A stretch of 64,000 nucleotides of DNA from Chryseobacterium gallinarum (GTDB taxonomy: Bacteria > Bacteroidota > Bacteroidia > Flavobacteriales > Weeksellaceae). This document shows positions 1 through 64,000 of this stretch, in pieces (within the stretch, counting starts at the first letter, position 1; each line of letters begins with the position of its first letter). The position numbers and the translations under genes were made by a program. The DNA lies in assembly GCF_001021975.1 (NCBI RefSeq), contig NZ_CP009928.1, forward strand, positions 3,228,001 to 3,292,000, written 5' to 3'. The notes under the pieces are model-generated. The model was given only the letters and a program-made list of their open reading frames with translations, was not told where the DNA came from and searched no databases.

Positions 1-1
1 A

Positions 2-343
2 GGTTATGCTTTACCTGTAAGCAGCGAAAATAACAAGAATTCCCATACAAATGAAAAGACTAAGGCTGTAATGCCGGCTAAAAAAATGCTGATAAATACT
101 TATTATGTTGTAAACCGGAGAACGGGCGTGCTACCCCGCAATGCGGCTGAAGCAGAGCAAATAGCAGATGTTTCCGCTCCTTATGGGAATGTTGCCTACC
201 TGTCAAATAGTGCCTGCAGATCCTGGTGGCTAAATAAAGCTGTGGTGCCGGGACCCAACTCTGTTCCCTGGTCTTACTACTATTCATCAGGTGGAATAGT
301 AAATGTTACTGGTAATTATTTTCTTCTCGCCTGTCCTCTTTAA
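2..343 (+). CDS. C-terminal part of an unrecognised protein, cut by the window edge
   Basis: The reading frame is open from base 2, so the gene begins before the window; the ATG at 71 is unlikely to be the true start. The visible 113 residues are Ser/Asn/Lys-rich at first and then end in an aromatic region (SRSWW-like stretch, PWSYYYSSGG) with two cysteines. I recognise no family. A strong hairpin terminator follows 6 bases after the stop, so this is the end of its transcription unit. Confidence 0.6.
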   Translation, partial: GYALPVSSENNKNSHTNEKTKAVMPAKKMLINTYYVVNRRTGVLPRNAAEAEQIADVSAPYGNVAYLSNSACRSWWLNKAVVPGPNSVPWSYYYSSGGIVNVTGNYFLLACPL

Positions 344-348
344 CAAAC

Positions 349-375
349 AAGCCTTGTCGTCGACAAGGCTTTTGT
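349..375 (+). terminator. Rho-independent terminator after the partial gene
   Basis: Inverted repeat AAGCCTTGTCG / CGACAAGGCTT (11-bp arms, essentially no spacer) followed by a short T-rich tract, directly after the stop codon at 343. Confidence 0.75.
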
Positions 376-414
376 ATGTGAATTTTACGGTCATACTAAT
401 CTGATTGCTAATCT

Positions 415-1227
415 TTATTTACTGTCCTGGGCACCGAAAACTTTCTGCAGGATACTTGTCGTTCTCATAGCAGGTGTATTTCTGATTCCGCTTTCTTTGT
501 CGGCTACCATTTTGAAAACTCCGTTGATGGTTTCTGTGGTCACGTATTCGTTAAGATCTGTGGTCACAGACTGTCCGGTAAACGTATTGTATTTAGAAAT
601 CAGGTTTTTCCAAAGGGTATCAGCACCTACTTTTCCCAGGGAAGCTTTTACCTTTGGCTGAAAAGCTGTAAATAACTGGCTTTGTGTTTTACTTTGTAAA
701 TAATGGGTTGCGGCATTATTACTGCCCAGTAAAATATTTTTGGCATCCGTAATAGTCATCGAAGTAATGGCATTGGTGAAGATAGGAGCAGCTTCAGTTA
801 CAGCATCTTCAGCCGCCCTGTTCAGCAATTTTACCCCTTCGTCAGCAAGGCTTCCCATTCCGATGGAACGCAGGGTAGCATCAATTTTTCTTAATTTTTC
901 AGGCATTAAAATTTTTACCGCTTCATTTTTGAAAAAACCGTCCGTAACAGCTAATTTTTTTACTCCATCCGTAACCCCGATATTCAGGGCTTCCTTTAAC
1001 CCTGATGAAATCTGTGAAGAGGTAAGATTTCCCAGGTTGGCAGATGACGTGTTTACATTGCCGGAAGGGGATGTTGTAGCGGGTGTAGCTGTACCTTTTG
1101 TTTTTACGGGAGCATTAAGATCTACTCCGGTTTTATCTTTTACTGTAGATTTTATCATATCTAAAAGCTGTGCCTGTGTAGATACAGAAAATAATAATCC
1201 GGCTGCTAATAAAATGTTTTTTCTCAT
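415..1227 (-). CDS. DUF4197 domain-containing exported protein
   Basis: The start is taken at the ATG at 1227 because it gives a clean Sec signal peptide (MRKNILLAAGLLFSVSTQAQ); an ATG at 1287 would add 20 residues upstream of it. The mature protein matches DUF4197 as I know it: an SSGLKEALNIGVTDGVKKL segment, then TDGFFKNEAVKILMPEKLRKI, RAAEDAVTEAAPIFTNAI, SMTITDAKNILLGS and a C-terminal NGVFKMVADKESGIR...LQKVFG. It is about 270 residues, usual for the family. The function of DUF4197 is not established; it is a periplasmic, mostly helical protein. It is transcribed alone, convergent with the partial gene on its left and divergent from the hexosaminidase. Confidence 0.85.
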   Translation of the reverse strand: MRKNILLAAGLLFSVSTQAQLLDMIKSTVKDKTGVDLNAPVKTKGTATPATTSPSGNVNTSSANLGNLTSSQISSGLKEALNIGVTDGVKKLAVTDGFFKNEAVKILMPEKLRKIDATLRSIGMGSLADEGVKLLNRAAEDAVTEAAPIFTNAITSMTITDAKNILLGSNNAATHYLQSKTQSQLFTAFQPKVKASLGKVGADTLWKNLISKYNTFTGQSVTTDLNEYVTTETINGVFKMVADKESGIRNTPAMRTTSILQKVFGAQDSK

Positions 1228-1459
1228 TTGTATTTTAAAAATTAATTGTTTTTTTGACTGGCTTACACTTATCAAAAACCAAACCATAAAATAAAATAAT
1301 ACACATATTGCCTGAATCTAAATTAAAAAAATTAACACTTCATGGTTCCTTATTGATCTGTAATGATTGGAATGAAAAAATAAATCCATATTAATTGATT
1401 AAAACAAGGTAATAAGTTTTAGAAAATAATTATCTTCGCTAAAACCTTAACCGCATCTA

Positions 1460-3724
1460 ATGATCCGAATCTTTTTAGCACTTTTTGTTTTGCTTTCCAA
1501 CATCGCTTTTTCTCAAAATAAATTGAATCTGATTCCTTATCCTCAGAAAGTTGAAACTTTAAAAGGTGAGTTTACCATTCCAGCAACCCTTTTATTGAGT
1601 CATGATTTGCCGAAAGAAGAAACAGAATATCTCAGAAAACGTGTAGAAAGTTCATTACCCCTTCGGTATGCTCAAAAAGGAGAGATTGCTCATATAACAA
1701 ATTCTATAATTTCCCCGGCCTCTGCAAAGGATGCTGAACAGAAAAAAGAGTATTATTCAATAGAAATATCCCCAAAGCAGATTCATATAAAATCTTATAC
1801 CCGTCAAGGATATTTCCTTGCTCTCCAGACTTTGATCCAATTGTTTGAAGATCATAAAACAGATAAAAAACTTCCTGCTATAAAAATCGAAGATCAGCCC
1901 AGATTTGCATGGCGCGGAATGCATCTGGATGTTTGCCGCCACTTCTTTACAGTAGATGAGGTGAAGCAGTATATCGATTATCTGGCTATGTACAAACTGA
2001 ATACTTTTCACTGGCATTTAACGGATGATCAGGGATGGAGAATTGAGATTAAAAAATATCCGAAACTGACCCAGATTGGTTCAAAACGTAAAGAATCCAT
2101 GATTGGGGCCTATGTAGATAATACTTTTGACGGAAAACCTTACGGACCTTATTTTTATACTCAGGAACAGATCAAAGATGTGATAAAATACGCACAGCAA
2201 AGACATATTACCGTTGTTCCGGAAATTGAAATGCCCGGCCATGCTTTGGCTGCATTGTCAGCTTATCCTGAACTGGCCTGTACCCAAGGTCCTTTTGAAT
2301 CCGCTACGAAATGGGGTGTTTTTGATGATGTGTTCTGTCCGAAAGAAGAAACATTCAGATTCCTGGAAAATGTTCTGGATGAGGTTATTCAATTGTTTCC
2401 ATCACAGTATATTCACATCGGAGGTGATGAATGCCCGAAAACACGATGGAAAGAATGTGCGCATTGCCAGGATTTGATTAAAAAGAATAATTTAAAGGAT
2501 GAACATGGCCTGCAAAGCTATTTTATCCAAAGAATTGAAAAATATGTAAACACTAAAGGCCGAAAGATCATCGGTTGGGATGAAATTCTTGAAGGCGGAT
2601 TAGCACCTAATGCTGCAGTAATGAGCTGGACAGGGGTGAATGGCGGAATTGAAGCGGCAAAAGCAAAACATTTCGCAGTGATGACACCAGGGGCATATTG
2701 CTATTTTGACCATTATCAGGGTGATCCCCAATCAGAACCGAATGCTTTCGGAGGATTTACTCCATTGGATAAAGTATATTCCTATAATCCTGTTCCTTCC
2801 GAACTCACTGCAGACCAGGCAAAATATATCCTGGGTGTTCAGGCGAATTTGTGGACGGAATATATTCTGGATTTTAAACAGGTACAATACATGATATTTC
2901 CAAGATTGATGGCTCTTTCTGAAGTAGGATGGGGAACCTCGGATCCTAAAAATTATAAAGAATTTGAAAACAGGGTCATCAGTCAGTTTAAAGTTTTGGA
3001 TAAAATGGGAGTGAATTATGCCAAGAGCATTTATAATATTTCCGGAAAGGTAGTTCCTTCTAATGGAGGGATCGCCTATGAATTATCAACCTCGCAGAAT
3101 TCAAGCGGTATCAGATATACATTGAATGGAACGACACCGACTATTAATTCTAAGGCTTATCAGTCTCCGGTTTCTATTCCTAATTCTTTAACAATTAAGT
3201 CTGCTTATTTTGAAGATGGACAGCTGAAAAGCGCTGTTTCGACTCAAGAATTTATAGTTTCTAAAACAACAGGAAAGAAAATTACCCTTGAACAACAGCC
3301 AAGTGAAAATTATTCTTTTGGTGGACCATTTACTCTTATAGATGGAATTATCGGGAATACAAGACAGTTGGGAAAAACATGGTTAGGCTTTAATGGAAAA
3401 GATGTAGTGGCTACCATAGATTTCGGGCAGAAAACCAATTTCTCAGAAGTCTATTTCAATACTTTAGACAATAAAGGAAGCTGGATTCATCTTGCCAAAT
3501 CCGCGAAGATTTTTGTTTCCGATGACAATAAAAACTTTAAACTCATCAAAGAAATCGGAAAAGAAGAAATTCAAAATGCTAAAGGAAAAATCAGGCTGAA
3601 TGTGGGGACACAGAATGCAAAATACCTGAAAGTATTTATTGAGAATGCAGGGGTAATTCCGGCAGGAAACCCGGGAGCTGATTCAAAAGCCTGGTTGTTT
3701 GTTGATGAAATTGGCGTAAATTAA
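1460..3724 (+). CDS. Glycoside hydrolase family 20 beta-N-acetylhexosaminidase
   Basis: Exo-acting beta-N-acetylhexosaminidase removing terminal GlcNAc/GalNAc from glycans or chito-oligosaccharides, probably in the periplasm or at the surface. Residues 1-19 are a signal peptide. Residues about 20-145 form the GH20b domain, and the TIM barrel starts at RFAWRGMHLDVCRHFF. The catalytic Asp-Glu pair is in HIGGDECPKTRW (D323, E324). After the barrel come a chitobiase C-terminal-like segment (YTLNGTTPTINSKAY) and a discoidin-like domain running to residue 754, the usual layout in Bacteroidota. It sits upstream of glycosylasparaginase and beta-mannosidase, consistent with stepwise breakdown of N-glycan core. 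It has its own terminator about 200 bp downstream, so it is a separate unit. Confidence 0.93.
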   Translation: MIRIFLALFVLLSNIAFSQNKLNLIPYPQKVETLKGEFTIPATLLLSHDLPKEETEYLRKRVESSLPLRYAQKGEIAHITNSIISPASAKDAEQKKEYYSIEISPKQIHIKSYTRQGYFLALQTLIQLFEDHKTDKKLPAIKIEDQPRFAWRGMHLDVCRHFFTVDEVKQYIDYLAMYKLNTFHWHLTDDQGWRIEIKKYPKLTQIGSKRKESMIGAYVDNTFDGKPYGPYFYTQEQIKDVIKYAQQRHITVVPEIEMPGHALAALSAYPELACTQGPFESATKWGVFDDVFCPKEETFRFLENVLDEVIQLFPSQYIHIGGDECPKTRWKECAHCQDLIKKNNLKDEHGLQSYFIQRIEKYVNTKGRKIIGWDEILEGGLAPNAAVMSWTGVNGGIEAAKAKHFAVMTPGAYCYFDHYQGDPQSEPNAFGGFTPLDKVYSYNPVPSELTADQAKYILGVQANLWTEYILDFKQVQYMIFPRLMALSEVGWGTSDPKNYKEFENRVISQFKVLDKMGVNYAKSIYNISGKVVPSNGGIAYELSTSQNSSGIRYTLNGTTPTINSKAYQSPVSIPNSLTIKSAYFEDGQLKSAVSTQEFIVSKTTGKKITLEQQPSENYSFGGPFTLIDGIIGNTRQLGKTWLGFNGKDVVATIDFGQKTNFSEVYFNTLDNKGSWIHLAKSAKIFVSDDNKNFKLIKEIGKEEIQNAKGKIRLNVGTQNAKYLKVFIENAGVIPAGNPGADSKAWLFVDEIGVN

Positions 3725-3922
3725 CCTTCCTTGAAAAATACGATAAAGGCCTACTTCTAAAAATTAATAGAGGATAGTACAGGTTGTATGCCCCGGGCCG
3801 TTCTTTGCATAGATTAAAACAGGAGTTGGAAGTGTCCGTTACTTTATGAACGCCTTTGCGGGAACCCGGGTAAGGATATTTCAGAGGCAAACTGCCTCAT
3901 TGATAATTGATAAGAATTCAAG

Positions 3923-3955
3923 AAGACTGTAGAAAATGATCTGCAGTCTTTTTTC
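3923..3955 (+). terminator. Terminator downstream of the GH20 gene
   Basis: AAGACTGTAGA / TCTGCAGTCTT arms (one G-U pair) with a 6-base loop, followed by TTTTTTCTTTTC. The roughly 200 bp between the GH20 stop and this hairpin contain GC-richer inverted segments (CCCCGGG near 3790 and CCCGGG near 3866) but no gene. Confidence 0.75.
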
Positions 3956-4004
3956 TTTTCTACCAGCAGGAAATTTGCTAATTTGTAAGCCTAATAAACC
4001 TGAT

Positions 4005-4997
4005 ATGCAAAGCAGACGAAACTTTATCAAAAAAACAGCCGTAGCTTCTCTGGCGCTTGCGGTAAATCCATTAGAATTAATGGCTAATGAATTGCCTGAA
4101 AATAATATTGTCACCAATAAACCCATTGTTCTTTCAACCTGGAATTTCGGATTAAAGGCAAATGAAGAAGCCTGGACGATTCTTGGAAAAGGAGGAAAAG
4201 CTTTAGATGCTGTGGAAAAAGGAGTCCGTTTGGTAGAGTTGGATCCAAAGGAAAGGAGTGTAGGATATGGAGGCCGTCCGGATAGAGATGGAAGAGTGAC
4301 ACTGGATGCCTGTATTATGGATGAAAACTATAATATTGGTTCAGTGGCATGTCTGGAACATATTAAAAATCCTGTCTCTGTAGCCAGAGCTGTAATGGAA
4401 AAAACACCTCATGTGATGCTTGTAGGAGATGGAGCGCTACAATTTGCTTTATCACAAGGTTTTAAAAAAGAAAATCTTCTTACTTCTGAATCAGAAAAAG
4501 AATGGAAAGAATGGCTGAAAACAAGCCAATATAAGCCAATCGCCAATATTGAAAATCATGACACCATAGGAATGATTTCCTTAGATGCGCAGGGAAACCT
4601 TTCCGGAGCCTGTACAACCAGTGGAATGGCTTTCAAAATGCATGGAAGGGTAGGTGACTCTCCAATTATTGGTGCCGGCTTATTCGTAGATAACGAAGTA
4701 GGAGCGGCTACCGCAACCGGACATGGTGAAGAAGTCATCAGAACAGTAGGTACTCACCTTGTGGTAGAGTTGATGAGACAGGGCAGAAGTCCACAGGAGG
4801 CGTGTAAAGAAGCGGTAGAGAGAATTGTAAAAATCAATCAGAGAAGAAATAAAAACCTTAAAGATATTCAGGTGGGCTTTATTGCGATCAATAAAAAAGG
4901 AGAATATGGCGCTTATTGTATTCAGGACGGATTCAGCTTTGCCGTTTATGATCAGAAAGGAAACCGTCTGGAAAAACCGGAATTTGCCCTGAAGTAA
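4005..4997 (+). CDS. N4-(beta-N-acetylglucosaminyl)-L-asparaginase (glycosylasparaginase)
   Basis: An Ntn-hydrolase that cleaves the GlcNAc-Asn bond of N-glycosylated asparagine. The ATG at 4005 is preferred over 3936 because it puts a twin-arginine-like signal at the N-terminus (SRRNFIKK followed by a hydrophobic stretch), suggesting Tat export to the periplasm. The autoprocessing site is seen in ENHDTIGMIS: cleavage before Thr187 would release the beta chain with Thr as nucleophile. GGRPDRDG and TATGHGEEVIR are further family signatures. About 330 residues is normal. The Elizabethkingia (Flavobacterium) meningosepticum enzyme is the structural prototype. The next two genes follow in the same direction, making a probable operon. 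Confidence 0.95.
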   Translation: MQSRRNFIKKTAVASLALAVNPLELMANELPENNIVTNKPIVLSTWNFGLKANEEAWTILGKGGKALDAVEKGVRLVELDPKERSVGYGGRPDRDGRVTLDACIMDENYNIGSVACLEHIKNPVSVARAVMEKTPHVMLVGDGALQFALSQGFKKENLLTSESEKEWKEWLKTSQYKPIANIENHDTIGMISLDAQGNLSGACTTSGMAFKMHGRVGDSPIIGAGLFVDNEVGAATATGHGEEVIRTVGTHLVVELMRQGRSPQEACKEAVERIVKINQRRNKNLKDIQVGFIAINKKGEYGAYCIQDGFSFAVYDQKGNRLEKPEFALK

Positions 4998-5017
4998 CAA
5001 AATAAAATATCAATAGA

Positions 5018-5075
5018 AATGGGCTTTAGCCCGTTTTTTATAAAAGAATCATACCATATTGGCTTAGCCGAAACA
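5018..5075 (+). repeat. Small palindromic intergenic element, REP-like, with terminator-like hairpin
   Basis: GGGCTTTAGCCC followed by GTTTTTT (terminator-like), then about 28 bases later GGCTTAGCC. The same arrangement, a GGGCTTTAGCCC hairpin followed at a similar distance by a second GGCTTTAGCC core, recurs at 60846-60907. This suggests a dispersed palindromic repeat family used as intergenic terminator. Confidence 0.5.
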
Positions 5076-5095
5076 TATGGATTATAGACAAAACA

Positions 5096-5656
5096 ATGAA
5101 AAGAATGATTATTGCTTCCTTATTTTTAATCATTGGATGTAAGGAAGAAAAGAAGGAAATGACCACCCCGGTTGAGTCTCAGCCACAAGAAAAAGTCATA
5201 CAGGAAATAAAACCTCAGGCTCATGAGGCTGAAAATGCAAAAAAATGGCTGGAAAAAAGCATCGGAGATTATTTTAAAGCAGATACCAATCAGGATAAGG
5301 TGATGCAGAAAATAACCACCAGAGATTATTATGAGTATAAAACAGATGCTATAAATGTAGATATGGAAGTTGATGGAAGTCTTACCGAAAAAGAATTTCA
5401 GGATAAATGGAGAAAAACATTCGATGTTCAGAAAGCAGGAATAGGGGTCGGTTTTTTAATAAGCGGACAAGATTGGGATGAGGTTAAAGTTACAAGTTGT
5501 AAATTACTTACAGAGAGTGAAAATGAATTCTTATTTGATGTTGTTCTTTCTGATCAAAAGTTCAAAGCAGAATATCCGGTTACAATAACGGTGATCAAAG
5601 ACAATAATTCTTTCCTTATTGCAGATGTATGGCAGAAAGAGGCTAAGTTTAATTAA
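5096..5656 (+). CDS. Hypothetical lipoprotein, 186 aa
   Basis: The N-terminus MKRMIIASLFLIIGC is a lipoprotein signal with lipobox IIGC; the mature protein starts at Cys15 and is followed by a charged, Lys/Glu-rich linker to about residue 45. The remainder (KWLEKSIGDYFKADTNQDKVMQ...) is a compact alpha/beta domain with a VTSCKLLTESENEFLFDVVLSD strand region. I do not recognise the family. It lies between glycosylasparaginase and cutC in the same orientation, 13 bp from the cutC start, so it is probably co-transcribed. Confidence 0.75.
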   Translation: MKRMIIASLFLIIGCKEEKKEMTTPVESQPQEKVIQEIKPQAHEAENAKKWLEKSIGDYFKADTNQDKVMQKITTRDYYEYKTDAINVDMEVDGSLTEKEFQDKWRKTFDVQKAGIGVGFLISGQDWDEVKVTSCKLLTESENEFLFDVVLSDQKFKAEYPVTITVIKDNNSFLIADVWQKEAKFN

Positions 5657-5669
5657 GTATACAATAGAA

Positions 5670-6332
5670 ATGTCAAAAATAGAAATAGCATGTTTTAATC
5701 CGGAATCAGCAATGATTGCTTTTGAAAACGGAGCAGACAGAATCGAATTATGTGACGGACTGAGCGAAGGAGGAACAACTCCTGATTTTGAAATAACCCG
5801 GCAGCTCAGAGAAAAAATGAATATTCCGGTTTTTGTGATGATCCGTCCGAGAGGAGGAGATTTTACGTATTCAGATGCAGAATTTGAACAGATGAAAAAT
5901 GATTTGATTCGTTTGAAATCTTTAAACGTTGACGGTTTTGTATTGGGCATCCTGAATGAAAGTGATGAAGTGAATATAGAGCAAAACAAAACGTTAGTGG
6001 AGTTGGCTGCACCACTTCCCTGTACTTTTCATCGTGCTTTTGACAGAGCTAAAGGCTTGGAAGAATCTTTGGAGAAAGTAATTGATTGTGGATTCAAAAC
6101 AATTCTTACTTCAGGCCAGAAAATGAACGTATCAGAAGGGAAAGAGAATCTTAAAAAATTAGTTGAGCTTTCCAATGGAAGAATAGAAATTCTTGTAGGA
6201 GGCGGACTTCGTTCTTCAAACCTTGAAGAAATAAGAACATTAACAAAAGCAGGTTATTTCCATTCTTCTGCCATCACTGATGGAGGAGCGTTTGCCAATC
6301 CGGATGAGGTCGTGGCTTTGAAGAGTAAATAA
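5670..6332 (+). CDS. cutC: CutC family protein (copper homeostasis protein CutC)
   Basis: The start at ATG 5670 gives the canonical MSKIEIACFNPESAMIAFENG N-terminus; an earlier in-frame start overlaps the preceding gene and adds unrelated sequence. CutC is a small TIM-barrel protein; the signatures ADRIELCDGLSEGGTTPD, VFVMIRPRGGDFTYSDAE, DGFVLGIL, CTFHRAFD, ILTSGQ and ILVGGGLR are all present in order across 220 residues. It was described in copper tolerance, but the biochemical role remains unsettled. Its place in a glycan-degrading group is inferred from context to be metabolic rather than metal-related. Confidence 0.92.
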   Translation: MSKIEIACFNPESAMIAFENGADRIELCDGLSEGGTTPDFEITRQLREKMNIPVFVMIRPRGGDFTYSDAEFEQMKNDLIRLKSLNVDGFVLGILNESDEVNIEQNKTLVELAAPLPCTFHRAFDRAKGLEESLEKVIDCGFKTILTSGQKMNVSEGKENLKKLVELSNGRIEILVGGGLRSSNLEEIRTLTKAGYFHSSAITDGGAFANPDEVVALKSK

Positions 6333-6465
6333 TACACAATCAATTTCCCATTACATCCGCAATGAGAAATTTATCTGGCATAATTGAGATTCCTCGTTTA
6401 TTGCTATGATAAACTTATTAAATTATTGTAAAAAATAGAAAATTAACGTATTTAAACGTAAAGTT

Positions 6466-6995
6466 GTTTGATATTAAGTGGGCAAAGAAAGCGGCAATAC
6501 CGCTGATTAAGCTAATGATAAAACGTTCGCTTCATCAAATCAATTGTTAAATTGATTAATTCTTAGCTTCCTCAAAATATAACATCATAAAAAATAATCT
6601 TTGCGTTAAAGAATAAATAAACTTAAACGCAAAGTTCTAAATTAGAATATGTTTGATATTAAGTGGGCAAAGAAAGCGGCAATACCGCTGATTAAGCTAA
6701 TGATAAAACGTTCGCTTCATCAAATCAATTGTTAAATTGATTAATTCTTAGCTTCCTCAAAATATAACATCATAAAAAATAATCTTTGCGTTAAAGAATA
6801 AATAAACTTAAACGCAAAGTTCTAAATTAGAATATGTTTGATATTAAGTGGGCAAAGAAAGCGGCAATATTGCTGATTAAGCTAGGAAAAAACGTTCGCT
6901 TCATCAAATCAATTGTTAAATTGATTAATTCTTAGCATCCTTAACGATAACATCATAAAAAATAATCTTTGCGTTTAAAAAAAGAAATAAAGAAA
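6466..6995. repeat. 185-bp structured tandem repeat, two identical copies plus a diverged third
   Basis: This fills the 680-bp gap between cutC and the GxxExxY gene. Units begin at 6466, 6651 and 6836. The first two are identical by eye over 185 bp; the third carries substitutions and small indels and fades near 6995. Each unit has four nested or serial inverted repeats. In unit 1 these are AGCGG/CCGCT (6490-6504), AAGCTAA/TTAGCTT (6509-6515 with 6563-6569) enclosing AATCAATT/AATTGATT (6538-6557), and a 13-bp stem CTTTGCGTTAAAG/CTTAAACGCAAAG with one mismatch (6599-6634). In unit 3 the first stem becomes AGCGG/TTGCT, still pairable through G-U pairs. Confidence 0.9.
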
Positions 6996-7013
6996 ATTAA
7001 AACACACAAATGA

Positions 7014-7400
7014 ATGACAGAAAACGAATTATCCTACAAAATAATAGGTGCCGCTATAGAAGTTCATAAAAACCTGGGAATTGGTCTATTGGAACATGCA
7101 TATGAAACTGCTTTGGCTTATGAATTAAAGATGTTGGGGCTTAATGTAAAACAGCAAGTATCTTTGCCTTTAAAGTACAAAGGCGTAACGATAGAAAATG
7201 CATATAAAATTGATTTGATCATAGAAGATAAAGTGATTATAGAAGTGAAATCTGTATTGGAACTACATTCTGTTTTTTATTCACAGGTATTGACTTATCT
7301 TAAACAAACTGATATTAAGTTAGGACTTCTCATCAATTTTAACAGCGAACTTATTAAATACGGAATCCATAGAATTGTAAACAAACTTATTCATGAATAA
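7014..7400 (+). CDS. GxxExxY protein (PD-(D/E)XK nuclease superfamily)
   Basis: A 128-residue protein with the name-giving motif G-L-L-E-H-A-Y and the nuclease-like core IDLIIEDKVIIEVKS (D...E-x-K), as in the PDDEXK_3 family. The biochemical function is unknown; the fold predicts nuclease chemistry. An upstream overlapping ATG at 7010 is in another frame and quickly terminated, so 7014 is used. It overlaps the beta-mannosidase start by 8 bases and is preceded by the 185-bp repeats. The repeats plus this gene therefore look like a unit inserted into the glycan operon, and beta-mannosidase translation may be coupled to it. Confidence 0.85.
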   Translation: MTENELSYKIIGAAIEVHKNLGIGLLEHAYETALAYELKMLGLNVKQQVSLPLKYKGVTIENAYKIDLIIEDKVIIEVKSVLELHSVFYSQVLTYLKQTDIKLGLLINFNSELIKYGIHRIVNKLIHE

Positions 7401-9864
7401 AACTATCCTTTTTGCTTTCCTTTTCGTTCAGAATATCACTTTTGCGCAGTCTTCAGAAAGAAGCTTATCTTCAGAAAGCTGGCAATTTAAACATTCAAAA
7501 GAAAATAAATGGCTTTCCGCGAAAGTCCCGGGAACGGTTCACCTGGATCTGATGAATAATAATATTATCCAGGATCCTTTCAAAGATGAAAATGAAAAAA
7601 AGGCGCAATGGATAGAAAATGAAGATTGGGACTATCAGGTCAGTTTCAGCATATCCTCAAAAGAATTAAAGAATGATCATGTAAATCTGGTCTTTAACGG
7701 ATTGGATACATTTTCGGAAATCTACCTGAACGGAAAATTGCTGAGAAAAACAGATAATATGTTCAGGAAATGGGAAGTTCCTGTAAAACAATATCTTAGA
7801 CCAGGAGATGATCTGTTGCAGATTAAATTTAAATCAGCAGTCAATACAGGAAAGGAACTTGCTAAAAAAGTGCCGTTTACGATGCCTGAATCACCAAGAA
7901 GTTTTGTGAGAAAAGCCCAGTATCAGTTCGGATGGGATTGGGGCCCAAGGTTGGTGACCGCCGGAATCTGGAAAGATGTAAAACTTGAGTTTTGGAACAG
8001 GGCAAAATTTGAAAATATAAAAATTGAACAAAAAAGTATATCTGATAAAAATGCCGATTTAAATATCCATACTTCAATATTAGCAGATAAAGAAGGGAAA
8101 TATACGGTGGTTATCAATAATAAATCCAATACCGTTCAGCTAAAAAAAGGACACAATAAGATCAGTATTCCTTTTGCGATTCAAAATCCTAAGCTTTGGC
8201 AGCCTAATGGGTGGGGCGAAGCGCATTTATATGATATGAGATTTTCATTGAAAAAAGACTCGCAGACCCTGTCTGATGAAGCAATGAAAATAGGTTTAAG
8301 AACCGTTGAACTGGTTCAGGAGAAGGATGAAAAAGGAAAGTCCTTTTATTTTAAAGTGAATGGAAATCCACTGTATATCAAAGGAACCAACTGGATTCCG
8401 GCAGATAGCTTTTCACCAAGAATAACCAGAGAGAAATACCATAAACTCATTAAAGATTCCAAAGAAGCGAATATGAATATGATTCGTATCTGGGGAGGCG
8501 GAATTTATGAAGATGATGAATTTTATAAGGCTTGTGATGAAAATGGAATTCTGGTATGGCAGGATTTTATGTTTGCAGGAAGCTTTTATCCGGCAGATGA
8601 AGCATTTTTGAATAATGTGAAAGAAGAAGTAAAATACCAGGTCAACAGGCTTCAGAATCATCCGTCAATTGCTTTATGGTGTGGAAATAACGAGATTGAT
8701 GAAGCGATTGTCAACTGGGGGTACCAGAAACAGTTTAAATATTCAAAAAATGATTCCATACAGGTTTGGAAAGATTATAAAAAGCTGTTTCATGATGTGA
8801 TTCCTAAAACATTGGAGGAAAACCTTACCGCAGATAAAAATATCTATTGGCCAAGCTCACCTTCAATCGGATGGGGACATAAAGAAAGTCTTACAGAAGG
8901 AGATTCGCATTATTGGGGAGTTTGGTGGGGCGAACAGCCTTTTGAAATTTATAACGAAAAAGTAGGTCGTTTTATGTCCGAATATGGCTTTCAGGGAATG
9001 CCTACTTTAGAAGCGACACAATCAATGTTTTCCGGAATTCCGGATTTAAACCTACAAAATCCAACAATTAAAGCCCATGAAAAACATGGAAGAGGCTGGG
9101 AAATCATCAACGAATATATGAAAAGGGATTACCAGATTCCAGCCGATTTCGTGAAATATAATTATGTTTCCCAATTGTTACAGGCAAGAGGAATGCAGAT
9201 TGCTATAGAAGCACATCGTCGATCGAGACCTTATAATATGGGAACCTTATATTGGCAGCTTAATGATTGTTGGCCGGTGGTTTCGTGGTCATCCATTGAT
9301 TATCTGGGGAACTGGAAAGCGTTCCATTATCAGGCAAAAAGAAGTTTTGAACCTGTGTTGTTGTCTGTTTCAGAAACTGCTGAAAATTATGATATTTATT
9401 GTATCAATGATTTGCTTACTGATGTAGAAGTTAATTCAAAGGTAGAATTGGTAGATTTTGAAGGTAGAGTTCTTTGGTCAGTTGTAGCAACAGAAAGCTT
9501 ATTAGCTAATTCCGGTAAGAAATACCTGGAAATTAAAAAAGAAACCTTTTCAAAATTTGACTTATCAAAAGCTGTTTTAAAAGTTACTGTTGGAAATGGC
9601 TCATTACAATCGGAGAAATTATTTTTCTTTTCAAAACCAAAAGATTTAAAACTTTCCAAACCCAGCATTAGAATAAAGAAAATATCTCAGACAGAAATTG
9701 AAATATCTACCGATGTCTTAGCAAAAGATGTCTATTTGATGGGAGATACTCATTTCAGTGATAACTTTTTTGATCTCCTGCCTAATACTTCAAAGAAGAT
9801 TAGCCTTTCAAAACCTTTGGAAAAGGTTGAGGTAATGAGTCTTTGGGATACATTAAAGAATTGA
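7393..9864 (+). CDS. Glycoside hydrolase family 2 beta-mannosidase
   Basis: Exo-beta-mannosidase cleaving the Man-beta-1,4-GlcNAc bond of N-glycan core or mannan oligosaccharides. A signal peptide (MNKTILFAFLFVQNITFAQ) places it in the periplasm or outside. The GH2 sugar-binding domain contains VPGTVHLDLMNN, and the jelly-roll shows GLDTFSEIYLNG. FGWDWGPRLVTAGIW is typical of beta-mannosidases. The acid/base lies in WCGNNEIDEA (E434) and the nucleophile in FMSEYGFQGMP (E530). The total of 823 residues is standard. Together with GH20 and glycosylasparaginase it would complete exo-degradation of Man-GlcNAc-GlcNAc-Asn. Confidence 0.94.
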   Translation: MNKTILFAFLFVQNITFAQSSERSLSSESWQFKHSKENKWLSAKVPGTVHLDLMNNNIIQDPFKDENEKKAQWIENEDWDYQVSFSISSKELKNDHVNLVFNGLDTFSEIYLNGKLLRKTDNMFRKWEVPVKQYLRPGDDLLQIKFKSAVNTGKELAKKVPFTMPESPRSFVRKAQYQFGWDWGPRLVTAGIWKDVKLEFWNRAKFENIKIEQKSISDKNADLNIHTSILADKEGKYTVVINNKSNTVQLKKGHNKISIPFAIQNPKLWQPNGWGEAHLYDMRFSLKKDSQTLSDEAMKIGLRTVELVQEKDEKGKSFYFKVNGNPLYIKGTNWIPADSFSPRITREKYHKLIKDSKEANMNMIRIWGGGIYEDDEFYKACDENGILVWQDFMFAGSFYPADEAFLNNVKEEVKYQVNRLQNHPSIALWCGNNEIDEAIVNWGYQKQFKYSKNDSIQVWKDYKKLFHDVIPKTLEENLTADKNIYWPSSPSIGWGHKESLTEGDSHYWGVWWGEQPFEIYNEKVGRFMSEYGFQGMPTLEATQSMFSGIPDLNLQNPTIKAHEKHGRGWEIINEYMKRDYQIPADFVKYNYVSQLLQARGMQIAIEAHRRSRPYNMGTLYWQLNDCWPVVSWSSIDYLGNWKAFHYQAKRSFEPVLLSVSETAENYDIYCINDLLTDVEVNSKVELVDFEGRVLWSVVATESLLANSGKKYLEIKKETFSKFDLSKAVLKVTVGNGSLQSEKLFFFSKPKDLKLSKPSIRIKKISQTEIEISTDVLAKDVYLMGDTHFSDNFFDLLPNTSKKISLSKPLEKVEVMSLWDTLKN

Positions 9865-9968
9865 GGAATAGAATTCGATAGTTTTACAGATCTCAAGAAT
9901 TACAAGATTAAAAATCTGCATAATCAGCCTAATCTGCGAGAATTAAAAAATATTCTCAATATATTTTA

Positions 9969-9995
9969 TTGAATTACCAAAAATTGGTAACTTTG
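9969..9995 (+). promoter_or_regulatory. parDE promoter with overlapping palindromic operator
   Basis: A perfect palindrome TTACCAA-AAA-TTGGTAA (9974-9990) overlaps a perfect -7 element TAACTTTG (9988-9995), with a TTG (9969-9971) in the -33 position. The start codon is 28 bp downstream. A repressor bound here would block the promoter, as expected for autoregulation by ParD or ParDE. Confidence 0.75.
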
Positions 9996-10022
9996 ATATA
10001 TTGAACTTTAAGGTGGAAAAAT

Positions 10023-10268
10023 ATGGGACGTAACACATCAGTTTCCTTAGGAGATTATTTTGAAGATTTTGTAGATCACAAAGTTTCAGAAGGAAGATAT
10101 AAAAATGCCAGTGAAGTAATTCGTGCTGGGCTAAGATTATTAGAAGAAGAAGAAAATAAAATACTACTTCTTAAAAATGCGATTAAGGAAGGTATTGAAA
10201 GTGGAACAGCAAAAAACTTTAATCCGGAAAAACATTTGGAGACATTAAAAGCTAAAATGAGAAGATAG
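10023..10268 (+). CDS. parD: ParD/CopG-type antitoxin
   Basis: An 81-residue ribbon-helix-helix antitoxin: the beta-strand TSVSLGDYFEDFVDHKV is followed by a helix-turn-helix-like EGRYKNASEVIRAGLRLLEEEE, the diagnostic ParD stretch. A C-terminal Lys/Asn-rich tail (AKNFNPEKHLETLKAKMRR) would wrap the toxin. It binds DNA as a dimer and should autorepress through the palindrome at 9974-9990. The stop codon directly abuts the GTG start of the toxin, so the pair is translationally coupled. Confidence 0.93.
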   Translation: MGRNTSVSLGDYFEDFVDHKVSEGRYKNASEVIRAGLRLLEEEENKILLLKNAIKEGIESGTAKNFNPEKHLETLKAKMRR

Positions 10269-10568
10269 GTGGCTAAGTATTCATTGACTAATAGGGCTGT
10301 TGAAGATCTTTCAGCCATTTATGAATATACCTATGAATTTTGGTCAGAATTTCAGGCGGATAAATATTATAGTGAACTGATTTATTTCTGTGAAATGCTT
10401 GCAGAAAATCCAAGGATTGGTAAAAGTTATCATGAACTTGGTATTGAAATTTTGGGATTTCTTTCTAACAAGCACATTATTTTTTACCAAATTATAGGCG
10501 TTAATGAAATTAAAGTTGTCAGGATTCTTGGAGCAGAAGTAGATTTGAAAAATCGAATGAAGGATTAA
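10269..10568 (+). CDS. parE: ParE/RelE-family toxin
   Basis: A 99-residue type II toxin with the ParE pattern: LTNRAVEDLSAIYEYTYEFW at the N-terminus, ENPRIGKSYHELGIEILGF in the centre and HIIFYQIIGVNEIKVVRILG at the C-terminus. ParE toxins inhibit gyrase, while RelE-like relatives cut mRNA; the sequence looks closer to ParE. It starts with GTG immediately after the antitoxin stop codon, leaving no intergenic base, a layout that helps keep antitoxin in excess. Confidence 0.92.
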   Translation: MAKYSLTNRAVEDLSAIYEYTYEFWSEFQADKYYSELIYFCEMLAENPRIGKSYHELGIEILGFLSNKHIIFYQIIGVNEIKVVRILGAEVDLKNRMKD

Positions 10569-10595
10569 AAATCTGCTAAAAATTACAATAAAAAA

Positions 10596-10620
10596 GAAAG
10601 CTGCCTTCACGGTAGCTTTC
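10596..10620 (-). terminator. Hairpin downstream of parE, T-run on the minus side
   Basis: GAAAGCTGCC / GGTAGCTTTC arms around a short loop. The run of A residues lies on the left side, so as an intrinsic terminator it works better for minus-strand transcripts; it may still protect the parDE 3' end. Confidence 0.45.
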
Positions 10621-10738
10621 GTCAATAATAAGTTGAAATTTAAACAACCGTTCGCTGTAATGTTCCGGTAACCTGTTAATGAAAGAAATTATACCTAAAA
10701 AAATATAAATTTTACCTTTCTAACTCAAAAATCAGCCG

Positions 10739-10746
10739 TAAATTTG
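10739..10746 (+). promoter_or_regulatory. -7 promoter element of the AEC transporter gene
   Basis: TAAATTTG matches the Bacteroidota -7 consensus TAnnTTTG exactly and lies 20 bp upstream of the start codon. No clear TTG is visible at -33. Confidence 0.5.
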
Positions 10747-10766
10747 CCGTATATTTCTTTATAATT

Positions 10767-11675
10767 ATGGTGAATTTTGTTCTGATTGCAGTGTGCATTA
10801 TTGCAGGAATGGTATTCAAAGCAACAAAATCTATCCACCCCGATGCCCATAAGGGAATCAATACATGGATTCTTTATCTTGCTCTGCCGGCAGTTTCATT
10901 TAAATATCTGCCTAAAGTACACTGGACAACGGAAATGCTCTTTCCGGTTGCAGCTACTTTTTTGATTTCTGTTTTCTGTTTCTTTTTTATGATGTTTTAC
11001 AGTAGAAGCAGGGGATATTCAAGGCGGTCAAGGAGCACCCTGGAACTTGCAAGTGGCTATAGTAATACTTCTTTTATAGGATTTCCTTTGATCAGTGCCT
11101 TTTATGGTGAAAGCCTCCTGAGTATCGCTATTATTTGTGATCAAACCATGTTTTTTGCATTATCCACCCTGGGAATCATTGCGGCTGTAAAAGGAGGCAG
11201 CAAATCCGGAAAAGTGAGTGCTGCATTTATTTTAAAACGTTTGGTTACCTTTCCTCCATTAATAGGGTGTATTTCTGCATTGGTACTTTCACAGTTCATC
11301 GACTTCACAGCAGCTGAACCTTTTTTTGATAAATTGGCTGCAACAGTGAGTCCTTTGGCACTGTTTTCCGTAGGGTTGCAACTGAAATTTAATGGCTGGA
11401 AAAAGCTTATCCCGCAAATGTCTATGTCGATGCTTTACAAGCTGATCCTGGCTCCTGCAATAGTTTTAGGACTGGCAATATTGTTGGGAATCAAGGGAAA
11501 TGTAGCGAAAATTACGATCTTCGAGGCAGCAATGCCCACCCTGGTTACTTCAAGTATTATTGCTGAACAGTTCAGACTGAATACAAAACTGACCAACCTT
11601 ATCATCGGAGTCAGCATTATCGTAGGCTTCTTTACCTCTGCCATATGGTATGAAATTACAGAGTTTTTCTTTTAA
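10767..11675 (+). CDS. AEC (auxin efflux carrier) family transporter
   Basis: A 302-residue polytopic membrane protein of the bile/arsenite/riboflavin-transporter-like AEC family. Roughly ten hydrophobic segments are visible, with the family's internal symmetry: LYLALPAVSFKYL in the first half, SNTSFIGFPLISAFYGE, and in the second half SPLALFSVGLQLKF and EAAMPTLVTSSIIAEQF. Bacterial members move organic acids or other small molecules; the substrate cannot be read from the sequence. It stands alone behind its own -7 element. Confidence 0.88.
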   Translation: MVNFVLIAVCIIAGMVFKATKSIHPDAHKGINTWILYLALPAVSFKYLPKVHWTTEMLFPVAATFLISVFCFFFMMFYSRSRGYSRRSRSTLELASGYSNTSFIGFPLISAFYGESLLSIAIICDQTMFFALSTLGIIAAVKGGSKSGKVSAAFILKRLVTFPPLIGCISALVLSQFIDFTAAEPFFDKLAATVSPLALFSVGLQLKFNGWKKLIPQMSMSMLYKLILAPAIVLGLAILLGIKGNVAKITIFEAAMPTLVTSSIIAEQFRLNTKLTNLIIGVSIIVGFFTSAIWYEITEFFF

Positions 11676-11808
11676 AAATTGTAGTAGAAAGATTAATCTT
11701 GCCAGGATAATCATAAGCCAGCTATTATTAGATTGTTGGAATACCGAAAATTCTCAAAAGTTGCAGTTCTCTGAAGAAAAATTTAATTTTACATTTTAAA
11801 TATTTCCC

Positions 11809-14256
11809 TTGCAATACGCTCAAATTGTTTTACCATTAAATTTAAAAGGATCTTTTACCTATAAAGTTCCTGAAGAGCTGATCTCCGATATCCAACCCGG
11901 AATGCGTGTGCTGGTGCCATTCGGAGGAAAAAAAATATATACGGGAATCGTTTTTGAACTTCATGATAATACTCCTGATAACTTTGTAGCCAAAGAAATT
12001 ATCAGTATTCTGGATGAAAAGCCCATTCTTCCGGAAGAACAGATCCGTTTCTGGAACTGGCTTTCGGATTATTATCTGTGCAGTCTGGGGGAAATTTACA
12101 GATTTGCTTTTCCGTCCTCATTAAAACTTGAAAGTGAAACCTATTTAAAACTAAAACCGGGAATTGTCGTTGATTTTGAGAATCTGGATGTGAACGAAAT
12201 GTACCTGATTCAGGCATTGGAGGTACGACAACTGATCAATTTGACGGATATTGAAGCATTTATTCCTAAAAAAGAAATCATTAAGACCATCAATTCACTG
12301 ATTGATCTTCAATATATTGAAATTGATGAAAAAATAGCTGAAAAATATAAGGCAAAAGAAGTTGCTTACGTAAGAATTCACGAAAGTGTTCTGGGAACTC
12401 AAAACCTTACGGAGATATTGTTAAAACTCAATAAAGCTCCTAAGCAAAAAGATCTGTTTCTTTTTATTTTAGAGAAGCAGACGGAAAATCCTGATCTTCA
12501 GATCAAAAAAGCAGAATTATTTGAAGATGGTTATTTTGGCAGCTCTCATTTCAAAGCGTTGGCGGATAAAGGGCTTGTAGAGGAGTATTACATGCAGAAA
12601 GACAGGATCGAAAGCTATGAAGGAGAGATAGAAGAACTTGAAGCGCTCTCTGAGCAGCAAAAAACAGCCAAATCCGAAATTGACGAAGCCTTTGAAGAAG
12701 GAAAAAATGTTCTGCTTCACGGGGTCACATCATCCGGGAAAACCCATATTTATTTAGAGAAAATAGAAGAATGTATTCAGGAAGGGAAAAATGTTTTATT
12801 CCTGCTTCCTGAAATTTCTCTTACCAAACAGATTACCCAAAGACTGGAAAAAAAATACGGCAGGCAGCTTGGCTTCTATCACCAGAAGTTAACTGACTTT
12901 GAAAGGGTGGAAGTATGGAGAAGGATTAAACAGAATGATATCCGCATCCTTATCGCCACCCGGAATGCTTTGTTTTTACCTTATCAAAACCTGGGGTTAA
13001 TTGTCGTGGACGAAGAGCATGATTCGGCTTACAAACCAAAGGAAGCTTCCCCTTATTTCAATGCAAAAGATGTAGCGCTGGTTTTAGGTGGTTTCTATAA
13101 TGCAGGAGTCATTTTAGGATCGGCAACTCCATCTGTGGAAAGCTACTACAGAGCCAGAAAAGATAAAATGAGATATGTTTTTCTGAATGAAAGATTCGGA
13201 AATGTAAATTTACCGGAATATGAGCTGATCAATTTCAAAGAAGCCCAGGAATCTAAAAAAGTTTCGGGAAACTTTTCTTTGAGACTTATTGATGAAATTA
13301 AGAAAACGGTAGATGCGAAAAATCAGGTTATTGTTCTTCATAACCGTCGTGGTTATGCCAATGTAGTGGAATGTGAAACATGTGGTTATGTGAATTACTG
13401 TTCAAACTGTGATGTGGTCATGACCTACCATAAGGCAGCAAATGAAATGAAATGCCACTACTGCGGCCAGAGGGCTTCAAAGCCAAGAATCTGCCCGAAA
13501 TGTAACTCTGAAAACCTGAACGAAAGGGGAGTAGGAGTGGAACAGATTCATGAAGAAGTTTCCAAATTGTTCCCAGAAAATGAAGTGGACAGAATGGACG
13601 TAGATTCCATGCGAAAGAAATTTGCTTACGAAAAGCTTTATGAGAAAATTGAAGAAAGGGAAACAGACATCGTGGTAGGAACACAAATGATTTCTAAAGG
13701 ACTCGATTTTGATCATATTGAGTTGGTAGCAATTCCTAAGGCCGATTCCTTATTATACGTTCAGGATTTCCGGGCGGAAGAAAGAGCTTATCAGCTGATT
13801 ACCCAGGTTTCCGGAAGAGCGGGAAGGGTTTCCGGAAAAGGAAGAATCCTGATTCAGACCTATAATCCTGATCATTCTGTATTTCAGCTGATCAAGATGA
13901 ATAACCCGGCAAAAATTTATAAATATATCCTTACGGAACGGCAAAAATTCCATTATCCACCATTTACAAAACTGATTATGATAGAGCTGAAACACAGAAA
14001 GGAAGATAAGGCAGATCGTGCTTCTCAGTTTCTGGGTTCTATTTTAAGAAAATACCTGCCCGAAGATTGTATATTAGGCCCGGAAAGAGCCCCGATTGCC
14101 CGGTTAAATAATTTATATCAATTCCAGATTCTGCTTAAACTTCCCCGTGGAAAAAACTATGACAGGTTTAAGAAGATGGTTTTGATAAGTTTGAAAGAAT
14201 TTGATGAAATCACTGCATATCAAAGCATTAAAAAAGATGTTTTTGTGGATTTTTAA
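11809..14256 (+). CDS. priA: Primosomal protein N' (replication restart helicase PriA)
   Basis: A superfamily 2 DNA helicase that recognises stalled forks and reloads the replisome. The N-terminal 3'-DNA-binding domain begins QYAQIVLPLNLKGSFTYKVP. Walker A is GVTSSGKT (305-312) and the DEAH-like box is DEEH (401-404). The zinc-binding insert carries eight cysteines as CETCG, CSNCD, CHYCG and CPKC. GTQMISKGLDFDHI and the QVSGRAGR motif follow. The start is TTG at 11809: the in-frame stop lies four codons upstream and no ATG is available, so the TTG is well supported. 815 residues is usual for Bacteroidota. Confidence 0.95.
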   Translation: MQYAQIVLPLNLKGSFTYKVPEELISDIQPGMRVLVPFGGKKIYTGIVFELHDNTPDNFVAKEIISILDEKPILPEEQIRFWNWLSDYYLCSLGEIYRFAFPSSLKLESETYLKLKPGIVVDFENLDVNEMYLIQALEVRQLINLTDIEAFIPKKEIIKTINSLIDLQYIEIDEKIAEKYKAKEVAYVRIHESVLGTQNLTEILLKLNKAPKQKDLFLFILEKQTENPDLQIKKAELFEDGYFGSSHFKALADKGLVEEYYMQKDRIESYEGEIEELEALSEQQKTAKSEIDEAFEEGKNVLLHGVTSSGKTHIYLEKIEECIQEGKNVLFLLPEISLTKQITQRLEKKYGRQLGFYHQKLTDFERVEVWRRIKQNDIRILIATRNALFLPYQNLGLIVVDEEHDSAYKPKEASPYFNAKDVALVLGGFYNAGVILGSATPSVESYYRARKDKMRYVFLNERFGNVNLPEYELINFKEAQESKKVSGNFSLRLIDEIKKTVDAKNQVIVLHNRRGYANVVECETCGYVNYCSNCDVVMTYHKAANEMKCHYCGQRASKPRICPKCNSENLNERGVGVEQIHEEVSKLFPENEVDRMDVDSMRKKFAYEKLYEKIEERETDIVVGTQMISKGLDFDHIELVAIPKADSLLYVQDFRAEERAYQLITQVSGRAGRVSGKGRILIQTYNPDHSVFQLIKMNNPAKIYKYILTERQKFHYPPFTKLIMIELKHRKEDKADRASQFLGSILRKYLPEDCILGPERAPIARLNNLYQFQILLKLPRGKNYDRFKKMVLISLKEFDEITAYQSIKKDVFVDF

Positions 14257-14415
14257 CAAGTTTTAACAAAATTTACACTCTTTTATAAGAGCGCTATGAT
14301 CCGTTTTATGACAATAATTTCTACTTTTGGACGTTGATTAAGTGTTTGATGTTGTATTGAATGATTTAACTTATCATTTTTTATCACCTCAAACTATAGA
14401 ACAAAAAAAGGATAG

Positions 14416-15885
14416 ATGGTAAATTTCAGAAAATATATTTCAAGTGCAGCGGTGTTGGCTTCTGGTTTTTTCCTGGCTCAATCTACCGTTTCTACGGTTC
14501 TTTATTCTCAGAATTACGACAATCAAAAAAATAGTTTAAATCTCCCTTCCCCCGTAAGTTCGGTGGTGGAGAAAACTGTGTTGTCGGCTAAAGAACTCGT
14601 AGACATTAATGTAAACACAATGATGGCGGATCCTGTGCTGAAAAATGCAAACTGGGGATTCGTAGTGTATGATCCGAAAACGAAGAAGGTGATCTCTTCG
14701 TACAATGAGAATACTCCGTTAGTCCCGGCTTCTACTACCAAGCTGCTAACAACAGAAACAGCCATGCATTTGCTTGGGGAGAATTACCGTTGGATGACCC
14801 AGCTGGAGTATTCAGGAACTGTGGATGAAAATGGGGTTTTAAACGGAAACCTGTATGTAATAGGAAGTGGTGATCCGTCTTTAGGAACCAATAAAGCAGG
14901 AGCATGGTCTTACAGGGATATTATTTCAGATTTTGTGGGAGGCCTCACGCGGGAAGGAATCAGGAAGGTAAACGGTGATATTATTATTCAGACAGCGCTT
15001 TTCAAAGGCAATATTTCAATGCTTCCGGAAAATGTTGTATGGCTAGAAAATAATAATTACTATCTGCCTGTAGGTACGACCCGGGGAATTAATCCTGCCA
15101 ATGAAAAATTAATTGTAAAAAAAGGGGGATTCTCTTCAGAAAAAAAGTTTTTTTATGTTTCTCCTTATGCCAATCAAATGGTATATGCCGAAAAGTATGA
15201 TGGAGAAGGTATTTTAACAACGAAGCTTCCGGATGCTCCGGCGTATCTGGCCAATTCTTTCAGGACAACCCTGGTAAAGAGCGGTATTCCTGTCACCGGA
15301 AAAGTAACTCCTAAAATGACGGACGCCACTCCTGAAAACAGAAAAATGTTGGCCGCTTACAAATCTCCGACTTTGGGTGACATCATTTATTATACGAACC
15401 AACACAGCGATAATTCATTAGCTGAAGCCTTGTTAAGAACTGTAGGATTCCAGAAAATGGGTGATCAGACGTCAGAATCGGGTAGAATGGTAGTGACGGG
15501 ACATTTAAAAGAAATCGGTTTTGATATGAATGGCCTGAACTATATGGATGGAAGCGGACTTTCAAGAAGTAATAATGTAACTCCTATTTCTCAGGTAAAG
15601 TTTTTAACTTCTTTAATGGATGAAAAATATTATAAATCTTATCTGACTTCCTTACCGGTAGGAGGACAGTCCGGAACATTGAAAAGAATGTTCCTGGGAG
15701 AAGGAAACGGACAGGTTTTTGCTAAAACCGGAACTTTAAATAAAGTGAAAACATTAGCCGGTTATCTAAAAACCAATTCCGGTAAAACACTGGTATTTTC
15801 TTTAATGGTTAATAATTACGCAGGATCTGTAGATATGGTGAAGAAAAGAATGGAGAAAATCCTGGCGCCTGCCCTGGATCTTTAA
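14416..15885 (+). CDS. dacB: D-alanyl-D-alanine carboxypeptidase/endopeptidase (PBP4, peptidase S13)
   Basis: A periplasmic serine peptidase of peptidoglycan maturation that trims D-Ala from stem peptides and cuts cross-links. All three active-site motifs are visible: S106-T-T-K109 (in PASTTKLLTT), S331-D-N333 (in HSDNSLAEA) and K437-T-G (in FAKTGTL). A signal peptide covers roughly residues 1-22, and a linker to about residue 55 precedes the catalytic fold. The length, 489 residues, fits class C PBP4 with its inserted domains. Its strong terminator follows at 15906. Confidence 0.94.
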   Translation: MVNFRKYISSAAVLASGFFLAQSTVSTVLYSQNYDNQKNSLNLPSPVSSVVEKTVLSAKELVDINVNTMMADPVLKNANWGFVVYDPKTKKVISSYNENTPLVPASTTKLLTTETAMHLLGENYRWMTQLEYSGTVDENGVLNGNLYVIGSGDPSLGTNKAGAWSYRDIISDFVGGLTREGIRKVNGDIIIQTALFKGNISMLPENVVWLENNNYYLPVGTTRGINPANEKLIVKKGGFSSEKKFFYVSPYANQMVYAEKYDGEGILTTKLPDAPAYLANSFRTTLVKSGIPVTGKVTPKMTDATPENRKMLAAYKSPTLGDIIYYTNQHSDNSLAEALLRTVGFQKMGDQTSESGRMVVTGHLKEIGFDMNGLNYMDGSGLSRSNNVTPISQVKFLTSLMDEKYYKSYLTSLPVGGQSGTLKRMFLGEGNGQVFAKTGTLNKVKTLAGYLKTNSGKTLVFSLMVNNYAGSVDMVKKRMEKILAPALDL

Positions 15886-15905
15886 AAAATCTTTTATATA
15901 TTATA

Positions 15906-15940
15906 AAAACCTTTTAATCAATGATTAAAAGGTTTTTTTT
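15906..15940 (+). terminator. Strong Rho-independent terminator after dacB
   Basis: AAAACCTTTTAATC / GATTAAAAGG arms (with the T-run extending the stem) separated by AAT and followed by eight T residues. Confidence 0.9.
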
Positions 15941-15968
15941 ATATTTGAATGATATAAAATTTCTAATT

Positions 15969-17897
15969 ATGAAAAAAATCTATCTTTTGTTGTTGGTTCT
16001 GTTGGTTTGTCAGCAGTTTTATGGGCAAAAAAACAATGAAAACATCGAAAAGAAAGGATTGGTTAAAAAGGAGATGAAATCCTTTGCCAGTAAAATGGTC
16101 GCTTATAATATTAATCCGAATACTTTAAATTACGATTTGCAGTACCAGAGGATGGATGTTACTTTAGATCCGGCAGTTTATTATATTTCCGGTTCGGTAA
16201 CTTCCCATTTTAAACCGAATCAAAACATGGGAAGTATCTATTTTGATCTTTCGAACTCTCTGACGGTTTCCCAGGTACAATATCACGGGGCCAATGTTGC
16301 TTTTCAACAGCTTCCTACAAAAGAAATAAAAATTGATTTTCCAGCCTCTATTCCTGCCAATACAGTAGATTCTCTAACCATTCATTATTCAGGAGCACCC
16401 GCTACCAATAATAATGCTTTCTCTACAGGAAGCCAGGGAAGTACCCCGGTTCTTTCCACTTTAAATGAGCCCTATGGAGCTCAGGACTGGTTTCCTACAA
16501 AACAAAGCCTGAATGATAAAATCGATAGATTTGATTTTAAAATCACTACACCTGCACAATATAATGTGGCTGCTAATGGAAAACTGATGTCTGAAACATC
16601 TCTTTCCAACAATCAGAAGCTTACGTTCTGGAGAACAATGTATCCTACTCCTGCTTATCTGATTGCTCTTTCTATTACCAATTTTGTGAAACTGAATGAT
16701 ACAATCGGAAATCCCCCATTTCCGTTTGTGAATTACATTTATCCGTCTACCAGTACCAATGCTACCAGCATGGCTAATATTGAGTGGACCAAACAAATAA
16801 TGAATACATTTGAAACGTATTTCGGACCTTATCCTTTCCGTAATGAAAAATATGGACACATGGAATATATTTACGGCGGTGGTATGGAGCATCAGACAAT
16901 GTCCTCATTAGGAAGCTGGGGAAGAGGACTTATTGCCCATGAGCTTGCCCATCAATGGTTTGGTGATAAAGTAACGTGCGGAGCGTGGAATGATATCTGG
17001 CTCAACGAAGGATTTGCTACTTTTGGGGAGCATCTTGCCAATGAAAAACTACTGATGACCAATTCTGAATTTATGAATTATCTGTCAGGAGAGATCAATT
17101 ATATAACAAGCGGTACGGGAGGAAGCACTTATGTTCCTGATAACGGACTTTCGAGTATCAACAGAATCTTTGACAGCAGGCTGAGTTATGCCAAAGGAGC
17201 CTATGTTTTGAGAATGTTGAAATGGATTTTGGGTGATACAGCTTTCTATCAGGCACTGAAAGACTATCATGCAAGACCGGCACTTGCTTATAATTATGTA
17301 AAAACTTCCGATTTCAGTGCTTCACTGCTTCAGTCTACCGGGAAAGATTTTACAGAATTTTTTAATGACTGGATTTACGGGGAGGGCTATCCTACCTATA
17401 CTATAAAGTGGAGACAATCGGGAAACCAGGCTGTATTTAAGGTTTCTCAGACTCAAAGCAGCCCTGTAGTAACCTTTTTTGATATGCCGTTACCTGTAAA
17501 AGTGAATGGAACCGGCGGACAGACTGCTTATCTGGTATTGAATAATACCTCTAATGATCAGTATTTTACCGAAACAATATCATTTCCTATAGCCAGTGTT
17601 CAGTTTAATTATGAATATCAGATACTTGAAAGGAATTCTACCGTAAGCCAGGATAATACATTAAGCGTAGCTTCAGCAGAGAAAGATAATTTCGGTCTGT
17701 ATCCCAATCCTGCAAAAAATGAACTTTATCTGAAAGGAGTTCACAAAGAAACAGCATTTTCCATTCATGCAATAGATGGAAAATTATTGCAGGAGGGAAT
17801 TTATAAACCTGGAAAATCAATCGGGATTTATGAGTTGGTTCCCGGAGCCTATGTCTTTACGATCAAAGAGAAAAATATTAAATTCATTAAACAGTAG
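15969..17897 (+). CDS. M1 family metallopeptidase (aminopeptidase) with T9SS sorting domain
   Basis: A secreted zinc aminopeptidase. The ATG at 15969 (MKKIYLLLLVLLVCQQFYG, signal peptide) is chosen; an ATG at 15921 lies inside the dacB terminator. The zinc site is H324-E325-x2-H328 in HELAHQWFGD with the third ligand E347 in NEGFAT. The exopeptidase signature appears as GGGMEH. The final about 85 residues (LYPNPAKNELYLKG...GAYVFTIKEKN) are a type A T9SS C-terminal domain, so the enzyme should be exported by the Por system and released or surface-attached. The length is 642 residues. Confidence 0.93.
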   Translation: MKKIYLLLLVLLVCQQFYGQKNNENIEKKGLVKKEMKSFASKMVAYNINPNTLNYDLQYQRMDVTLDPAVYYISGSVTSHFKPNQNMGSIYFDLSNSLTVSQVQYHGANVAFQQLPTKEIKIDFPASIPANTVDSLTIHYSGAPATNNNAFSTGSQGSTPVLSTLNEPYGAQDWFPTKQSLNDKIDRFDFKITTPAQYNVAANGKLMSETSLSNNQKLTFWRTMYPTPAYLIALSITNFVKLNDTIGNPPFPFVNYIYPSTSTNATSMANIEWTKQIMNTFETYFGPYPFRNEKYGHMEYIYGGGMEHQTMSSLGSWGRGLIAHELAHQWFGDKVTCGAWNDIWLNEGFATFGEHLANEKLLMTNSEFMNYLSGEINYITSGTGGSTYVPDNGLSSINRIFDSRLSYAKGAYVLRMLKWILGDTAFYQALKDYHARPALAYNYVKTSDFSASLLQSTGKDFTEFFNDWIYGEGYPTYTIKWRQSGNQAVFKVSQTQSSPVVTFFDMPLPVKVNGTGGQTAYLVLNNTSNDQYFTETISFPIASVQFNYEYQILERNSTVSQDNTLSVASAEKDNFGLYPNPAKNELYLKGVHKETAFSIHAIDGKLLQEGIYKPGKSIGIYELVPGAYVFTIKEKNIKFIKQ

Positions 17898-17968
17898 GCT
17901 GTGCTGTTCCGTGATTAAAATAGGATAAAACAGAACAGAACGATATATTAAAGACAGACAGGAAGTTT

Positions 17969-18847
17969 TCATATTTGAAAGCTTCTTTGTTTTTTAGCGG
18001 CTTTAGTTCCCCTTTCCCGGGCAATTCTTGTTTTGTATTTAAACCATTTTTCTTTGAGAAGTCTCCGCATCAGATTGTCAAAATTCCGGGTGATCACTAA
18101 GTTTTTAAATCCACGCCATTTTTCAGAAAAAGCAGATGGAAGAGCACGTACAGAGACAGAATATCCCCCGGTTTCATATTGAATATAATGCCACCATCCG
18201 GAAGGAATATAAAGCGTTTCGCCGGGATGAAGAAGTGTTTCATAGCCTGTCAGATACAGCAGTGCAGGAAATTCGGAATAATCTGGATTTTTAATATTGG
18301 CAAGGCTGTGGAAATTATAGGGCAGCCTGTACATGAGATCCGATTGTTCCCAGGGAAATAGCCATATCCTTTTGGTTCCCTGGAACTGAGTAATAAAAAC
18401 ATGGGACATATCGATATCAATATGATTCCTTGTCACTGAGCCTTCTCCTCCAAAAAACATAAATGGTAGCCATTTTAATATTTTGCCATTAGTCACATCA
18501 TTATAGACAATGTCATTTTTCAATTCCGGTTTACTATTCAGCAGATTAAATAAAAAAAGCCGGTGTTCGGTAGGAGAAGTACTTATCAGGTCCAGGTATT
18601 CAGAGAATGTAGTTTGTGCAATAGGATTGCTGGCGACTCTGTCCAGGGAATCAAGTTCACTCCCGTATATATTAACAGGAATATTTCCCGCAATTTCTTT
18701 GAAATACTGATAATTCCATTTTTGAAAGGCAGGGCTTTCCGGATCTATAAAGTCTTCAAGAACAACCGGAAGACGTGGTTTCATATATTGTCTGATAAAT
18801 TTTCCTGAACTTATCTGACTCACTTTCTGAATAGGTTTTAATCTCAT
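17969..18847 (-). CDS. Cupin-like/JmjC domain Fe(II)- and 2-oxoglutarate-dependent oxygenase
   Basis: A 292-residue protein of the FIH/JmjC-like group (Cupin_8). The metal triad is visible as H142-x-D144 in TRNHIDIDMSH and H220 in IPSGWWHYI. The supporting motifs QFQGTKRIWLFPWEQ and LHPGETLYIPSGWWH are typical. Family members hydroxylate proteins or tRNA/ribosomal substrates; the substrate here is not evident. It is transcribed alone, divergent from kbl. A palindromic operator (18875-18901) sits just upstream of a perfect minus-strand -7 box, so it is probably repressed by a dimeric regulator. Confidence 0.88.
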   Translation of the reverse strand: MRLKPIQKVSQISSGKFIRQYMKPRLPVVLEDFIDPESPAFQKWNYQYFKEIAGNIPVNIYGSELDSLDRVASNPIAQTTFSEYLDLISTSPTEHRLFLFNLLNSKPELKNDIVYNDVTNGKILKWLPFMFFGGEGSVTRNHIDIDMSHVFITQFQGTKRIWLFPWEQSDLMYRLPYNFHSLANIKNPDYSEFPALLYLTGYETLLHPGETLYIPSGWWHYIQYETGGYSVSVRALPSAFSEKWRGFKNLVITRNFDNLMRRLLKEKWFKYKTRIARERGTKAAKKQRSFQI

Positions 18848-18863
18848 ATTTCCAAATTTTAAA

Positions 18864-18871
18864 CAAATATA
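18864..18871 (-). promoter_or_regulatory. -7 element of the cupin gene
   Basis: TATATTTG read on the minus strand, a perfect TAnnTTTG, 17 bp before the start codon at 18847. Confidence 0.55.
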
Positions 18872-18874
18872 CTT

Positions 18875-18901
18875 ATTATCCTACTAAATTAGTAGACTAA
18901 T
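18875..18901. promoter_or_regulatory. 27-bp palindromic operator upstream of the cupin gene
   Basis: Layout ATTA-N2-CTACTAA-A-TTAGTAG-N2-TAAT: a perfect 15-bp inner palindrome plus outer ATTA/TAAT arms. It lies directly upstream of the cupin -7 box. The same spaced pattern occurs at 48091-48117 before tauE, next to an Rrf2 regulator gene. Confidence 0.7.
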
Positions 18902-19005
18902 TATGTTAAAAACCGGAAGCAAATCAAATTTTTAGAATTAACCTGATAAAAGGTCATATTTTACCGCCTTTTTATTAAATTAGCACATCTAAAAAATTAC
19001 GAAAA

Positions 19006-20202
19006 ATGATCTCTGAAAAATACCTTCAGCATTTACAGAATGAGCTTCAGAATATTGAGAATGACGGACTTTACAAAAGAGAAAGAATCATCACTTCTCA
19101 GCAGAGTGCAGAAATAGAAGCCAACGGGAAGAAACTTCTGAACTTCTGTGCCAATAATTATCTTGGACTGTCCAACAATCCGGAAGTAATGAAAGCTTCC
19201 CAGGATATGATTGACTCTCACGGATATGGGATGTCATCTGTACGTTTTATCTGTGGAACACAGGATATTCACAAGGAATTGGAAAAAAAGATTGCCGATT
19301 TCCTGGGACTTGAAGATACTATTCTTTATGCGGCTGCATTTGATGCTAATGGTGGTGTTTTTGAACCTTTATTTACTGAAGAGGATGCTATTATTTCTGA
19401 TGAACTGAACCATGCATCTATCATCGACGGGGTGCGCCTTTGTAAGGCAGCCAGATATCGATATAAGAATAATGATATGGCAGATCTGGAAGCACAGCTT
19501 ATTGCGGCTTCTGAAAAGAATCATCGTTTTAAAATTATCGTAACGGACGGAGTTTTCTCAATGGATGGTATCGTGGCTAATTTAAAAGGCCTTTGCGATC
19601 TTGCGGATAAATACGATGCCCTGGTAATGGTGGATGATTCTCATGCAACAGGATTTATCGGTAAAACAGGACGTGGAACCCATGAGGCCAATGAAGTAAT
19701 GGGAAGAGTAGATATTATTACTTCTACCTTAGGAAAAGCTTTAGGAGGGGCTCTTGGAGGGTTTACTTCCGGTAAAAAGGAAATTATTGATATGCTGAGA
19801 CAGCGTTCCCGTCCTTACTTATTCTCCAACTCACTGGCTCCCGGTATTGTAGGAGCTGCTTTGAAGGTATTGGATATGATTTCTGAAGACACCTCTCTCC
19901 GTGATAAAGTAATGGAAAATGCAGCGTATTTCAGAACTGAAATGAAAGCCAAAGGTTTTGATATTCCTGATGGTGATGCCGCTATTGTTCCGGTAATGCT
20001 TTACGATGCCCCACTTTCACAAAAAATGGCTGAAAGACTTATGGATGAAGGAATTTATGTCATCGGATTCTTCTATCCGGTAGTACCTAAAGGAAAAGCG
20101 AGAATCAGGGTACAGTTGTCTGCTGCCCATACAAAAGAGCATCTGGATAAAGCGATTGCCGCATTTGAAAAAGTAGGGAAGGAATTAGGAGTGATCTCTT
20201 AA
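19006..20202 (+). CDS. kbl: Glycine C-acetyltransferase (2-amino-3-ketobutyrate CoA ligase)
   Basis: A PLP-dependent alpha-oxoamine synthase family enzyme, 398 residues, converting 2-amino-3-ketobutyrate plus CoA to glycine and acetyl-CoA in threonine catabolism. The PLP-binding lysine is K244 in [14 protein letters not shown]. Other signatures are [47 protein letters not shown] and [12 protein letters not shown]. The [14 protein letters not shown] wording points to KBL rather than serine palmitoyltransferase or AONS, though those relatives share the fold. No threonine dehydrogenase gene is adjacent. Confidence 0.92.
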
Positions 20203-20234
20203 TACGGGATGATCTCATTCATGAAAATATAATC

Positions 20235-20268
20235 TTCGGCTCGGGCAGCTTTGCTGCCCCGAGCCGAA
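20235..20268 (+). terminator. GC-rich terminator after kbl
   Basis: Near-perfect arms TTCGGCTCGGGCAGC and GCTGCCCCGAGCCGAA (one bulged base) with a TTT loop, followed by ATATTTTTAT. Confidence 0.85.
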
Positions 20269-20346
20269 ATATTTTTATATAAAATGCAATTCCCGTTATA
20301 TTTTCCGGATCAAAAGAATTTTATTTTTAACAATTAGATAAAACCT

Positions 20347-20354
20347 TATCTTTG
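20347..20354 (+). promoter_or_regulatory. -7 element of hemJ
   Basis: TATCTTTG, a perfect match to TAnnTTTG, 17 bp before the start codon. Confidence 0.6.
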
Positions 20355-20371
20355 CTTTTAATTTTTTCTGA

Positions 20372-20923
20372 ATGCTTTATACAATAATCAAAGCGCTGCA
20401 TATTATTTTTATGGTAAGCTATTTTGCGGGAATTTTTTATCTCGTAAGAATTTTTGTTTACTATAAGGATACTGATGAATTCCCGGAAGAGAAAAAGAAA
20501 ATTCTGAGGGAGCAGTACGCCTTTATGGCCAGGAGGCTGTGGAACATTATCACTGTACCTGCCGGAGTGATTATGGCAGTATGCGGACTGGTAATGATCC
20601 TGTTAAATCCTGGACTGATGAAAATGGGCTGGTTCCATCTGAAACTGACTTTCCTGATCGGGTTGGCTGCTTATCATTACTGGTGCTGGAAAAAAGTGCT
20701 TCAACTGAAGATATTGCATGGAAATACATTACCGATTGCCAATATCAAATTGAGACAGGCAAATGAAATTGCTACATTTATTTTATTCCTCGTGGTCTTT
20801 ACCGTTATTCTGAAATCCATGGTAATTGAGTATTGGTGGCAATTAATTACAGGATTTTTCGTTCTTGTATTTCTGATCATGATGACAGTGAAACTCGTTA
20901 ATAAAAATAAAAAAAACAAATAA
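20372..20923 (+). CDS. hemJ: Protoporphyrinogen oxidase HemJ
   Basis: An integral membrane protein of 183 residues with about four to five transmembrane segments and the HemJ/UPF0093 signatures: KALHIIFMVSYFAGIFYLVRIFVYY at the N-terminus (conserved His in ALH), then WNIITVPAGVIM, GWFHLKLTFLIGLAAYHYWC and LRQANEIATFILFLVVF. It oxidises protoporphyrinogen IX to protoporphyrin IX, the penultimate step of heme synthesis, in the inner membrane. It precedes gldF by 60 bp, with no obvious functional link. Confidence 0.9.
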   Translation: MLYTIIKALHIIFMVSYFAGIFYLVRIFVYYKDTDEFPEEKKKILREQYAFMARRLWNIITVPAGVIMAVCGLVMILLNPGLMKMGWFHLKLTFLIGLAAYHYWCWKKVLQLKILHGNTLPIANIKLRQANEIATFILFLVVFTVILKSMVIEYWWQLITGFFVLVFLIMMTVKLVNKNKKNK

Positions 20924-20982
20924 TTGTGGAGTAGAGTGTATACCCTTGATACACGATACCTTTTACATTTTTACAAAAAACT

Positions 20983-21711
20983 ATGATTGCAATTTTAAAG
21001 AAGGAACTTTGGAGTTACTTTGGGAACTGGAGTGCATGGATTATTATTGCTGCTTTCAGTCTTATCGCAACACTATTTTTGTTCTTTTTCGACAATGATT
21101 CCAATATTTTTGAAATCGGGCAGGCATCGCTGCAAAGCTATTTTGTCTTAGTTCCATGGCTGTTGATGTTTATTATTCCGGCACTTTCCATGAAAACTTT
21201 TGCTGAAGAACAGCAGACAGGAACTTTAAACTGGCTTTTTTCGCAGCCATTGAAGATTTCAGAGCTGGTAACCGGTAAATTCCTTTCGGTATGGATTGTC
21301 GGGATTTTATGCCTTATTCCTTCTCTGATTTATCTTTATACAGTATACGTTCTGGGAGTTCCGGAAGGAAATATTGACCTGGGGATGACATTCGGAAGTT
21401 ATATCGGGCTGGTTATCTTAATTGCAGCCTTTTCCGGAGTGGGAATCCTGGCTTCTTCATTGTCACAAAACCAGATTATGGCTTATTTGCTGGGTGTTTT
21501 CATGTGCTTTATCATGTATTTTGGTATTGAGCAACTGGCTAGTTATAAATTGTTGGGGGGAGCAGATTTTATCCTTCAGAATATAGGTTTCTACCAGCAT
21601 TTTTTAGGCTTTACAAGAGGACTTATTGATTTGAAAGATGTAGCCTATTTTATTCTGGTTATCGGAGCTTCATTAGTATTGTCCAATCATTTTATTAACA
21701 AAAAGAAGTAG
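20983..21711 (+). CDS. gldF: Gliding motility-associated ABC transporter permease GldF
   Basis: A 242-residue permease with six hydrophobic segments. The GldF pattern is clear: KKELWSYFGNWSAWIII at the start, FFFDNDSNIFEIGQASL, LKTF-like MKTFAEEQQTGTLNWLFSQPL, and GLIDLKDVAYF near the end. In Flavobacterium johnsoniae, GldA (ATPase), GldF and GldG form an ABC complex needed for gliding and for stability of the T9SS-linked apparatus. gldG follows after four bases. The ATPase gene gldA is not in the window, as is common. Confidence 0.93.
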   Translation: MIAILKKELWSYFGNWSAWIIIAAFSLIATLFLFFFDNDSNIFEIGQASLQSYFVLVPWLLMFIIPALSMKTFAEEQQTGTLNWLFSQPLKISELVTGKFLSVWIVGILCLIPSLIYLYTVYVLGVPEGNIDLGMTFGSYIGLVILIAAFSGVGILASSLSQNQIMAYLLGVFMCFIMYFGIEQLASYKLLGGADFILQNIGFYQHFLGFTRGLIDLKDVAYFILVIGASLVLSNHFINKKK

Positions 21712-21715
21712 AGCT

Positions 21716-23386
21716 ATGAAGAAGATTAATGTTAAATCTCCATTAGGAATTTTTTTATTTGTTATCGTTCCCCTGGTTATTATCCTGGCTTATTCGGGAG
21801 GCAGACTCGATTTAACCAAAGAAAAGAGATATACGCTTTCTGATAATACCATCAAAGTATTGGAGTCTGTTAAAAAACCTTTGACTGTTGAGGTCTATCT
21901 TGAAGGGGATTTCCCGGCAAGCTTTAAGCAGCTTCAGGGCGAAACAAAATTTATGCTGGAAGAGTTCAGAAAAATTAATCCAAAAATCGATTTTAAATTC
22001 ATCGATCCTATCAAAACAAAAATGTCCCAGGATACCTTGATGGCCATGGGAATGCAGCCGTCTATTCTTCCTGATATTAAAGATGGTAAAATTTCCCAGA
22101 TTACCCTTTTCCCCTATGCTGTAATCAAATACGAGGCTGATGGGGTTTCTATTCCGCTGGTGGTACAACAGGCCGGTATTGATGCTGATCAGCAGCTGAC
22201 AAGGTCCATTGAAGGATTGGAATACAGCCTGGTTTCAAACATTAAGAATATCGCAGCTGATAAAAGAAAGAAAATAGGAATTTTAGTCAATCATGATGAA
22301 TTGAATCCGGATGAGTTTCAGGGATTTGTACAATTGGCCATGGAGAATTATGATGCGGGACCTATTATTCCTAAGAACCAGACCGAACTTTCACTGGAAG
22401 ATGTTCCTTTACTGAAACAAATGAGTGCCCTGGTGATTGCAAAACCCAGAAAAGCATTTACCGATAATGAAAAGGTAATCCTTGACCAGTATATTATGAA
22501 TGGAGGGAAGACACTTTGGATGATTGATGCTGTAAATGCTGAAATGGATACATTGACAAGAGCTAAAAAAGTAATGCCTTTCCCTGTTGACATCAATATG
22601 ACCGATTTCTTTTTCAATTATGGAATCAGAATCAACCCCGCGCTGGTAAAAGATGTTAAGAAGTTTGCCTTATTAAGGTTAGTAACCGGGGAGGTGAGTG
22701 GTAATCCACAATACACGAGTTTACCCTGGCCTTATTACCCGCTCGGGATCGCAGAGAATAATAATCCGATTACGAAAAATATTAATCCTGTAAAATTTGA
22801 ATTTCCTACTTCTATTGATACATTGGGCGGCAGAAAGAATATCAAAACAAAAGTACTTTTTGAATCCAGTGAAAGAACTTTATTGAAACAGGTTCCTAAC
22901 TATGTTGATTTAAAAGAAATCGCCAGTGTAGACAGCCTTGGGCAGATGGAAAAAGCAAGTACACCGAAAATTTTCGCGGTAGCATTGGAAGGAAAGTTTA
23001 ATTCTGCCTATGCTTCCAGGATTGAAAGAAAGTCTTATCCGGGTTTCAGGGCAGCAAGTCCTGAGAATAAAATGATCGTTATTGCTGACGGAGATGTTGG
23101 AAGAAATAAAGTAATCAAAGGGAAACCACTTCCTTTAGGAGTAGATTTGTTGACCAACGAACAATTTGGAAACGAACAGTTTCTGAGGAACGCATTAGAT
23201 TACCTGCTGGACGACAGCAACCTCATGGAATTGAGAAACAGGAATATTGAAGAGAGACTTCTGGACCGCCATAGAATTACCGAAGAAAAAACAAACTGGC
23301 AATGGCTGAATTTATTGCTTCCGCTGGCAATTATTGGGTTAATGGGAGGATTGTTCTTCTGGCTGAGGAAAAAGAAATTTAGATAA
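21716..23386 (+). CDS. gldG: Gliding motility-associated ABC transporter substrate-binding protein GldG
   Basis: A 556-residue protein with an N-terminal membrane anchor (IFLFVIVPLVIILAYS), a long periplasmic domain (KRYTLSDNTIKVLESVKKPLTVEVYLEG is the usual opening) and a C-terminal transmembrane helix followed by a short Lys/Arg-rich cytoplasmic tail (FWLRKKKFR). DGDVGRNKVIKGKPLPLGVD is a strong family signature. It works with GldF and GldA in gliding. A terminator follows directly, so gldF-gldG end the unit. Confidence 0.93.
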   Translation: MKKINVKSPLGIFLFVIVPLVIILAYSGGRLDLTKEKRYTLSDNTIKVLESVKKPLTVEVYLEGDFPASFKQLQGETKFMLEEFRKINPKIDFKFIDPIKTKMSQDTLMAMGMQPSILPDIKDGKISQITLFPYAVIKYEADGVSIPLVVQQAGIDADQQLTRSIEGLEYSLVSNIKNIAADKRKKIGILVNHDELNPDEFQGFVQLAMENYDAGPIIPKNQTELSLEDVPLLKQMSALVIAKPRKAFTDNEKVILDQYIMNGGKTLWMIDAVNAEMDTLTRAKKVMPFPVDINMTDFFFNYGIRINPALVKDVKKFALLRLVTGEVSGNPQYTSLPWPYYPLGIAENNNPITKNINPVKFEFPTSIDTLGGRKNIKTKVLFESSERTLLKQVPNYVDLKEIASVDSLGQMEKASTPKIFAVALEGKFNSAYASRIERKSYPGFRAASPENKMIVIADGDVGRNKVIKGKPLPLGVDLLTNEQFGNEQFLRNALDYLLDDSNLMELRNRNIEERLLDRHRITEEKTNWQWLNLLLPLAIIGLMGGLFFWLRKKKFR

Positions 23387-23390
23387 AATT

Positions 23391-23417
23391 AAAGAGAGGC
23401 AAACGCTTCTCTTTTTT
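23391..23417 (+). terminator. Terminator after gldG
   Basis: AAAGAGAGGC / GCTTCTCTTT arms around AAAC, followed by a T-run. Confidence 0.75.
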
Positions 23418-23583
23418 GTTTTTAGTTGTAATAAAATGCGACAGCTTTTGTCGCTTAGCGTCAATACATTTGTCTCGTGAGAGTTTAACATTCATATTAA
23501 GTCACTTTCATAGGATTTGGTGTGTTAAAAATTGTTAAATTCGTAAAATTTAAACCAGTAATAACTTTTAAAAACAACAATAC

Positions 23584-25227
23584 ATGAAAAAGCTCTACAT
23601 GAGTACCCTCACCCTGTGTATAGTCTTAGGTTTACCGGCCCAGGAAGTGGTTTGGCAGAAAGACATCAAATCCTCAACTCAGGATTTCTTAAGCCAGGTG
23701 ACCACTACAATAGACCAGCAGTACCTTATCACAGGCAGCAGTATTCAGGCGGGAAGCACGAAGCAGGGAGCAGGAAATGCTGCCAGCCAGAACAACGGCT
23801 ATGATTTTCATCTGGTAAAATTAAACCAGCAGGGAGAACAGGCCTGGGAGAAGTATTTCTCAGGGCAAAACCATGATTATTTGTCAGCCACTGTAACCAC
23901 GCAGGATGGGGGCTTCCTTTTAGCCGGGACCTCCTATTCCGGAAAAGGGCTGGATAAAAAGGACGATTCCAAAGGAGGCTCTGATATCTGGCTGATCAGG
24001 ATTAATGAATTCGGGGATGAGCTATGGCAGAAAACTTTGGGAAGTTCTTCCGATGAAGAAGCCAGGGCAGTCATTCAAACCACCGATTCAGGTTTTTTTG
24101 TAGCGGGAAATGTGCAAAGCTCTTCTAAGGGTTACGGTTCCAAAGATGTATGGATAGTAAGACTTGATAAAGAGGGGAAAGAACTCTCGCAACTTGTTCT
24201 AGGAGGAAAAGGTTTAGACGAAGTTGAAAAAATGATTCCCACGAAAGACGGTGGCGCTTTGTTAGGCATCTATTCCAGAAGTGGAGTTGTTAATATGGGC
24301 AACAGTCAATCAACAACCAATACTCCGGATTTACCTTCCAAAACTGCGGGCTCTGTAGCCAGAAGCCAAATGCCAAAAACCAGCAGCAACTATGGTGAAG
24401 GCGATTACTGGATTATAAAACTGGATAAAACCGGAAAGGTAGAATGGGAAAAGAACTATGGAGGGAAAGGAGATGATCATTTGAGGACCCTGGCATTGAC
24501 CTCCAGCGGCTATATCATCGGAGGAGAATCCAGATCGGAAAGATCAGGAAATAAAACAGTAGGAATAGATGAAGGAACAGACCTTTGGCTAATTGCCCTT
24601 AATGAGAGAGGAGAAGAAGAGTGGCAAAAAGCCTACAACTTTAAAAACCGGGATATTCTGATGGGGATGAGTGTGATAGGTGGGGAGTTGGAAGCAGGAA
24701 GCGGGAAATCTACCAAAGGAATTTTATTGGGCGGCTATACCCAGGCAGAAGGAAGGATTGAAAAGGATGATGAAACTTTCTGGATGCTGTACCTGGATGG
24801 CAATGGTAATGAGCAGTGGCGGAAACATGTGGGAGGAGAATCGAGGCAAAGAGAGGAAAGGCTCTCGGATTTAAAGCTCAACAGGGATGGATCTATTATC
24901 CTTGCAGGAACCAGCGCAGAAGAGCTGGGAAAAGAAAACTGGAAGATTGTCAAATTGGGAGACAAGCAGGTTGATCAGTTAATTGAAAAATATGACATTA
25001 AGATTTATCCTAACCCGGTATCAGACTATGCATATGTAGAAATTGGCTCCCAATTTAAAGAAGCTGAGATTTTGTTGTATGATATGAGCGGGAGACAGCT
25101 TCAAACTATGAAGACCAAAAACAAAGTAACCAAGATCAATACCCAGGCTTTGATCCAGGGAGCTTATCTGGTGACCATAAAGACTGATACTAACAAAACG
25201 GCCAATGCTAAACTGATTAAAAAATAA
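23584..25227 (+). CDS. T9SS-sorted repeat protein at the head of the Rhs locus
   Basis: A 547-residue exported protein. A signal peptide is followed by seven or so repeats of about 50-60 residues built on G-G-hydrophobic-L-A-G-x-S ... D-hydrophobic-W-hydrophobic-hydrophobic-R/K-L-D/N-x-x-G-x-x-x-W, a beta-propeller-like pattern (for example SDIWLIRINEFGDELWQKT and DVWIVRLDKEGKELSQ). The final 80 residues (IYPNPVSDYAYVEIGS...GAYLVTIKTD) are a type A T9SS sorting domain. It is 6 bp upstream of the SpvB/Rhs-like gene, so they are co-transcribed. A surface platform or export partner for the Rhs proteins is inferred, not shown. Confidence 0.8.
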   Translation: MKKLYMSTLTLCIVLGLPAQEVVWQKDIKSSTQDFLSQVTTTIDQQYLITGSSIQAGSTKQGAGNAASQNNGYDFHLVKLNQQGEQAWEKYFSGQNHDYLSATVTTQDGGFLLAGTSYSGKGLDKKDDSKGGSDIWLIRINEFGDELWQKTLGSSSDEEARAVIQTTDSGFFVAGNVQSSSKGYGSKDVWIVRLDKEGKELSQLVLGGKGLDEVEKMIPTKDGGALLGIYSRSGVVNMGNSQSTTNTPDLPSKTAGSVARSQMPKTSSNYGEGDYWIIKLDKTGKVEWEKNYGGKGDDHLRTLALTSSGYIIGGESRSERSGNKTVGIDEGTDLWLIALNERGEEEWQKAYNFKNRDILMGMSVIGGELEAGSGKSTKGILLGGYTQAEGRIEKDDETFWMLYLDGNGNEQWRKHVGGESRQREERLSDLKLNRDGSIILAGTSAEELGKENWKIVKLGDKQVDQLIEKYDIKIYPNPVSDYAYVEIGSQFKEAEILLYDMSGRQLQTMKTKNKVTKINTQALIQGAYLVTIKTDTNKTANAKLIKK

Positions 25228-25233
25228 ACACTC

Positions 25234-28074
25234 ATGAGAAAATACCTTATTTTTCTTTTATTGACACTTTATACATGCCTGAAAGCACAAAATAATCCTA
25301 CGGAATTCAGCAAACCAATACCTACTCTTTCTTATTTATCTACTTATGTGGATACACCTGTTGATCTTTCAACAGGTATTCCAAAAATAGATTTACCTGT
25401 TTTTGATCTTCCTACAAGAAATAAGAATGTAAGTATTAATCTGGGAATGTCTTATCATGTCAGAAATGCGGCACGATTTCAAAAATCTTCAGATGTTGGT
25501 TTAGGATGGAGCCTGATGAATATAAATAATGCCATTTCCAAAGTTACCATTGGAGCTATGGATGAAAAAGCTGCTAACAATCCCCAAACGAATATGGATC
25601 TATTTCAGTTTGATGATGTATTCTTTTTTAATGCATTTGGAATGTCCGGGAAATTTGTTTTCAGAAAATCTGGTAATATTATTAATGTTCAGAATTTAGG
25701 AACCTCAAAAGAAAAAATAGAATTTACGAATTCGCCAAACAAATTCTATGATATTTTAGATTTTAAGATCACTGATGAATATGGTAATCAATATTTTTTT
25801 AACAAATCGGTTAAGGTACTAGATAATTATTATAATGAGACTTATACAGGAGCATATTATTTAACAAAAGTACTGGATGTTGATAATCAGGAAATTGTTA
25901 AGATTGAGTATGCAGAATATCCTTATTCGGAATATCAACTTTCTATGGTTGATTATAAGCCTAAGAAAATTATTTCTAAAGATTATGGAGTTATCAATCT
26001 TGAATATGATTATTTTCCTGAGAATAGATACAAATCCAATACTACTAATATGTCTGATTGCTATCGTGTAAAAAAAGTAGAATTAAAAGACACAGAGAAT
26101 AAACTTATACAGGAGGTGAATTTAGAATATGGAGGCTTTTTCTATTATAAGTATGAATACGGTAATACAGTAACTTATACTACGACAACACTTGATAAGA
26201 TCATTAAAAGAAATAGTCAGGGAAATGAAATAGAAACTCGTTCATTTGTTTATAATACAACAGGAACAGATAGGTATTATGGCCCATCCCCTAATTTTGG
26301 TTTTGATGTATGTCCTACTGACCCTGAGCCAATAAGAGAATGGATAGATAACCCCAAATATTCAGTAATCGGAACCTTATCAAAAATGATTTTGCCTACT
26401 AAAGGTTACGTTAAATTTAACTTTGAGTCCAATCAATTTGATCCGCCAGCTTGGATGGCGGGAATGGGATATATAAGCGGAAAAGAAACGTATTACTTTA
26501 AGCCTATTACCTCTTTCGATTTTGATACAAAAATAAATAGCACTTTCACTTTTAATGTAACATCTACCGGAAAACCGCAGGATGACTTTAGAGAACTTGT
26601 TTTTTGTTTCCAGGTTATTGGTTATGATCCCAACCCTCTACTTGATCCGGAGGCCATTCCCAATATCACTTTTTTTGTAGATGGTCAACCATTAATACAG
26701 ACAGCAGATGGCTATGGGAGAATATATATGCCTGTATGTTGGGCAGGACCTCATACTATTACTATTGGAGGAAATACTACCGGGGTTGGTTATTTATCCG
26801 TTTCAGAAAGAACAGAAGCTGAACATCCTCAGAGCTATGTGAGTAAATATGGAGTAAGAATCAGAAGTATAGAAACCTTTAATTCAGAGTCTTCAGTGAA
26901 AGCTTCTAATTCTAAAACTTATTATTATGAGAAGTTTATGGATCCCAATGGCTCCAGTGGTGTACCTTCTCTATTTACCGGCTTTAAGAAAAGTTCTGAT
27001 TTTATAACGATGTATGGAGGATATGAGCTAAACAGAAATATAATCTATAAAAATGTAAAAGAAGTTGACCGAGATGGAGGATACACTAAATATACCTTTA
27101 TCGGAATGGATGATATAAATCCTGCCATAACTTCTACTGAACTGGATTATCTGGAAGACCTTAACAATAGAGGACTATTAAAAAAGAAAGAAATGTTTGA
27201 TTCAGCTAACCAAATGATTGCTTCAGAGAGTCATGAATACACTACTCAGACTTTATCTGCTACCCCAATTATGGTAGAGCAACCTTCGGGGTATTTAAAG
27301 CTCAATCCTATATATATCAAAAAACACAACATCACAAATACTTTTTATTATCCTCAAAACAGATTTATAACTTCGTCAAAAGAAACACAAGTGAATAAGT
27401 TTGATTTCAATGTAGATTATACTAAAGAAACTACTGAAAAAGGAGTCTATGAAACCTATTATTTCTATCCACAAGCTAAACTATTAAACAAGCTACTCGA
27501 TAAAAATATTTATAAATACCTTTTAGAAAAAAAAGAAATTTTCAATGGTAAAACAATATTTCATATAGAAACCAAATATGATGATCCTTCTAATTTATTT
27601 CCAAGTTCAGGATTGTCCTATGATCTTCAGAATAATCCATCAACCGATATTACTTATAATCAATATGACTCTAAAGGAAATTTACTCCAGTACACGACAA
27701 AAGATGGAATCTCTACAGTAATCATCTGGGGCTATAACCAGACTCAGCCTATTGCCAAAATAGAAGGGGCTAAACTGTCAGATATCCAGCAGTCATTAAT
27801 TGATTCTATTGTTAATGCTTCTAATACAGATGCAGCAGCAGGAGCAAATAATGATGAAGTCAATGTGTTGGATGCTTTCAATACATTTAGAAACAGCCTG
27901 TTGGGTTACCAGGTTACCACTTACACTTATGATCCTTTAGTAGGAGTTCGAAGCATCACCCCGCCATCCGGAATCAGAGAGAGCTATATGTATGATGCAG
28001 CAGGCCGATTGGAAAAAGTGGTTGATGCCAATGGAAAAGTGTTAAAGGAGATGAAATACAACTATAAAAACTAA
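25234..28074 (+). CDS. SpvB/Rhs-like cell-surface protein, N-terminal partner of the Rhs protein
   Basis: A 946-residue protein with signal peptide MRKYLIFLLLTLYTCLKAQ. The N-terminal region PVDLSTGIPKIDLPVFDLPTR...GLGWSL resembles the start of SpvB/Rhs shells; there are many YD-type segments (EYDYFPENRY, KYDDPSNLF, YMYDAAGRLEKVVDANGK). It stops at the point where the downstream DUF6443/Rhs-core protein begins, 6 bp later, so the two genes look like the halves of a split Rhs shell. The interior is visibly more AT-rich than its ends. A role in encapsulating or presenting the toxin tip is inferred. Confidence 0.75.
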   Translation: MRKYLIFLLLTLYTCLKAQNNPTEFSKPIPTLSYLSTYVDTPVDLSTGIPKIDLPVFDLPTRNKNVSINLGMSYHVRNAARFQKSSDVGLGWSLMNINNAISKVTIGAMDEKAANNPQTNMDLFQFDDVFFFNAFGMSGKFVFRKSGNIINVQNLGTSKEKIEFTNSPNKFYDILDFKITDEYGNQYFFNKSVKVLDNYYNETYTGAYYLTKVLDVDNQEIVKIEYAEYPYSEYQLSMVDYKPKKIISKDYGVINLEYDYFPENRYKSNTTNMSDCYRVKKVELKDTENKLIQEVNLEYGGFFYYKYEYGNTVTYTTTTLDKIIKRNSQGNEIETRSFVYNTTGTDRYYGPSPNFGFDVCPTDPEPIREWIDNPKYSVIGTLSKMILPTKGYVKFNFESNQFDPPAWMAGMGYISGKETYYFKPITSFDFDTKINSTFTFNVTSTGKPQDDFRELVFCFQVIGYDPNPLLDPEAIPNITFFVDGQPLIQTADGYGRIYMPVCWAGPHTITIGGNTTGVGYLSVSERTEAEHPQSYVSKYGVRIRSIETFNSESSVKASNSKTYYYEKFMDPNGSSGVPSLFTGFKKSSDFITMYGGYELNRNIIYKNVKEVDRDGGYTKYTFIGMDDINPAITSTELDYLEDLNNRGLLKKKEMFDSANQMIASESHEYTTQTLSATPIMVEQPSGYLKLNPIYIKKHNITNTFYYPQNRFITSSKETQVNKFDFNVDYTKETTEKGVYETYYFYPQAKLLNKLLDKNIYKYLLEKKEIFNGKTIFHIETKYDDPSNLFPSSGLSYDLQNNPSTDITYNQYDSKGNLLQYTTKDGISTVIIWGYNQTQPIAKIEGAKLSDIQQSLIDSIVNASNTDAAAGANNDEVNVLDAFNTFRNSLLGYQVTTYTYDPLVGVRSITPPSGIRESYMYDAAGRLEKVVDANGKVLKEMKYNYKN

Positions 28075-28080
28075 CAAACG

Positions 28081-31000
28081 ATGAAAAAGATAATTATCCC
28101 GGTAGGAATATTGCTGTTGGGAAATGTAAAAGCCCAGCTTACCCCACTTCCCAATACGGAAAACTATGTGCAGACTAAAACCTATCTTGATTACAGCGGA
28201 ACAACAGCCACAAAATCTTCAGAAACCGTCCAGTATTTTGATGGCCTTGGCAGACCCAAACAAGTAGTTGGCGTAAAAGCCTCTCCTGCAGGAAAAGATG
28301 TTGTCACCCATATTGAATATGACCAGTTTGGAAGACAGGTTAAAGATTACCTGCCCGTTCCCCAATCCGGAACCCAGAACGGAGCTATCTATGCTTCACC
28401 TCTTGGAAATGCTTCATCCATCTATGGTGGGGAAAAGATCTATTCAGAAAAAGTGCTGGAAAACTCACCTTTAGATAGAATTCAGCAGCATATCCAGGTG
28501 GGCAATGACTGGGCTGGTAAACCTGTGAAATTTGAATATGGAACGAATGCATCTGATGAAGTCTATCAATTTGTTACTTCCACAACCTGGGAAAACAATG
28601 CGACTAAAAGTATTCTGAGTTTATCATCAGCACAAACCTATGCTCCCAATCAACTATATAAAAATACAGTAAAAGATGAAGATGGAAATGAAACACGAGA
28701 GTTTAAAAATGGGCAGGGGCAAATTATGCTGGTACGTAAAACAGATGGGATAAAAAATATTGATACTTATTATGTTTACAATGAATACAACCAACTTGCC
28801 TTTGTTATTCCTCCCAATGCTGTTCATCAATCAATCACGGACGATTTGCTGAACGACTTGTGCTATCAGTACCGTTATGATGGGAAAGGCAGGCTTGTAG
28901 AAAAGAAGCTTCCAGGTAAAGGTTGGGAATATATGGTATATGATGGAGCCGATCGTTTGATTTTATCCCAGGATGCTACCCTGAGAGCTCAAAATAAATG
29001 GCTGATTACCAAATATGATCCACTGGGAAGAGTTGCTTATACAGGACTTTTAGATGCAGGGGACAGGGTAGGAAGACAAACTAATGTCGGTAACGGGATC
29101 ATTATTGAAGGCAGAAGCAATACAGGGTTTACTAAAAATGGAATGACGGTTTATTATACCAACGGTAACTTTGGCGATGAAATTTCTACGATATTGAGTG
29201 TCAACTATTATGACAATTACCCTGGGTACAGCTTTAATCCCTCTTTTCCTGCCAGTATCCAGGGAACTGCTGTATTAACAGAAACGTCAACATCCGATGG
29301 AAGAAGCACCAAAGGACTTCCTACCATGAGCCTGGTGAAAAATATTGAAGATGACAACTGGACGAAAAATTATACCTATTATGACACAAAAGGAAGAGTA
29401 ATAGGAACCCATTCCATCAACCATTTGGGAGGTTATACCAAAACAGAATCCAAACTGGATTTTGCAGGCGTTGCTCAACAGGTTGTCACCCGACATAAGA
29501 GACTGGATACCGATACAGAAAGGATTATTACAGAAAACTTTGAATATGATTCCCAAAACAGGCTGTTGGTGCACAGACACCAGGTAGATAATAATCCTGA
29601 AGAGATTCTGGCCCAGAATACCTATAATGAACTTTCTCAGCTAACCAATAAAAAAGTAGGCAATAACTTGCAGAGTATTGATTATGCATACAATATCAGG
29701 GGCTGGATGACCAGGATCAATGATCCTGCCAACCTGAATGGGAAATTGTTTGGCTATGAAATCAAATACCATAATCCTGTGTATACCAATTTAGCTTCAG
29801 GCAGGTTTAATGGGAATATTGCCGAAATAGACTGGAGAAACTCTTCAGAGGATGTTTTAAAAAGATATTCCTATACCTATGATGGCCTCAACAGGTTAAA
29901 GGATGGTATCTATACAGAGCCTAATGCCACCAATCCATACAACAATAACTTTAATGAACATCTTACCTATGACACGAATGGCAATATTATGACCCTGAAA
30001 AGAAATGCTTTCCCGGTGTTGGGAAGCACTTCCACGGTGGTGGATGATTTGGAGTATAACTATACCGGCAACCGTTTGAACCAGGTGATAGAACATTCTC
30101 TGAACGATACCGGCTATGAAGGCGGAAATAATATCATAGATTATGACCTGAACGGGAATATGCTCAATTTAAAAGATAAAGGAATTCAGAATATTGCTTA
30201 TAATTACCTGAGTTTACCCGATGCCTATTCCATTACCCAAACTGATCCTTTTTTCGGGACTAAGAATTTCAGGTTGCAATACCTTTATCGTGCAGATGGG
30301 GTAAAGCTTCGTAAACTCAATACTTCAGGAGGAGGAAGAGGACAATCAACCACTAATGTTATTACCGATTACCTGGATGGTTTCCAGTACAAATATCGTG
30401 AAGTTATTGAACCTTGCCTATGGTGTCGTACAAGTGTAGCTTTTGAAAAGGAGGCTTATAAGGAATCCGGGGAAATTCTTGAGCCGGGCGTTATTACCCC
30501 GGAATGGCGTCTTGATTTTGTACCAACAGCAGAAGGATTTTATAGTTTCCAGGAAAACCGCTATATTTACCAATACAGGGATCACCTTGGAAATGCGAGG
30601 GTAAGTTATGCTAAAAACAGCGCAGGTGCTGCTCAAGTGACGGATACTAACAATTATTATCCGTTCGGGTTAAACCATATTGGCCAGGGAAAAGGGCTTT
30701 TAGGAGGGTACTTTAATTATAAGTACAATGGAAAGGAGCTACAGGAGACCGGAATGTATGATTATGGTGCGAGGATGTATATGCCCGACTTGGGAAGATG
30801 GGGTGTGGTAGATCCACTGGCGGAAAAAATGAGAAGATGGTCACCATACAATTATGCTTTTAATAATCCTTTGAGGTTTATTGATCCGGATGGAAGACAG
30901 GGTACAGATATATATAAGTTAGATAAATCTGGAAATCTTACTTGGATGGCAGAATCTAAAACAGATATTATTTATGCTGAAAAGAATTTTGATAAGGATG

Positions 31001-31587
31001 GAAATCTTAAAGCAGACAATGATGGAGGGGTTGAAGCTGGTGAAAAAGGTTATATAGCTGAAAATTTAAAAATCACACACTTAGGGTTCCAAATGCGTGA
31101 TAATACCGGACATACAAGTGATAAGATATCAACATTAAGATTTGCTAATAATGAATCAAAAGCTTCAGAAGTTGCAGAATATTTTTATAATAACACCAAT
31201 ATAGAAACTGCAAACTCAACATATTCTGGATCAAATAATACTACTTTCTCTATTATCTCTACTTTTCACTTAGAGTCTGGTGCTCCTATTGATCCCAAAA
31301 GATTTGTAGATAATTTTTCTGTGAATGGAAACTGGTTTTATCCAAGTACTTTAACATCACAAGATCATAATCATCCAATTCAGCTAGGATATTCACCAAG
31401 CGGTTTGAGATATGATGGTAAAACAAAAACTTTTATGCCATCTAATGATATTTTTGCGACCGCTAAAGATGTAATATCTGATACAAATGCAGCAAAAAAT
31501 AATCCAACAGTTAGATTAAGAGTATATTCATCACTTTTAAAACAATATATTAAATACAATGAGACATACGGAAATTTTGAAAAATAA
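28081..31587 (+). CDS. DUF6443/Rhs repeat-associated core protein with putative JAB-like toxin tip
   Basis: An 1168-residue polymorphic toxin. Signal peptide 1-19, then a DUF6443 region ([30 protein letters not shown]), YD repeats, and the Rhs-associated core ending [14 protein letters not shown]...[10 protein letters not shown] at residue 940. The last 228 residues are the variable tip. It carries D-H-N-H-P (1095-1099) and a following PSG...D pattern, resembling the JAB-like toxin 1 family of Bacteroidota polymorphic toxins (predicted metallopeptidase/deubiquitinase-like fold). The immunity lipoprotein gene overlaps its end. The lack of a C-terminal T9SS domain leaves the export route open. 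Displaced tips follow from 32182 to 45680. Confidence 0.82.
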
Positions 31588-32134
31588 TCTAATAATATTA
31601 GTTTGCTTAGTATTTTTTTACAGTTGCTTTTCTTCACAGACAAAAAAAGATAAGGTAAAAAATAAAATAAATATTAATGCAATTGTTGATGGTTATATCC
31701 ATTTTTATTCTGATAGGAAAAGTAGCTTTAATTCAAAAGAAAGGTATTTGATGTTAAGCATAATTAAAAATCAAGATTTAAGTAAAATGCAGATTGATAT
31801 TTTGGATAATTGTTATAATTGTCCAGGTCCTGAAATAACTAAGGATATGAATGTGGTTCAGTATAAAGGCTATCGGATTATAATTGGTACAGATATACCT
31901 AATCAACAGGAATTTATTTCAAAAAATTTTAAAAATATATCTAAGGGGGCTTTATTTTCAGTACCTCATTATCAAAAAAATGCGACATATGATTTTCCAC
32001 GCCATTGGACATTTGAATATGATGGGGAGAATAAACTTATACAATTTTGCAATCCTATTTTAACTGAGTTAGAAGAAACAAAAAAAGCATTACATATTGA
32101 TAATACTGTAATTGACTGTGATCCTAGAAAATAA
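31559..32134 (+). CDS. Putative immunity lipoprotein for the main Rhs tip
   Basis: A 191-residue protein starting inside the toxin gene (29-bp overlap from ATG 31559, or 11 bp from a TTG at 31577). A hydrophobic segment ends in the lipobox FYSC, so it should be a periplasm-facing lipoprotein, suitable for neutralising a toxin arriving from outside. The domain has a [10 protein letters not shown] start and a [18 protein letters not shown] end. The same pattern recurs in the genes at 33256-33784 and 41979-42542, so the three are distant paralogues. Immunity function is inferred from position. Confidence 0.65.
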
Positions 32135-32149
32135 TTATAAGTACAACTT

Positions 32150-32186
32150 TTACTGCTACATGAAAGAATTCTTGTGGCAGTATATT
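32150..32186 (+). terminator. Hairpin after the first immunity gene
   Basis: TACTGCTACA / TGTGGCAGTA arms (one G-U pair) with a palindromic AAGAATTCTT loop, followed by TATTAA. It separates the active toxin-immunity pair from the first displaced tip. Confidence 0.5.
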
Positions 32187-33253
32187 AACAAGTAGCTATA
32201 TTTACCAATATAAAGATCATTTAGGAAATGTAAGAGTGAGCTTTGGAAGAAACAGCGCAGGTGGTGCTCTTGAAATTACAGATGCTAATGATTATTACCC
32301 ATTTGGTATGAACTATTTAAAGACTGGTAATGCCTATTTTGGACAAGGAACTTATAAGAATTATAAGTACAATGGCAAGGAGCTGCAGGAGACTGGTATG
32401 CATGATTATGGAGCAAGATTCTATATGCCGGATCTGGGAAGATGGGGTGTTGTCGATCCATTGGCGGAAACTTCCAGACGTTGGAGTCCTTATACTTACG
32501 CTTTTAATAATCCTTTGAGGTTTATTGACCCAGATGGAATGCAGGCAGAAGATAAGATTAAGATCTTTAACAATGGTAACATAGAAAGAACAAAAGACAA
32601 TAATGCCTATGATACTATTACCAACGAAGATGAATCTAAATCTATTCAAATTGCCCGTACAAATGTGACAGAAAAGATCCTACAGGAGACTCACAAATAG
32701 GAGAAGCTAAAGATATTAATTTTAAAACACCAGGACACGAAGGCTCAAAAGGAAGTAACATTTATACATATCTACAAATACAAAATGATGATGCAGCTAA
32801 ACAATTTTTTGACTTTGCAGCAGAAAATACTAATGTTGAATTTACTAGGATACATTTAATTTTGGAGATGGATTTTCCTCAAATGTTATAACTACTAGCC
32901 ACGTTACTAATGTAAGTGTTAGTGCCTATTTTGCCATTCCCTATGTAAATCTGGCAGGAGAAAATGGAAATCACTTCATTAACCAAACCAAAAGTGTTGA
33001 TTTTGATCATTCTCATCCGCTAGGAGAGAGTATAGCCCCCGGAGGATTTAATGTTAGATTTGATAATAATAATCCTATTTTTTATAAAATCATTACGGGA
33101 GGTTATGTAGATGCTGATGTATCAAGCAGAAATCCAATATTTAAAACTACCAATGTCTATAGTACTTGGAAATGGCCAACACCAGGAAAAGGGTATGTTA
33201 ATTTTAATGGTTCAACAGCAACATATACAGGTAGTAACAGAAAAATAAATTAA
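32182..33253 (+). pseudogene. Displaced Rhs tip 1: core fragment plus JAB-like toxin, two frameshifts
   Basis: The frame is open from about 32182 without an ATG and begins with core sequence YIYQYKDHLGNVRVSF, running to [12 protein letters not shown]. The tip then breaks. The frame ends at 32700, but removing a one-base loss in the A-run near 32673 gives DPTGDSQIGEAKDINFKTPG in the next frame. A second shift near 32850 restores FNFGDGFSSNVITTSHVTN up to the stop at 33253. The last part contains DFDHSHPLGESIAPGG, the same D-H-x-H-P motif as the active tip. It looks like a decayed paralogous toxin; sequencing error in homopolymers cannot be excluded. Confidence 0.75.
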
Positions 33254-33255
33254 TT

Positions 33256-33784
33256 ATGAAAACAAAAATGATATTTATTTTAGGAACTATACTAATTCTA
33301 TTTTCTTGTAAAGCACAAGATAAAAAGATTGATCCTAAAGTAGTAATGCAAGTTATTGAAAGTTATATTGACTTCAAAAACAAAGAGCACTACGTAAATG
33401 CAAATGACAATATATTAATAGTTGGTGCAAATAAAATACAAAAGGAAAACAAATATTGGTTAAACGTATATTTTATGAATCCAGAATTAATGTCTGGTTT
33501 TTAAGTATACAAAAGTCTATAAACTTTATAATTATAGGATAATAATTGATGAAGTACTAGATGAAACAATCATGTTAAAAAATGCATTTAAGAATATACA
33601 GGAGGTTCCTTACGAAAACTTTAACTTAGCTTCTTATCCTTTCTCTTATAACACTAGTATGTGGTTGCTTACTTTCAATTATAAAAATGAAGTTATACAA
33701 GTATCGCCTCAAGAAAAAGCAAAGAATATAAAAAGTATTTTAGAACAGAAAGGTGTTAAATTTTCAAAGGACTACGAAGAGTAA
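33256..33784 (+). pseudogene. Immunity lipoprotein gene of displaced tip 1, frameshifted
   Basis: It starts 2 bp after the toxin remnant with MKTKMIFILGTILILFSCKAQ, a lipoprotein signal. The frame stops at 33504 after LMSGF, but a +1 shift in the T-run at 33499-33502 continues as KYTKVYKLYNYRIIIDEV and joins the open frame to 33784 (WLLTFNYKNEVIQVSPQEK). The restored product (about 175 residues) resembles the immunity proteins at 31559 and 41979. Toxin and immunity gene of this pair are thus both broken. Confidence 0.7.
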
Positions 33785-34252
33785 AATTAGATAATGATAT
33801 ATAATGATGTACCAAATAAAAAAATCCCAATACTATTTTACTTATTAATATACTAATTACTTAAAAAATAGATAATGATAATTATTTACGAAATTCTTAT
33901 CATTTTTTAAATTATAATAAATAATAAATATTCTATTTTTTATTATTTAATCTCGCATATTGCTATAAACAGATTCGAAACCTATTTTTCAAAAATAAAG
34001 AAAATTTTTAAAAATATTATGTTAAGCATAGTATTTTAAGTGTTAATAAAATTTAACAATTTAATTAATTTTATGTTAAATTATTATAATTTATATTTTT
34101 TACAACTTTTCAAGTATATTTTTAACTCATTTTAAGAGTTTCCTATAATTTCAATTTTCCAAAAATTAACTACATCATAAATCTAGTAATAGAAGTAAAA
34201 ACAGGCTAAAATTAGCCTGTTTTTGTTTTTTCAAAAGTTCATTTTTTTCTTC
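33785..34252. other. AT-rich intergenic stretch without a recognisable gene
   Basis: About 470 bp of very AT-rich DNA with many stops in all frames. The only structure seen is the hairpin near its right end (34198-34220). It marks the left border of the AT-rich island. Confidence 0.7.
34198..34230 (+). terminator. Terminator AAACAGGCTAA hairpin
   Basis: AAACAGGCTAA / TTAGCCTGTTT perfect 11-bp arms with a two-base loop, followed by TTGTTTTTT. It lies about 410 bp after the broken immunity gene. Confidence 0.85.
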
Positions 34253-34597
34253 ATGAAAAATGTTGAATTAATTCTAATCATAAGAATTATGTCTAATAAA
34301 AAAATTTCAATTATCTCTCGTGTCGTGAGAGACTTAATGAGAGAAAAGCAAGAACTTTCAAAAAATGAAAATAACAATTTTTTGAACAAATTGTTGAGAA
34401 TTATTAAATACAAAATCATTGATTATTTTTTAGAAAAAATCATAGATAGTATTTGTTTGTTGTATAAAATTGATTCAAACCCCTTCGAATTATTTCAAAA
34501 CATTCCAAATACAATTTTTGATTATTTGATTTCATTACTCCACATCAAATCCATTTTGTTACGATTAATTGATTTGTTAAATCATTTAGTTAATTAA
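34253..34597 (+). CDS. Possible small hypothetical protein
   Basis: An open frame of 114 residues from ATG 34253 (or 102 from ATG 34289, MSNKKISIISRVVRDLMREK). It is rich in Ile/Leu/Lys/Asn with a helical, amphipathic look and no recognised domain. It is bounded by a terminator on the left and a strong hairpin on the right (34629-34675), which supports a separate transcript. In such AT-rich DNA a chance frame of this length is possible, so confidence is low. Confidence 0.35.
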   Translation: MKNVELILIIRIMSNKKISIISRVVRDLMREKQELSKNENNNFLNKLLRIIKYKIIDYFLEKIIDSICLLYKIDSNPFELFQNIPNTIFDYLISLLHIKSILLRLIDLLNHLVN

Positions 34598-34628
34598 ACC
34601 ACTTCGGGATTCTAACAAGCTGACAATC

Positions 34629-34675
34629 ATGCAGTAAAATATTTTTTCTAGAACGAAAAAAATGTTTTGCTGCAT
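34629..34675 (+). terminator. Long hairpin with terminator-like tail
   Basis: The arms run from ATGCAGTAAAATATTTTTTC to a complementary stretch ending TTTTGCTGCAT. The two mismatched positions are both G-U pairs in RNA, followed by TTCTCTTTTTT. It could terminate the 34253 transcript, or be the left-end structure of the adjacent insertion sequence. Confidence 0.6.
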
Positions 34676-34713
34676 TGTTCTCTTTTTTATTAAATTTATA
34701 ATATCAATAAAAC

Positions 34714-35670
34714 ATGATAAGTTATTCAAATTCAAACACTTATAATCCTGAATTCAACTCTCTAATCAAAATGATAGAGGTTTTAGATACAGAATAAAAA
34801 TGCAGAGAATATTTTGAAGAATTACGTTGGAATGGAGAACCTATTTGTCCTCATTGTGGAAGTATTAGGGAAAATCATTACAAATTAAAACAAGGTGGTC
34901 GATTTAAAGGACTTTACAAATGCAAAGATTGCAGAGAAAGATTTACCATTAGAATTGGAACTATGTTTGAGGATTCAAATATTAAGTTCAAAAAGTGGTT
35001 TCTTGCAATTTATTTGTTTTCGTCTCACAAAAAAGGAATTAGCAGTCATCAATTGGCTAAGGATATTGATGTAACTCAAAAAACTGCATGGTTTATGCTT
35101 TCAAGAATTAGAAATGCATTTCAACCTGATAGAACTGGAAAATTTGATGGTATTACTCAAGTGGACGAAACATTCGTAGGTGGAAAAAATCAGAAGAAGT
35201 CCAAAGAAAAAAGGACTGAAAAAACTCAAGGTCGAAGCACCAAAACAAAAACTGTTGTATTTGGTCTTTTAAGCAATGGAATTGTAACCACAGAAATTGT
35301 CCCAAACACAAAAGGTAAAACTCTTATAGCTGTTATCAAAGATATGGTTAAAGAAGGATCAATAGTTGTTAGTGATGGTTGGGTAGGCTATTCCAGTTTA
35401 CATAAATACTATACCCACAAAAAGATTCCACATAATGAAGGACTTTATGTTAAGGATTCCTTTCATACAAATAGTATTGAAGGATTCTGGAGTTTACTAA
35501 AACGAGGAATTCTTGGTATTTATCATTCTGTAAGTCCGAAACATCTTCAAAAGTATTGCGATGAGTTTGCTTTTAGATACAATACGAAAAACTATACCGA
35601 AGGTGATAGGTTTAATCTTGCATTACTAACTGCTACGGAGAGGATTACGTATGAGGAACTGATAGGTTAG
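34714..35670 (+). pseudogene. IS1595-family (ISXO2-like) transposase with an in-frame stop
   Basis: The frame starts at ATG 34714 and reads 27 codons to a TAA at 34795-34797, then continues without shift to 35670. A CAA-to-TAA change would explain the stop (expected ...DTEQKCREYFEELRW). The N-terminal zinc-ribbon is intact after the stop (CPHC...CKDC). The DDE/N ISXO2 domain follows: QVDETFVGGKN, VVSDGWVGYSSL, IEGFWSLLKRGILG. An internal start downstream, such as 34963, would lack the zinc ribbon. No convincing terminal inverted repeats were found. The copy is likely inactive, or read through only at low level. Confidence 0.85.
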
Positions 35671-35677
35671 TTATACC

Positions 35678-36094
35678 TTACTTCTGTTTGTTTTCAATTA
35701 AACAAATCGGTTGCTCTGGATCAAGCAAGGGAATATTAACTAATTGCTGTGTTATCTTAGCATAAGTAAATGCATCTGTAGTAAAAGTTTGAGCATTATG
35801 TCTGTGTGAATGATTAACTTTAGTTATTCTATAAGGCTTTTTTCTTTCAATTGCTACAAATAACTTTTCACATTCAAGTTTTGAGTTTAAATCAAGGGCT
35901 GAATATTCATTTATTTTTCGTTCTTTAGGGTCTAACTCTTTAAGAATAGTTGCTTCGCTATTTCTAGAACATTTATATGTTAAACATTTACCAATAGATT
36001 CAAAATCAACATATACACCAGGCATAATTTTCCTTGAAATTACTTCAGCGGAATCACATTCAATAGTAAAATTATTATGTACAAATTTAGTCAT
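35678..36094 (-). CDS. Unknown protein, third gene of a minus-strand operon
   Basis: 138 residues, MTKFVHNNFTIECDSAEVISRKIMPGVYVDFESIGKC..., with four cysteines and an NHSHRHN histidine cluster near residue 95. I recognise no family. It overlaps the preceding gene by 8 bp (coupled translation). Its stop lies only 8 bp beyond the transposase stop codon in the opposite orientation, so the last residues could derive from the insertion-sequence end and the gene may be truncated. Confidence 0.6.
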   Translation of the reverse strand: MTKFVHNNFTIECDSAEVISRKIMPGVYVDFESIGKCLTYKCSRNSEATILKELDPKERKINEYSALDLNSKLECEKLFVAIERKKPYRITKVNHSHRHNAQTFTTDAFTYAKITQQLVNIPLLDPEQPICLIENKQK

Positions 36095-36584
36095 TCGAAG
36101 AATTAATTGTGTTTTTTTGATTTAACAAATTTAGAGATATTGACACGGAAAAAATTTCAAATAAATCTTCCTCATCGAAATCTACATCAATTTTACTAAT
36201 GACGCTAGATAAATTATTTATTTTATTTATTGAGTCTAGCCTATTATCAGTTTTTATTAGATACTGGTCTTCATTATTTTCTAATTCATCATTAAACTCA
36301 TCTTCAGTAATATATTCATTAGACAATTCATACATCAGATTTAAATATCTTTTTTGTTTTAATAAATTTCTAATAGCCGTAATATAGATTTGTTCTTTTT
36401 CATGAAAATTTCTGGTAATCTCATAAATTGGCAACTGAAAATCATGTCTAATAAAATTAGATCGTAAATTTGTAACTTTTGTCAATGTTAAATCATTAAC
36501 AATAAAACCAAAGCTCAAATAGCTATCATTATTTGAGAAATAAGTTTCATTATTAGTTAATTCAAATTCAGTAATATCATTCAT
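36087..36584 (-). CDS. Unknown protein, second gene of a minus-strand operon
   Basis: 165 residues, acidic (many Asp/Glu/Asn). It opens MNDITEFELTNNETYFSNND with a beta-rich N-terminal half (SYLSFGFIVNDLTLTKVTN), then a helical middle (HEKEQIYITAIRNLLKQKRY) and an acidic tail. No family is recognised. It overlaps both neighbours by 8 bp, a tight three-gene arrangement that implies a joint function. Base composition is as AT-rich as the island around it. Confidence 0.65.
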   Translation of the reverse strand: MNDITEFELTNNETYFSNNDSYLSFGFIVNDLTLTKVTNLRSNFIRHDFQLPIYEITRNFHEKEQIYITAIRNLLKQKRYLNLMYELSNEYITEDEFNDELENNEDQYLIKTDNRLDSINKINNLSSVISKIDVDFDEEDLFEIFSVSISLNLLNQKNTINSSND

Positions 36585-37182
36585 ACTCCTTAATTATTAA
36601 TTTAGCATACTCTTCAAAAGATTCAAATTTTTCAATTGATTGTGAAAAGCTATCATCATCTTTAAAGTGAAAATTAAAATCGAATTGTAAAGCATTTTTA
36701 CTTTTTTCACCAATTTTTGAAAATAACTCTATAGGATTAACTTCTAATCGTAATCTACTATTCTCATAATCTGAACTTACATAATACCCATATGCTGCAG
36801 TAGTATCATCAAAAAAATTATTTAATTTATTCTCTTTAAAATAAAATAATTTTTTTGATTCTGTAATAATATCATCTATAAAAAGAGCCCATTTAAAATT
36901 AAATCCATATTTTTTGACATATATATCATTAATAAATTTATCAATATTAAGTTGTTTAATTGTTAAATCATTGTTTTTAAAAGTTATAGCAATTCTGAAA
37001 TCAATAATATCTATTATATATTCGTTTGTTTCTATATATGAACTATTAGGAAGAAATATACTACTTTCTAAAATTTCATCTTCTTTTAATATTTCATTTT
37101 TAATAAAAAATAATTTATCATAATTTGACGGTTTGAAATCACCAATCATAATAATATTTTTTTCTAAAAAAATTTTTCCCAT
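36577..37182 (-). CDS. Unknown protein, first gene of a minus-strand operon
   Basis: 201 residues, no signal peptide, so cytoplasmic. It begins MGKIFLEKNIIMIGDFKPSNYDKLFFIKNE and shows alternating beta-strands (YIIDIIDFRIAITFKNNDLTI) and an acidic C-terminus ending FESFEEYAKLIIKEYE. I do not recognise a domain. It is the promoter-proximal gene of the operon 37182-35678. Given the location inside a toxin-tip array and next to a transposase, accessory or defence-related roles are possible, but nothing in the sequence proves it. Confidence 0.65.
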   Translation of the reverse strand: MGKIFLEKNIIMIGDFKPSNYDKLFFIKNEILKEDEILESSIFLPNSSYIETNEYIIDIIDFRIAITFKNNDLTIKQLNIDKFINDIYVKKYGFNFKWALFIDDIITESKKLFYFKENKLNNFFDDTTAAYGYYVSSDYENSRLRLEVNPIELFSKIGEKSKNALQFDFNFHFKDDDSFSQSIEKFESFEEYAKLIIKEYE

Positions 37183-37401
37183 TACTATTAATTATTAAGC
37201 AAAATTACTTATTTAAAATTAAACAATATTTTGACATGACAAAAAACATATTTATAAATTGTTAAAAATGTAGTTTTAAATATGTATATAGAACTACATT
37301 CAATGAACATTAAAAACCTAATACTCCTTTAGAAGCACTCAGATAATCAATAAATTCGTCAGCCGATTTATTATATGCATTTGTTGTGTCATGTAACTCT
37401 A

Positions 37402-38220
37402 CTAATCCCCATAACTTTCAGTTAACTCAACTTGTTTTTTATTTAGATCATTCGCAGATTTTGTTAGTGAAGTCCAAGCAGAAATATCCGTCTTTGACAT
37501 TCTATTTTTTTGTATTCTATACAATCTTACATAGTGGTCGAATTTGGGAATGGTTGCTATAATTTGTTTTCGTATAGATTGTTGTTGTTCAAACCAATTA
37601 TCAACTTTTTTCAAATAATCCTTATCTTTTTGTAAGACTTCAAGTGTAGCCATAGTACACCAAATTCGATAATATTTAGTTTTTACATATAGGTTTTCAC
37701 CTATTTGATAAGGTTTATAGCCGAGTGATTGCATAAATCGATTTACAGTTTCTCTATCAGCTTCATATTTTTGTTTTTCTTCTTTTTCCTTATTGATGTT
37801 TTTAAGAAAACTTGATTCCATCACATAAAGTTTCTTGGTGTTTTCATTTTCTACCAATAATACATTACTTTCAGGAAGATCATAATATTTTATGACTTCT
37901 TCACTTAGCTCATATTTAAGAAAATGTCCCGAAACATCTTGATCATGAAAACCCATTTTATTTGAAACAATAGTAAAAGAGCCTTTTAATTCATCTGAGG
38001 AAATAGGAATTTGTTCATTAATTGAAATCATGTAAGCATTTCTTTTTTCTGAACCATCGGTTACTTGTTTAACTTTAACAGGAGTTAAAGTCTGGTAATC
38101 AAACTTTTTTAATATTTCATCATCAAAAGAAAATTTTGTTTGTCCTGATAAATAGAGATTTGTTAACATCAAAATAGAATATGATGCTACTGTTTTGAAT
38201 GTAGAGAATTCAAATTTCAT
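37402..38220 (-). CDS. Exported hypothetical protein, 272 aa
   Basis: An N-terminal signal peptide (TVASYSILMLTNLYLSGQ) predicts export. The mature part has a beta-rich first half (AYMISINEQIPISSDELKGSFTIVSNKMG) and a long helical, Lys/Glu-rich second half from about residue 140 (KEKEEKQKYEADRETVNRFM...), probably with coiled-coil segments. No family is recognised. It is monocistronic, with a 180-base leader full of inverted and direct repeats (38221-38400). Its composition is less extreme than that of the operon on its left. Confidence 0.6.
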   Translation of the reverse strand: MKFEFSTFKTVASYSILMLTNLYLSGQTKFSFDDEILKKFDYQTLTPVKVKQVTDGSEKRNAYMISINEQIPISSDELKGSFTIVSNKMGFHDQDVSGHFLKYELSEEVIKYYDLPESNVLLVENENTKKLYVMESSFLKNINKEKEEKQKYEADRETVNRFMQSLGYKPYQIGENLYVKTKYYRIWCTMATLEVLQKDKDYLKKVDNWFEQQQSIRKQIIATIPKFDHYVRLYRIQKNRMSKTDISAWTSLTKSANDLNKKQVELTESYGD

Positions 38221-38400
38221 TGTGGTAGTTTTGGTTAATAAATGCTTAAAAAATAAAGCGTGGACATTGTACCACGTTAACCAAGGGCTACCACACCCTT
38301 AAAAGCAATGATACAAGCCACGCCAAAATGGCGTACCTTATATACATTATTTGCTTTTAAAGATGAAGTTCGAAAACTTCGTTGTGGTAGTTTAGGTTAG
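38221..38400 (-). other. Structured leader/intergenic element with direct and inverted repeats
   Basis: Most of the 400-bp gene-free stretch 38221-38621 is this element. An 18-bp near-direct repeat (TTGTGGTAGTTTTGGTTA at 38220 and TTGTGGTAGTTTAGGTTA at 38382) brackets it. Inside are hairpins CGTGG/CCACG (38259-38276), AAGGG/CCCTT (38283-38301), CGCCA/TGGCG (38324-38336) and GAAGTT/AACTTC (38365-38380). Arms AAAAGCAA/TTGCTTTT enclose the CGCCA hairpin. TGTGGTAG also pairs with CTACCACA at 38288. It precedes the minus-strand gene at 38220. Confidence 0.6.
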
Positions 38401-38501
38401 CAATAATGCAATTAGCACGATTTATTTACATTCCTTTTTCGGAATGGTTTTTATTTTTAATAATACAAATATATAAAAAAGATTTAAGGCTGAAAAACGC
38501 A

Positions 38502-38526
38502 AAACCCTCTAAAATAGAGGGTTTAT
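38502..38526. terminator. Bidirectional terminator-like hairpin
   Basis: AAACCCTCTA / TAGAGGGTTT perfect arms with a three-base loop, flanked by A and T/A-rich sequence. Confidence 0.6.
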
Positions 38527-38597
38527 TATAAATAAAAAAAAGAATCTCAATACGGATTTCCGTAAAAACACTGATTGTTTTTGAAATTTTATAGTGT

Positions 38598-38605
38598 TAG
38601 TTTTG
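38598..38605 (+). promoter_or_regulatory. -7 element of the 38622 gene
   Basis: TAGTTTTG is a perfect TAnnTTTG, with a TTG at 38575-38577 in the -33 position (20-bp spacer) and the start codon 17 bp downstream. Confidence 0.65.
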
Positions 38606-38621
38606 CGAAAAAACAACAACA

Positions 38622-38987
38622 ATGAGACAATATCATTGTTCTTACGATACTATTAAATGTGATAAACATTTTACAGATTATAAAGAAGCAAAAAGATATC
38701 TTTTATGTGTTTTAGGAAACACTCCAATAAAAGAGATTAAATCTTTTAATGAAAGTACTTTCATATTATACTACAAAAATAATCATGATTCACAAAAGCT
38801 AGTTGATTATCTATTTACTAATCTCAGTAAATATTTTTATTTTACAATTTCAATAATTGCTGAAAGTAAAATTGACAATCATCATTATGTAGATTCAAAT
38901 CCAAATAATGAATTAAATATAAATTTACAAAATGAATGGCATAATTTAAATTGTGAAAATTTAAATAACCCTCTAACAGAATATTAG
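38622..38987 (+). CDS. Small hypothetical protein, 121 aa
   Basis: It begins MRQYHCSYDTIKCDKHFTDYKEAKRYLLCVLG, with three early cysteines, then an alternating strand/helix pattern, and ends in an Asn-rich tail (NNELNINLQNEWHNLNCENLNN). No family is recognised. A good promoter (-33 TTG, -7 TAGTTTTG) directly upstream supports expression. It stands alone between the structured element and a convergent pair of small minus-strand genes. Confidence 0.6.
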   Translation: MRQYHCSYDTIKCDKHFTDYKEAKRYLLCVLGNTPIKEIKSFNESTFILYYKNNHDSQKLVDYLFTNLSKYFYFTISIIAESKIDNHHYVDSNPNNELNINLQNEWHNLNCENLNNPLTEY

Positions 38988-39006
38988 ATGAAACAAAATA
39001 GAGTCT

Positions 39007-39234
39007 TTATCTTTCCGTCCATTTAATATCTTCAACTGGGGTTTCACCATGCATCCAAAAATTTGAATAAAAACCAAATAAATATCCATTAATTCTTATC
39101 AAATCTCTTTTGTCTGTTAATGCAATGGACTTTGGTAATCGTCTATATCTACATACAAAATCGAAAAAGACAAGTATTTTGTATAAGAATTTTATTTTAA
39201 ATAAAACTGTTAGAGAAAGTTCTTTAACATTCAT
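39007..39234 (-). CDS. Small basic protein, 75 aa
   Basis: MNVKELSLTVLFKIKFLYKILVF..., with a hydrophobic/aromatic first third, several Arg/Lys, and a C-terminus HGETPVEDIKWTER. No family is recognised. It follows the 49-residue acidic gene by 18 bp in the same direction, suggesting a two-gene unit of a small acidic and a small basic protein. A chance frame is possible in this AT-rich DNA. Confidence 0.4.
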   Translation of the reverse strand: MNVKELSLTVLFKIKFLYKILVFFDFVCRYRRLPKSIALTDKRDLIRINGYLFGFYSNFWMHGETPVEDIKWTER

Positions 39235-39252
39235 AATTTTTAAGTTTAAATG

Positions 39253-39402
39253 TTATTTTTCTTCAGTTTCCTTATTTTCACCCTCTTGAACAGTTGGTTG
39301 TTGATTGTCATTTTCATCAACCTCTTTTTCAGTGCTTTCTTGAACAGTGGGAACAGTTGGACTTTCTAAATTTTCTGCGATGAATTCTTTTAATGATTTC
39401 AT
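39253..39402 (-). CDS. Very small acidic protein, 49 aa
   Basis: It starts at ATG 39402 with MKSLKEFIAENLESP, then a low-complexity acidic tail with a repeated PTVQE element (SPTVPTVQEST... and QQPTVQEGEN) ending KETEEK. The amphipathic N-terminal MKxLxEFIxE helix followed by a disordered acidic tail is a coherent design rather than random sequence, and codon use keeps the composition less AT-rich than its surroundings. The function is unknown; a precursor peptide, a toxin inhibitor or a phage-derived small protein are all conceivable. Confidence 0.5.
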   Translation of the reverse strand: MKSLKEFIAENLESPTVPTVQESTEKEVDENDNQQPTVQEGENKETEEK

Positions 39403-39593
39403 AATAATTGAATTTTAGAATATGTATACAACTTTGTATATACAAACTTTTTGAGTGCATGTAGTAGTTGATACAGTTCACTAATAATCAAAAATTAAGT
39501 TTCTTAATTCAAACATTGTTCATAAATTACAAATTAAAAATGTGCTATTAACACTTTAATAAATTACTATTTAAATTATATAATGTATACAAA

Positions 39594-40448
39594 ATGATTT
39601 TTAATATTTACTATATAAATTTTCCTAAAGTTTACGAAATAAAAATGATGCTTAATAATATGCTTCTTGCTGGACAGACAGTTGAAAAAGATAAAAGTAT
39701 TGAAGGAGAGGCTTACTTAAAAACAAAATTAGGATTTAATATTCTTGATATTTTTAAACTTGGTGAAGCTGAAGCTGGTGGAAATATAAAAGGCTCTGGT
39801 TCTAAAAAAGTGTTAGAAACTTTTGAAATAAAAACAACGAAATCTGTAATTCTAGATGAAGTTGTTAAAAACTGTAACAATTTTAATGGTTTTGACAATG
39901 TTTCTGAAGGACAATTAATAAAAATTGATGATGTAAAACTAACTTTGGAAAATGAAGCTGAATTAAGAATGGTAAAATTTATGAATAGTGGGGCTATGAA
40001 AGATTTAGTCGTTCCAGGTACAAATGGATTAGATATGAATAATCTTTTTAATTCAATGTTTAAGGATTATGCATATAAAATTAAAGGTGCAATAAAAAAC
40101 GATGAAAACATATTAATAAAAATTCCATTAACATTTGAGAGTGAATTTGAAAGTTCTTATAGTGTTGACGATTTATTTGTAGGAAAAGTTTCTATAATTG
40201 GATTATATAAAGGAAAAATAAAAATCGATGATTTAAAAAATTCTTTCCAATATTTTCAAGAATTAGGACAACTTCAAAATACTTTTCAAACAACAGCAAC
40301 TGCTACTACTGATGATTCTGAGATTGAAGAAAGTCATTATACAACGAATGAGGAAAATCAAACATTCAATTTTACAAGTTCAGGAGATGGGAAAGAATAT
40401 TATTATATTGATTTATTGGCAATTATTCAAAATGTAAATATTAAATGA
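39594..40448 (+). CDS. DUF6414-like protein, first gene of a two-gene module with an AAA+ ATPase
   Basis: 284 residues, no signal peptide. The N-terminal YYINFPKVYEIKMMLNNMLL, the Gly-rich GEAEAGGNIKGSGSKKVLETFEIKTTKS, and SEGQLIKIDDVKLTLENEAEL followed by a second beta domain (ILIKIPLTFESEFESSY...GKVSIIGLYKGKI) follow the layout I associate with DUF6414 proteins. This assignment is from memory and tentative. The C-terminal 50 residues are Thr/Glu-rich and probably disordered. The ATPase gene begins 13 bp downstream on the same strand, so the two are co-expressed and likely act together. Confidence 0.65.
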   Translation: MIFNIYYINFPKVYEIKMMLNNMLLAGQTVEKDKSIEGEAYLKTKLGFNILDIFKLGEAEAGGNIKGSGSKKVLETFEIKTTKSVILDEVVKNCNNFNGFDNVSEGQLIKIDDVKLTLENEAELRMVKFMNSGAMKDLVVPGTNGLDMNNLFNSMFKDYAYKIKGAIKNDENILIKIPLTFESEFESSYSVDDLFVGKVSIIGLYKGKIKIDDLKNSFQYFQELGQLQNTFQTTATATTDDSEIEESHYTTNEENQTFNFTSSGDGKEYYYIDLLAIIQNVNIK

Positions 40449-40461
40449 TAATATATTAACA

Positions 40462-41718
40462 ATGACTTTATTATTTTACGAAAAAGATGACTATTATGAT
40501 TTTAAGGAATCAAAGGAAGTAGAAGGCTTTACAATAATTAGCATTACCAAATTTTTGCATAATGTTTCTTTAATAGATGAAATAGATACAGAAACAGAAA
40601 TAATCGATATTTCTGCAATGACTGAATACATCAAAATACAGTCAATATTTGAAGAGATAAGTGGTCGTTTTAACGAAATGCAAATTTTCATATGTGATAT
40701 TTCTAAACGAGAAGCTCTAGAATACGAACTACGTTTTGTATTTGACAGTTTTGAAAATGTTGATAAAGACATATTTATTAGAAAAGAAAGAAATTTAACG
40801 CCTGTTGGGGAGAATTCTATAATTTCAAAAAGACACAGAAAAATAATTGACCTAACTGATTCAGAATTATTTGAATTTTTTGAAAATTTTAGATCAAAAT
40901 TATATGGTCATGCAAAATTTAAAGATGATTTCGAGGAACAAATAAGAACATTTCGAATTTTTAATAAACTAGGTGAACATAAGATTTTATCTTTCTTTTT
41001 AATGGGTGAATCTGGTGTTGGTAAAACAGAAGTTGCACGAAATATTTTCAATTGCTTGAATGGAGAAAAGAAATTTGCAAAAATTAATTTCGGGAACTAC
41101 AGTAATGAGTTTTCACTAAGTTCGCTAATTGGTTCTGCAAGAGGATATATTGGCAGTGAAGATGGAGAAATATTTATGAAAGTTAGAGAAACTGATATTG
41201 GACTTCTGTTAATCGATGAATTTGAAAAGTCAAATTCCACTCTTTTTAATTATTTTTTAGAAGTTTTGGAAAGCGGTAAGATGACAAGTTCTATGGGTGA
41301 AGAAATAGATTTAAATGGTTTTATTATTGTTTTTACTTCAAATATTTCAAAAGATGATTTCAAGAATAGAATTTCACCAGAGTTACGATCTCGTTTTGAC
41401 TATAAATGCATTTTTACATTATTGAGTAATGAAAGTAAGAAAAAATATGTAGAATTTAGAGCTGAAAATATCAGTAAAAAAGTGCACTCAGAGTTTCAAA
41501 TTGAAATAGGGGATCAGCTAAAGAGTTATTTATTAGCCGTAGTGAATGTATCTTTGTACAAAAATATGAGAGATATTAACAAACAAATCAAAAAGGAGTT
41601 TCTAAATTATCTTAAGATTTATCATGTGCAACAAGAAGACGAGAATAATAATGAGATGGAAACTGCTAATAACAGATTTGGACTTGCTAGAAGGTTTTTA
41701 AATTTTTTTAATAGTTAA
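40462..41718 (+). CDS. Clp/Hsp100 D2-type AAA+ ATPase with a novel N-terminal domain
   Basis: 418 residues. The N-terminal 130 residues match nothing I know. Residues 147-340 are a ClpA/ClpB-D2-type AAA+ module: YGHAKFKDDFEEQIR replaces the usual IGQ entry motif, Walker A is GESGVGKT (182-189), a pore-loop segment SLIGSARGYIGSEDG (Tyr229 in GYIG) parallels the Clp D2 pore loop, Walker B is LLLIDE (248-253), sensor 1 lies in FTSN (294), and the arginine finger in ELRSRFD. Hence it is a likely hexameric unfoldase or remodeller. It carries a single AAA ring and no protease-docking loop that I can see. The partner is the DUF6414-like gene upstream. Confidence 0.85.
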   Translation: MTLLFYEKDDYYDFKESKEVEGFTIISITKFLHNVSLIDEIDTETEIIDISAMTEYIKIQSIFEEISGRFNEMQIFICDISKREALEYELRFVFDSFENVDKDIFIRKERNLTPVGENSIISKRHRKIIDLTDSELFEFFENFRSKLYGHAKFKDDFEEQIRTFRIFNKLGEHKILSFFLMGESGVGKTEVARNIFNCLNGEKKFAKINFGNYSNEFSLSSLIGSARGYIGSEDGEIFMKVRETDIGLLLIDEFEKSNSTLFNYFLEVLESGKMTSSMGEEIDLNGFIIVFTSNISKDDFKNRISPELRSRFDYKCIFTLLSNESKKKYVEFRAENISKKVHSEFQIEIGDQLKSYLLAVVNVSLYKNMRDINKQIKKEFLNYLKIYHVQQEDENNNEMETANNRFGLARRFLNFFNS

Positions 41719-41884
41719 ATTTGTCAGATTATGTTAAAATTTGTATTCTACTTGCTTCAATTTTGTATAAATTAACATTATCATTTATATTATGTTAAAT
41801 ACCTTATTTAGTGTGGAAAACCGTAATTTATATTTGAAAATATTTCGTACGAGATTGAATTAATTTGTCTTATTACGTAAATAA

Positions 41885-41912
41885 AAAAGCATTCTTGACG
41901 AATGCTTTTGAG
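41885..41912 (+). terminator. Terminator after the AAA+ module
   Basis: AAAAGCATTC / GAATGCTTTT perfect 10-bp arms with TTGAC loop. Confidence 0.8.
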
Positions 41913-41920
41913 TATTTTTG
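41913..41920 (+). promoter_or_regulatory. -7 element upstream of the lone immunity-like gene
   Basis: TATTTTTG is a perfect TAnnTTTG directly behind the terminator, about 59 bp before the TTG at 41979. Confidence 0.4.
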
Positions 41921-41978
41921 TATATGTCAAATAATTAATATCAGCCAAAAATTTTAAATCAAAAGTTGTTTAATTATT

Positions 41979-42542
41979 TTGGTACATCATTATATATCAT
42001 TATCTAAATTATTACTAGTTCTGATTCTGATATCCCAGTTAGGTTGGTCGCAAATTCCATGCATATCAAAAAATTATAAAATTAATAATTTTATTGATGC
42101 ATTTATTTATACAAATAATGATGAAAATTTTACACCAACTTTATCATCAATTTATGTATCAAGTTTATATTACGAGAATCAAGGATATATGATTACCATC
42201 ACTAGGGAAAATAATAGTGATATTAATATAAATCCTAAAGCTAAAAATTTAACCTTCTTTAAGTATAAAAAATTTAATTTACTATTAAAGGGTAATACTC
42301 CTGAAGATCTTAACTTTTTAAATAAAGCCATTATAAATAAATCTATTTCAAACAACTCTGACTTAAAATTTACCACATCTAATGATAACATTTCTAATGA
42401 TCCTTATCAATGGTTTCTTCTATTTGATATGAAAATGAATCTAATAAATTATTCTTTACCAGAAGAAGAAAATAAAATAAAAGAAATTTTTGAGAAGTTT
42501 AGTATTCCAACGAGTAAAGTTGAGAAAAAAAAAGTTGAATAA
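41979..42542 (+). CDS. Immunity-like exported protein without its toxin
   Basis: No ATG precedes the signal-like segment KLLLVLILISQLGWSQ. The frame opens at 41958, and TTG 41979 is the most plausible start, so the 5' end may be damaged. The mature protein resembles the immunity proteins at 31559 and 33256: NNFIDAFIY near the start, and QWFLLFDMKMNLINYSLPEEENKIKEIFEKF near the end, parallel to WLLTFNYKNEVIQVSPQEKAKNIKSIL. There is no toxin tip directly upstream; the AT-rich island lies there instead. It is likely an orphan immunity gene kept for protection against kin. Confidence 0.55.
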   Translation: MVHHYISLSKLLLVLILISQLGWSQIPCISKNYKINNFIDAFIYTNNDENFTPTLSSIYVSSLYYENQGYMITITRENNSDININPKAKNLTFFKYKKFNLLLKGNTPEDLNFLNKAIINKSISNNSDLKFTTSNDNISNDPYQWFLLFDMKMNLINYSLPEEENKIKEIFEKFSIPTSKVEKKKVE

Positions 42543-42600
42543 TTTTAGAAAACTTTCCCCAAACTGGTATAAGCATCTTTCTTGTGCCTAGAATAAAAAT

Positions 42601-42633
42601 AAACAGTTTGCTTTTCAAAGCAGCCTGTTTTTG
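42601..42633 (+). terminator. Terminator after the orphan immunity gene
   Basis: Two-part hairpin AAACAG-tt-TGCTTT / AAAGCA-gc-CTGTTT followed by TTG; it directly precedes displaced tip 2. Confidence 0.65.
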
Positions 42634-42636
42634 TAA

Positions 42637-43732
42637 AATAAGTATATTTACAACTATACGGATCACTTAGGAAATGTACGATTAAGTTATATGAACAGCG
42701 AATCCGGAATAGAGGTTATTGAAGAAAGTAATTATTATCCCTTTGGCTTGAAGCATGAAGGTTATAATGTATTAACAGGAAATTCAGCTTATAATTACAA
42801 GTACAATGGTAAGGAGCTGCAAGAGACAGGTATGTATGATTATGGGGCAAGATTCTACATGCCGGATATTGGAAGATGGGGTTATCGATCCGTTAGCAGA
42901 GAAAATGCCGAGCTGGTCGCCATATACCTATGCAATGAATAATCCTGTTAGATTTATTGACCCAACTGGAATGATTCCAGAAAATCCAAACCCTGATAGC
43001 TTCTGGCATAGAGTTACTTGGTCTGGAGCAAGGAGAAATGCACAAAGATATGCCAATGCAAAATCTGATCTTGGCTATGAATCTCAAGTTTATAAAAATT
43101 CTGATGTATGGAGTGTAAGAGGACAAAAAACACGAGATGACGGAACTACGTCAACAACATCTCATTATGCGGCTTCTTATGATAATAATGGAGAAGTCTA
43201 TTCTAAAAGTTGGTCATTAACAACTCAAAGTCCTGAACCAGTTCCGATGGATTATGCTTCTTCAGGTGATGCAACAATTAGTTCTCCAAGCCCATTTCAA
43301 GGTAAGAGTAATTTCGATATTGTAATGGTCGATACAAATCCTATAATGCCAGCAATAGCAAGCGCTGTAGTTCCACCTTTAGGATTTATAGCGGGAACTG
43401 CACAAACAATTAATGATGCTTCTGAATGTAATTATTTTGGTGCAGCAATAGGAGTAGTATCTTTAGGATTAAGTGCTAAAATGTCTGGCCCAGCTAATCA
43501 ATGGTTTAGAGGGGCAGATAATAAATTCTCATTAACTCCAGGTAACACATTTAGTAAGACTCTTGACCAAGGAACGGTTGGTTTTAAATGGGGAGCAAGC
43601 CCTATACATTTAAATAAAATTCCAAGTCCAGGAATGCAGAAAATTAATCAAATGATTAGGCGTACGAGTTTGCCAGTTAGTGATAATTTAGGATTGAGAG
43701 AAGCAGGACATTATCATTTAAGAACGAGGTAA
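42637..43732 (+). pseudogene. Displaced Rhs tip 2: core fragment plus unknown toxin, one frameshift
   Basis: The frame is open from 42637 (YIYNYTDHLGNVRLSY) with no start codon before 42691. It carries core sequence to DIGRWG, where a two-base loss in the GT-rich GGGGTTAT (other copies read GGGGTGTT) shifts the frame. The continuation [30 protein letters not shown] and the tip are intact to 43732. The tip has two hydrophobic stretches ([17 protein letters not shown] and [13 protein letters not shown]), possibly for membrane passage, and ends [15 protein letters not shown], a His/Arg-rich C-terminus that could be a nuclease active region. I cannot assign the toxin family. Without promoter or start it is a silent cassette unless recombined. 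Confidence 0.75.
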
Positions 43733-43733
43733 A

Positions 43734-44081
43734 ATGAAGAAATATATAGAAATAGAAGTAATGCCAAAATCTACTAATCCTCAAAAAAAATCTGGCATTT
43801 TAGGAAAATTATTGGGAAAAATTTTTCCACATAAACCTAACGAACAGGATAACGTAAAATACTGGGTATTAGAATTTGAGTATAATGATTGGAATTACAA
43901 GTACGAAGTAAAAAGAGAAATTGGTTTAGATGAAAATAAAGTTCCTATACTTAAGTTGCCTAATGAAAGAAATGAATTAGGATATTGGATGGATGAAAAT
44001 TTAGATTATGATTATTTTAAAAATCATTTTGAGATAAAGGAAGTATTACCTGAACATTTTTTTAAACTTTGGAATGTATAA
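43734..44081 (+). CDS. Putative immunity protein of displaced tip 2
   Basis: 115 residues, cytoplasmic (no signal), starting one base after the tip stop codon. MKKYIEIEVMPKSTNPQKK... has a Lys-rich middle (GILGKLLGKIFPHKP) and a beta-rich domain (VKYWVLEFEYNDWNYKYEVKREIG), ending EVLPEHFFKLWNV. No family is recognised. The coupling to the toxin end and the cytoplasmic character fit an immunity protein for a nuclease-type toxin; this is inference. Confidence 0.6.
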   Translation: MKKYIEIEVMPKSTNPQKKSGILGKLLGKIFPHKPNEQDNVKYWVLEFEYNDWNYKYEVKREIGLDENKVPILKLPNERNELGYWMDENLDYDYFKNHFEIKEVLPEHFFKLWNV

Positions 44082-44167
44082 AAGTAAGAAAGTGTATGAC
44101 AACTAGTTGATGGGTTGAGAATCATTTAAACGAAAACCTTCTTCGTATAGTGATACAGAAAAATTTT

Positions 44168-44213
44168 AAAAAAGGCCGTTTTCACGAGTTGTAAGACGGT
44201 CTCTTTTTATTTT
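44168..44213 (+). terminator. Probable terminator after immunity gene 2
   Basis: GGCCGT / ACGGTC-containing imperfect arms preceded by A6 and followed by CTCTTTTTATTTTT. The 257-bp gap to displaced tip 3 also contains a CTTGTTCT / AGAACAAG hairpin at 44295-44327, only 11 bp before the core homology begins, and no gene. Confidence 0.5.
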
Positions 44214-44338
44214 TACAGTGCAGCTACCCACTGCTGGCGTAAGCGTTACGTTTGTGCCGTGATAACAATAAAACTACTGCAAATGCGGTGATTTCTTGTT
44301 CTGTTTTGTATATGAAAATAGAACAAGATAAATAAGCT

Positions 44339-45680
44339 CTGATCCTTTTTTCGGGACTAAGAATTTCAGGTTGCAATACCTTTATCGTGCAGATGGGGTA
44401 AAACTCCGTAAACTCAATAGTTCAGGAGGCGGGAGGGGACAATCAACCACTAATAATATTATCGATTACCTGGATGGTTTTCAGTACAAATTTAGTGAAG
44501 TTATTGAACCTTGCCTATGGTGTGCCGTACAAGCGTAGCTTTTGAAAAGGAGGCTTATAAGGAATCCGGGGAAATTCTTGAGCCGGGCGTTATTACTCGG
44601 GAATGGCGTCTTGATTTTGTACCAACGGCAGAAGGATTTTATAGTTTTCAGGAAAACCGTTATATTTACCAATACAGGGATCACCTTGGAAATGCGAAGG
44701 TAAGCTATACTAAAAACAGCGCAGGTGCTGCTCAAGTGACGGATACTAACAATTATTATCCGTTCGGGTTAAACCATATTGGCCAGGGAAAAGGGCTTTT
44801 AGGAGGGTACTTTAATTATAAGTACAATGGAAAGGAGCTACAGGAAACAGGTATGTATGATTATGGGGCAAGGATGTATATGTCTGACTTAGGAAGATGG
44901 GGCGTGGCAGATCCTTTAGCAGAAAAATCAAGAAGATGGGGTCCATATACTTATGCCTTTAATAATCCGATTCGTTTTATCGATCCTGACGGGAGGCAAA
45001 ATGAAGATATTATCAAAGTCAATGCTCAAGGATATGTAACACAAATTGAAGTGCAAGACCCAAGCATTCCTCATACTGTTGTTGATGAAAACGGTAACCA
45101 GTTAAACGTTAATGATTCAAAATTTGATCAAGAGCAATTAGATGCTATTGCCTCATATGGAAGAACAATGAACGATTACGAACTAGAAGATGCTGGAATA
45201 AGGTTATTCTCTCCATATTCAGCTCAACAGATGGCGGATAGTTTCAATCAAGTAGGAATAGGAGATATAAAAGATACTGCTCAATATCTTCAAGCATTTG
45301 GTGAACAATCATATATTATGGCTCCTTGGATGATGTATATGGGCTCATTAGGTCATGGGCAATTTGATTTTGCAGGAGATATGGGAGCAGTTGTGCAAGA
45401 AGGAGGTAATTATCCTCCATCGCAAGGTGGTGGTGCAACTCCTCCGGATGGAACGGGTGGCTTCATAAGATTTGAAGGAACAAATACATTGTATAATGTA
45501 TATGATGCGGGTAACTTCATGACAGGTAAGGCTTTCCAAATGATTGGAGCTCCTTTAGATGTTTTGAAAAATGGAGCAAATACAAGTAGCATTTTAACAG
45601 GGAAAGGGAAAGATTCACAAGCGGATCAGCGTGCAATTACTAATGGATATAATTATAACAAAGTTGGATGGAAAAAATAA
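44339..45680 (+). pseudogene. Displaced Rhs tip 3: long core fragment plus putative Ntox44 toxin, one frameshift
   Basis: Homology to the main Rhs gene begins abruptly at 44339 (matching 30242) and stays nearly identical to about 44843, then at a lower level to [10 protein letters not shown] two-base insertion near 44522 (TGGTGTGCCG versus TGGTGTCG) shifts the frame and produces a TAG. From TTG 44511 the frame is open to 45680. The tip (about 230 residues) contains GHGQFDFAGDM, VYDAGNFMTGKAF and a C-terminal SQADQRAITNGYNYNK, a layout resembling polymorphic toxin type 44 (Ntox44, predicted RNase); the assignment is tentative. The last 13 bp overlap the immunity gene. Confidence 0.75.
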
Positions 45681-45967
45681 GAATACTTAAAGTGGCTTAT
45701 ATTCCACTGGGAATATTTATTATTAACTTTTTCATTTATCTTTTAATAGATGTTTTTGGAGAGATTTATACATATAGTGGGACAGCTAAAAAAATATATT
45801 TATTTTTTTGCTTTCCGGCGAATTTAATAGGTTTAATTATATCAGCTTATCTTTTTATAAAGGTTCTTATCTTTAAAAAAAGCTTTTGGAATATTATTTT
45901 GTGTACACCTCTAATAATATTTGTACTCTATTTTTATTTTTTTCCATTAATTCAAAATACTAAATAG
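45668..45967 (+). CDS. Membrane protein, putative immunity gene of displaced tip 3
   Basis: 99 residues with three predicted transmembrane segments (about residues 10-30, 44-66 and 72-93) and short Lys-rich loops. It overlaps the toxin end by 13 bp, the usual position of an immunity gene. An integral membrane immunity protein is less expected for a cytoplasmic RNase, so it might act on the toxin during entry, or it may be an unrelated gene. Its own strong terminator follows. Confidence 0.6.
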   Translation: MEKIRILKVAYIPLGIFIINFFIYLLIDVFGEIYTYSGTAKKIYLFFCFPANLIGLIISAYLFIKVLIFKKSFWNIILCTPLIIFVLYFYFFPLIQNTK

Positions 45968-45974
45968 TATTAAT

Positions 45975-46007
45975 ACAACAAAGTCACCGATTAGGTGGCT
46001 TTGTTGT
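45975..46007 (+). terminator. Strong terminator closing the Rhs-tip array
   Basis: ACAACAAAGTCACC / GGTGGCTTTGTTGT arms (one G-U pair) around a five-base loop. Confidence 0.85.
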
Positions 46008-46353
46008 TTATAAAATGCTTTGCAGTTTAGTTTGTTTAAGGAACGCACCAAGGAGAGCGAAGACATGCTGTCTATCGTTCTCTTTTAGTTTTTGTATATC
46101 TAAAATTTTAGCGACAATATTTTTATCCAGTAAAATATTTGCTCTTGCTAGCCAGCATCCTGCTCATGCCAGAATAAAAACAAAAACCTTCACAACAATG
46201 AAGGTTTTATTTATATAGAAATAGGGGAGTGTTAATTAATTTTTTAAATTGGGTACCCATTTACCTTTCGCCATCAAAATCAATAATACTAACCCACATA
46301 TGCTCTGCCATTATATAGAATAAATGTAATAGATGTAGCTAAATAAGATAATG
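46008..46353. other. Gene-free stretch with two hairpins
   Basis: About 350 bp. It contains a hairpin at 46053-46082 (GAGAGCGA-AGACA / TGTCT-A-TCGTTCTC) followed by TTTTAGTTTTTG, and the convergent terminator at 46183-46208. A 67-codon frame here (46015-46218) runs through both hairpins, is Cys/Ser/Phe-rich and does not look real. Confidence 0.6.
46183..46208 (-). terminator. Terminator of the 46354-46992 gene
   Basis: AAAACCTTC / GAAGGTTTT arms with an eight-base loop; read on the minus strand it is followed by TTGTTTTTATTC. Confidence 0.7.
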
Positions 46354-46992
46354 TTATTTTTGAAAAGCCTCTTTAGGAAGCAGGTTGGCTGTTCTGTAAT
46401 AACTGATATCTGTTGCTATTTTGTCCTGAAGATCCTGGAAGGTATCATAATCATAATGGGCCCAGTTTTGTTCATTATCAGGATCAGAGGTTTTGTCAAC
46501 AGCAAGTTCCAGTTTACCGTCTTCCTGGTAGCTGCATTCAATTGCGGCATATTTTTCCCCGTTTTCGTCCGTGGTATACCAGCATTTTATGGTTTTTTCC
46601 AGCTGCGGTTCCTGGGTATTTTCATCAATAACCTGGGAACAGATAAAATTTTCAGGATCATCCGTTTTGAAAACGGTCTTGGAAATAAGTGGATGATCAT
46701 CTACAGATAACGAATAAAGCTTATTGGTGGAAATAATAAATCCATCAGCAATTTCTCTTCTTTCAATATCGAAGAAGTCTGATTTTTCTTTCAGGTATTC
46801 TACAATTTGTTCCTCATCATCTTCTTCACTCAGGAAGTAATTGATGTTGTATATACTGTCTTCACTGATAAATTCAATTTCTTTCAGTAAATCCGAATGC
46901 TCCTGGTAATAATACAGGTGATATTCATCTAGCTTCACAGCGTTGTTTTTGGAAATGACTTCTCCAAAAATGTTTTTGTACACTTTTCTCAT
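46354..46992 (-). CDS. Hypothetical acidic protein, 212 aa
   Basis: Cytoplasmic (no signal). Opening MRKVYKNIFGEVISKNNAVKLDEYHLYYYQEH, then an acidic helix-rich region (FLSEEDDEEQIVEYLKEK), a central beta domain (GFIISTNKLYSLSVDD, KCWYTTDENGEKYAAIECSY) and a C-terminal helix. I recognise no domain. Its composition is typical of the chromosomal backbone rather than of the AT-rich island, so the island ends before it. Confidence 0.75.
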   Translation of the reverse strand: MRKVYKNIFGEVISKNNAVKLDEYHLYYYQEHSDLLKEIEFISEDSIYNINYFLSEEDDEEQIVEYLKEKSDFFDIERREIADGFIISTNKLYSLSVDDHPLISKTVFKTDDPENFICSQVIDENTQEPQLEKTIKCWYTTDENGEKYAAIECSYQEDGKLELAVDKTSDPDNEQNWAHYDYDTFQDLQDKIATDISYYRTANLLPKEAFQK

Positions 46993-47107
46993 TTTTAATC
47001 ATATTATTTAATTTCATCTATTAGTTTAGTGGTGTGTGGGGGGACAAAGATAAGTTTCTTTTTTATCTTAGTTGAAGGCGTAAAATAGTAATTATTTCGC
47101 AAGTATA

Positions 47108-47536
47108 TCATATATCCTTTATAAAATCCTCATACTCGTAGTAAAAACGTTCAAATCCGTCCATTTTGTCTACAAAAAATTCATAAATTTCTTGCCATGT
47201 ACTTTTATTAAAAATTGAAACCCCGTGTTTTTCTACCCAGATTTTACTGATGATCTTTCCGTTTTCCAAAGTGAAATATTCCTCTTTATGAAAATCACCG
47301 ATGAAATCTTTTAAAATATCTTCCAAAGACCAGATTTTTTCATAATAGGCATTTCTGAAAATTTCATCTTTCATTTCGATGTCTAAAGAAACCTCTGCTT
47401 TTTTATTATCAGCAGAAAATTTAAAGGCTAAATCTTTAACCTTGGTATCATAGAGGATCCATTTTCTTGGAAAAGATTTCCCAAAAGCTGTCCAAAACTC
47501 TTTCTTTAATTGCTGTGCTTCTTGTTTACTGAACAT
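47108..47536 (-). CDS. DUF4268 domain-containing protein
   Basis: 142 residues matching the short stand-alone DUF4268 type: MFSKQEAQQLKKEFWTAFGKSF, WILYDTKVKDLAFKFSADNKKAEVSLDIEMKD, ISKIWVEKHGVSIFNKSTW and a terminal EFFVDKMDGFERFYYEYEDFIKD. The domain is also found appended to restriction-associated proteins, but as a single small protein in Bacteroidota its function is unknown. It is divergent from the Rrf2 gene and has no operon partner. Confidence 0.85.
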   Translation of the reverse strand: MFSKQEAQQLKKEFWTAFGKSFPRKWILYDTKVKDLAFKFSADNKKAEVSLDIEMKDEIFRNAYYEKIWSLEDILKDFIGDFHKEEYFTLENGKIISKIWVEKHGVSIFNKSTWQEIYEFFVDKMDGFERFYYEYEDFIKDI

Positions 47537-47649
47537 AAAAGCAAACTTAATGATTTAATGATAAAAAGACAAAAAAGTGAAAAGCCAAATAATTATTGTT
47601 TTTATCATTTTACCTTTTTACTTATTTTAGTCATTTCAAACAATTTTCT

Positions 47650-47657
47650 TATTTTTG
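47650..47657 (+). promoter_or_regulatory. -7-like element immediately before rrf2
   Basis: TATTTTTG, a perfect TAnnTTTG, ends only 5 bp before the ATG at 47663, so transcription from it would give a leaderless or nearly leaderless mRNA. Confidence 0.4.
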
Positions 47658-47662
47658 CTGTA

Positions 47663-48070
47663 ATGCTTTCGAAAAAATCTCAATATGCGTTTAAGGCACT
47701 TTCATATCTTGTAGAAAAAAGAAATGACGGTCCGATTCTTATTTCCGAAATTGCGGAACATAAAAAGATTCCTTTAAAGTTTTTGGAAAATATCCTGCTT
47801 GAATTGAAAAAAGCGGACATCCTTGATAGTAAAAAAGGAAAAGGAGGGGGGTATTTCTTCAGGGAAAATCCTGAAAACGTTAAACTGGCAAAAATTATCC
47901 GTCTTGTTAACGGGCCTATTGCCATGCTACCTTGTGTAAGTCTGAATTTTTATGAAAAATGTGAAGACTGTAATGAAGAGCATTGCGGGCTCCACGATGT
48001 CCTCATCGAAGTCAGGGATGCCTCACTGAATATTCTGGAGAAAAAAACTTTAATGGATCTGGTTGATTAA
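47663..48070 (+). CDS. Rrf2 family transcriptional regulator
   Basis: The ATG at 47663 gives the canonical MLSKKSQYAFKALSYLVE winged-helix start; the frame is open far upstream but without plausible protein. 135 residues. The wing and core motifs follow: ISEIAEHKKIPLKFLENILLELKKADILDSKKGKGGGYFF. The four cysteines CVSLNFYEKCEDCNEEHC could hold an Fe-S cluster, as in IscR/NsrR types, or sense redox/sulfur ligands. It sits upstream of tauE, and a palindrome (48091-48117) lies between the two genes, so it likely controls that transporter. Confidence 0.9.
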   Translation: MLSKKSQYAFKALSYLVEKRNDGPILISEIAEHKKIPLKFLENILLELKKADILDSKKGKGGGYFFRENPENVKLAKIIRLVNGPIAMLPCVSLNFYEKCEDCNEEHCGLHDVLIEVRDASLNILEKKTLMDLVD

Positions 48071-48090
48071 CCCGGTCCTTTTTTTGAATT

Positions 48091-48117
48091 ATTAGTCTAT
48101 CTGTTTTGTAGGATAAT
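48091..48117. promoter_or_regulatory. Palindromic operator-like element upstream of tauE
   Basis: ATTA-GT-CTAT-N7-GTAG-GA-TAAT has the same 27-bp architecture as the element at 18875-18901 (one inner position differs). A near-consensus -7 (GATATTTG, 48128-48135) follows. Confidence 0.6.
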
Positions 48118-48191
48118 TATTTTATCAGATATTTGCATGGTCCAATGATATTGTTGTCAAATGGAACCGCAAACACTGAAGTAACAATAAT

Positions 48192-49079
48192 ATGGTAATT
48201 TCAAGAAAAATCCAGATCAGACTTAATATCCTTTTCATAACCCTTGCCTTGTTATCTATTACAGGTTTTTCCATGTATGAACTAGGGTATATGGATGAAC
48301 TTTTAACAGTACTGGCAAAAGATCATTACATTTTTTACTGGATGCTTCTGGTGGGCATTTTCGCTGAAATTGTAGCCGGATCTATGGGAATGGGTTATGG
48401 AGTAATTTGTACCACAACGTTGATGTTTCTGAATATCCCTCCCCATATTGTAAGTGCAAGTATTCATTCAGCAGAAAGTTTTACCACTGCAGCCGGTAGT
48501 ATAAGCCATGTAAAACTCAGAAATGTAAGCAAAAGCCTGGTAAAAAAACTGACTGTTCCTGCTGTTATTGGGGCGATTATCGGAGCTGTTTGCCTCACTT
48601 ACCTCGGAGAATATTATGCTAAAATTACAAAAATCCTTATTGCATTTTATACTTTGTATTTAGGTTTCCGGATCCTGTCCAATGCTTTCAAAGAAAAACA
48701 GAACAAAGCCCTTAAAAGAAAAACCAATCTGACAGGCCTTGGACTTATCGGAGGTTTTATAGATTCATTTGCAGGAGGAGGATGGGGACCTTTAGTAACC
48801 GGAACATTGATTAAAAATGCATTTACTCCAAGGTTTGCGGTGGGAAGCTCTACCGTAGCCAAATGTATTCTCACCATTACGGCAGCGGTTACCTTTTTCT
48901 TTACCCTGGGGATTCAGCACTGGAATATTATCCTCGGACTTTTGATCGGAGGAATCATAACAGCTCCATTTTCTGCAATGCTTACAGCAAAGCTTCCTGT
49001 AAAAAAGATGTTTTTAGTGATCGGAATACTGGTGATCATAATGAGTTCTATAACTATTTATAAATCAGTGCTAAGCTGA
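48192..49079 (+). CDS. Sulfite exporter TauE/SafE (TSUP) family transporter
   Basis: 295 residues, about eight transmembrane segments. TSUP signatures: GSMGMGYGVICTTTLMFLNIPPHIVSASIHSAESFTT in the first half and GLIGGFIDSFAGGGWGPLVTGTLIKN with SSTVAKCILTITAA in the second half, the family's repeated G-x-G pattern. Family members export sulfite, sulfonates or related organosulfur anions. The adjacent Rrf2 gene and palindrome suggest induction by sulfur status. Confidence 0.9.
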   Translation: MVISRKIQIRLNILFITLALLSITGFSMYELGYMDELLTVLAKDHYIFYWMLLVGIFAEIVAGSMGMGYGVICTTTLMFLNIPPHIVSASIHSAESFTTAAGSISHVKLRNVSKSLVKKLTVPAVIGAIIGAVCLTYLGEYYAKITKILIAFYTLYLGFRILSNAFKEKQNKALKRKTNLTGLGLIGGFIDSFAGGGWGPLVTGTLIKNAFTPRFAVGSSTVAKCILTITAAVTFFFTLGIQHWNIILGLLIGGIITAPFSAMLTAKLPVKKMFLVIGILVIIMSSITIYKSVLS

Positions 49080-49167
49080 AAATATAACCCGATGTGGAAA
49101 AATAAAGGCTTCAAAAATATATTTGGTTTTGAAAATATTTTACTTTTACATCACTAAATATTGAAAC

Positions 49168-49458
49168 ATGAACTTACATATCATTGCACTTTTTAAGTTT
49201 AATGAAAATTACCTGATGGAAGCAGTAGAGCTGTTTCAGAATCTTGTAAAGGAAACCAGAAAAGAAGAAGGCTGCCTTCAGTATGACCTTATTGAAGACA
49301 AAGACAATAAAGGAACTTTCTTCCTGATTGAATTATGGGAAAGTGTTGAACATCATAACAGGCACAATGGTCAGGACCATCTGCTGGATTTCCGCAGGGA
49401 TGCTTCCAAGATGATGGAAAGCACAACAGAAGTTTACAAAGGATTTAAAATATATTAA
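49168..49458 (+). CDS. Antibiotic biosynthesis monooxygenase (ABM/YgiN-like) protein
   Basis: 96 residues of the dimeric ferredoxin-like ABM fold: LHIIALFKFNENYLMEAVELFQNLVKETRKEEGCLQYDL, then GTFFLIELWESVEHHNRHNGQDH (the E-x-W and H-x-x-x motifs) and a final helix. Such proteins act as quinol or aldehyde/ketone-type monooxygenases or as heme-binding relatives (IsdG-like); the length and motifs fit the YgiN type. It has its own terminator directly downstream. Confidence 0.88.
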   Translation: MNLHIIALFKFNENYLMEAVELFQNLVKETRKEEGCLQYDLIEDKDNKGTFFLIELWESVEHHNRHNGQDHLLDFRRDASKMMESTTEVYKGFKIY

Positions 49459-49470
49459 ATGTCCCATGTC

Positions 49471-49506
49471 AAAAGGCGGTTTCAACATTCTGAAACCGCC
49501 TTTTTA
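49471..49506. terminator. Bidirectional terminator between convergent genes
   Basis: AAAAGGCGGTTTCA / TGAAACCGCCTTTTT perfect arms with a five-base loop, A-run on the left and T-run on the right; serves the ABM gene and the convergent T9SS gene. Confidence 0.9.
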
Positions 49507-49535
49507 TTAGAAAAAATAGAAAGTATTAAATAAAA

Positions 49536-50834
49536 TTATTTCACGATGAGTTTTTTCGTTTCAGTAGTTCCTCCATAGGTAATCTTTACAAGATAATTTC
49601 CGGAAGCAAGGTGAGATAAATTTAAGTCCTGTCTGTAGAAGCCTGCCTGATTAGCAAGATCCGCAGAATAGACTGTTTTTCCTGTAAGGTCATAAACCTC
49701 AACTTTTCCTTTATTGCTGGCTTTCTCTTTAATATCAAACAAAACTGTAACTTTTTTATCGGCGGTTGCAGGATTGGGATAAATTCCAAAAGAAGCTTTT
49801 TTATCCACTTCTTTGATTCCTAAAGTCTGGGTGATGTTTTTATATTTAAAATACATGTCTCCGGTGGTAGCTCCCCCGTTGGTAATAAAATACATTCTAT
49901 AGTAATCATTTCCTTTTTTGATGTAATACACTACATCACTTTTCACTGTGCCGATTCCTTTCCATGAATGTCCTACCGTTGTAATATTGGAAGAGAAGTT
50001 GGTGCTGGCAGGTATTGAATAGGCTGAAGTGGCCTGAATTTCCGGTTGTACCATGGCTACCTTTACATTAGGGTTTTGAATAGCTCCGGAAAGAGGGTAC
50101 ATCATGATGTTATTATAGAAGGTATAGTATTTGGTAAACATAAGGTCCCAGGCACTCCTGGACGGCTCCATATTGGGAACTTTTGCTCCTGTGGAGAAAG
50201 AAAAGTAGTTGAAAAAAGAATCATCACTTCCGTTGGTAATTGTTCTGGTTTCAGTAGGTCCCCAGGCATTTCCATTCCATTTGGAATATCTGAAAGTATA
50301 CCCGGCAAATGCTTCATCGATGGCAAACTTTACGTAAGATCCTGTTTTGGTGTATTTTAGAACAAAAATAACCCTTCCTTCAATGCGATGCGTTGAAAAA
50401 TTATACTCTCCCCAGCCCGTTGGAGAGTAGTTGGGAGACGATGGGGTAGTAATTGGTCCCTGCTCAAATGCTCCCTGGCTTAGATCAGTAGTCTGATCCG
50501 GATTGTAAAGGGGAGCTCCCCACGAACCTATATTGTTAATATCGATATTATCCCAGTCGTTCATGTTAGTAGAAGCGGCATATACTTCGATTTCAAGGGC
50601 ATCATTCACTCTTGAGCCAAAACCGAAATTAGAATTCCTGTAAAAGGCAATATCCCAGGTATTGGCTGGTTGTGAAACCATGTTCCCATCAGTCAGGTTG
50701 ACAAATACACGGTTCTGGTAATTGTTGCCCATAGACATATTCAGCTGGGTATATCCTAATGCATCCGTCTGTGCAAAAACCGTCTGCTGAACAGATAAAG
50801 CCAATACAGATGCCAATAATAGTTTTGTTTTCAT
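49536..50834 (-). CDS. HmuY-like surface protein with T9SS sorting domain
   Basis: The ATG at 50834 (MKTKLLLASVLALSVQQTVFAQ) is preferred over one three codons earlier. 432 residues. The body shows the HmuY-type W-D-hydrophobic pattern twice (NTWDIAFYRNSNFGF and SAWDLMFTKYYTFYNN) around a heme-binding beta fold, then SDVVYYIKKGNDYYRMYF. The last 85 residues (IYPNPATADKKVTVLFD...GNYLVKITYGG) are a type A T9SS domain. Unlike HmuY lipoproteins it should be secreted or surface-attached. Fur-like boxes lie upstream. A hemophore role is inferred from this and the neighbouring heme genes. Confidence 0.8.
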   Translation of the reverse strand: MKTKLLLASVLALSVQQTVFAQTDALGYTQLNMSMGNNYQNRVFVNLTDGNMVSQPANTWDIAFYRNSNFGFGSRVNDALEIEVYAASTNMNDWDNIDINNIGSWGAPLYNPDQTTDLSQGAFEQGPITTPSSPNYSPTGWGEYNFSTHRIEGRVIFVLKYTKTGSYVKFAIDEAFAGYTFRYSKWNGNAWGPTETRTITNGSDDSFFNYFSFSTGAKVPNMEPSRSAWDLMFTKYYTFYNNIMMYPLSGAIQNPNVKVAMVQPEIQATSAYSIPASTNFSSNITTVGHSWKGIGTVKSDVVYYIKKGNDYYRMYFITNGGATTGDMYFKYKNITQTLGIKEVDKKASFGIYPNPATADKKVTVLFDIKEKASNKGKVEVYDLTGKTVYSADLANQAGFYRQDLNLSHLASGNYLVKITYGGTTETKKLIVK

Positions 50835-50845
50835 AATTATCATTT

Positions 50846-50925
50846 ATATTATTTAGAACTATTCTACAAAATTATATAATTATTTTTAATAAGTCTAAAT
50901 AAAAATATGATTTTTGTCGTGTTTA
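50846..50925. promoter_or_regulatory. Duplicated iron-regulation element, copy facing no gene on the right
   Basis: Contains TTTAGAACTATTCTACA (50852-50868, nearly palindromic TTTAGAA-N3-TTCTAAA) and TTTTTAATAAGTCTAAA (50883-50899), then TTTTTGTCG. Spacing and intervening sequence align base for base with 52007-52080. The left box controls the HmuY-like gene; the right-facing half has no gene on the plus strand. The rest of the 350-bp gap to 51186 holds only the 51134-51160 terminator. Confidence 0.7.
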
Positions 50926-51133
50926 CATTGCTAGCAAAAATTAAGAACAGGATAACAAAAAAGCTTTAAAGACTCTAGCATTATGTTTAAGAAGAGCACA
51001 TAAGTTTAAAAATCATAGATTTCTGTAATCAGGACGGAGATCAAAAATTATCCGTAAACATTTGTGTCTATCTTTGTTATCTGTGGTTACAATTAAAACC
51101 ACAAAAGACACAAAAGCTTTTCTACAAATCTAA

Positions 51134-51160
51134 AAAACCGGCAATAGTCCTGCCGGTTTT
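51134..51160 (-). terminator. Terminator of the 51187-51999 gene
   Basis: AAAACCGGCA / TGCCGGTTTT perfect arms; on the minus strand followed by a T-run. Confidence 0.85.
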
Positions 51161-51186
51161 ACAGTAAAATAAATACTCTGATACTT

Positions 51187-51999
51187 TTATTTTTTTACGA
51201 ATTTGGACGAAATGGTTTTTCCTTCTGCTGTTTCAAAATTCAAAAAATAAACTCCTGATGGTAGGGAGCTGATACCAAATTGACGTCCGATTAATTTACC
51301 CTCAGATACTTTCTCTCCTACAGCAGAATAGATCCTGATATTTTTCGGAGCTGTTTTAAAAATAAATTCCAATGCGGTCTGATCTGCATTTACTGCAAAC
51401 CTGATTTCTCCTGCAGATGGATGGTTATCTCTTACACTTAATGAAGAAGAAGTATCATATACTACATCATCGATCTGAACTGCTACATGCTGGCTGCTTG
51501 GGGTAAATTTGAATACAAGATATGACCCGGTTACAGCCGGAATAGGAATGCTCTCATTTTGGATGGTTCCGATAGTGGTTACATTAATAGGAGTTCCAAC
51601 GGGAACGAAAGTAGACATATCTGAAGGATTGCTGGCCACTCCGACCTGAATGGTTCCGGGACCCGGCGAAGGACTCACTAAAGTTGTTTTAAAAGAAAGT
51701 GTTTTAGTTCCGGACGGACTCTGGATCTGAGGAGAAATCAAATACGATGAATCCGTGGCGTTGGTTCCCGAATAAGACTGAACAGCTTTATCAGAACCGG
51801 TTGTTACAATCATTCTCGGCGGAACCGGAAATGGTGCTGTCCCTGTTACCATAGGAGCAACTACCGCAGACCAGCCCGATTGAGGGAAAGTGGAGTTTCC
51901 TGAAGTAAAATTGTCAAAATTTTCATTGATGCTTGAAACCTGGGCCTTCACTGTAAATGCTGAAAACATTAATGTTCCTAAAAGTAATTGTAATTTCAT
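51187..51999 (-). CDS. T9SS-sorted surface protein, cleaved-adhesin-like
   Basis: 270 residues. Signal peptide MKLQLLLGTLMFSAFTVKAQ, then a jelly-roll domain of the cleaved-adhesin/choice-of-anchor J type (NENFDNFTSG...FPQSGWSAV, SSYLISPQIQSPSGTKTLSFKTT, VQIDDVVYD) as in gingipain haemagglutinin regions. The final about 75 residues are a T9SS sorting domain (IRIYSAVGEKVSEGK...LPSGVYFLNFETAEGK). It is divergent from the TonB receptor and shares its control region with Fur-like boxes, so it is probably an iron/heme-regulated surface adhesin or heme binder. Confidence 0.8.
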   Translation of the reverse strand: MKLQLLLGTLMFSAFTVKAQVSSINENFDNFTSGNSTFPQSGWSAVVAPMVTGTAPFPVPPRMIVTTGSDKAVQSYSGTNATDSSYLISPQIQSPSGTKTLSFKTTLVSPSPGPGTIQVGVASNPSDMSTFVPVGTPINVTTIGTIQNESIPIPAVTGSYLVFKFTPSSQHVAVQIDDVVYDTSSSLSVRDNHPSAGEIRFAVNADQTALEFIFKTAPKNIRIYSAVGEKVSEGKLIGRQFGISSLPSGVYFLNFETAEGKTISSKFVKK

Positions 52000-52006
52000 A
52001 ACGTTA

Positions 52007-52080
52007 TTTTTATTTAGAATTATTACACAAAAATATATATTTATTTTTAATGATTCTAAATAAAAGTTTTATATTTGTCG
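52007..52080. promoter_or_regulatory. Divergent iron-regulated control region of the heme locus
   Basis: Two half-palindromic boxes, TTTAGAATTATT (from 52013) and TTTTTAATGATTCTAAA (52044-52060), lie 48 bp apart outer edge to outer edge. They resemble Fur-type TTTAGAA-N3-TTCTAAA sites. A perfect -7 box TATATTTG (52070-52077) serves the TonB receptor. The whole element aligns with 50846-50925. Confidence 0.7.
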
Positions 52081-52095
52081 GAAATTTGTACCCTT

Positions 52096-54204
52096 ATGAA
52101 GAAGAAAGTGCTTTCCATTCTGTCATTATCCATAGCTTTTTGGATAAATGCACAAGAAAAGGATTCTCTTAATCAAAAGAAAATTGAAGAAGTTGTCATT
52201 ACGGGCCAGTATGTACAGAAGTCAATTAATAAATCCATCTATAAAGTGGAAGTTATTGATGAACAGCAGATTAAAAATATGGCAGCTACCAATGCTGCTG
52301 ACGTTCTTAATCAGACTTTAAATATACAGATCACGCCTGATACCAACTCAGGAAATTCTACTGCAAATATCATGGGACTTGGTGGCGACTATGTAAAAAT
52401 CCTGATCGATAATATTCCTGTTGTAGGAGATACGGGGTTGGGAAGCAATATAGATCTTACCAAAATCAGTTTGAGCAATATTGAACGTATTGAAATCGTA
52501 AAAGGAAGTATGGGCGTGGAATATGGAAATGGAGCCCTGGCAGGAGTTATCAATATTATCACTAAAAAGAACAGCAACAAGAAATTAAGCATCAGGGCTG
52601 CTCTGCAGGAAGAAACAGTAAGGGATGGCTATGACCTGAAAAAAAGAGGAAAGGGAAGGCATATTCAGAATCTGAATGCAGGATATAATCTGAATGACCA
52701 CTGGTTTGCCAATATCAGTTTTAACCATAATCAGTTTATGGGATACGAAGGCAATAAAAAAGGATATAAACATTTCGGGGATGAAAAGAAGCCGATGAGA
52801 GGCTATGAATGGAATCCCAAGGACCAATATGAAATCAATGCTTTGGTCAGATATGCTAAAAATAAGACTTCATTTTTTTATAAGATATCTTATTTAAACG
52901 AAAAATTTAATTTTTATAATCCTGTTTCTACCCCGGAATCTCTTAATGACGGAAATGGAGGAACTACATATTGGGCTACAGATAGAGAATATAATACAGG
53001 CCGGTGGATCCATCAGTTCAATATTCAAACTAACTTCGGGCATATCCGGTATATGGGAGATTTTTCGTACCAGAAGCAGGACAGAAAATATTTTGATTAT
53101 ATCTATGATGTTCCTAGCCGGGCTACAGTCAGTGAAAAACCTGAAAATTCTTATTATAAAACGGATGTGATCTACTCCAGAGGGATGTTCAGCAACTTTT
53201 TAAACAGTAAAAAGTTTGATTTCCAGCTGGGTTATGAATTAGACCATACCAATGGATATGCATCACTTATTGCCGGAAATTTCTTTGAAGATAGTGCCCG
53301 GAGAAAGATTTTTACCTATGGTACCTTCCTGTCTGCCGAATGGAATATTTCAGATAGGTTTTCAGTAAGGCCTGGTGCCAGATTATCAGTGAGTGAGAAC
53401 TTTGATAATCAGTTCAACTATTCATTCTCCACCAGATGGAAAACCTCGGGAAATTCTAATCTCAGAGGAGTATTTGGAACCGCAAACCGATATCCCACCT
53501 ATGACGAGTTGTACACCTATTTTGTTAATCTGAATCATGATATTCAGGGTAATGCGGATCTGAAGCCGGAAAATGGCTATTCGCTTGGACTTTTCTGGGA
53601 TCAGGGATTTTCTTTGGGAGACGGATGGAAGCTGAATTATAATCTGGAAGCACTTTACGTTGATCTGAAAGATAAAATAGAATTGGTAATGGTAAAAAAA
53701 CCTTCTACTTACAAGTATCTGAATATGGATACCTACAGAAGCCTTTTATTTGCAGCCAATGCCAATCTCGTTAAAGACCAGTTCTCTTTGGGAGTAAGGA
53801 CTTCCCTCAATGGAATTTCTGTTTCAAGATATGATATGGATATTGCTTCACCTACCGATTTCCAATATAATTTCCAGGCAGGTGCCAATGTTTCCTATAA
53901 GCTGAAAAACATACATACCACTTTCAATCTTTATTATAAATATACAGGTCCCGCAAGATTATATGTCCTGGAGAACGAAGCTTTCAGGATCGGAAAGACA
54001 GATGGTTTCCATATGATGGATTTTATTGTAAGCCAACCGTTCTGGAAGGATCGCCTGGAACTTTCCGCAGGAGTTAAGAATATTTTTGACGTTACTTCAG
54101 TCAACAGTACAACGAATGGGGGAAATGCCCATACAGCCGGATCAGACCGTCTCAATTTATATTATGGCAGAAGCTATTTCGCAAGATTAATGTACCAATT
54201 CTAA
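52096..54204 (+). CDS. hmuR: TonB-dependent heme receptor (HmuR-like)
   Basis: 702 residues from ATG 52096; the upstream in-frame TTG overlaps the promoter. Signal peptide, TonB box region EEVVITGQYV, plug domain (NAADVLNQTLNIQITPDTNS...NIERIEIVKGSMGVEYGNGALAGVINIIT) and a 22-strand barrel ending in YFARLMYQF with terminal aromatic Phe. ANRYPTYDELYTYFVNL...GNADLKPENGYS corresponds to the FRAP...NPDL heme-receptor motif. It imports heme across the outer membrane using TonB energy. It is followed after 14 bp by the HmuY lipoprotein gene. Confidence 0.9.
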   Translation: MKKKVLSILSLSIAFWINAQEKDSLNQKKIEEVVITGQYVQKSINKSIYKVEVIDEQQIKNMAATNAADVLNQTLNIQITPDTNSGNSTANIMGLGGDYVKILIDNIPVVGDTGLGSNIDLTKISLSNIERIEIVKGSMGVEYGNGALAGVINIITKKNSNKKLSIRAALQEETVRDGYDLKKRGKGRHIQNLNAGYNLNDHWFANISFNHNQFMGYEGNKKGYKHFGDEKKPMRGYEWNPKDQYEINALVRYAKNKTSFFYKISYLNEKFNFYNPVSTPESLNDGNGGTTYWATDREYNTGRWIHQFNIQTNFGHIRYMGDFSYQKQDRKYFDYIYDVPSRATVSEKPENSYYKTDVIYSRGMFSNFLNSKKFDFQLGYELDHTNGYASLIAGNFFEDSARRKIFTYGTFLSAEWNISDRFSVRPGARLSVSENFDNQFNYSFSTRWKTSGNSNLRGVFGTANRYPTYDELYTYFVNLNHDIQGNADLKPENGYSLGLFWDQGFSLGDGWKLNYNLEALYVDLKDKIELVMVKKPSTYKYLNMDTYRSLLFAANANLVKDQFSLGVRTSLNGISVSRYDMDIASPTDFQYNFQAGANVSYKLKNIHTTFNLYYKYTGPARLYVLENEAFRIGKTDGFHMMDFIVSQPFWKDRLELSAGVKNIFDVTSVNSTTNGGNAHTAGSDRLNLYYGRSYFARLMYQF

Positions 54205-54218
54205 AAGTAAAATATATC

Positions 54219-55343
54219 ATGAAGTATTTAAACATATTTTCATTTCTATTAATAATCACGGCAACACAGTCTTGTCTTTCAGCAGATGAAGACCCTGTTG
54301 CAGTACCGCCAATTACAGGATCTATTGTTGACCCCGAGGTTAACGGTGCAAGACAGCCAAACCAGGTCTGGATTGACTTAAGCGATATGAACCCTGAAAC
54401 CAAAAAACTCAATCAAACCGTTAATTTGCGGACGGATTGGGACCTCGGGTTTTACTCCGGGGATGAATACCGTGTTATCCTTAACAGCTCAGTAGCAATG
54501 GCGGTCGCAAAGATTCCGAATGCTACCGATATTAACAAGGTAAAGGAAGCCGATGTCAAAAACCTTATGAATACAGTACAGGTAGGACCTTTCGGACAAG
54601 CTGTATTGCAATATATTGATAATCCTGACGGAAATTTTCTGACCCAGACCACAGGAATTGCACCGGTAAAAGATAATGATGCCGAAAACCCTGTTTACTT
54701 ACTGAATTTGGGAAGAAAGCTCGATACAGGCTCAAATATTCCTCCGGGTTCTGTTTCTTTGTCAGGAGACTCAAGAGGATGGAAAAAAATTCAGATTGTA
54801 AGGGCTCCGGGTGGGTATAAAATCAGATATGCAGATATAGATGCAACAGAGTATAAAGAATATATCATTACCAAAGATCCGGACTATACTTTTAGCTTCT
54901 TTAGTTTTACATCTGGGACAACTGTTAAAATTCAGCCTGAAAAAAAGAAATGGGATTTGGGGTTCACCACTTTTACCAATGAAGTATTTATGGGAACAGC
55001 CAGTGCTGGAAGCTACTTTTATGCTGATTTTGTAATCACTAATACCGCAGCAGGAGTAAGTGCTTATCAGGTGAATGTGACAGGCAGCCTGGACCAGGCT
55101 TATAAAGCTTTTAAACGAAGTGATGTAGATGCCGGCAAATTCATTTCCAATGATCAAAGGGCAATTGGAGATAAGTGGAGAACGACCACCGGAACTGCTG
55201 AAATACAAGGTGCATTTGTGTATACGGACCGTTTTTTTGTGATAAAAGATGCAGCAGGATTCTATTTTAAACTAAGGTTTAATAAAATGAAGAATGTGGA
55301 TGGTGAACGTGGATATCCCAACTTTGTGTTTGATCCCTTATAA
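54219..55343 (+). CDS. hmuY: HmuY family heme-binding lipoprotein
   Basis: 374 residues. Lipoprotein signal MKYLNIFSFLLIITATQSC (lipobox TQSC). The HmuY fold is visible through NQVWIDLSDMN, the repeated W-D-hydrophobic-G-F/Y motif (TDWDLGFYSGDEYRVILNSS and KKWDLGFTTFTNEVF), and RYADIDATEYKEYIITKDPDYTFSFFSF. It captures heme at the surface and hands it to the TonB receptor encoded just upstream. Ligand methionines or histidines cannot be fixed without a structure. Confidence 0.88.
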   Translation: MKYLNIFSFLLIITATQSCLSADEDPVAVPPITGSIVDPEVNGARQPNQVWIDLSDMNPETKKLNQTVNLRTDWDLGFYSGDEYRVILNSSVAMAVAKIPNATDINKVKEADVKNLMNTVQVGPFGQAVLQYIDNPDGNFLTQTTGIAPVKDNDAENPVYLLNLGRKLDTGSNIPPGSVSLSGDSRGWKKIQIVRAPGGYKIRYADIDATEYKEYIITKDPDYTFSFFSFTSGTTVKIQPEKKKWDLGFTTFTNEVFMGTASAGSYFYADFVITNTAAGVSAYQVNVTGSLDQAYKAFKRSDVDAGKFISNDQRAIGDKWRTTTGTAEIQGAFVYTDRFFVIKDAAGFYFKLRFNKMKNVDGERGYPNFVFDPL

Positions 55344-55427
55344 ATTATGAAATCACCCGTAACAAGTTTTTCTGTTTAAATAATGCAGAACAATAAACGG
55401 TAATTGACTAACTATAAAAATCTATCT

Positions 55428-56306
55428 ATGAAAAAATTTATCCTGGCAGCTTCTGTTCTTGTAGCAGTATATTCCTGCAAAAAAACAGAAAGCGCAACAA
55501 AAGAAAATACAACGGAAACTACTTCAGAAACTCCGAAAAGCAATAATAAAATCGTTACATTAAGCGGGGGGATTACGGAAATTGTAAGTGCTTTAGGGCA
55601 CGAAAAAGAAATTGTGGGAACAGATGTTACCAGTACATATCCTGCATCATTAAAGACTACCGCCAAGGATTTGGGCCATGTAAGGTCGATGACTATTGAG
55701 CCGATTATGGCGGTCAACCCTACTTTGATTCTGGCTTCCGATAAAGATATCAACCCGGAACTATTGGGAAAAATCAAATCTTCAGGGATTAAAGCTGAAG
55801 TTTTTCATCAGGAATATACAGTGGAAGGAACTAAAAAACTTATTGCTGATGTGGCAAAAGCAATAGGAAATACAGAGTATCAGAAGCTTACCGATAAGAT
55901 TGACGCAGATTTGAAGCAGGTACAGCCCTTGTCCAAAAAACCAAAAGTATTGTTCATTTATGCAAGAGGAAATATGCTGATGGTGGCAGGTAAAAATACT
56001 CCAATGGCCTCCTTGATCAATCTTGCAGGAGGGGAAAATGCAGTGAATGATTTTGAAGATTTCAAGCCATTAACTCCGGAAGCGGTTATAAAAGCTAATC
56101 CTGATGTATTGTTCTTCTTCGAAACAGGATTACAGGGAGCAGGAGGAAATGAAGGAGCTCTTAAAATGCCTGGGGTTTCCCAGACGAATGCCGGTAAAAA
56201 TAAAAAGATCATCGCAATGGATGGAGGTTTGGTTTCAGGATTCGGGCCGAGAGTAGGAGAAGCAGCAGTAGGATTAAACAAATTATTAGTTGAAAGCACA
56301 AAGTAA
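55428..56306 (+). CDS. hmuT: Heme ABC transporter substrate-binding lipoprotein
   Basis: 292 residues from ATG 55428, which gives the lipoprotein signal MKKFILAASVLVAVYSC; an ATG at 55404 would add eight residues. After a Thr/Glu linker the class III periplasmic-binding fold begins: KIVTLSGGITEIVSALGHEKEIVGTDVTSTYPA, RSMTIEPIMAVNPTLILASD, KVLFIYARGNMLMVAG, LINLAGGENAV, LTPEAVIKANPDVLFF. It delivers heme from the receptor to the permease. The permease gene overlaps its end by 17 bp. Confidence 0.93.
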   Translation: MKKFILAASVLVAVYSCKKTESATKENTTETTSETPKSNNKIVTLSGGITEIVSALGHEKEIVGTDVTSTYPASLKTTAKDLGHVRSMTIEPIMAVNPTLILASDKDINPELLGKIKSSGIKAEVFHQEYTVEGTKKLIADVAKAIGNTEYQKLTDKIDADLKQVQPLSKKPKVLFIYARGNMLMVAGKNTPMASLINLAGGENAVNDFEDFKPLTPEAVIKANPDVLFFFETGLQGAGGNEGALKMPGVSQTNAGKNKKIIAMDGGLVSGFGPRVGEAAVGLNKLLVESTK

Positions 56307-57330
56307 ATTATACTTTTACATGATCATCAGTACCATATTGCTCGCTATCATAGCAGTATGGTCTGTTGACACCGGGGTTTATGATTTTGGTGGTCAATCT
56401 GCATTTGAAGTTTTAGGAAAAGTTATAAAAGGAGATCCTGATTTATCATTGAGTGATCGATATGTGGTTTGGGATGTACGTGCGGCCAGGATTATAATGG
56501 CTATGCTGATTGGAAGTATGCTGGCGGTTTCCGGGACGAGCCTGCAGGGGCTTTTCAAGAATCCTTTGGCAACGGGCGATTTAATAGGGCTTACATCGGG
56601 AGCAACATTGCTGGCAGCCATTGCGATTGTTTTAGGAGGGCATTTCAAAGAATATCTTCCTGAAGCGATACAATTTTCACTGGTAGGAATCTCGGCTTTC
56701 ATAGGATCTTTGTTATCAATGATGCTGGTTTATAGAATTTCAACAAGTGGCGGAAAAACCAATGTGGTAATGATGTTGTTAACCGGAGTAGCTATTACGG
56801 CAATCGGATTTTCTATTACAGGATTTCTGATTTATATTTCGAAAGATGAGCAGCTTAGGGATTTGACATTCTGGAATTTAGGGAGTCTTGCTGCCGCGAC
56901 ATGGACAAAAAACATTATTTTAGCTATAGTCTTGGTTGTTGCTTATATTATTTTGTTGCCAAAAGGAAAAGCATTGAATGCGATGATGTTAGGTGAAAAA
57001 GATGCGCAGCATTTGGGCATTAATGTAGAAAAACTGAAAAAACAGATTATTATCATCGTAGCATTGATGGTGGGAAGCTGTGTTGCATTTTCAGGAACAA
57101 TTGGTTTTGTAGGCCTTATTGTACCCTATATTTTAAGGCTGTTATTCAAATCCAATTATGTTTTTATACTGCCTTTATCAGCGGTATGCGGAAGCATTTT
57201 ATTGTTGACTGCAGATACCTTCAGCAGAAGCATGGTTGCCCCTTCGGAATTACCGATCGGGATCCTGACAGCTTTGATGGGAGGGCCTATTTTTATAGCG
57301 ATTCTGGTTAAATTTAAAAAATCATTGTAA
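56290..57330 (+). CDS. hmuU: Heme ABC transporter permease
   Basis: 346 residues from TTG 56290, which keeps the family-typical KLYFYMI N-terminus and overlaps hmuT by 17 bp; ATG 56320 is the alternative start. FecCD/BtuC-type permease with about ten transmembrane segments; signatures RAARIIMAMLIGSMLAVSGTSLQGLFKNPLATGDLIGLTSGA, FWNLGSLAAATW, GEKDAQHLGINVE and GTIGFVGLIVPYILRL. It forms the inner-membrane channel of the importer. Its stop overlaps the hmuV start (TAATG). Confidence 0.93.
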   Translation: MKAQSKLYFYMIISTILLAIIAVWSVDTGVYDFGGQSAFEVLGKVIKGDPDLSLSDRYVVWDVRAARIIMAMLIGSMLAVSGTSLQGLFKNPLATGDLIGLTSGATLLAAIAIVLGGHFKEYLPEAIQFSLVGISAFIGSLLSMMLVYRISTSGGKTNVVMMLLTGVAITAIGFSITGFLIYISKDEQLRDLTFWNLGSLAAATWTKNIILAIVLVVAYIILLPKGKALNAMMLGEKDAQHLGINVEKLKKQIIIIVALMVGSCVAFSGTIGFVGLIVPYILRLLFKSNYVFILPLSAVCGSILLLTADTFSRSMVAPSELPIGILTALMGGPIFIAILVKFKKSL

Positions 57331-58103
57331 TGATCAAGGCACATCAGATTAATTATAAACATAAAGAATTCCATATCCTGGAGGGCATAGATGTTTCTTT
57401 GGGATATGGAGAATTCCTCGCTATTGTAGGACCTAACGGAGCAGGAAAATCAAGTCTTCTGAGTATTTTGGCAGATGAAGTAAGATCCGGAAAACAAAAG
57501 GTTGTGTTTAAAGACAAACCAATCCGGAACTGGAATGTAAAAGAGCTTTCCATGCATAAGGCAAAATTTTCACAGCACAACAGTAATGATATCCCTCTTG
57601 ATGTAAAAGATGTGGTCATGATGGGGAGATATCCCTATTTTGATGCTCAGCCCGGTCAGGAAGACTTTGAAGCAATGAACAGTATGATGTATGAAACGGA
57701 TATTTTTCATCTGAAGGAAAGAGAATATAATACTTTATCAGGAGGGGAAAAACAACGGGTGCACCTCTCCAGGGTAATGGCACAATTGCAGAACGGAATT
57801 GCCCATAAGCTGGTATTTCTGGATGAACCCTTGAATAATCTGGATATCAAACATCAATATAAAGCGCTTGAGATCATCAAAAACTTTACTAAAAAAGCAA
57901 ACAGTGCCATCGTTGTACTGCATGACCTGAATCTTGCCGCGCAATTTGCCGATAAAATCTTATTGATGAAATCGGGGAAAGTTTCCGCTTATGGAACCCC
58001 GCAGGAAGTTTTTACAGCAGACAATATCAGCCAGGCTTATAATTTTCCCTGCACGATCTGCGAACACCCTATTACTCATAACCCAATGATCATTTTTGGA
58101 TAA
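57330..58103 (+). CDS. hmuV: Heme ABC transporter ATP-binding protein
   Basis: 257 residues. Walker A GPNGAGKSS, signature LSGGEKQRVHLSRVMAQL, Walker B KLVFLDEPLNNLDIKHQ, and the H-loop in VVLHDLNLAAQF; the text between follows HmuV/FecE-type ATPases (HKAKFSQHN, DVVMMGRYPYF). It powers heme import through HmuU. Overlapping stop/start with hmuU and a 2-bp gap to the methyltransferase gene show one tight operon. Confidence 0.94.
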   Translation: MIKAHQINYKHKEFHILEGIDVSLGYGEFLAIVGPNGAGKSSLLSILADEVRSGKQKVVFKDKPIRNWNVKELSMHKAKFSQHNSNDIPLDVKDVVMMGRYPYFDAQPGQEDFEAMNSMMYETDIFHLKEREYNTLSGGEKQRVHLSRVMAQLQNGIAHKLVFLDEPLNNLDIKHQYKALEIIKNFTKKANSAIVVLHDLNLAAQFADKILLMKSGKVSAYGTPQEVFTADNISQAYNFPCTICEHPITHNPMIIFG

Positions 58104-58105
58104 CC

Positions 58106-58756
58106 ATGGAAAAAGAAGAATTAAAAAACCTCGCGAAGCATCTCGCCAATCCTCAGGGAGATAAAGGAATAGAGATCGGAGAAATGATGAATGCCACGAA
58201 CATCAGCATGACGTTAGAAAGCGCCAGAATGCTTCTCATAGAAGACCATGACAGGATTCTTGAAATCGGACACGGAAATGCAGGACACCTGAAAAATATT
58301 TTGTCCCTTGCTAAAGATTTACATTATACAGGAGTCGATATCTCCGAAACTATGTACAATGAAGCCAGAAAATTAAACAAGGAATTTGAGGCACAGGCAC
58401 AATTTGTATTGTATGGTGGGGAAAAGCTCCCTTTTGAAGACCAAAGTTTTGATAAAATTTTTACCGTCAATACCGTTTATTTCTGGAAAAATCCCGTAGA
58501 ATTTCTCAATGAGATCTGGAGGGTTTTAAAGGATAACGGAACTTTTGTTCTCACATTCGGACAAAAAAAGTTCATGGAAAAACTACCGTTTACAGAGTAC
58601 AATTTTACCTTGTACAGCAATAGCGAAATGGAACAGCTGGTTTCAAAAAGTTCTTTTAAAAGAATGAAAATTTCTGAAAAAGAAGAAGAAATCAAAAGCA
58701 AAACAGGAGACGAAACCATACAAAGAATATATACAGTTTTAACCATAAAAAAATAA
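58106..58756 (+). CDS. Class I SAM-dependent methyltransferase in the heme operon
   Basis: 216 residues. Rossmann-fold methyltransferase: motif I RILEIGHGNAGHLKNIL, YTGVDISETMYNEARKL (acidic loop), motif II FDKIFTVNTVYFW and motif III NEIWRVLKDNGTFVLTF. It is placed two bases after hmuV and three before hmuS, so it is surely co-regulated. The substrate is unknown; a role in handling heme, a heme breakdown product or a quinone is inference. It is not a radical SAM enzyme (no CxxxCxxC), so unlike ChuW. Confidence 0.85.
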   Translation: MEKEELKNLAKHLANPQGDKGIEIGEMMNATNISMTLESARMLLIEDHDRILEIGHGNAGHLKNILSLAKDLHYTGVDISETMYNEARKLNKEFEAQAQFVLYGGEKLPFEDQSFDKIFTVNTVYFWKNPVEFLNEIWRVLKDNGTFVLTFGQKKFMEKLPFTEYNFTLYSNSEMEQLVSKSSFKRMKISEKEEEIKSKTGDETIQRIYTVLTIKK

Positions 58757-58759
58757 ATA

Positions 58760-59788
58760 ATGAGCACATTAATTAATGATTTAAAGGAAAAATGGGAGGC
58801 TCTGAAAGCAGACAATCCACATGTAAGAATAAGAAATGCGGCTGCCCAATTGGGAGTAAATGAAGCCGAATTATTAGTTACAGGAGTAGGAGAAGGGGTC
58901 ACTGTGCTACAACCGGACTTTTCTGCCATTCTTACTGAAGTGGAAAAATTGGGAAAAGTAATGGCACTTACCCGTAATGATGAATGTGTTCATGAAAGAA
59001 AAGGAATATATCAGAACGGTGATTTCAGCAGCCCCCACGCCCAGCTTTTTGTAGGTGAAGATATTGACCTTAGGATTTTCCTGAACCACTGGAAGTTTGC
59101 TTTTGCTGTAGTGGAAGGAGATAAGAAAAGCTTACAGTTTTTTGGAAAAGACGGATTAGCACTGCATAAAATTTATCTAACTAAAGACAGTAATGAAGAA
59201 GCTTTTGACGCCATTGTGGAAAAATTCAGGGCAGAAGACCAGGATCAGACTTTTACATTTGAAAATGTAGCTCCGAAACAGGCAGAAAAGCCGGACACTG
59301 AAATTGATAGAGAAGGATTCAAAAAAGCATGGACAGAACTAAAAGATACCCATGATTTTTTTATGATGACCAGAAAATTCGGAGTAAGCAGAACCCAGGC
59401 ATTAAGATTGGCTCCCGAAGGTTTTGCTCAAAAAATTGATAATGCCAAAGTGGTAAATGTTCTTGAAGATGCTTCTGAAAAAAATACCCCCATCATGGTA
59501 TTTGTAGGAAACAGAGGAATTATCCAGATCCATACCGGGAATGTAAAGAAAACCCTTTGGCACCAGCAATGGTTCAATGTGATGGATCCAGATTTCAACT
59601 TACACCTGGATGTTACAAAGATTGCAGAAGCATGGATTGTGAAAAAGCCGACAGAAGACGGAGAAGTAACAGCTATTGAAGTATTCAACAAAGAAGGAGA
59701 TTTCATCGTCCAGTTCTTCGGAAAAAGAAAACCCGGGATTCCGGAACTGCAGGAGTGGAAAGACCTTGTTGCAGCATTAGAAAAATAA
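58760..59788 (+). CDS. hmuS: Hemin-degrading factor (HmuS/ChuS family)
   Basis: 342 residues with the duplicated HemS/ChuS/ChuX fold: first half WEALKADNPHVRIRNAAAQLGVNEAELLVTGVGEGVTVL...KVMALTRNDECVHERKGIY, second half TDTEIDREGFKKAWTELKDTHDFFMMTRKFGVSRTQALRLAPEGFAQKI...NRGIIQIHTGNV and WIVKKPTEDGEVTAIEVFN. It binds imported cytoplasmic heme, acting as chaperone and, in relatives, as oxygenase releasing iron. Last clear member of the import operon. Confidence 0.92.
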   Translation: MSTLINDLKEKWEALKADNPHVRIRNAAAQLGVNEAELLVTGVGEGVTVLQPDFSAILTEVEKLGKVMALTRNDECVHERKGIYQNGDFSSPHAQLFVGEDIDLRIFLNHWKFAFAVVEGDKKSLQFFGKDGLALHKIYLTKDSNEEAFDAIVEKFRAEDQDQTFTFENVAPKQAEKPDTEIDREGFKKAWTELKDTHDFFMMTRKFGVSRTQALRLAPEGFAQKIDNAKVVNVLEDASEKNTPIMVFVGNRGIIQIHTGNVKKTLWHQQWFNVMDPDFNLHLDVTKIAEAWIVKKPTEDGEVTAIEVFNKEGDFIVQFFGKRKPGIPELQEWKDLVAALEK

Positions 59789-59806
59789 TAATTAGATGAT
59801 TTGAAT

Positions 59807-59845
59807 AGGCCGTTTTGTTTTGCAAGATTCAAAGCGGTCTTTTTT
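59807..59845 (+). terminator. Terminator after hmuS
   Basis: GGCCGTTTTG / CAAAGCGGTC arms (G-U pairs tolerated) with a 12-base loop, followed by TTTTTTA. Confidence 0.6.
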
Positions 59846-59930
59846 ATGCTAAAAGTAGAAAAGCAAATTTGCTCATCGTTAAGAATATAGGTAATTTGTA
59901 ATGAGAATAAAAGAACAAATACATACTAAC

Positions 59931-60803
59931 ATGAAGAATATTTTCATAATGGTTTTACTTGCCGGGCTCTGTTCTTTGAAAGGTCAGGATTTCAAAGCTT
60001 ACCAGTTTTATGATAAAAAAGGGAAAGAAATAACAACAGAAAAATTAGTCAGAGAACTTGCCGGATATGATGTCGTTTTTTTTGGAGAAAACCATAACAG
60101 CTCTATCAATCACTGGCTTCAGCTGAAAATTACGGAAGCTTTATATGAAAAGAAAAAGGGACAGCTTATACTGGGAGCGGAAATGTTTGAAAGGGATAAC
60201 CAGGCTCAGCTTGATCAATACCTGAGCGGAAAATTTGATGCCAAGACCCTGAAAGATTCTGCACGCCTCTGGAATAATTATGCAACAGATTATAAACCAC
60301 TGGTAGATTTTGCTAAAAATAAAAAACTGAATTTTATTGCGACCAATATTCCCCGGAAATATGCATCCCAGACAGCAAAAGAAGGACTGCAGTCATTAAA
60401 TACCCTAAATGAAAAAGAGAAAACTTATATTGCCCGGCTGCCAATCCAAGTAACATTAGATACTCCCGGATATCCGGAAATGAAGGCGATGATGGGAGAT
60501 CATGCAGAAGGAACAAAAGTGATGAACTTTATTTCGGCACAAGCCATAAAAGACGCCACCATGGCAGAATCTATTCTCAAAAACCGGCAGGAAGGAAAGA
60601 CTTTTATCCACTATAACGGAAACTACCACAGTAAAGAATTCGGAGGAATCTACTGGTATATCAGGCAGAAAAACCCAACCCTGAAAATGGCGGTAATTTC
60701 GGTTTTTGAATCCGAAGACCCGGAACTGAACATACCCGCAAAAGACTATATCCCAACAGACTTTAATCTGATTATTCCAGCTGATATGGCGAAGACTTTC
60801 TAG
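59931..60803 (+). CDS. ChaN family heme-binding/iron-regulated protein
   Basis: The ATG at 59931 gives the signal peptide MKNIFIMVLLAGLCSLKGQ; an upstream ATG adds ten residues. 290 residues. ChaN/DUF399 signatures: DVVFFGENHNSSINHWLQLKITEAL, LILGAEMFERDNQAQLDQYLSG, NFIATNIPRKYA, FISAQAIKDATMAESI, FIHYNGNYHSKEFGGIYW. ChaN binds stacked heme at the outer membrane and is iron-regulated in enterobacteria and Campylobacter. The Cys in LAGLC is not a standard lipobox, so lipidation is doubtful. It fits the heme locus as its final gene. Confidence 0.88.
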   Translation: MKNIFIMVLLAGLCSLKGQDFKAYQFYDKKGKEITTEKLVRELAGYDVVFFGENHNSSINHWLQLKITEALYEKKKGQLILGAEMFERDNQAQLDQYLSGKFDAKTLKDSARLWNNYATDYKPLVDFAKNKKLNFIATNIPRKYASQTAKEGLQSLNTLNEKEKTYIARLPIQVTLDTPGYPEMKAMMGDHAEGTKVMNFISAQAIKDATMAESILKNRQEGKTFIHYNGNYHSKEFGGIYWYIRQKNPTLKMAVISVFESEDPELNIPAKDYIPTDFNLIIPADMAKTF

Positions 60804-60845
60804 TTTCTGGCGATTTCAATCATTAATACATCAATAACAATTCAA

Positions 60846-60910
60846 AGGGAACGGGCTTTAGCCCGTTTATTTATGGACAAAACCTCTAATGGGCTTTAGC
60901 CAAATCCTGA
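60846..60910 (+). repeat. Second copy of the palindromic GGGCTTTAGCCC element
   Basis: AACGGGCTTTAGCCCGTT (60850-60867) followed by TATTTA, then a second core GGGCTTTAGCC about 25 bp later; same layout as 5018-5075. The first hairpin can terminate the ChaN transcript. Confidence 0.55.
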
Positions 60911-61005
60911 TGGTAGAATGCTACCATTAAATAAAAGCTCAGGAATTAACTTCCGGACAAGGTTTAAACCTGCACTTTGGTTATCCATTTTATTCCTACA
61001 ATTTT

Positions 61006-61013
61006 TACCTTTG
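61006..61013 (+). promoter_or_regulatory. -7 element of the deformylase-like gene
   Basis: TACCTTTG, perfect TAnnTTTG, 18 bp before the ATG. Confidence 0.55.
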
Positions 61014-61031
61014 CAGCAGATTTAAATCAAT

Positions 61032-61661
61032 ATGAAAAAAATAGCCATTCTGTTTATCTTTTGGGTCACCTTTTTTAATGCACAAAAGTTGACTTCAGAG
61101 GAAGTTTCCCTTATTAATCAAGGGAATACCAGTACAGCGTTACCAATTTACCAGACCACCAATGCTGTTCAACATAAAACATTACTGGGGCTTTCCACAG
61201 AAATTGATCCGCAGGATCCCAATACTGCAATTCTGGTAAAAAGAATGAAGGAATCCCTTCTTTCTACTGACGGCGGAGTAGGAATTGCTGCGCCACAGGT
61301 GGGCATCAACAGGAAAGTGATTTGGGTACAACGTTTTGATAAAGAAGGGGCACCATTAGAATATTTCATCAATCCGGTGATTGTATGGAAGTCTGACCTG
61401 CAGAATCTTGGGCCTGAAGGAGATTTATCCATCCCTGATTTCAGAGACCAGTTTTACAGAAGCAAGGTAATCCAACTGGAATATGCAGATCTGAAAGGAC
61501 AACGATATTCTGAAATCGTAGAAGGTTTTACCGCAGTGATTTTCCAGCACGAAATTGACCACCTTTTCGGAATCCTGATTTCCGATAAAAAAGAAAAAGA
61601 AAAAAACGATTCATATAAAAAAGTAGATGCTTATCAGAAAAGTGACCTGAATAAGAGATAA
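61032..61661 (+). CDS. Exported peptide-deformylase-like protein with altered metal motif
   Basis: 209 residues. The N-terminus MKKIAILFIFWVTFFNAQ is a signal peptide, unusual for a deformylase. Motif 1 is intact (GVGIAAPQ, 82-89), motif 3 is intact (Q-H173-E174-I-D-H177), but motif 2, normally EGCLS with the metal-binding Cys, reads E129-G-D131-L-S. The protein thus keeps both His ligands and Glu but has Asp for Cys. It is a paralogue outside the cytoplasm; housekeeping def should be elsewhere. It may deformylate exported peptides with a different metal, or have a new role. The C-terminus is Lys-rich. Confidence 0.82.
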   Translation: MKKIAILFIFWVTFFNAQKLTSEEVSLINQGNTSTALPIYQTTNAVQHKTLLGLSTEIDPQDPNTAILVKRMKESLLSTDGGVGIAAPQVGINRKVIWVQRFDKEGAPLEYFINPVIVWKSDLQNLGPEGDLSIPDFRDQFYRSKVIQLEYADLKGQRYSEIVEGFTAVIFQHEIDHLFGILISDKKEKEKNDSYKKVDAYQKSDLNKR

Positions 61662-61765
61662 GCGAATAATACTGCGATAAATCCGCAGCCAGATAAAAAT
61701 AAAAAGGAGCTGTTTTCAAATGAAAAACAGCTCCTTCCGTTATAACTATGCTTAAAAAAATTGGA

Positions 61766-62191
61766 TTAACCGTTATTGGTTACTGAAAGCTTAACCTCTA
61801 TATTATTTCTGGTTGCATTGGAATAAGGACAGATTTGGTGCGCCTTTTCCGTTAAAGATTGCGCTTCTTCAAGAGAAACTCCCGGGATATTAACATCCAG
61901 TTCTGCTGCCAACCCGAAACCACCGTTTTCAAGCTGGCCTATGCTGACCTGAGCGGTAACCGTTGTTTCACCTGTTTGTATTTTAGATAAACTGATCACT
62001 CTGTTCAGGGCACTGTCAAAGCAAGCCGAATATCCTGCTGCAAAGAGCATCTCAGGATTTAGGAAGTCATCATTTGCCCCTCCTAAAGCTTTCGGCATTC
62101 TTACCTCAAGATTTAATACTCCGTTTTCACTTTTTACCTGCCCGTTTCTTCCTCCGGTAGCAGTAACTTTTGTTGTATATAACGTTTTCAT
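61766..62191 (-). CDS. ohr: Organic hydroperoxide resistance protein Ohr (OsmC family)
   Basis: 141 residues. Ohr signatures: MKTLYTTKVTATGGRNGQVKSENGVLNLEVRMPKALGG, NPEMLFAAGYSACFDSAL with the peroxidatic Cys57, and EKAHQICPYSNATRNNIEV with resolving Cys121. It reduces organic hydroperoxides at the Cys pair in the cytoplasm. It is the last gene of the unit nitroreductase-ohrR-ohr, starting directly after the regulator stop. Confidence 0.95.
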   Translation of the reverse strand: MKTLYTTKVTATGGRNGQVKSENGVLNLEVRMPKALGGANDDFLNPEMLFAAGYSACFDSALNRVISLSKIQTGETTVTAQVSIGQLENGGFGLAAELDVNIPGVSLEEAQSLTEKAHQICPYSNATRNNIEVKLSVTNNG

Positions 62192-62626
62192 TTATTTTTC
62201 TATTTTGTTTAATATTTTTAAAACTGTTTCTTTAAGCTGCAGCAGTTCTTCAGGCTGTATATCAATTTTTTTCTGAATTTTTCCAGGAATCTCGCATGCC
62301 TTTTTACGGAGTTGCCGGCCAGCTTCATTTAAAAATACCTCAACCACCCTTTCGTCTTCTTTTTTTCGCTTTCTGATGATAAGTCCCTTAGACTCCAGTC
62401 TTTTGAGGAGAGGCGTTAAAGTTCCACTGTCCAGAAACAGCTTTTCTCCAATATGCGTTACGGTAAGCCCGTCACCTTCCCATAATATCATCATAACAAG
62501 ATACTGCGGATAAGTGATGTCAAGCTCATCAAGAAAAGGACGGTAAAGCCCTGTGATTTCTTTGGCAATCACGTATAAGGGAAAGCAGATCTGGTTTTCT
62601 AATCTTGGGGTATCCGGATTTTCCAT
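62192..62626 (-). CDS. ohrR: MarR family regulator, OhrR type
   Basis: 144 residues. Winged helix with LENQICFPLYVIAKEITGLYRPFLDELDITYPQYLVMMILWE, the OhrR N-terminal block including the reactive Cys14. The DNA-recognition helix follows: TVTHIGEKLFLDSGTLTPLLKRLESKGLI, then wing RKRKKEDERVVEVFL. It represses ohr until the Cys is oxidised by organic peroxide. The stop abuts the ohr start. A perfect palindrome upstream of the nitroreductase gene (63370-63393) is its probable operator. Confidence 0.93.
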   Translation of the reverse strand: MENPDTPRLENQICFPLYVIAKEITGLYRPFLDELDITYPQYLVMMILWEGDGLTVTHIGEKLFLDSGTLTPLLKRLESKGLIIRKRKKEDERVVEVFLNEAGRQLRKKACEIPGKIQKKIDIQPEELLQLKETVLKILNKIEK

Positions 62627-62657
62627 AAGTTTAAATACGAAAGTTTCGATGAAGGTA

Positions 62658-63290
62658 TTACTTTTTTATGATAAATTCATCCATTGGTATGCGGACTTTC
62701 TTCATAGAAGACAGCCAGTCATTAGCTTCGTCACGGTACCCAAGGTATAAAAGACTCACACTTTTCAGACCTAATTCCTTTAATCCCAATACTTCATCTA
62801 CCACCTGATTGCTGAATCCCTCTGCCGGGGTGCTGTCGATCTTAAGTTCTGCCGCCTGTGCAAGGGCAATACCTAAGGCAATATAAGTCTGGCGGGCAGT
62901 ATGCGCAAAATGCTGTTCTGGAGTCTGGGCTCCATAGATTTCTTTGATTTTATCCGTATAACTACCAAAACGCCCTCTCGGAAGATCTCTTACATCCGTA
63001 TGATAATCATATACTTTATCAATCTTTTCGTTGGAATAACTGTCCCACGCTGCGAATACCAGTACATGAGAAGAATCTCTCATAACTTCAGGATTTAAAG
63101 AGCCGGCTACCATTTTTTCTTTCAGTTCCTGATTTTCTACAACAATAATACGGAAAGGCTGTAGTCCCGAAGAAGTAGGAGCCAGTCTTGCCGCTTCCAG
63201 GATGGTATTTAAATCTTTTTCAGATACTTTTTTAGTGGGATCGTAAGCTTTTACAGCATGTCTCCAGTTTAGATCTTCTATTAATGACAT
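62658..63290 (-). CDS. NAD(P)H-dependent nitroreductase family protein
   Basis: 210 residues. FMN-dependent nitroreductase of the NfsB type: MSLIEDLNWRHAVKAYDPTKKVSEKDLNTILEAARLAPTSSGLQPFRIIVVEN, the FMN-binding opening, then QTYIALGIALAQAAELKIDSTPAEGF and LLYLGYRDEANDW. It reduces nitro compounds or quinones. First gene of the 63290-61766 unit with ohrR and ohr (31 bp gap), so probably induced by peroxide/quinone stress. Confidence 0.9.
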   Translation of the reverse strand: MSLIEDLNWRHAVKAYDPTKKVSEKDLNTILEAARLAPTSSGLQPFRIIVVENQELKEKMVAGSLNPEVMRDSSHVLVFAAWDSYSNEKIDKVYDYHTDVRDLPRGRFGSYTDKIKEIYGAQTPEQHFAHTARQTYIALGIALAQAAELKIDSTPAEGFSNQVVDEVLGLKELGLKSVSLLYLGYRDEANDWLSSMKKVRIPMDEFIIKK

Positions 63291-63369
63291 TTTTCTCTTT
63301 TTTAAATTAAACTACTTTTTATTCCTGAAATTTTTATCAGGTTTAAATTAACAATGCAAATATATGACC

Positions 63370-63393
63370 AATTAAATTGTGTGCAATTTAATT
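63370..63393. promoter_or_regulatory. Perfect palindromic operator upstream of the nitroreductase-ohrR-ohr unit
   Basis: AATTAAATTG-TGTG-CAATTTAATT, perfect 10-bp arms, about 80 bp before the nitroreductase start and divergent from the SDR gene. AT-rich palindromes of this kind are typical MarR/OhrR sites. Confidence 0.8.
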
Positions 63394-63559
63394 TTGAAAG
63401 ATTTTATTGATGACTATTATTTATTTTATAAAAGATTAAAACAAGTGAAATAACCCGTAAACCAGATTTTTTATTCATTTATATATTTTCCGCATGATCC
63501 GGATTTTTTCGGAACAGGAAGATTTCAATCTTTGCAGTAGAATTTAAACTAAAAAAACA

Positions 63560-64000
63560 ATGCAAAGATTTAAAAACAAAACAGCTTTGATTACAGGAGG
63601 AACAAGCGGAATGGGCTTTGCAACTGCCCAAAGGTTTGTAGAAGAAGGAGGCTCTGTAATCATTACGGGAAGAAGTGAAAACACTGTTAACAGTGCTTTG
63701 GAAAATCTGGGAAGTCAAGCTTCAGGAATTGTTTCTGATGCAGGAAGCGTCAATGATCTGATGAATTTGCAGGCAGCAGTGAAAAAATATACAGACCGGA
63801 TTGATCTGCTTTTTGCCAATGCCGGTTATGGAAGATTTGCTTCTGTCACAGATGTTGATGTAAAAGATTTTGATGAGCTTTTTAATATATTGGTGAAAGG
63901 GTCATTTTTTACAGTCCAGCAAATACTCCCATTGATGAATAGCGGAAGTTCTGTAATTTTTAACACTTCCGTAGCTACTGATATTGCAATGGCTAATTTT
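63560..64000 (+). CDS. Short-chain dehydrogenase/reductase, 3' end outside window
   Basis: 147 residues visible. MQRFKNKTALITGGTSGMGFATAQRFVEEG holds the Rossmann TGxxxGxG motif, IITGRSENTVNSAL follows, then LFANAGYG (the NAG motif) and SSVIFNTSVA with the serine of the catalytic triad; the YxxxK part lies beyond the window. Substrate unknown. It is divergent from the nitroreductase gene, and the palindrome at 63370-63393 may also control it. Confidence 0.92.
   Translation, partial: MQRFKNKTALITGGTSGMGFATAQRFVEEGGSVIITGRSENTVNSALENLGSQASGIVSDAGSVNDLMNLQAAVKKYTDRIDLLFANAGYGRFASVTDVDVKDFDELFNILVKGSFFTVQQILPLMNSGSSVIFNTSVATDIAMANF

Follow-up and report, generated by a model that had tools for sequence, protein, structure and literature searches.

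The closest described systems to the locus analyzed here are Dodola and the candidate system PDC-M37. Dodola (DolA and DolB) consists of two genes, one encoding a ClpB-like ATPase and the other a partner protein, and the present gene pair has the same composition. According to the accessible part of a 2025 paper, Dodola confers broad protection of S. thermophilus against phages, and near-complete protection is obtained at most of the multiplicities tested when the system is carried in the chromosome (PMC12322248). Its integration delayed growth and knockout abolished the delay, implying that Dodola carries a cost; in the same accessible text, both the mechanism and the abortive phenotype are listed as unknown. 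An earlier study, as far as its available text goes, reported a minimal effect and filed Dodola with abortive systems (PMC11514479). The AlphaFold2 model given there for the partner has an N-terminal helical domain and a C-terminal α/β domain, with weak matches to proteins that bind or modify DNA or RNA. The names DolA and DolB seem to be reversed in the available part of that study relative to PADLOC.

The PDC systems are unpublished candidates of Payne et al., according to the accessible part of a Bacillus cereus survey (PMC11811056). In that survey, Dodola and PDC-M37 were met as duplicate calls, one such case being deleted, and PDC-M37 is among the candidates given another name by DefenseFinder. 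No experiment on PDC-M37 was found in the literature, where the name occurs, within the text accessible to us, in this genome survey (PMC11811056). Likewise, no paper on the mechanism of Dodola or PDC-M37 was among the matches listed, in a body of literature lying mostly outside the subscription journals.

In the window, i.e. the whole stretch of 64,000 nucleotides of Chryseobacterium gallinarum DNA that was analyzed (NZ_CP009928.1, positions 3,228,001 to 3,292,000), gene A (39594..40448, + strand) encodes a protein of 284 residues, and gene B (40462..41718, + strand) encodes one of 418 residues, which combines a single AAA+ ATPase of the Clp-D2 type with an N-terminal domain of its own. Both are intact and complete genes, located on the same strand with 13 bp between them, just as an earlier note made from the sequence had described. 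In PADLOC-DB, A matches the PDC-M37A model at 6.1e-113 (residues 1-283 on positions 3-274 of 277), and B matches the PDC-M37B model at 7.4e-148 (residues 2-387 on positions 4-386 of 390). We assign the pair to PDC-M37 with high confidence: it resembles the family in its near end-to-end matches, adjacency and gene order (13 other loci), and no difference was found, the N-terminal domain being present once in the B protein of the window and twice in some relatives. Since this assignment exists and the PDC systems are already catalogued as candidates, the pair is not new as a kind, and the novelty implied in the earlier note has to be given up, both proteins being already modeled as PDC-M37A and PDC-M37B. 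The family was observed here in Bacteroidota and Bacillota. Chance open reading frames are excluded by the number of relatives, 955 for A at an E-value of 1e-3 or better and 2575 for B at 1e-30 or better, although some of the latter may be other Clp proteins. Among the relatives of A that have a species name, the nearest belong to C. rhizosphaerae and C. nakagawai (97% identity).

The surroundings of the pair also agree with the first description, which had placed it in an AT-rich island between toxin tips and a transposase. The G+C content is 26.3% over 31500-42700 vs 37.1% in the rest of the window. Translations reveal Rhs-type ends downstream from approximately 42.7 kb and upstream at 32236-32700, and an IS1595-family transposase was detected with Pfam at 34963-35670, 3.9 kb upstream of the pair, with other ORFs intervening. 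The Rhs-type end at 42691-43732 falls into two frames that overlap (42691-42942 and 42806-43732), and therefore may be broken. The pair borders repeated sequence, since its flank at 42005-42680 has a second copy, 99% identical, elsewhere in the genome (G000:C1:1272445-1273119). Four AT-rich ORFs occupy the minus strand between the transposase and the pair (35678-38220); none matched a PADLOC model at E 1, and a Pfam scan of three of them yielded nothing better than 0.17.

The window's own copy has no adjoining defence genes, unlike some of its relatives. When 33 other ORFs of the window were compared with PADLOC, comprising 31 of the 51 other ORFs of at least 100 residues (including every listed one between 31.5 and 50.8 kb) and two shorter ones, 11 families were matched at 1e-5, with one member each. 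The strongest match was mad3 (1.6e-30); the others were at 5e-11 or weaker and included PDC-S11, PDC-M62A, PDC-M25A, AriA and PtuA. We read these 11 matches as putative ATPase look-alikes, and a defence argument based on the window's own setting is therefore weak. For the C. gallinarum genome itself, the locus is an ordinary candidate defence gene pair.

The situation differs for the relatives, for which part of the defence-type setting proposed in the earlier note does stand. Six flank proteins, picked by eye from four of 12 flank loci, were examined singly. In L041, the pair is located between a type I methyltransferase gene and a specificity subunit gene. In L011, it adjoins a type II methyltransferase, with a restriction enzyme next in line, and it adjoins PDC-S06 in L014 and PDC-S02 in L012. 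In the pooled flanks, there were 157 ORFs of at least 110 residues after exclusion of A and B, 153 of at least 118 residues, and 150 of these were scanned. They matched 133 PADLOC families at 1e-20, against 16 for a control set of 143 ORFs, taken in nine 20-kb stretches from three Bacteroidota genomes, a comparison that is not one of rates because families rather than ORFs are counted and one gene may match many. Because one control region lay directly beside a pair, a stretch 1 Mb further on was used in its place. The first 25 of the 133 flank families include type I and type II restriction-modification, ThsB of Thoeris and several PDC families, together with likely look-alikes such as mad2 and DpdF. 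The control families included RtcR, IetA, GajB, mad3 and a reverse-transcriptase-helicase model, which we read as probable helicase, sigma-54-activator and ATPase look-alikes. A defence setting is thus found for some relatives (the four loci, and the pooled flanks vs the control) and not for the window copy.

The recurrence of the two genes as a module, anticipated from the window alone, is well documented, and the opposite case, that the families never co-occur elsewhere, does not apply. PDC-M37A was found in five of 197 genomes of the same bacterial family. PDC-M37B gave a match at 1e-40 in 27 of these 197 genomes (nine candidates scored per genome); just five places scored 9.2e-147 or better, and these are in the same five genomes, adjoining A. 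At the remaining 23 places, the open frames are 842-897 residues long, and we take them for ordinary Clp proteins. Across the phylum, A was detected in one of 296 genomes, that of the window itself. Four of 72,556 plasmid records contain A, and all four also contain B, being the first four listed among the 1963 plasmid records that match B; searches with two Bacillota A proteins led to the same four plasmids. A scan of genome contigs with B returned six loci. A lies upstream of B in five of them; the remaining one is a partial match (27%) with no A gene. Among 50,697 phage records, A had no match, and neither A nor B had one in viral contigs; such scans detect close relatives only.

In all 14 loci compared (the window, L006-L014 and L016-L019), A precedes B on the same strand and is adjacent to it, with a gap of -8 to 73 bp in the 13 loci measured (L010 approximate, L009 left out). 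The distances of A and B are correlated (r 0.94 for all 14 loci, 0.91 when the 10 Bacteroidota loci are taken alone), and in neither case did any of 5000 permutations reach the observed value; not every locus is an independent one, L018 and L019 being near-identical in A.

Protein B has, as far as its sequence can tell, intact ATPase motifs and an aromatic pore-loop residue. The AAA+ module (residues ~128-395; 40843..41646, + strand) matches the second nucleotide-binding domain of ClpC/ClpB. It contains, all on the + strand, Walker A GESGVGKT (residues 182-189; 41005..41028), the pore-loop segment ARGYIGS (residues 226-232; 41137..41157) and Walker B LLIDEFEK (residues 249-256; 41206..41229), followed by sensor 1 TSN (residues 292-294; 41335..41343) and the arginine-finger motif SPELRSRFD (residues 305-313; 41374..41400). 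A sensor-2-like NMRDIN is also present. In an alignment of 44 sequences including that of the window, most motif positions show little or no variation, and strict patterns recovered Walker A in 131, Walker B in 132 and sensor 1 in 132 of 134 sequences.

B resembles the D2 of ClpB and ClpC, its closest counterparts in sequence and fold, but has one AAA+ domain in place of their two rings, lacking the first, and a different N-terminal domain. In Clp proteins that partner with ClpP, the docking loop is placed between sensor 1 and the arginine finger. These two motifs are separated by 31-40 residues in three Clp-sized proteins of the same genome, as counted on the sequences, whereas the spacing is 10 residues in all 120 measurable sequences of the B family; there is accordingly no room for a docking loop, and an IGF/IGL-type loop was found in none of the 120 sequences measurable in that stretch. 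Judged from these features, B is an intact motor of the ClpB/ClpC-D2 type without the ClpP-docking loop, in line with the initial view of a Clp-D2-type ATPase devoid of both D1 and docking loop.

The N-terminal domain of B (residues ~1-104; 40462..40773, + strand) is modeled as five strands alternating with helices. The earlier note could not place this part of the protein, and none of the Pfam matches of B starts before residue 159. A search for its fold with a sequence profile gave one match (E 3.1), which we take as chance. In some relatives of B this domain of about 110 residues occurs in tandem duplicate (L014:9989-11545; P0126, P0176, P0178, P0193); 18 of 120 listed relatives exceed 500 residues, and four of these were read.

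For protein A, the model consists of an N-terminal strand and helices (~1-92) and a beta-barrel-like C-terminal part (~93-283), with low confidence; the latter could be, at the same low confidence, an OB-like barrel. A Foldseek search of solved and viral structures had no match at 1e-3, nor had a search of the solved structures with a sequence profile at E 10; no catalytic motif was recognized in A. The C-terminal residues 212-283 (window 40227-40442) match the Thoeris inhibitor Tad5 at E 0.062, and 11 of 30 A proteins match Tad5 below its cut-off, with a best E-value of 0.0013. The Tad5 model found nothing in 194 family genomes, a result of little weight because it had no match anywhere in the scan, and no co-mention of Tad5, Thoeris and inhibitor was found in the literature searched. 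We regard this apparent likeness as a weak lead.

The label "DUF6414-like", which the earlier note had attached to A, could not be sustained. Pfam PF19952 matches neither the A protein of the window nor four Bacillota relatives; it was absent at E 1 from 30 A proteins and had no match in the window's own genome. In a profile comparison with five DUF6414 proteins, the real score of 14.0 fell below the 17.7-23.1 of the ten best of 60 column-shuffled decoys. Four DUF6414 proteins matched no PADLOC model at 0.001, and searches of plasmids with one DUF6414 protein and of phages with another were without a match. DUF6414 was thus rejected for A at the sequence level; a remote kinship in fold is conceivable. 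By eye, A and DUF6414 have a similar succession of strands, the first with a tyrosine, the middle one with a glycine, and then a last one, which is an impression. DUF6414 may be a name given to Dodola's partner; the word was not found in the literature searched.

The PDC-M37 pair is likely to be akin to Dodola, distantly. The DolA model matches three of four Bacillota A proteins over most of their length (6e-6 to 4e-5; 21.7-24.4 bits). These matches are only just above noise, since the model reaches 20.2 bits in an ORF of unrelated look in one of 395 Bacteroidota genomes. The fourth A protein (L019) has no DolA match at 0.01 despite near-identity with L018 along most of the sequence, and the A protein of the window has none at E 1. 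With the DolB model, B scores 84.7 bits vs 100.7, 83.3 and 81.6 bits for Clp-sized proteins of its own genome, and matches occur in all 14 control genomes. A DolB match was therefore rejected as proof of Dodola: ordinary Clp-sized proteins match equally, so that it is not diagnostic. The match of one Bacillota B protein (L017) spans the DolB model almost completely. The architecture of Dodola's partner in the accessible AlphaFold2 description is loosely like the model of A. If PDC-M37 is akin to Dodola, it would add a large and diverse set of sequences, a duplicable N-terminal domain and an ATPase without the protease loop. Questions on defence by a single-ring Clp motor without protease, on the ligand of the N-terminal domain, and on the partner as a nucleic-acid binder would thereby become testable.

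Phage defence is quite probably the true function of the pair. As a whole, the best explanation, to which we give a probability of about 0.7, is that of a PDC-M37 pair, probably a distant relative of Dodola. Its computed basis consists of family membership, co-inheritance, intact AAA+ motifs, the absence of the ClpP loop, and the defence neighbours at some related loci. The division of labour suggested at the outset, with A as sensor or effector and B as motor, is plausible. B would form a Clp-type ring and use ATP hydrolysis to draw polypeptide through a tyrosine-lined pore without any protease, and its α/β N-terminal domain would receive A or a phage ligand. A would recognize phage nucleic acid or nucleoprotein and direct B to remodel the target, and this remodeling would block phage multiplication, with the cell not necessarily killed. 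That A marks phage nucleic acid or nucleoprotein for remodeling by B is a tentative proposal, less likely than not. A more specific version, in which A is an OB-barrel adaptor that reads nucleic acid and loads the protease-free Clp ring onto phage nucleoprotein, mechanically stripping proteins from phage DNA or RNA and stopping replication, in PDC-M37 and Dodola alike, is rather doubtful; if true, it would represent a Clp-class unfoldase addressed by nucleic acid.

A different course of events is conceivable, although we hold it only loosely: A might be a toxic effector that B holds or refolds in an inactive state, with infection tipping the balance towards growth stop or death (abortive infection). 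The coupling of the two genes, paired in every locus where A was found, is consistent with it, as are the growth delay on Dodola integration that is lost in the knockout (PMC12322248) and the filing of Dodola among abortive systems in one study (PMC11514479), as far as the accessible texts go. However, the near-complete protection by chromosomal Dodola at most multiplicities is unlike suicide, its abortive phenotype is listed as unknown in the accessible part of PMC12322248, and A has no recognized catalytic motif. For Dodola, survival at high multiplicity points to direct interference; on this ground and from the anatomy of the two proteins, the mechanism proposed above for the PDC-M37 pair is preferred.

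Functions outside phage defence seem improbable. A role in inter-bacterial competition or Rhs biology, e.g. in handling the neighbouring Rhs ends, is suggested by the position of the window pair among such ends and by the duplicated flank from 42005, but no Rhs gene was seen among the flank ORFs of 12 other loci, as judged from annotations and the first 60 residues, and the relatives' flanks match restriction and other defence families. It is also unlikely that the pair is a stress or protein-quality module without an immune role, in which B would work by itself as a disaggregase, with A as its client or adaptor. The closeness of B to the ClpC/ClpB D2 would be in keeping with such a role, whereas the patchy spread (five of 197 family genomes and, across the phylum, the window's own out of 296), the carriage on plasmids and the defence neighbours at some loci argue against it. 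Least credible is the idea, raised in the earlier note as an alternative, that the pair is a relic in which B is a truncated and disabled piece of ClpB. B does have just one AAA+ domain where ClpB has two, but its motifs are kept in the alignment and over the 134 sequences, every one of the 14 loci encodes it as a full ORF (380-518 residues), and it has an N-terminal domain of its own; the preserved motifs argue against a disabled protein.

Two further observations concern the relatives of A. In the pair of a Priestia plasmid, the end of the A gene (L018:7043-7771) differs from that of its near-identical L019 sibling, and this copy may therefore be damaged. The PDC-M37A model also matches in Methanocaldococcus jannaschii, one of the control genomes, which hints at an archaeal relative of A.
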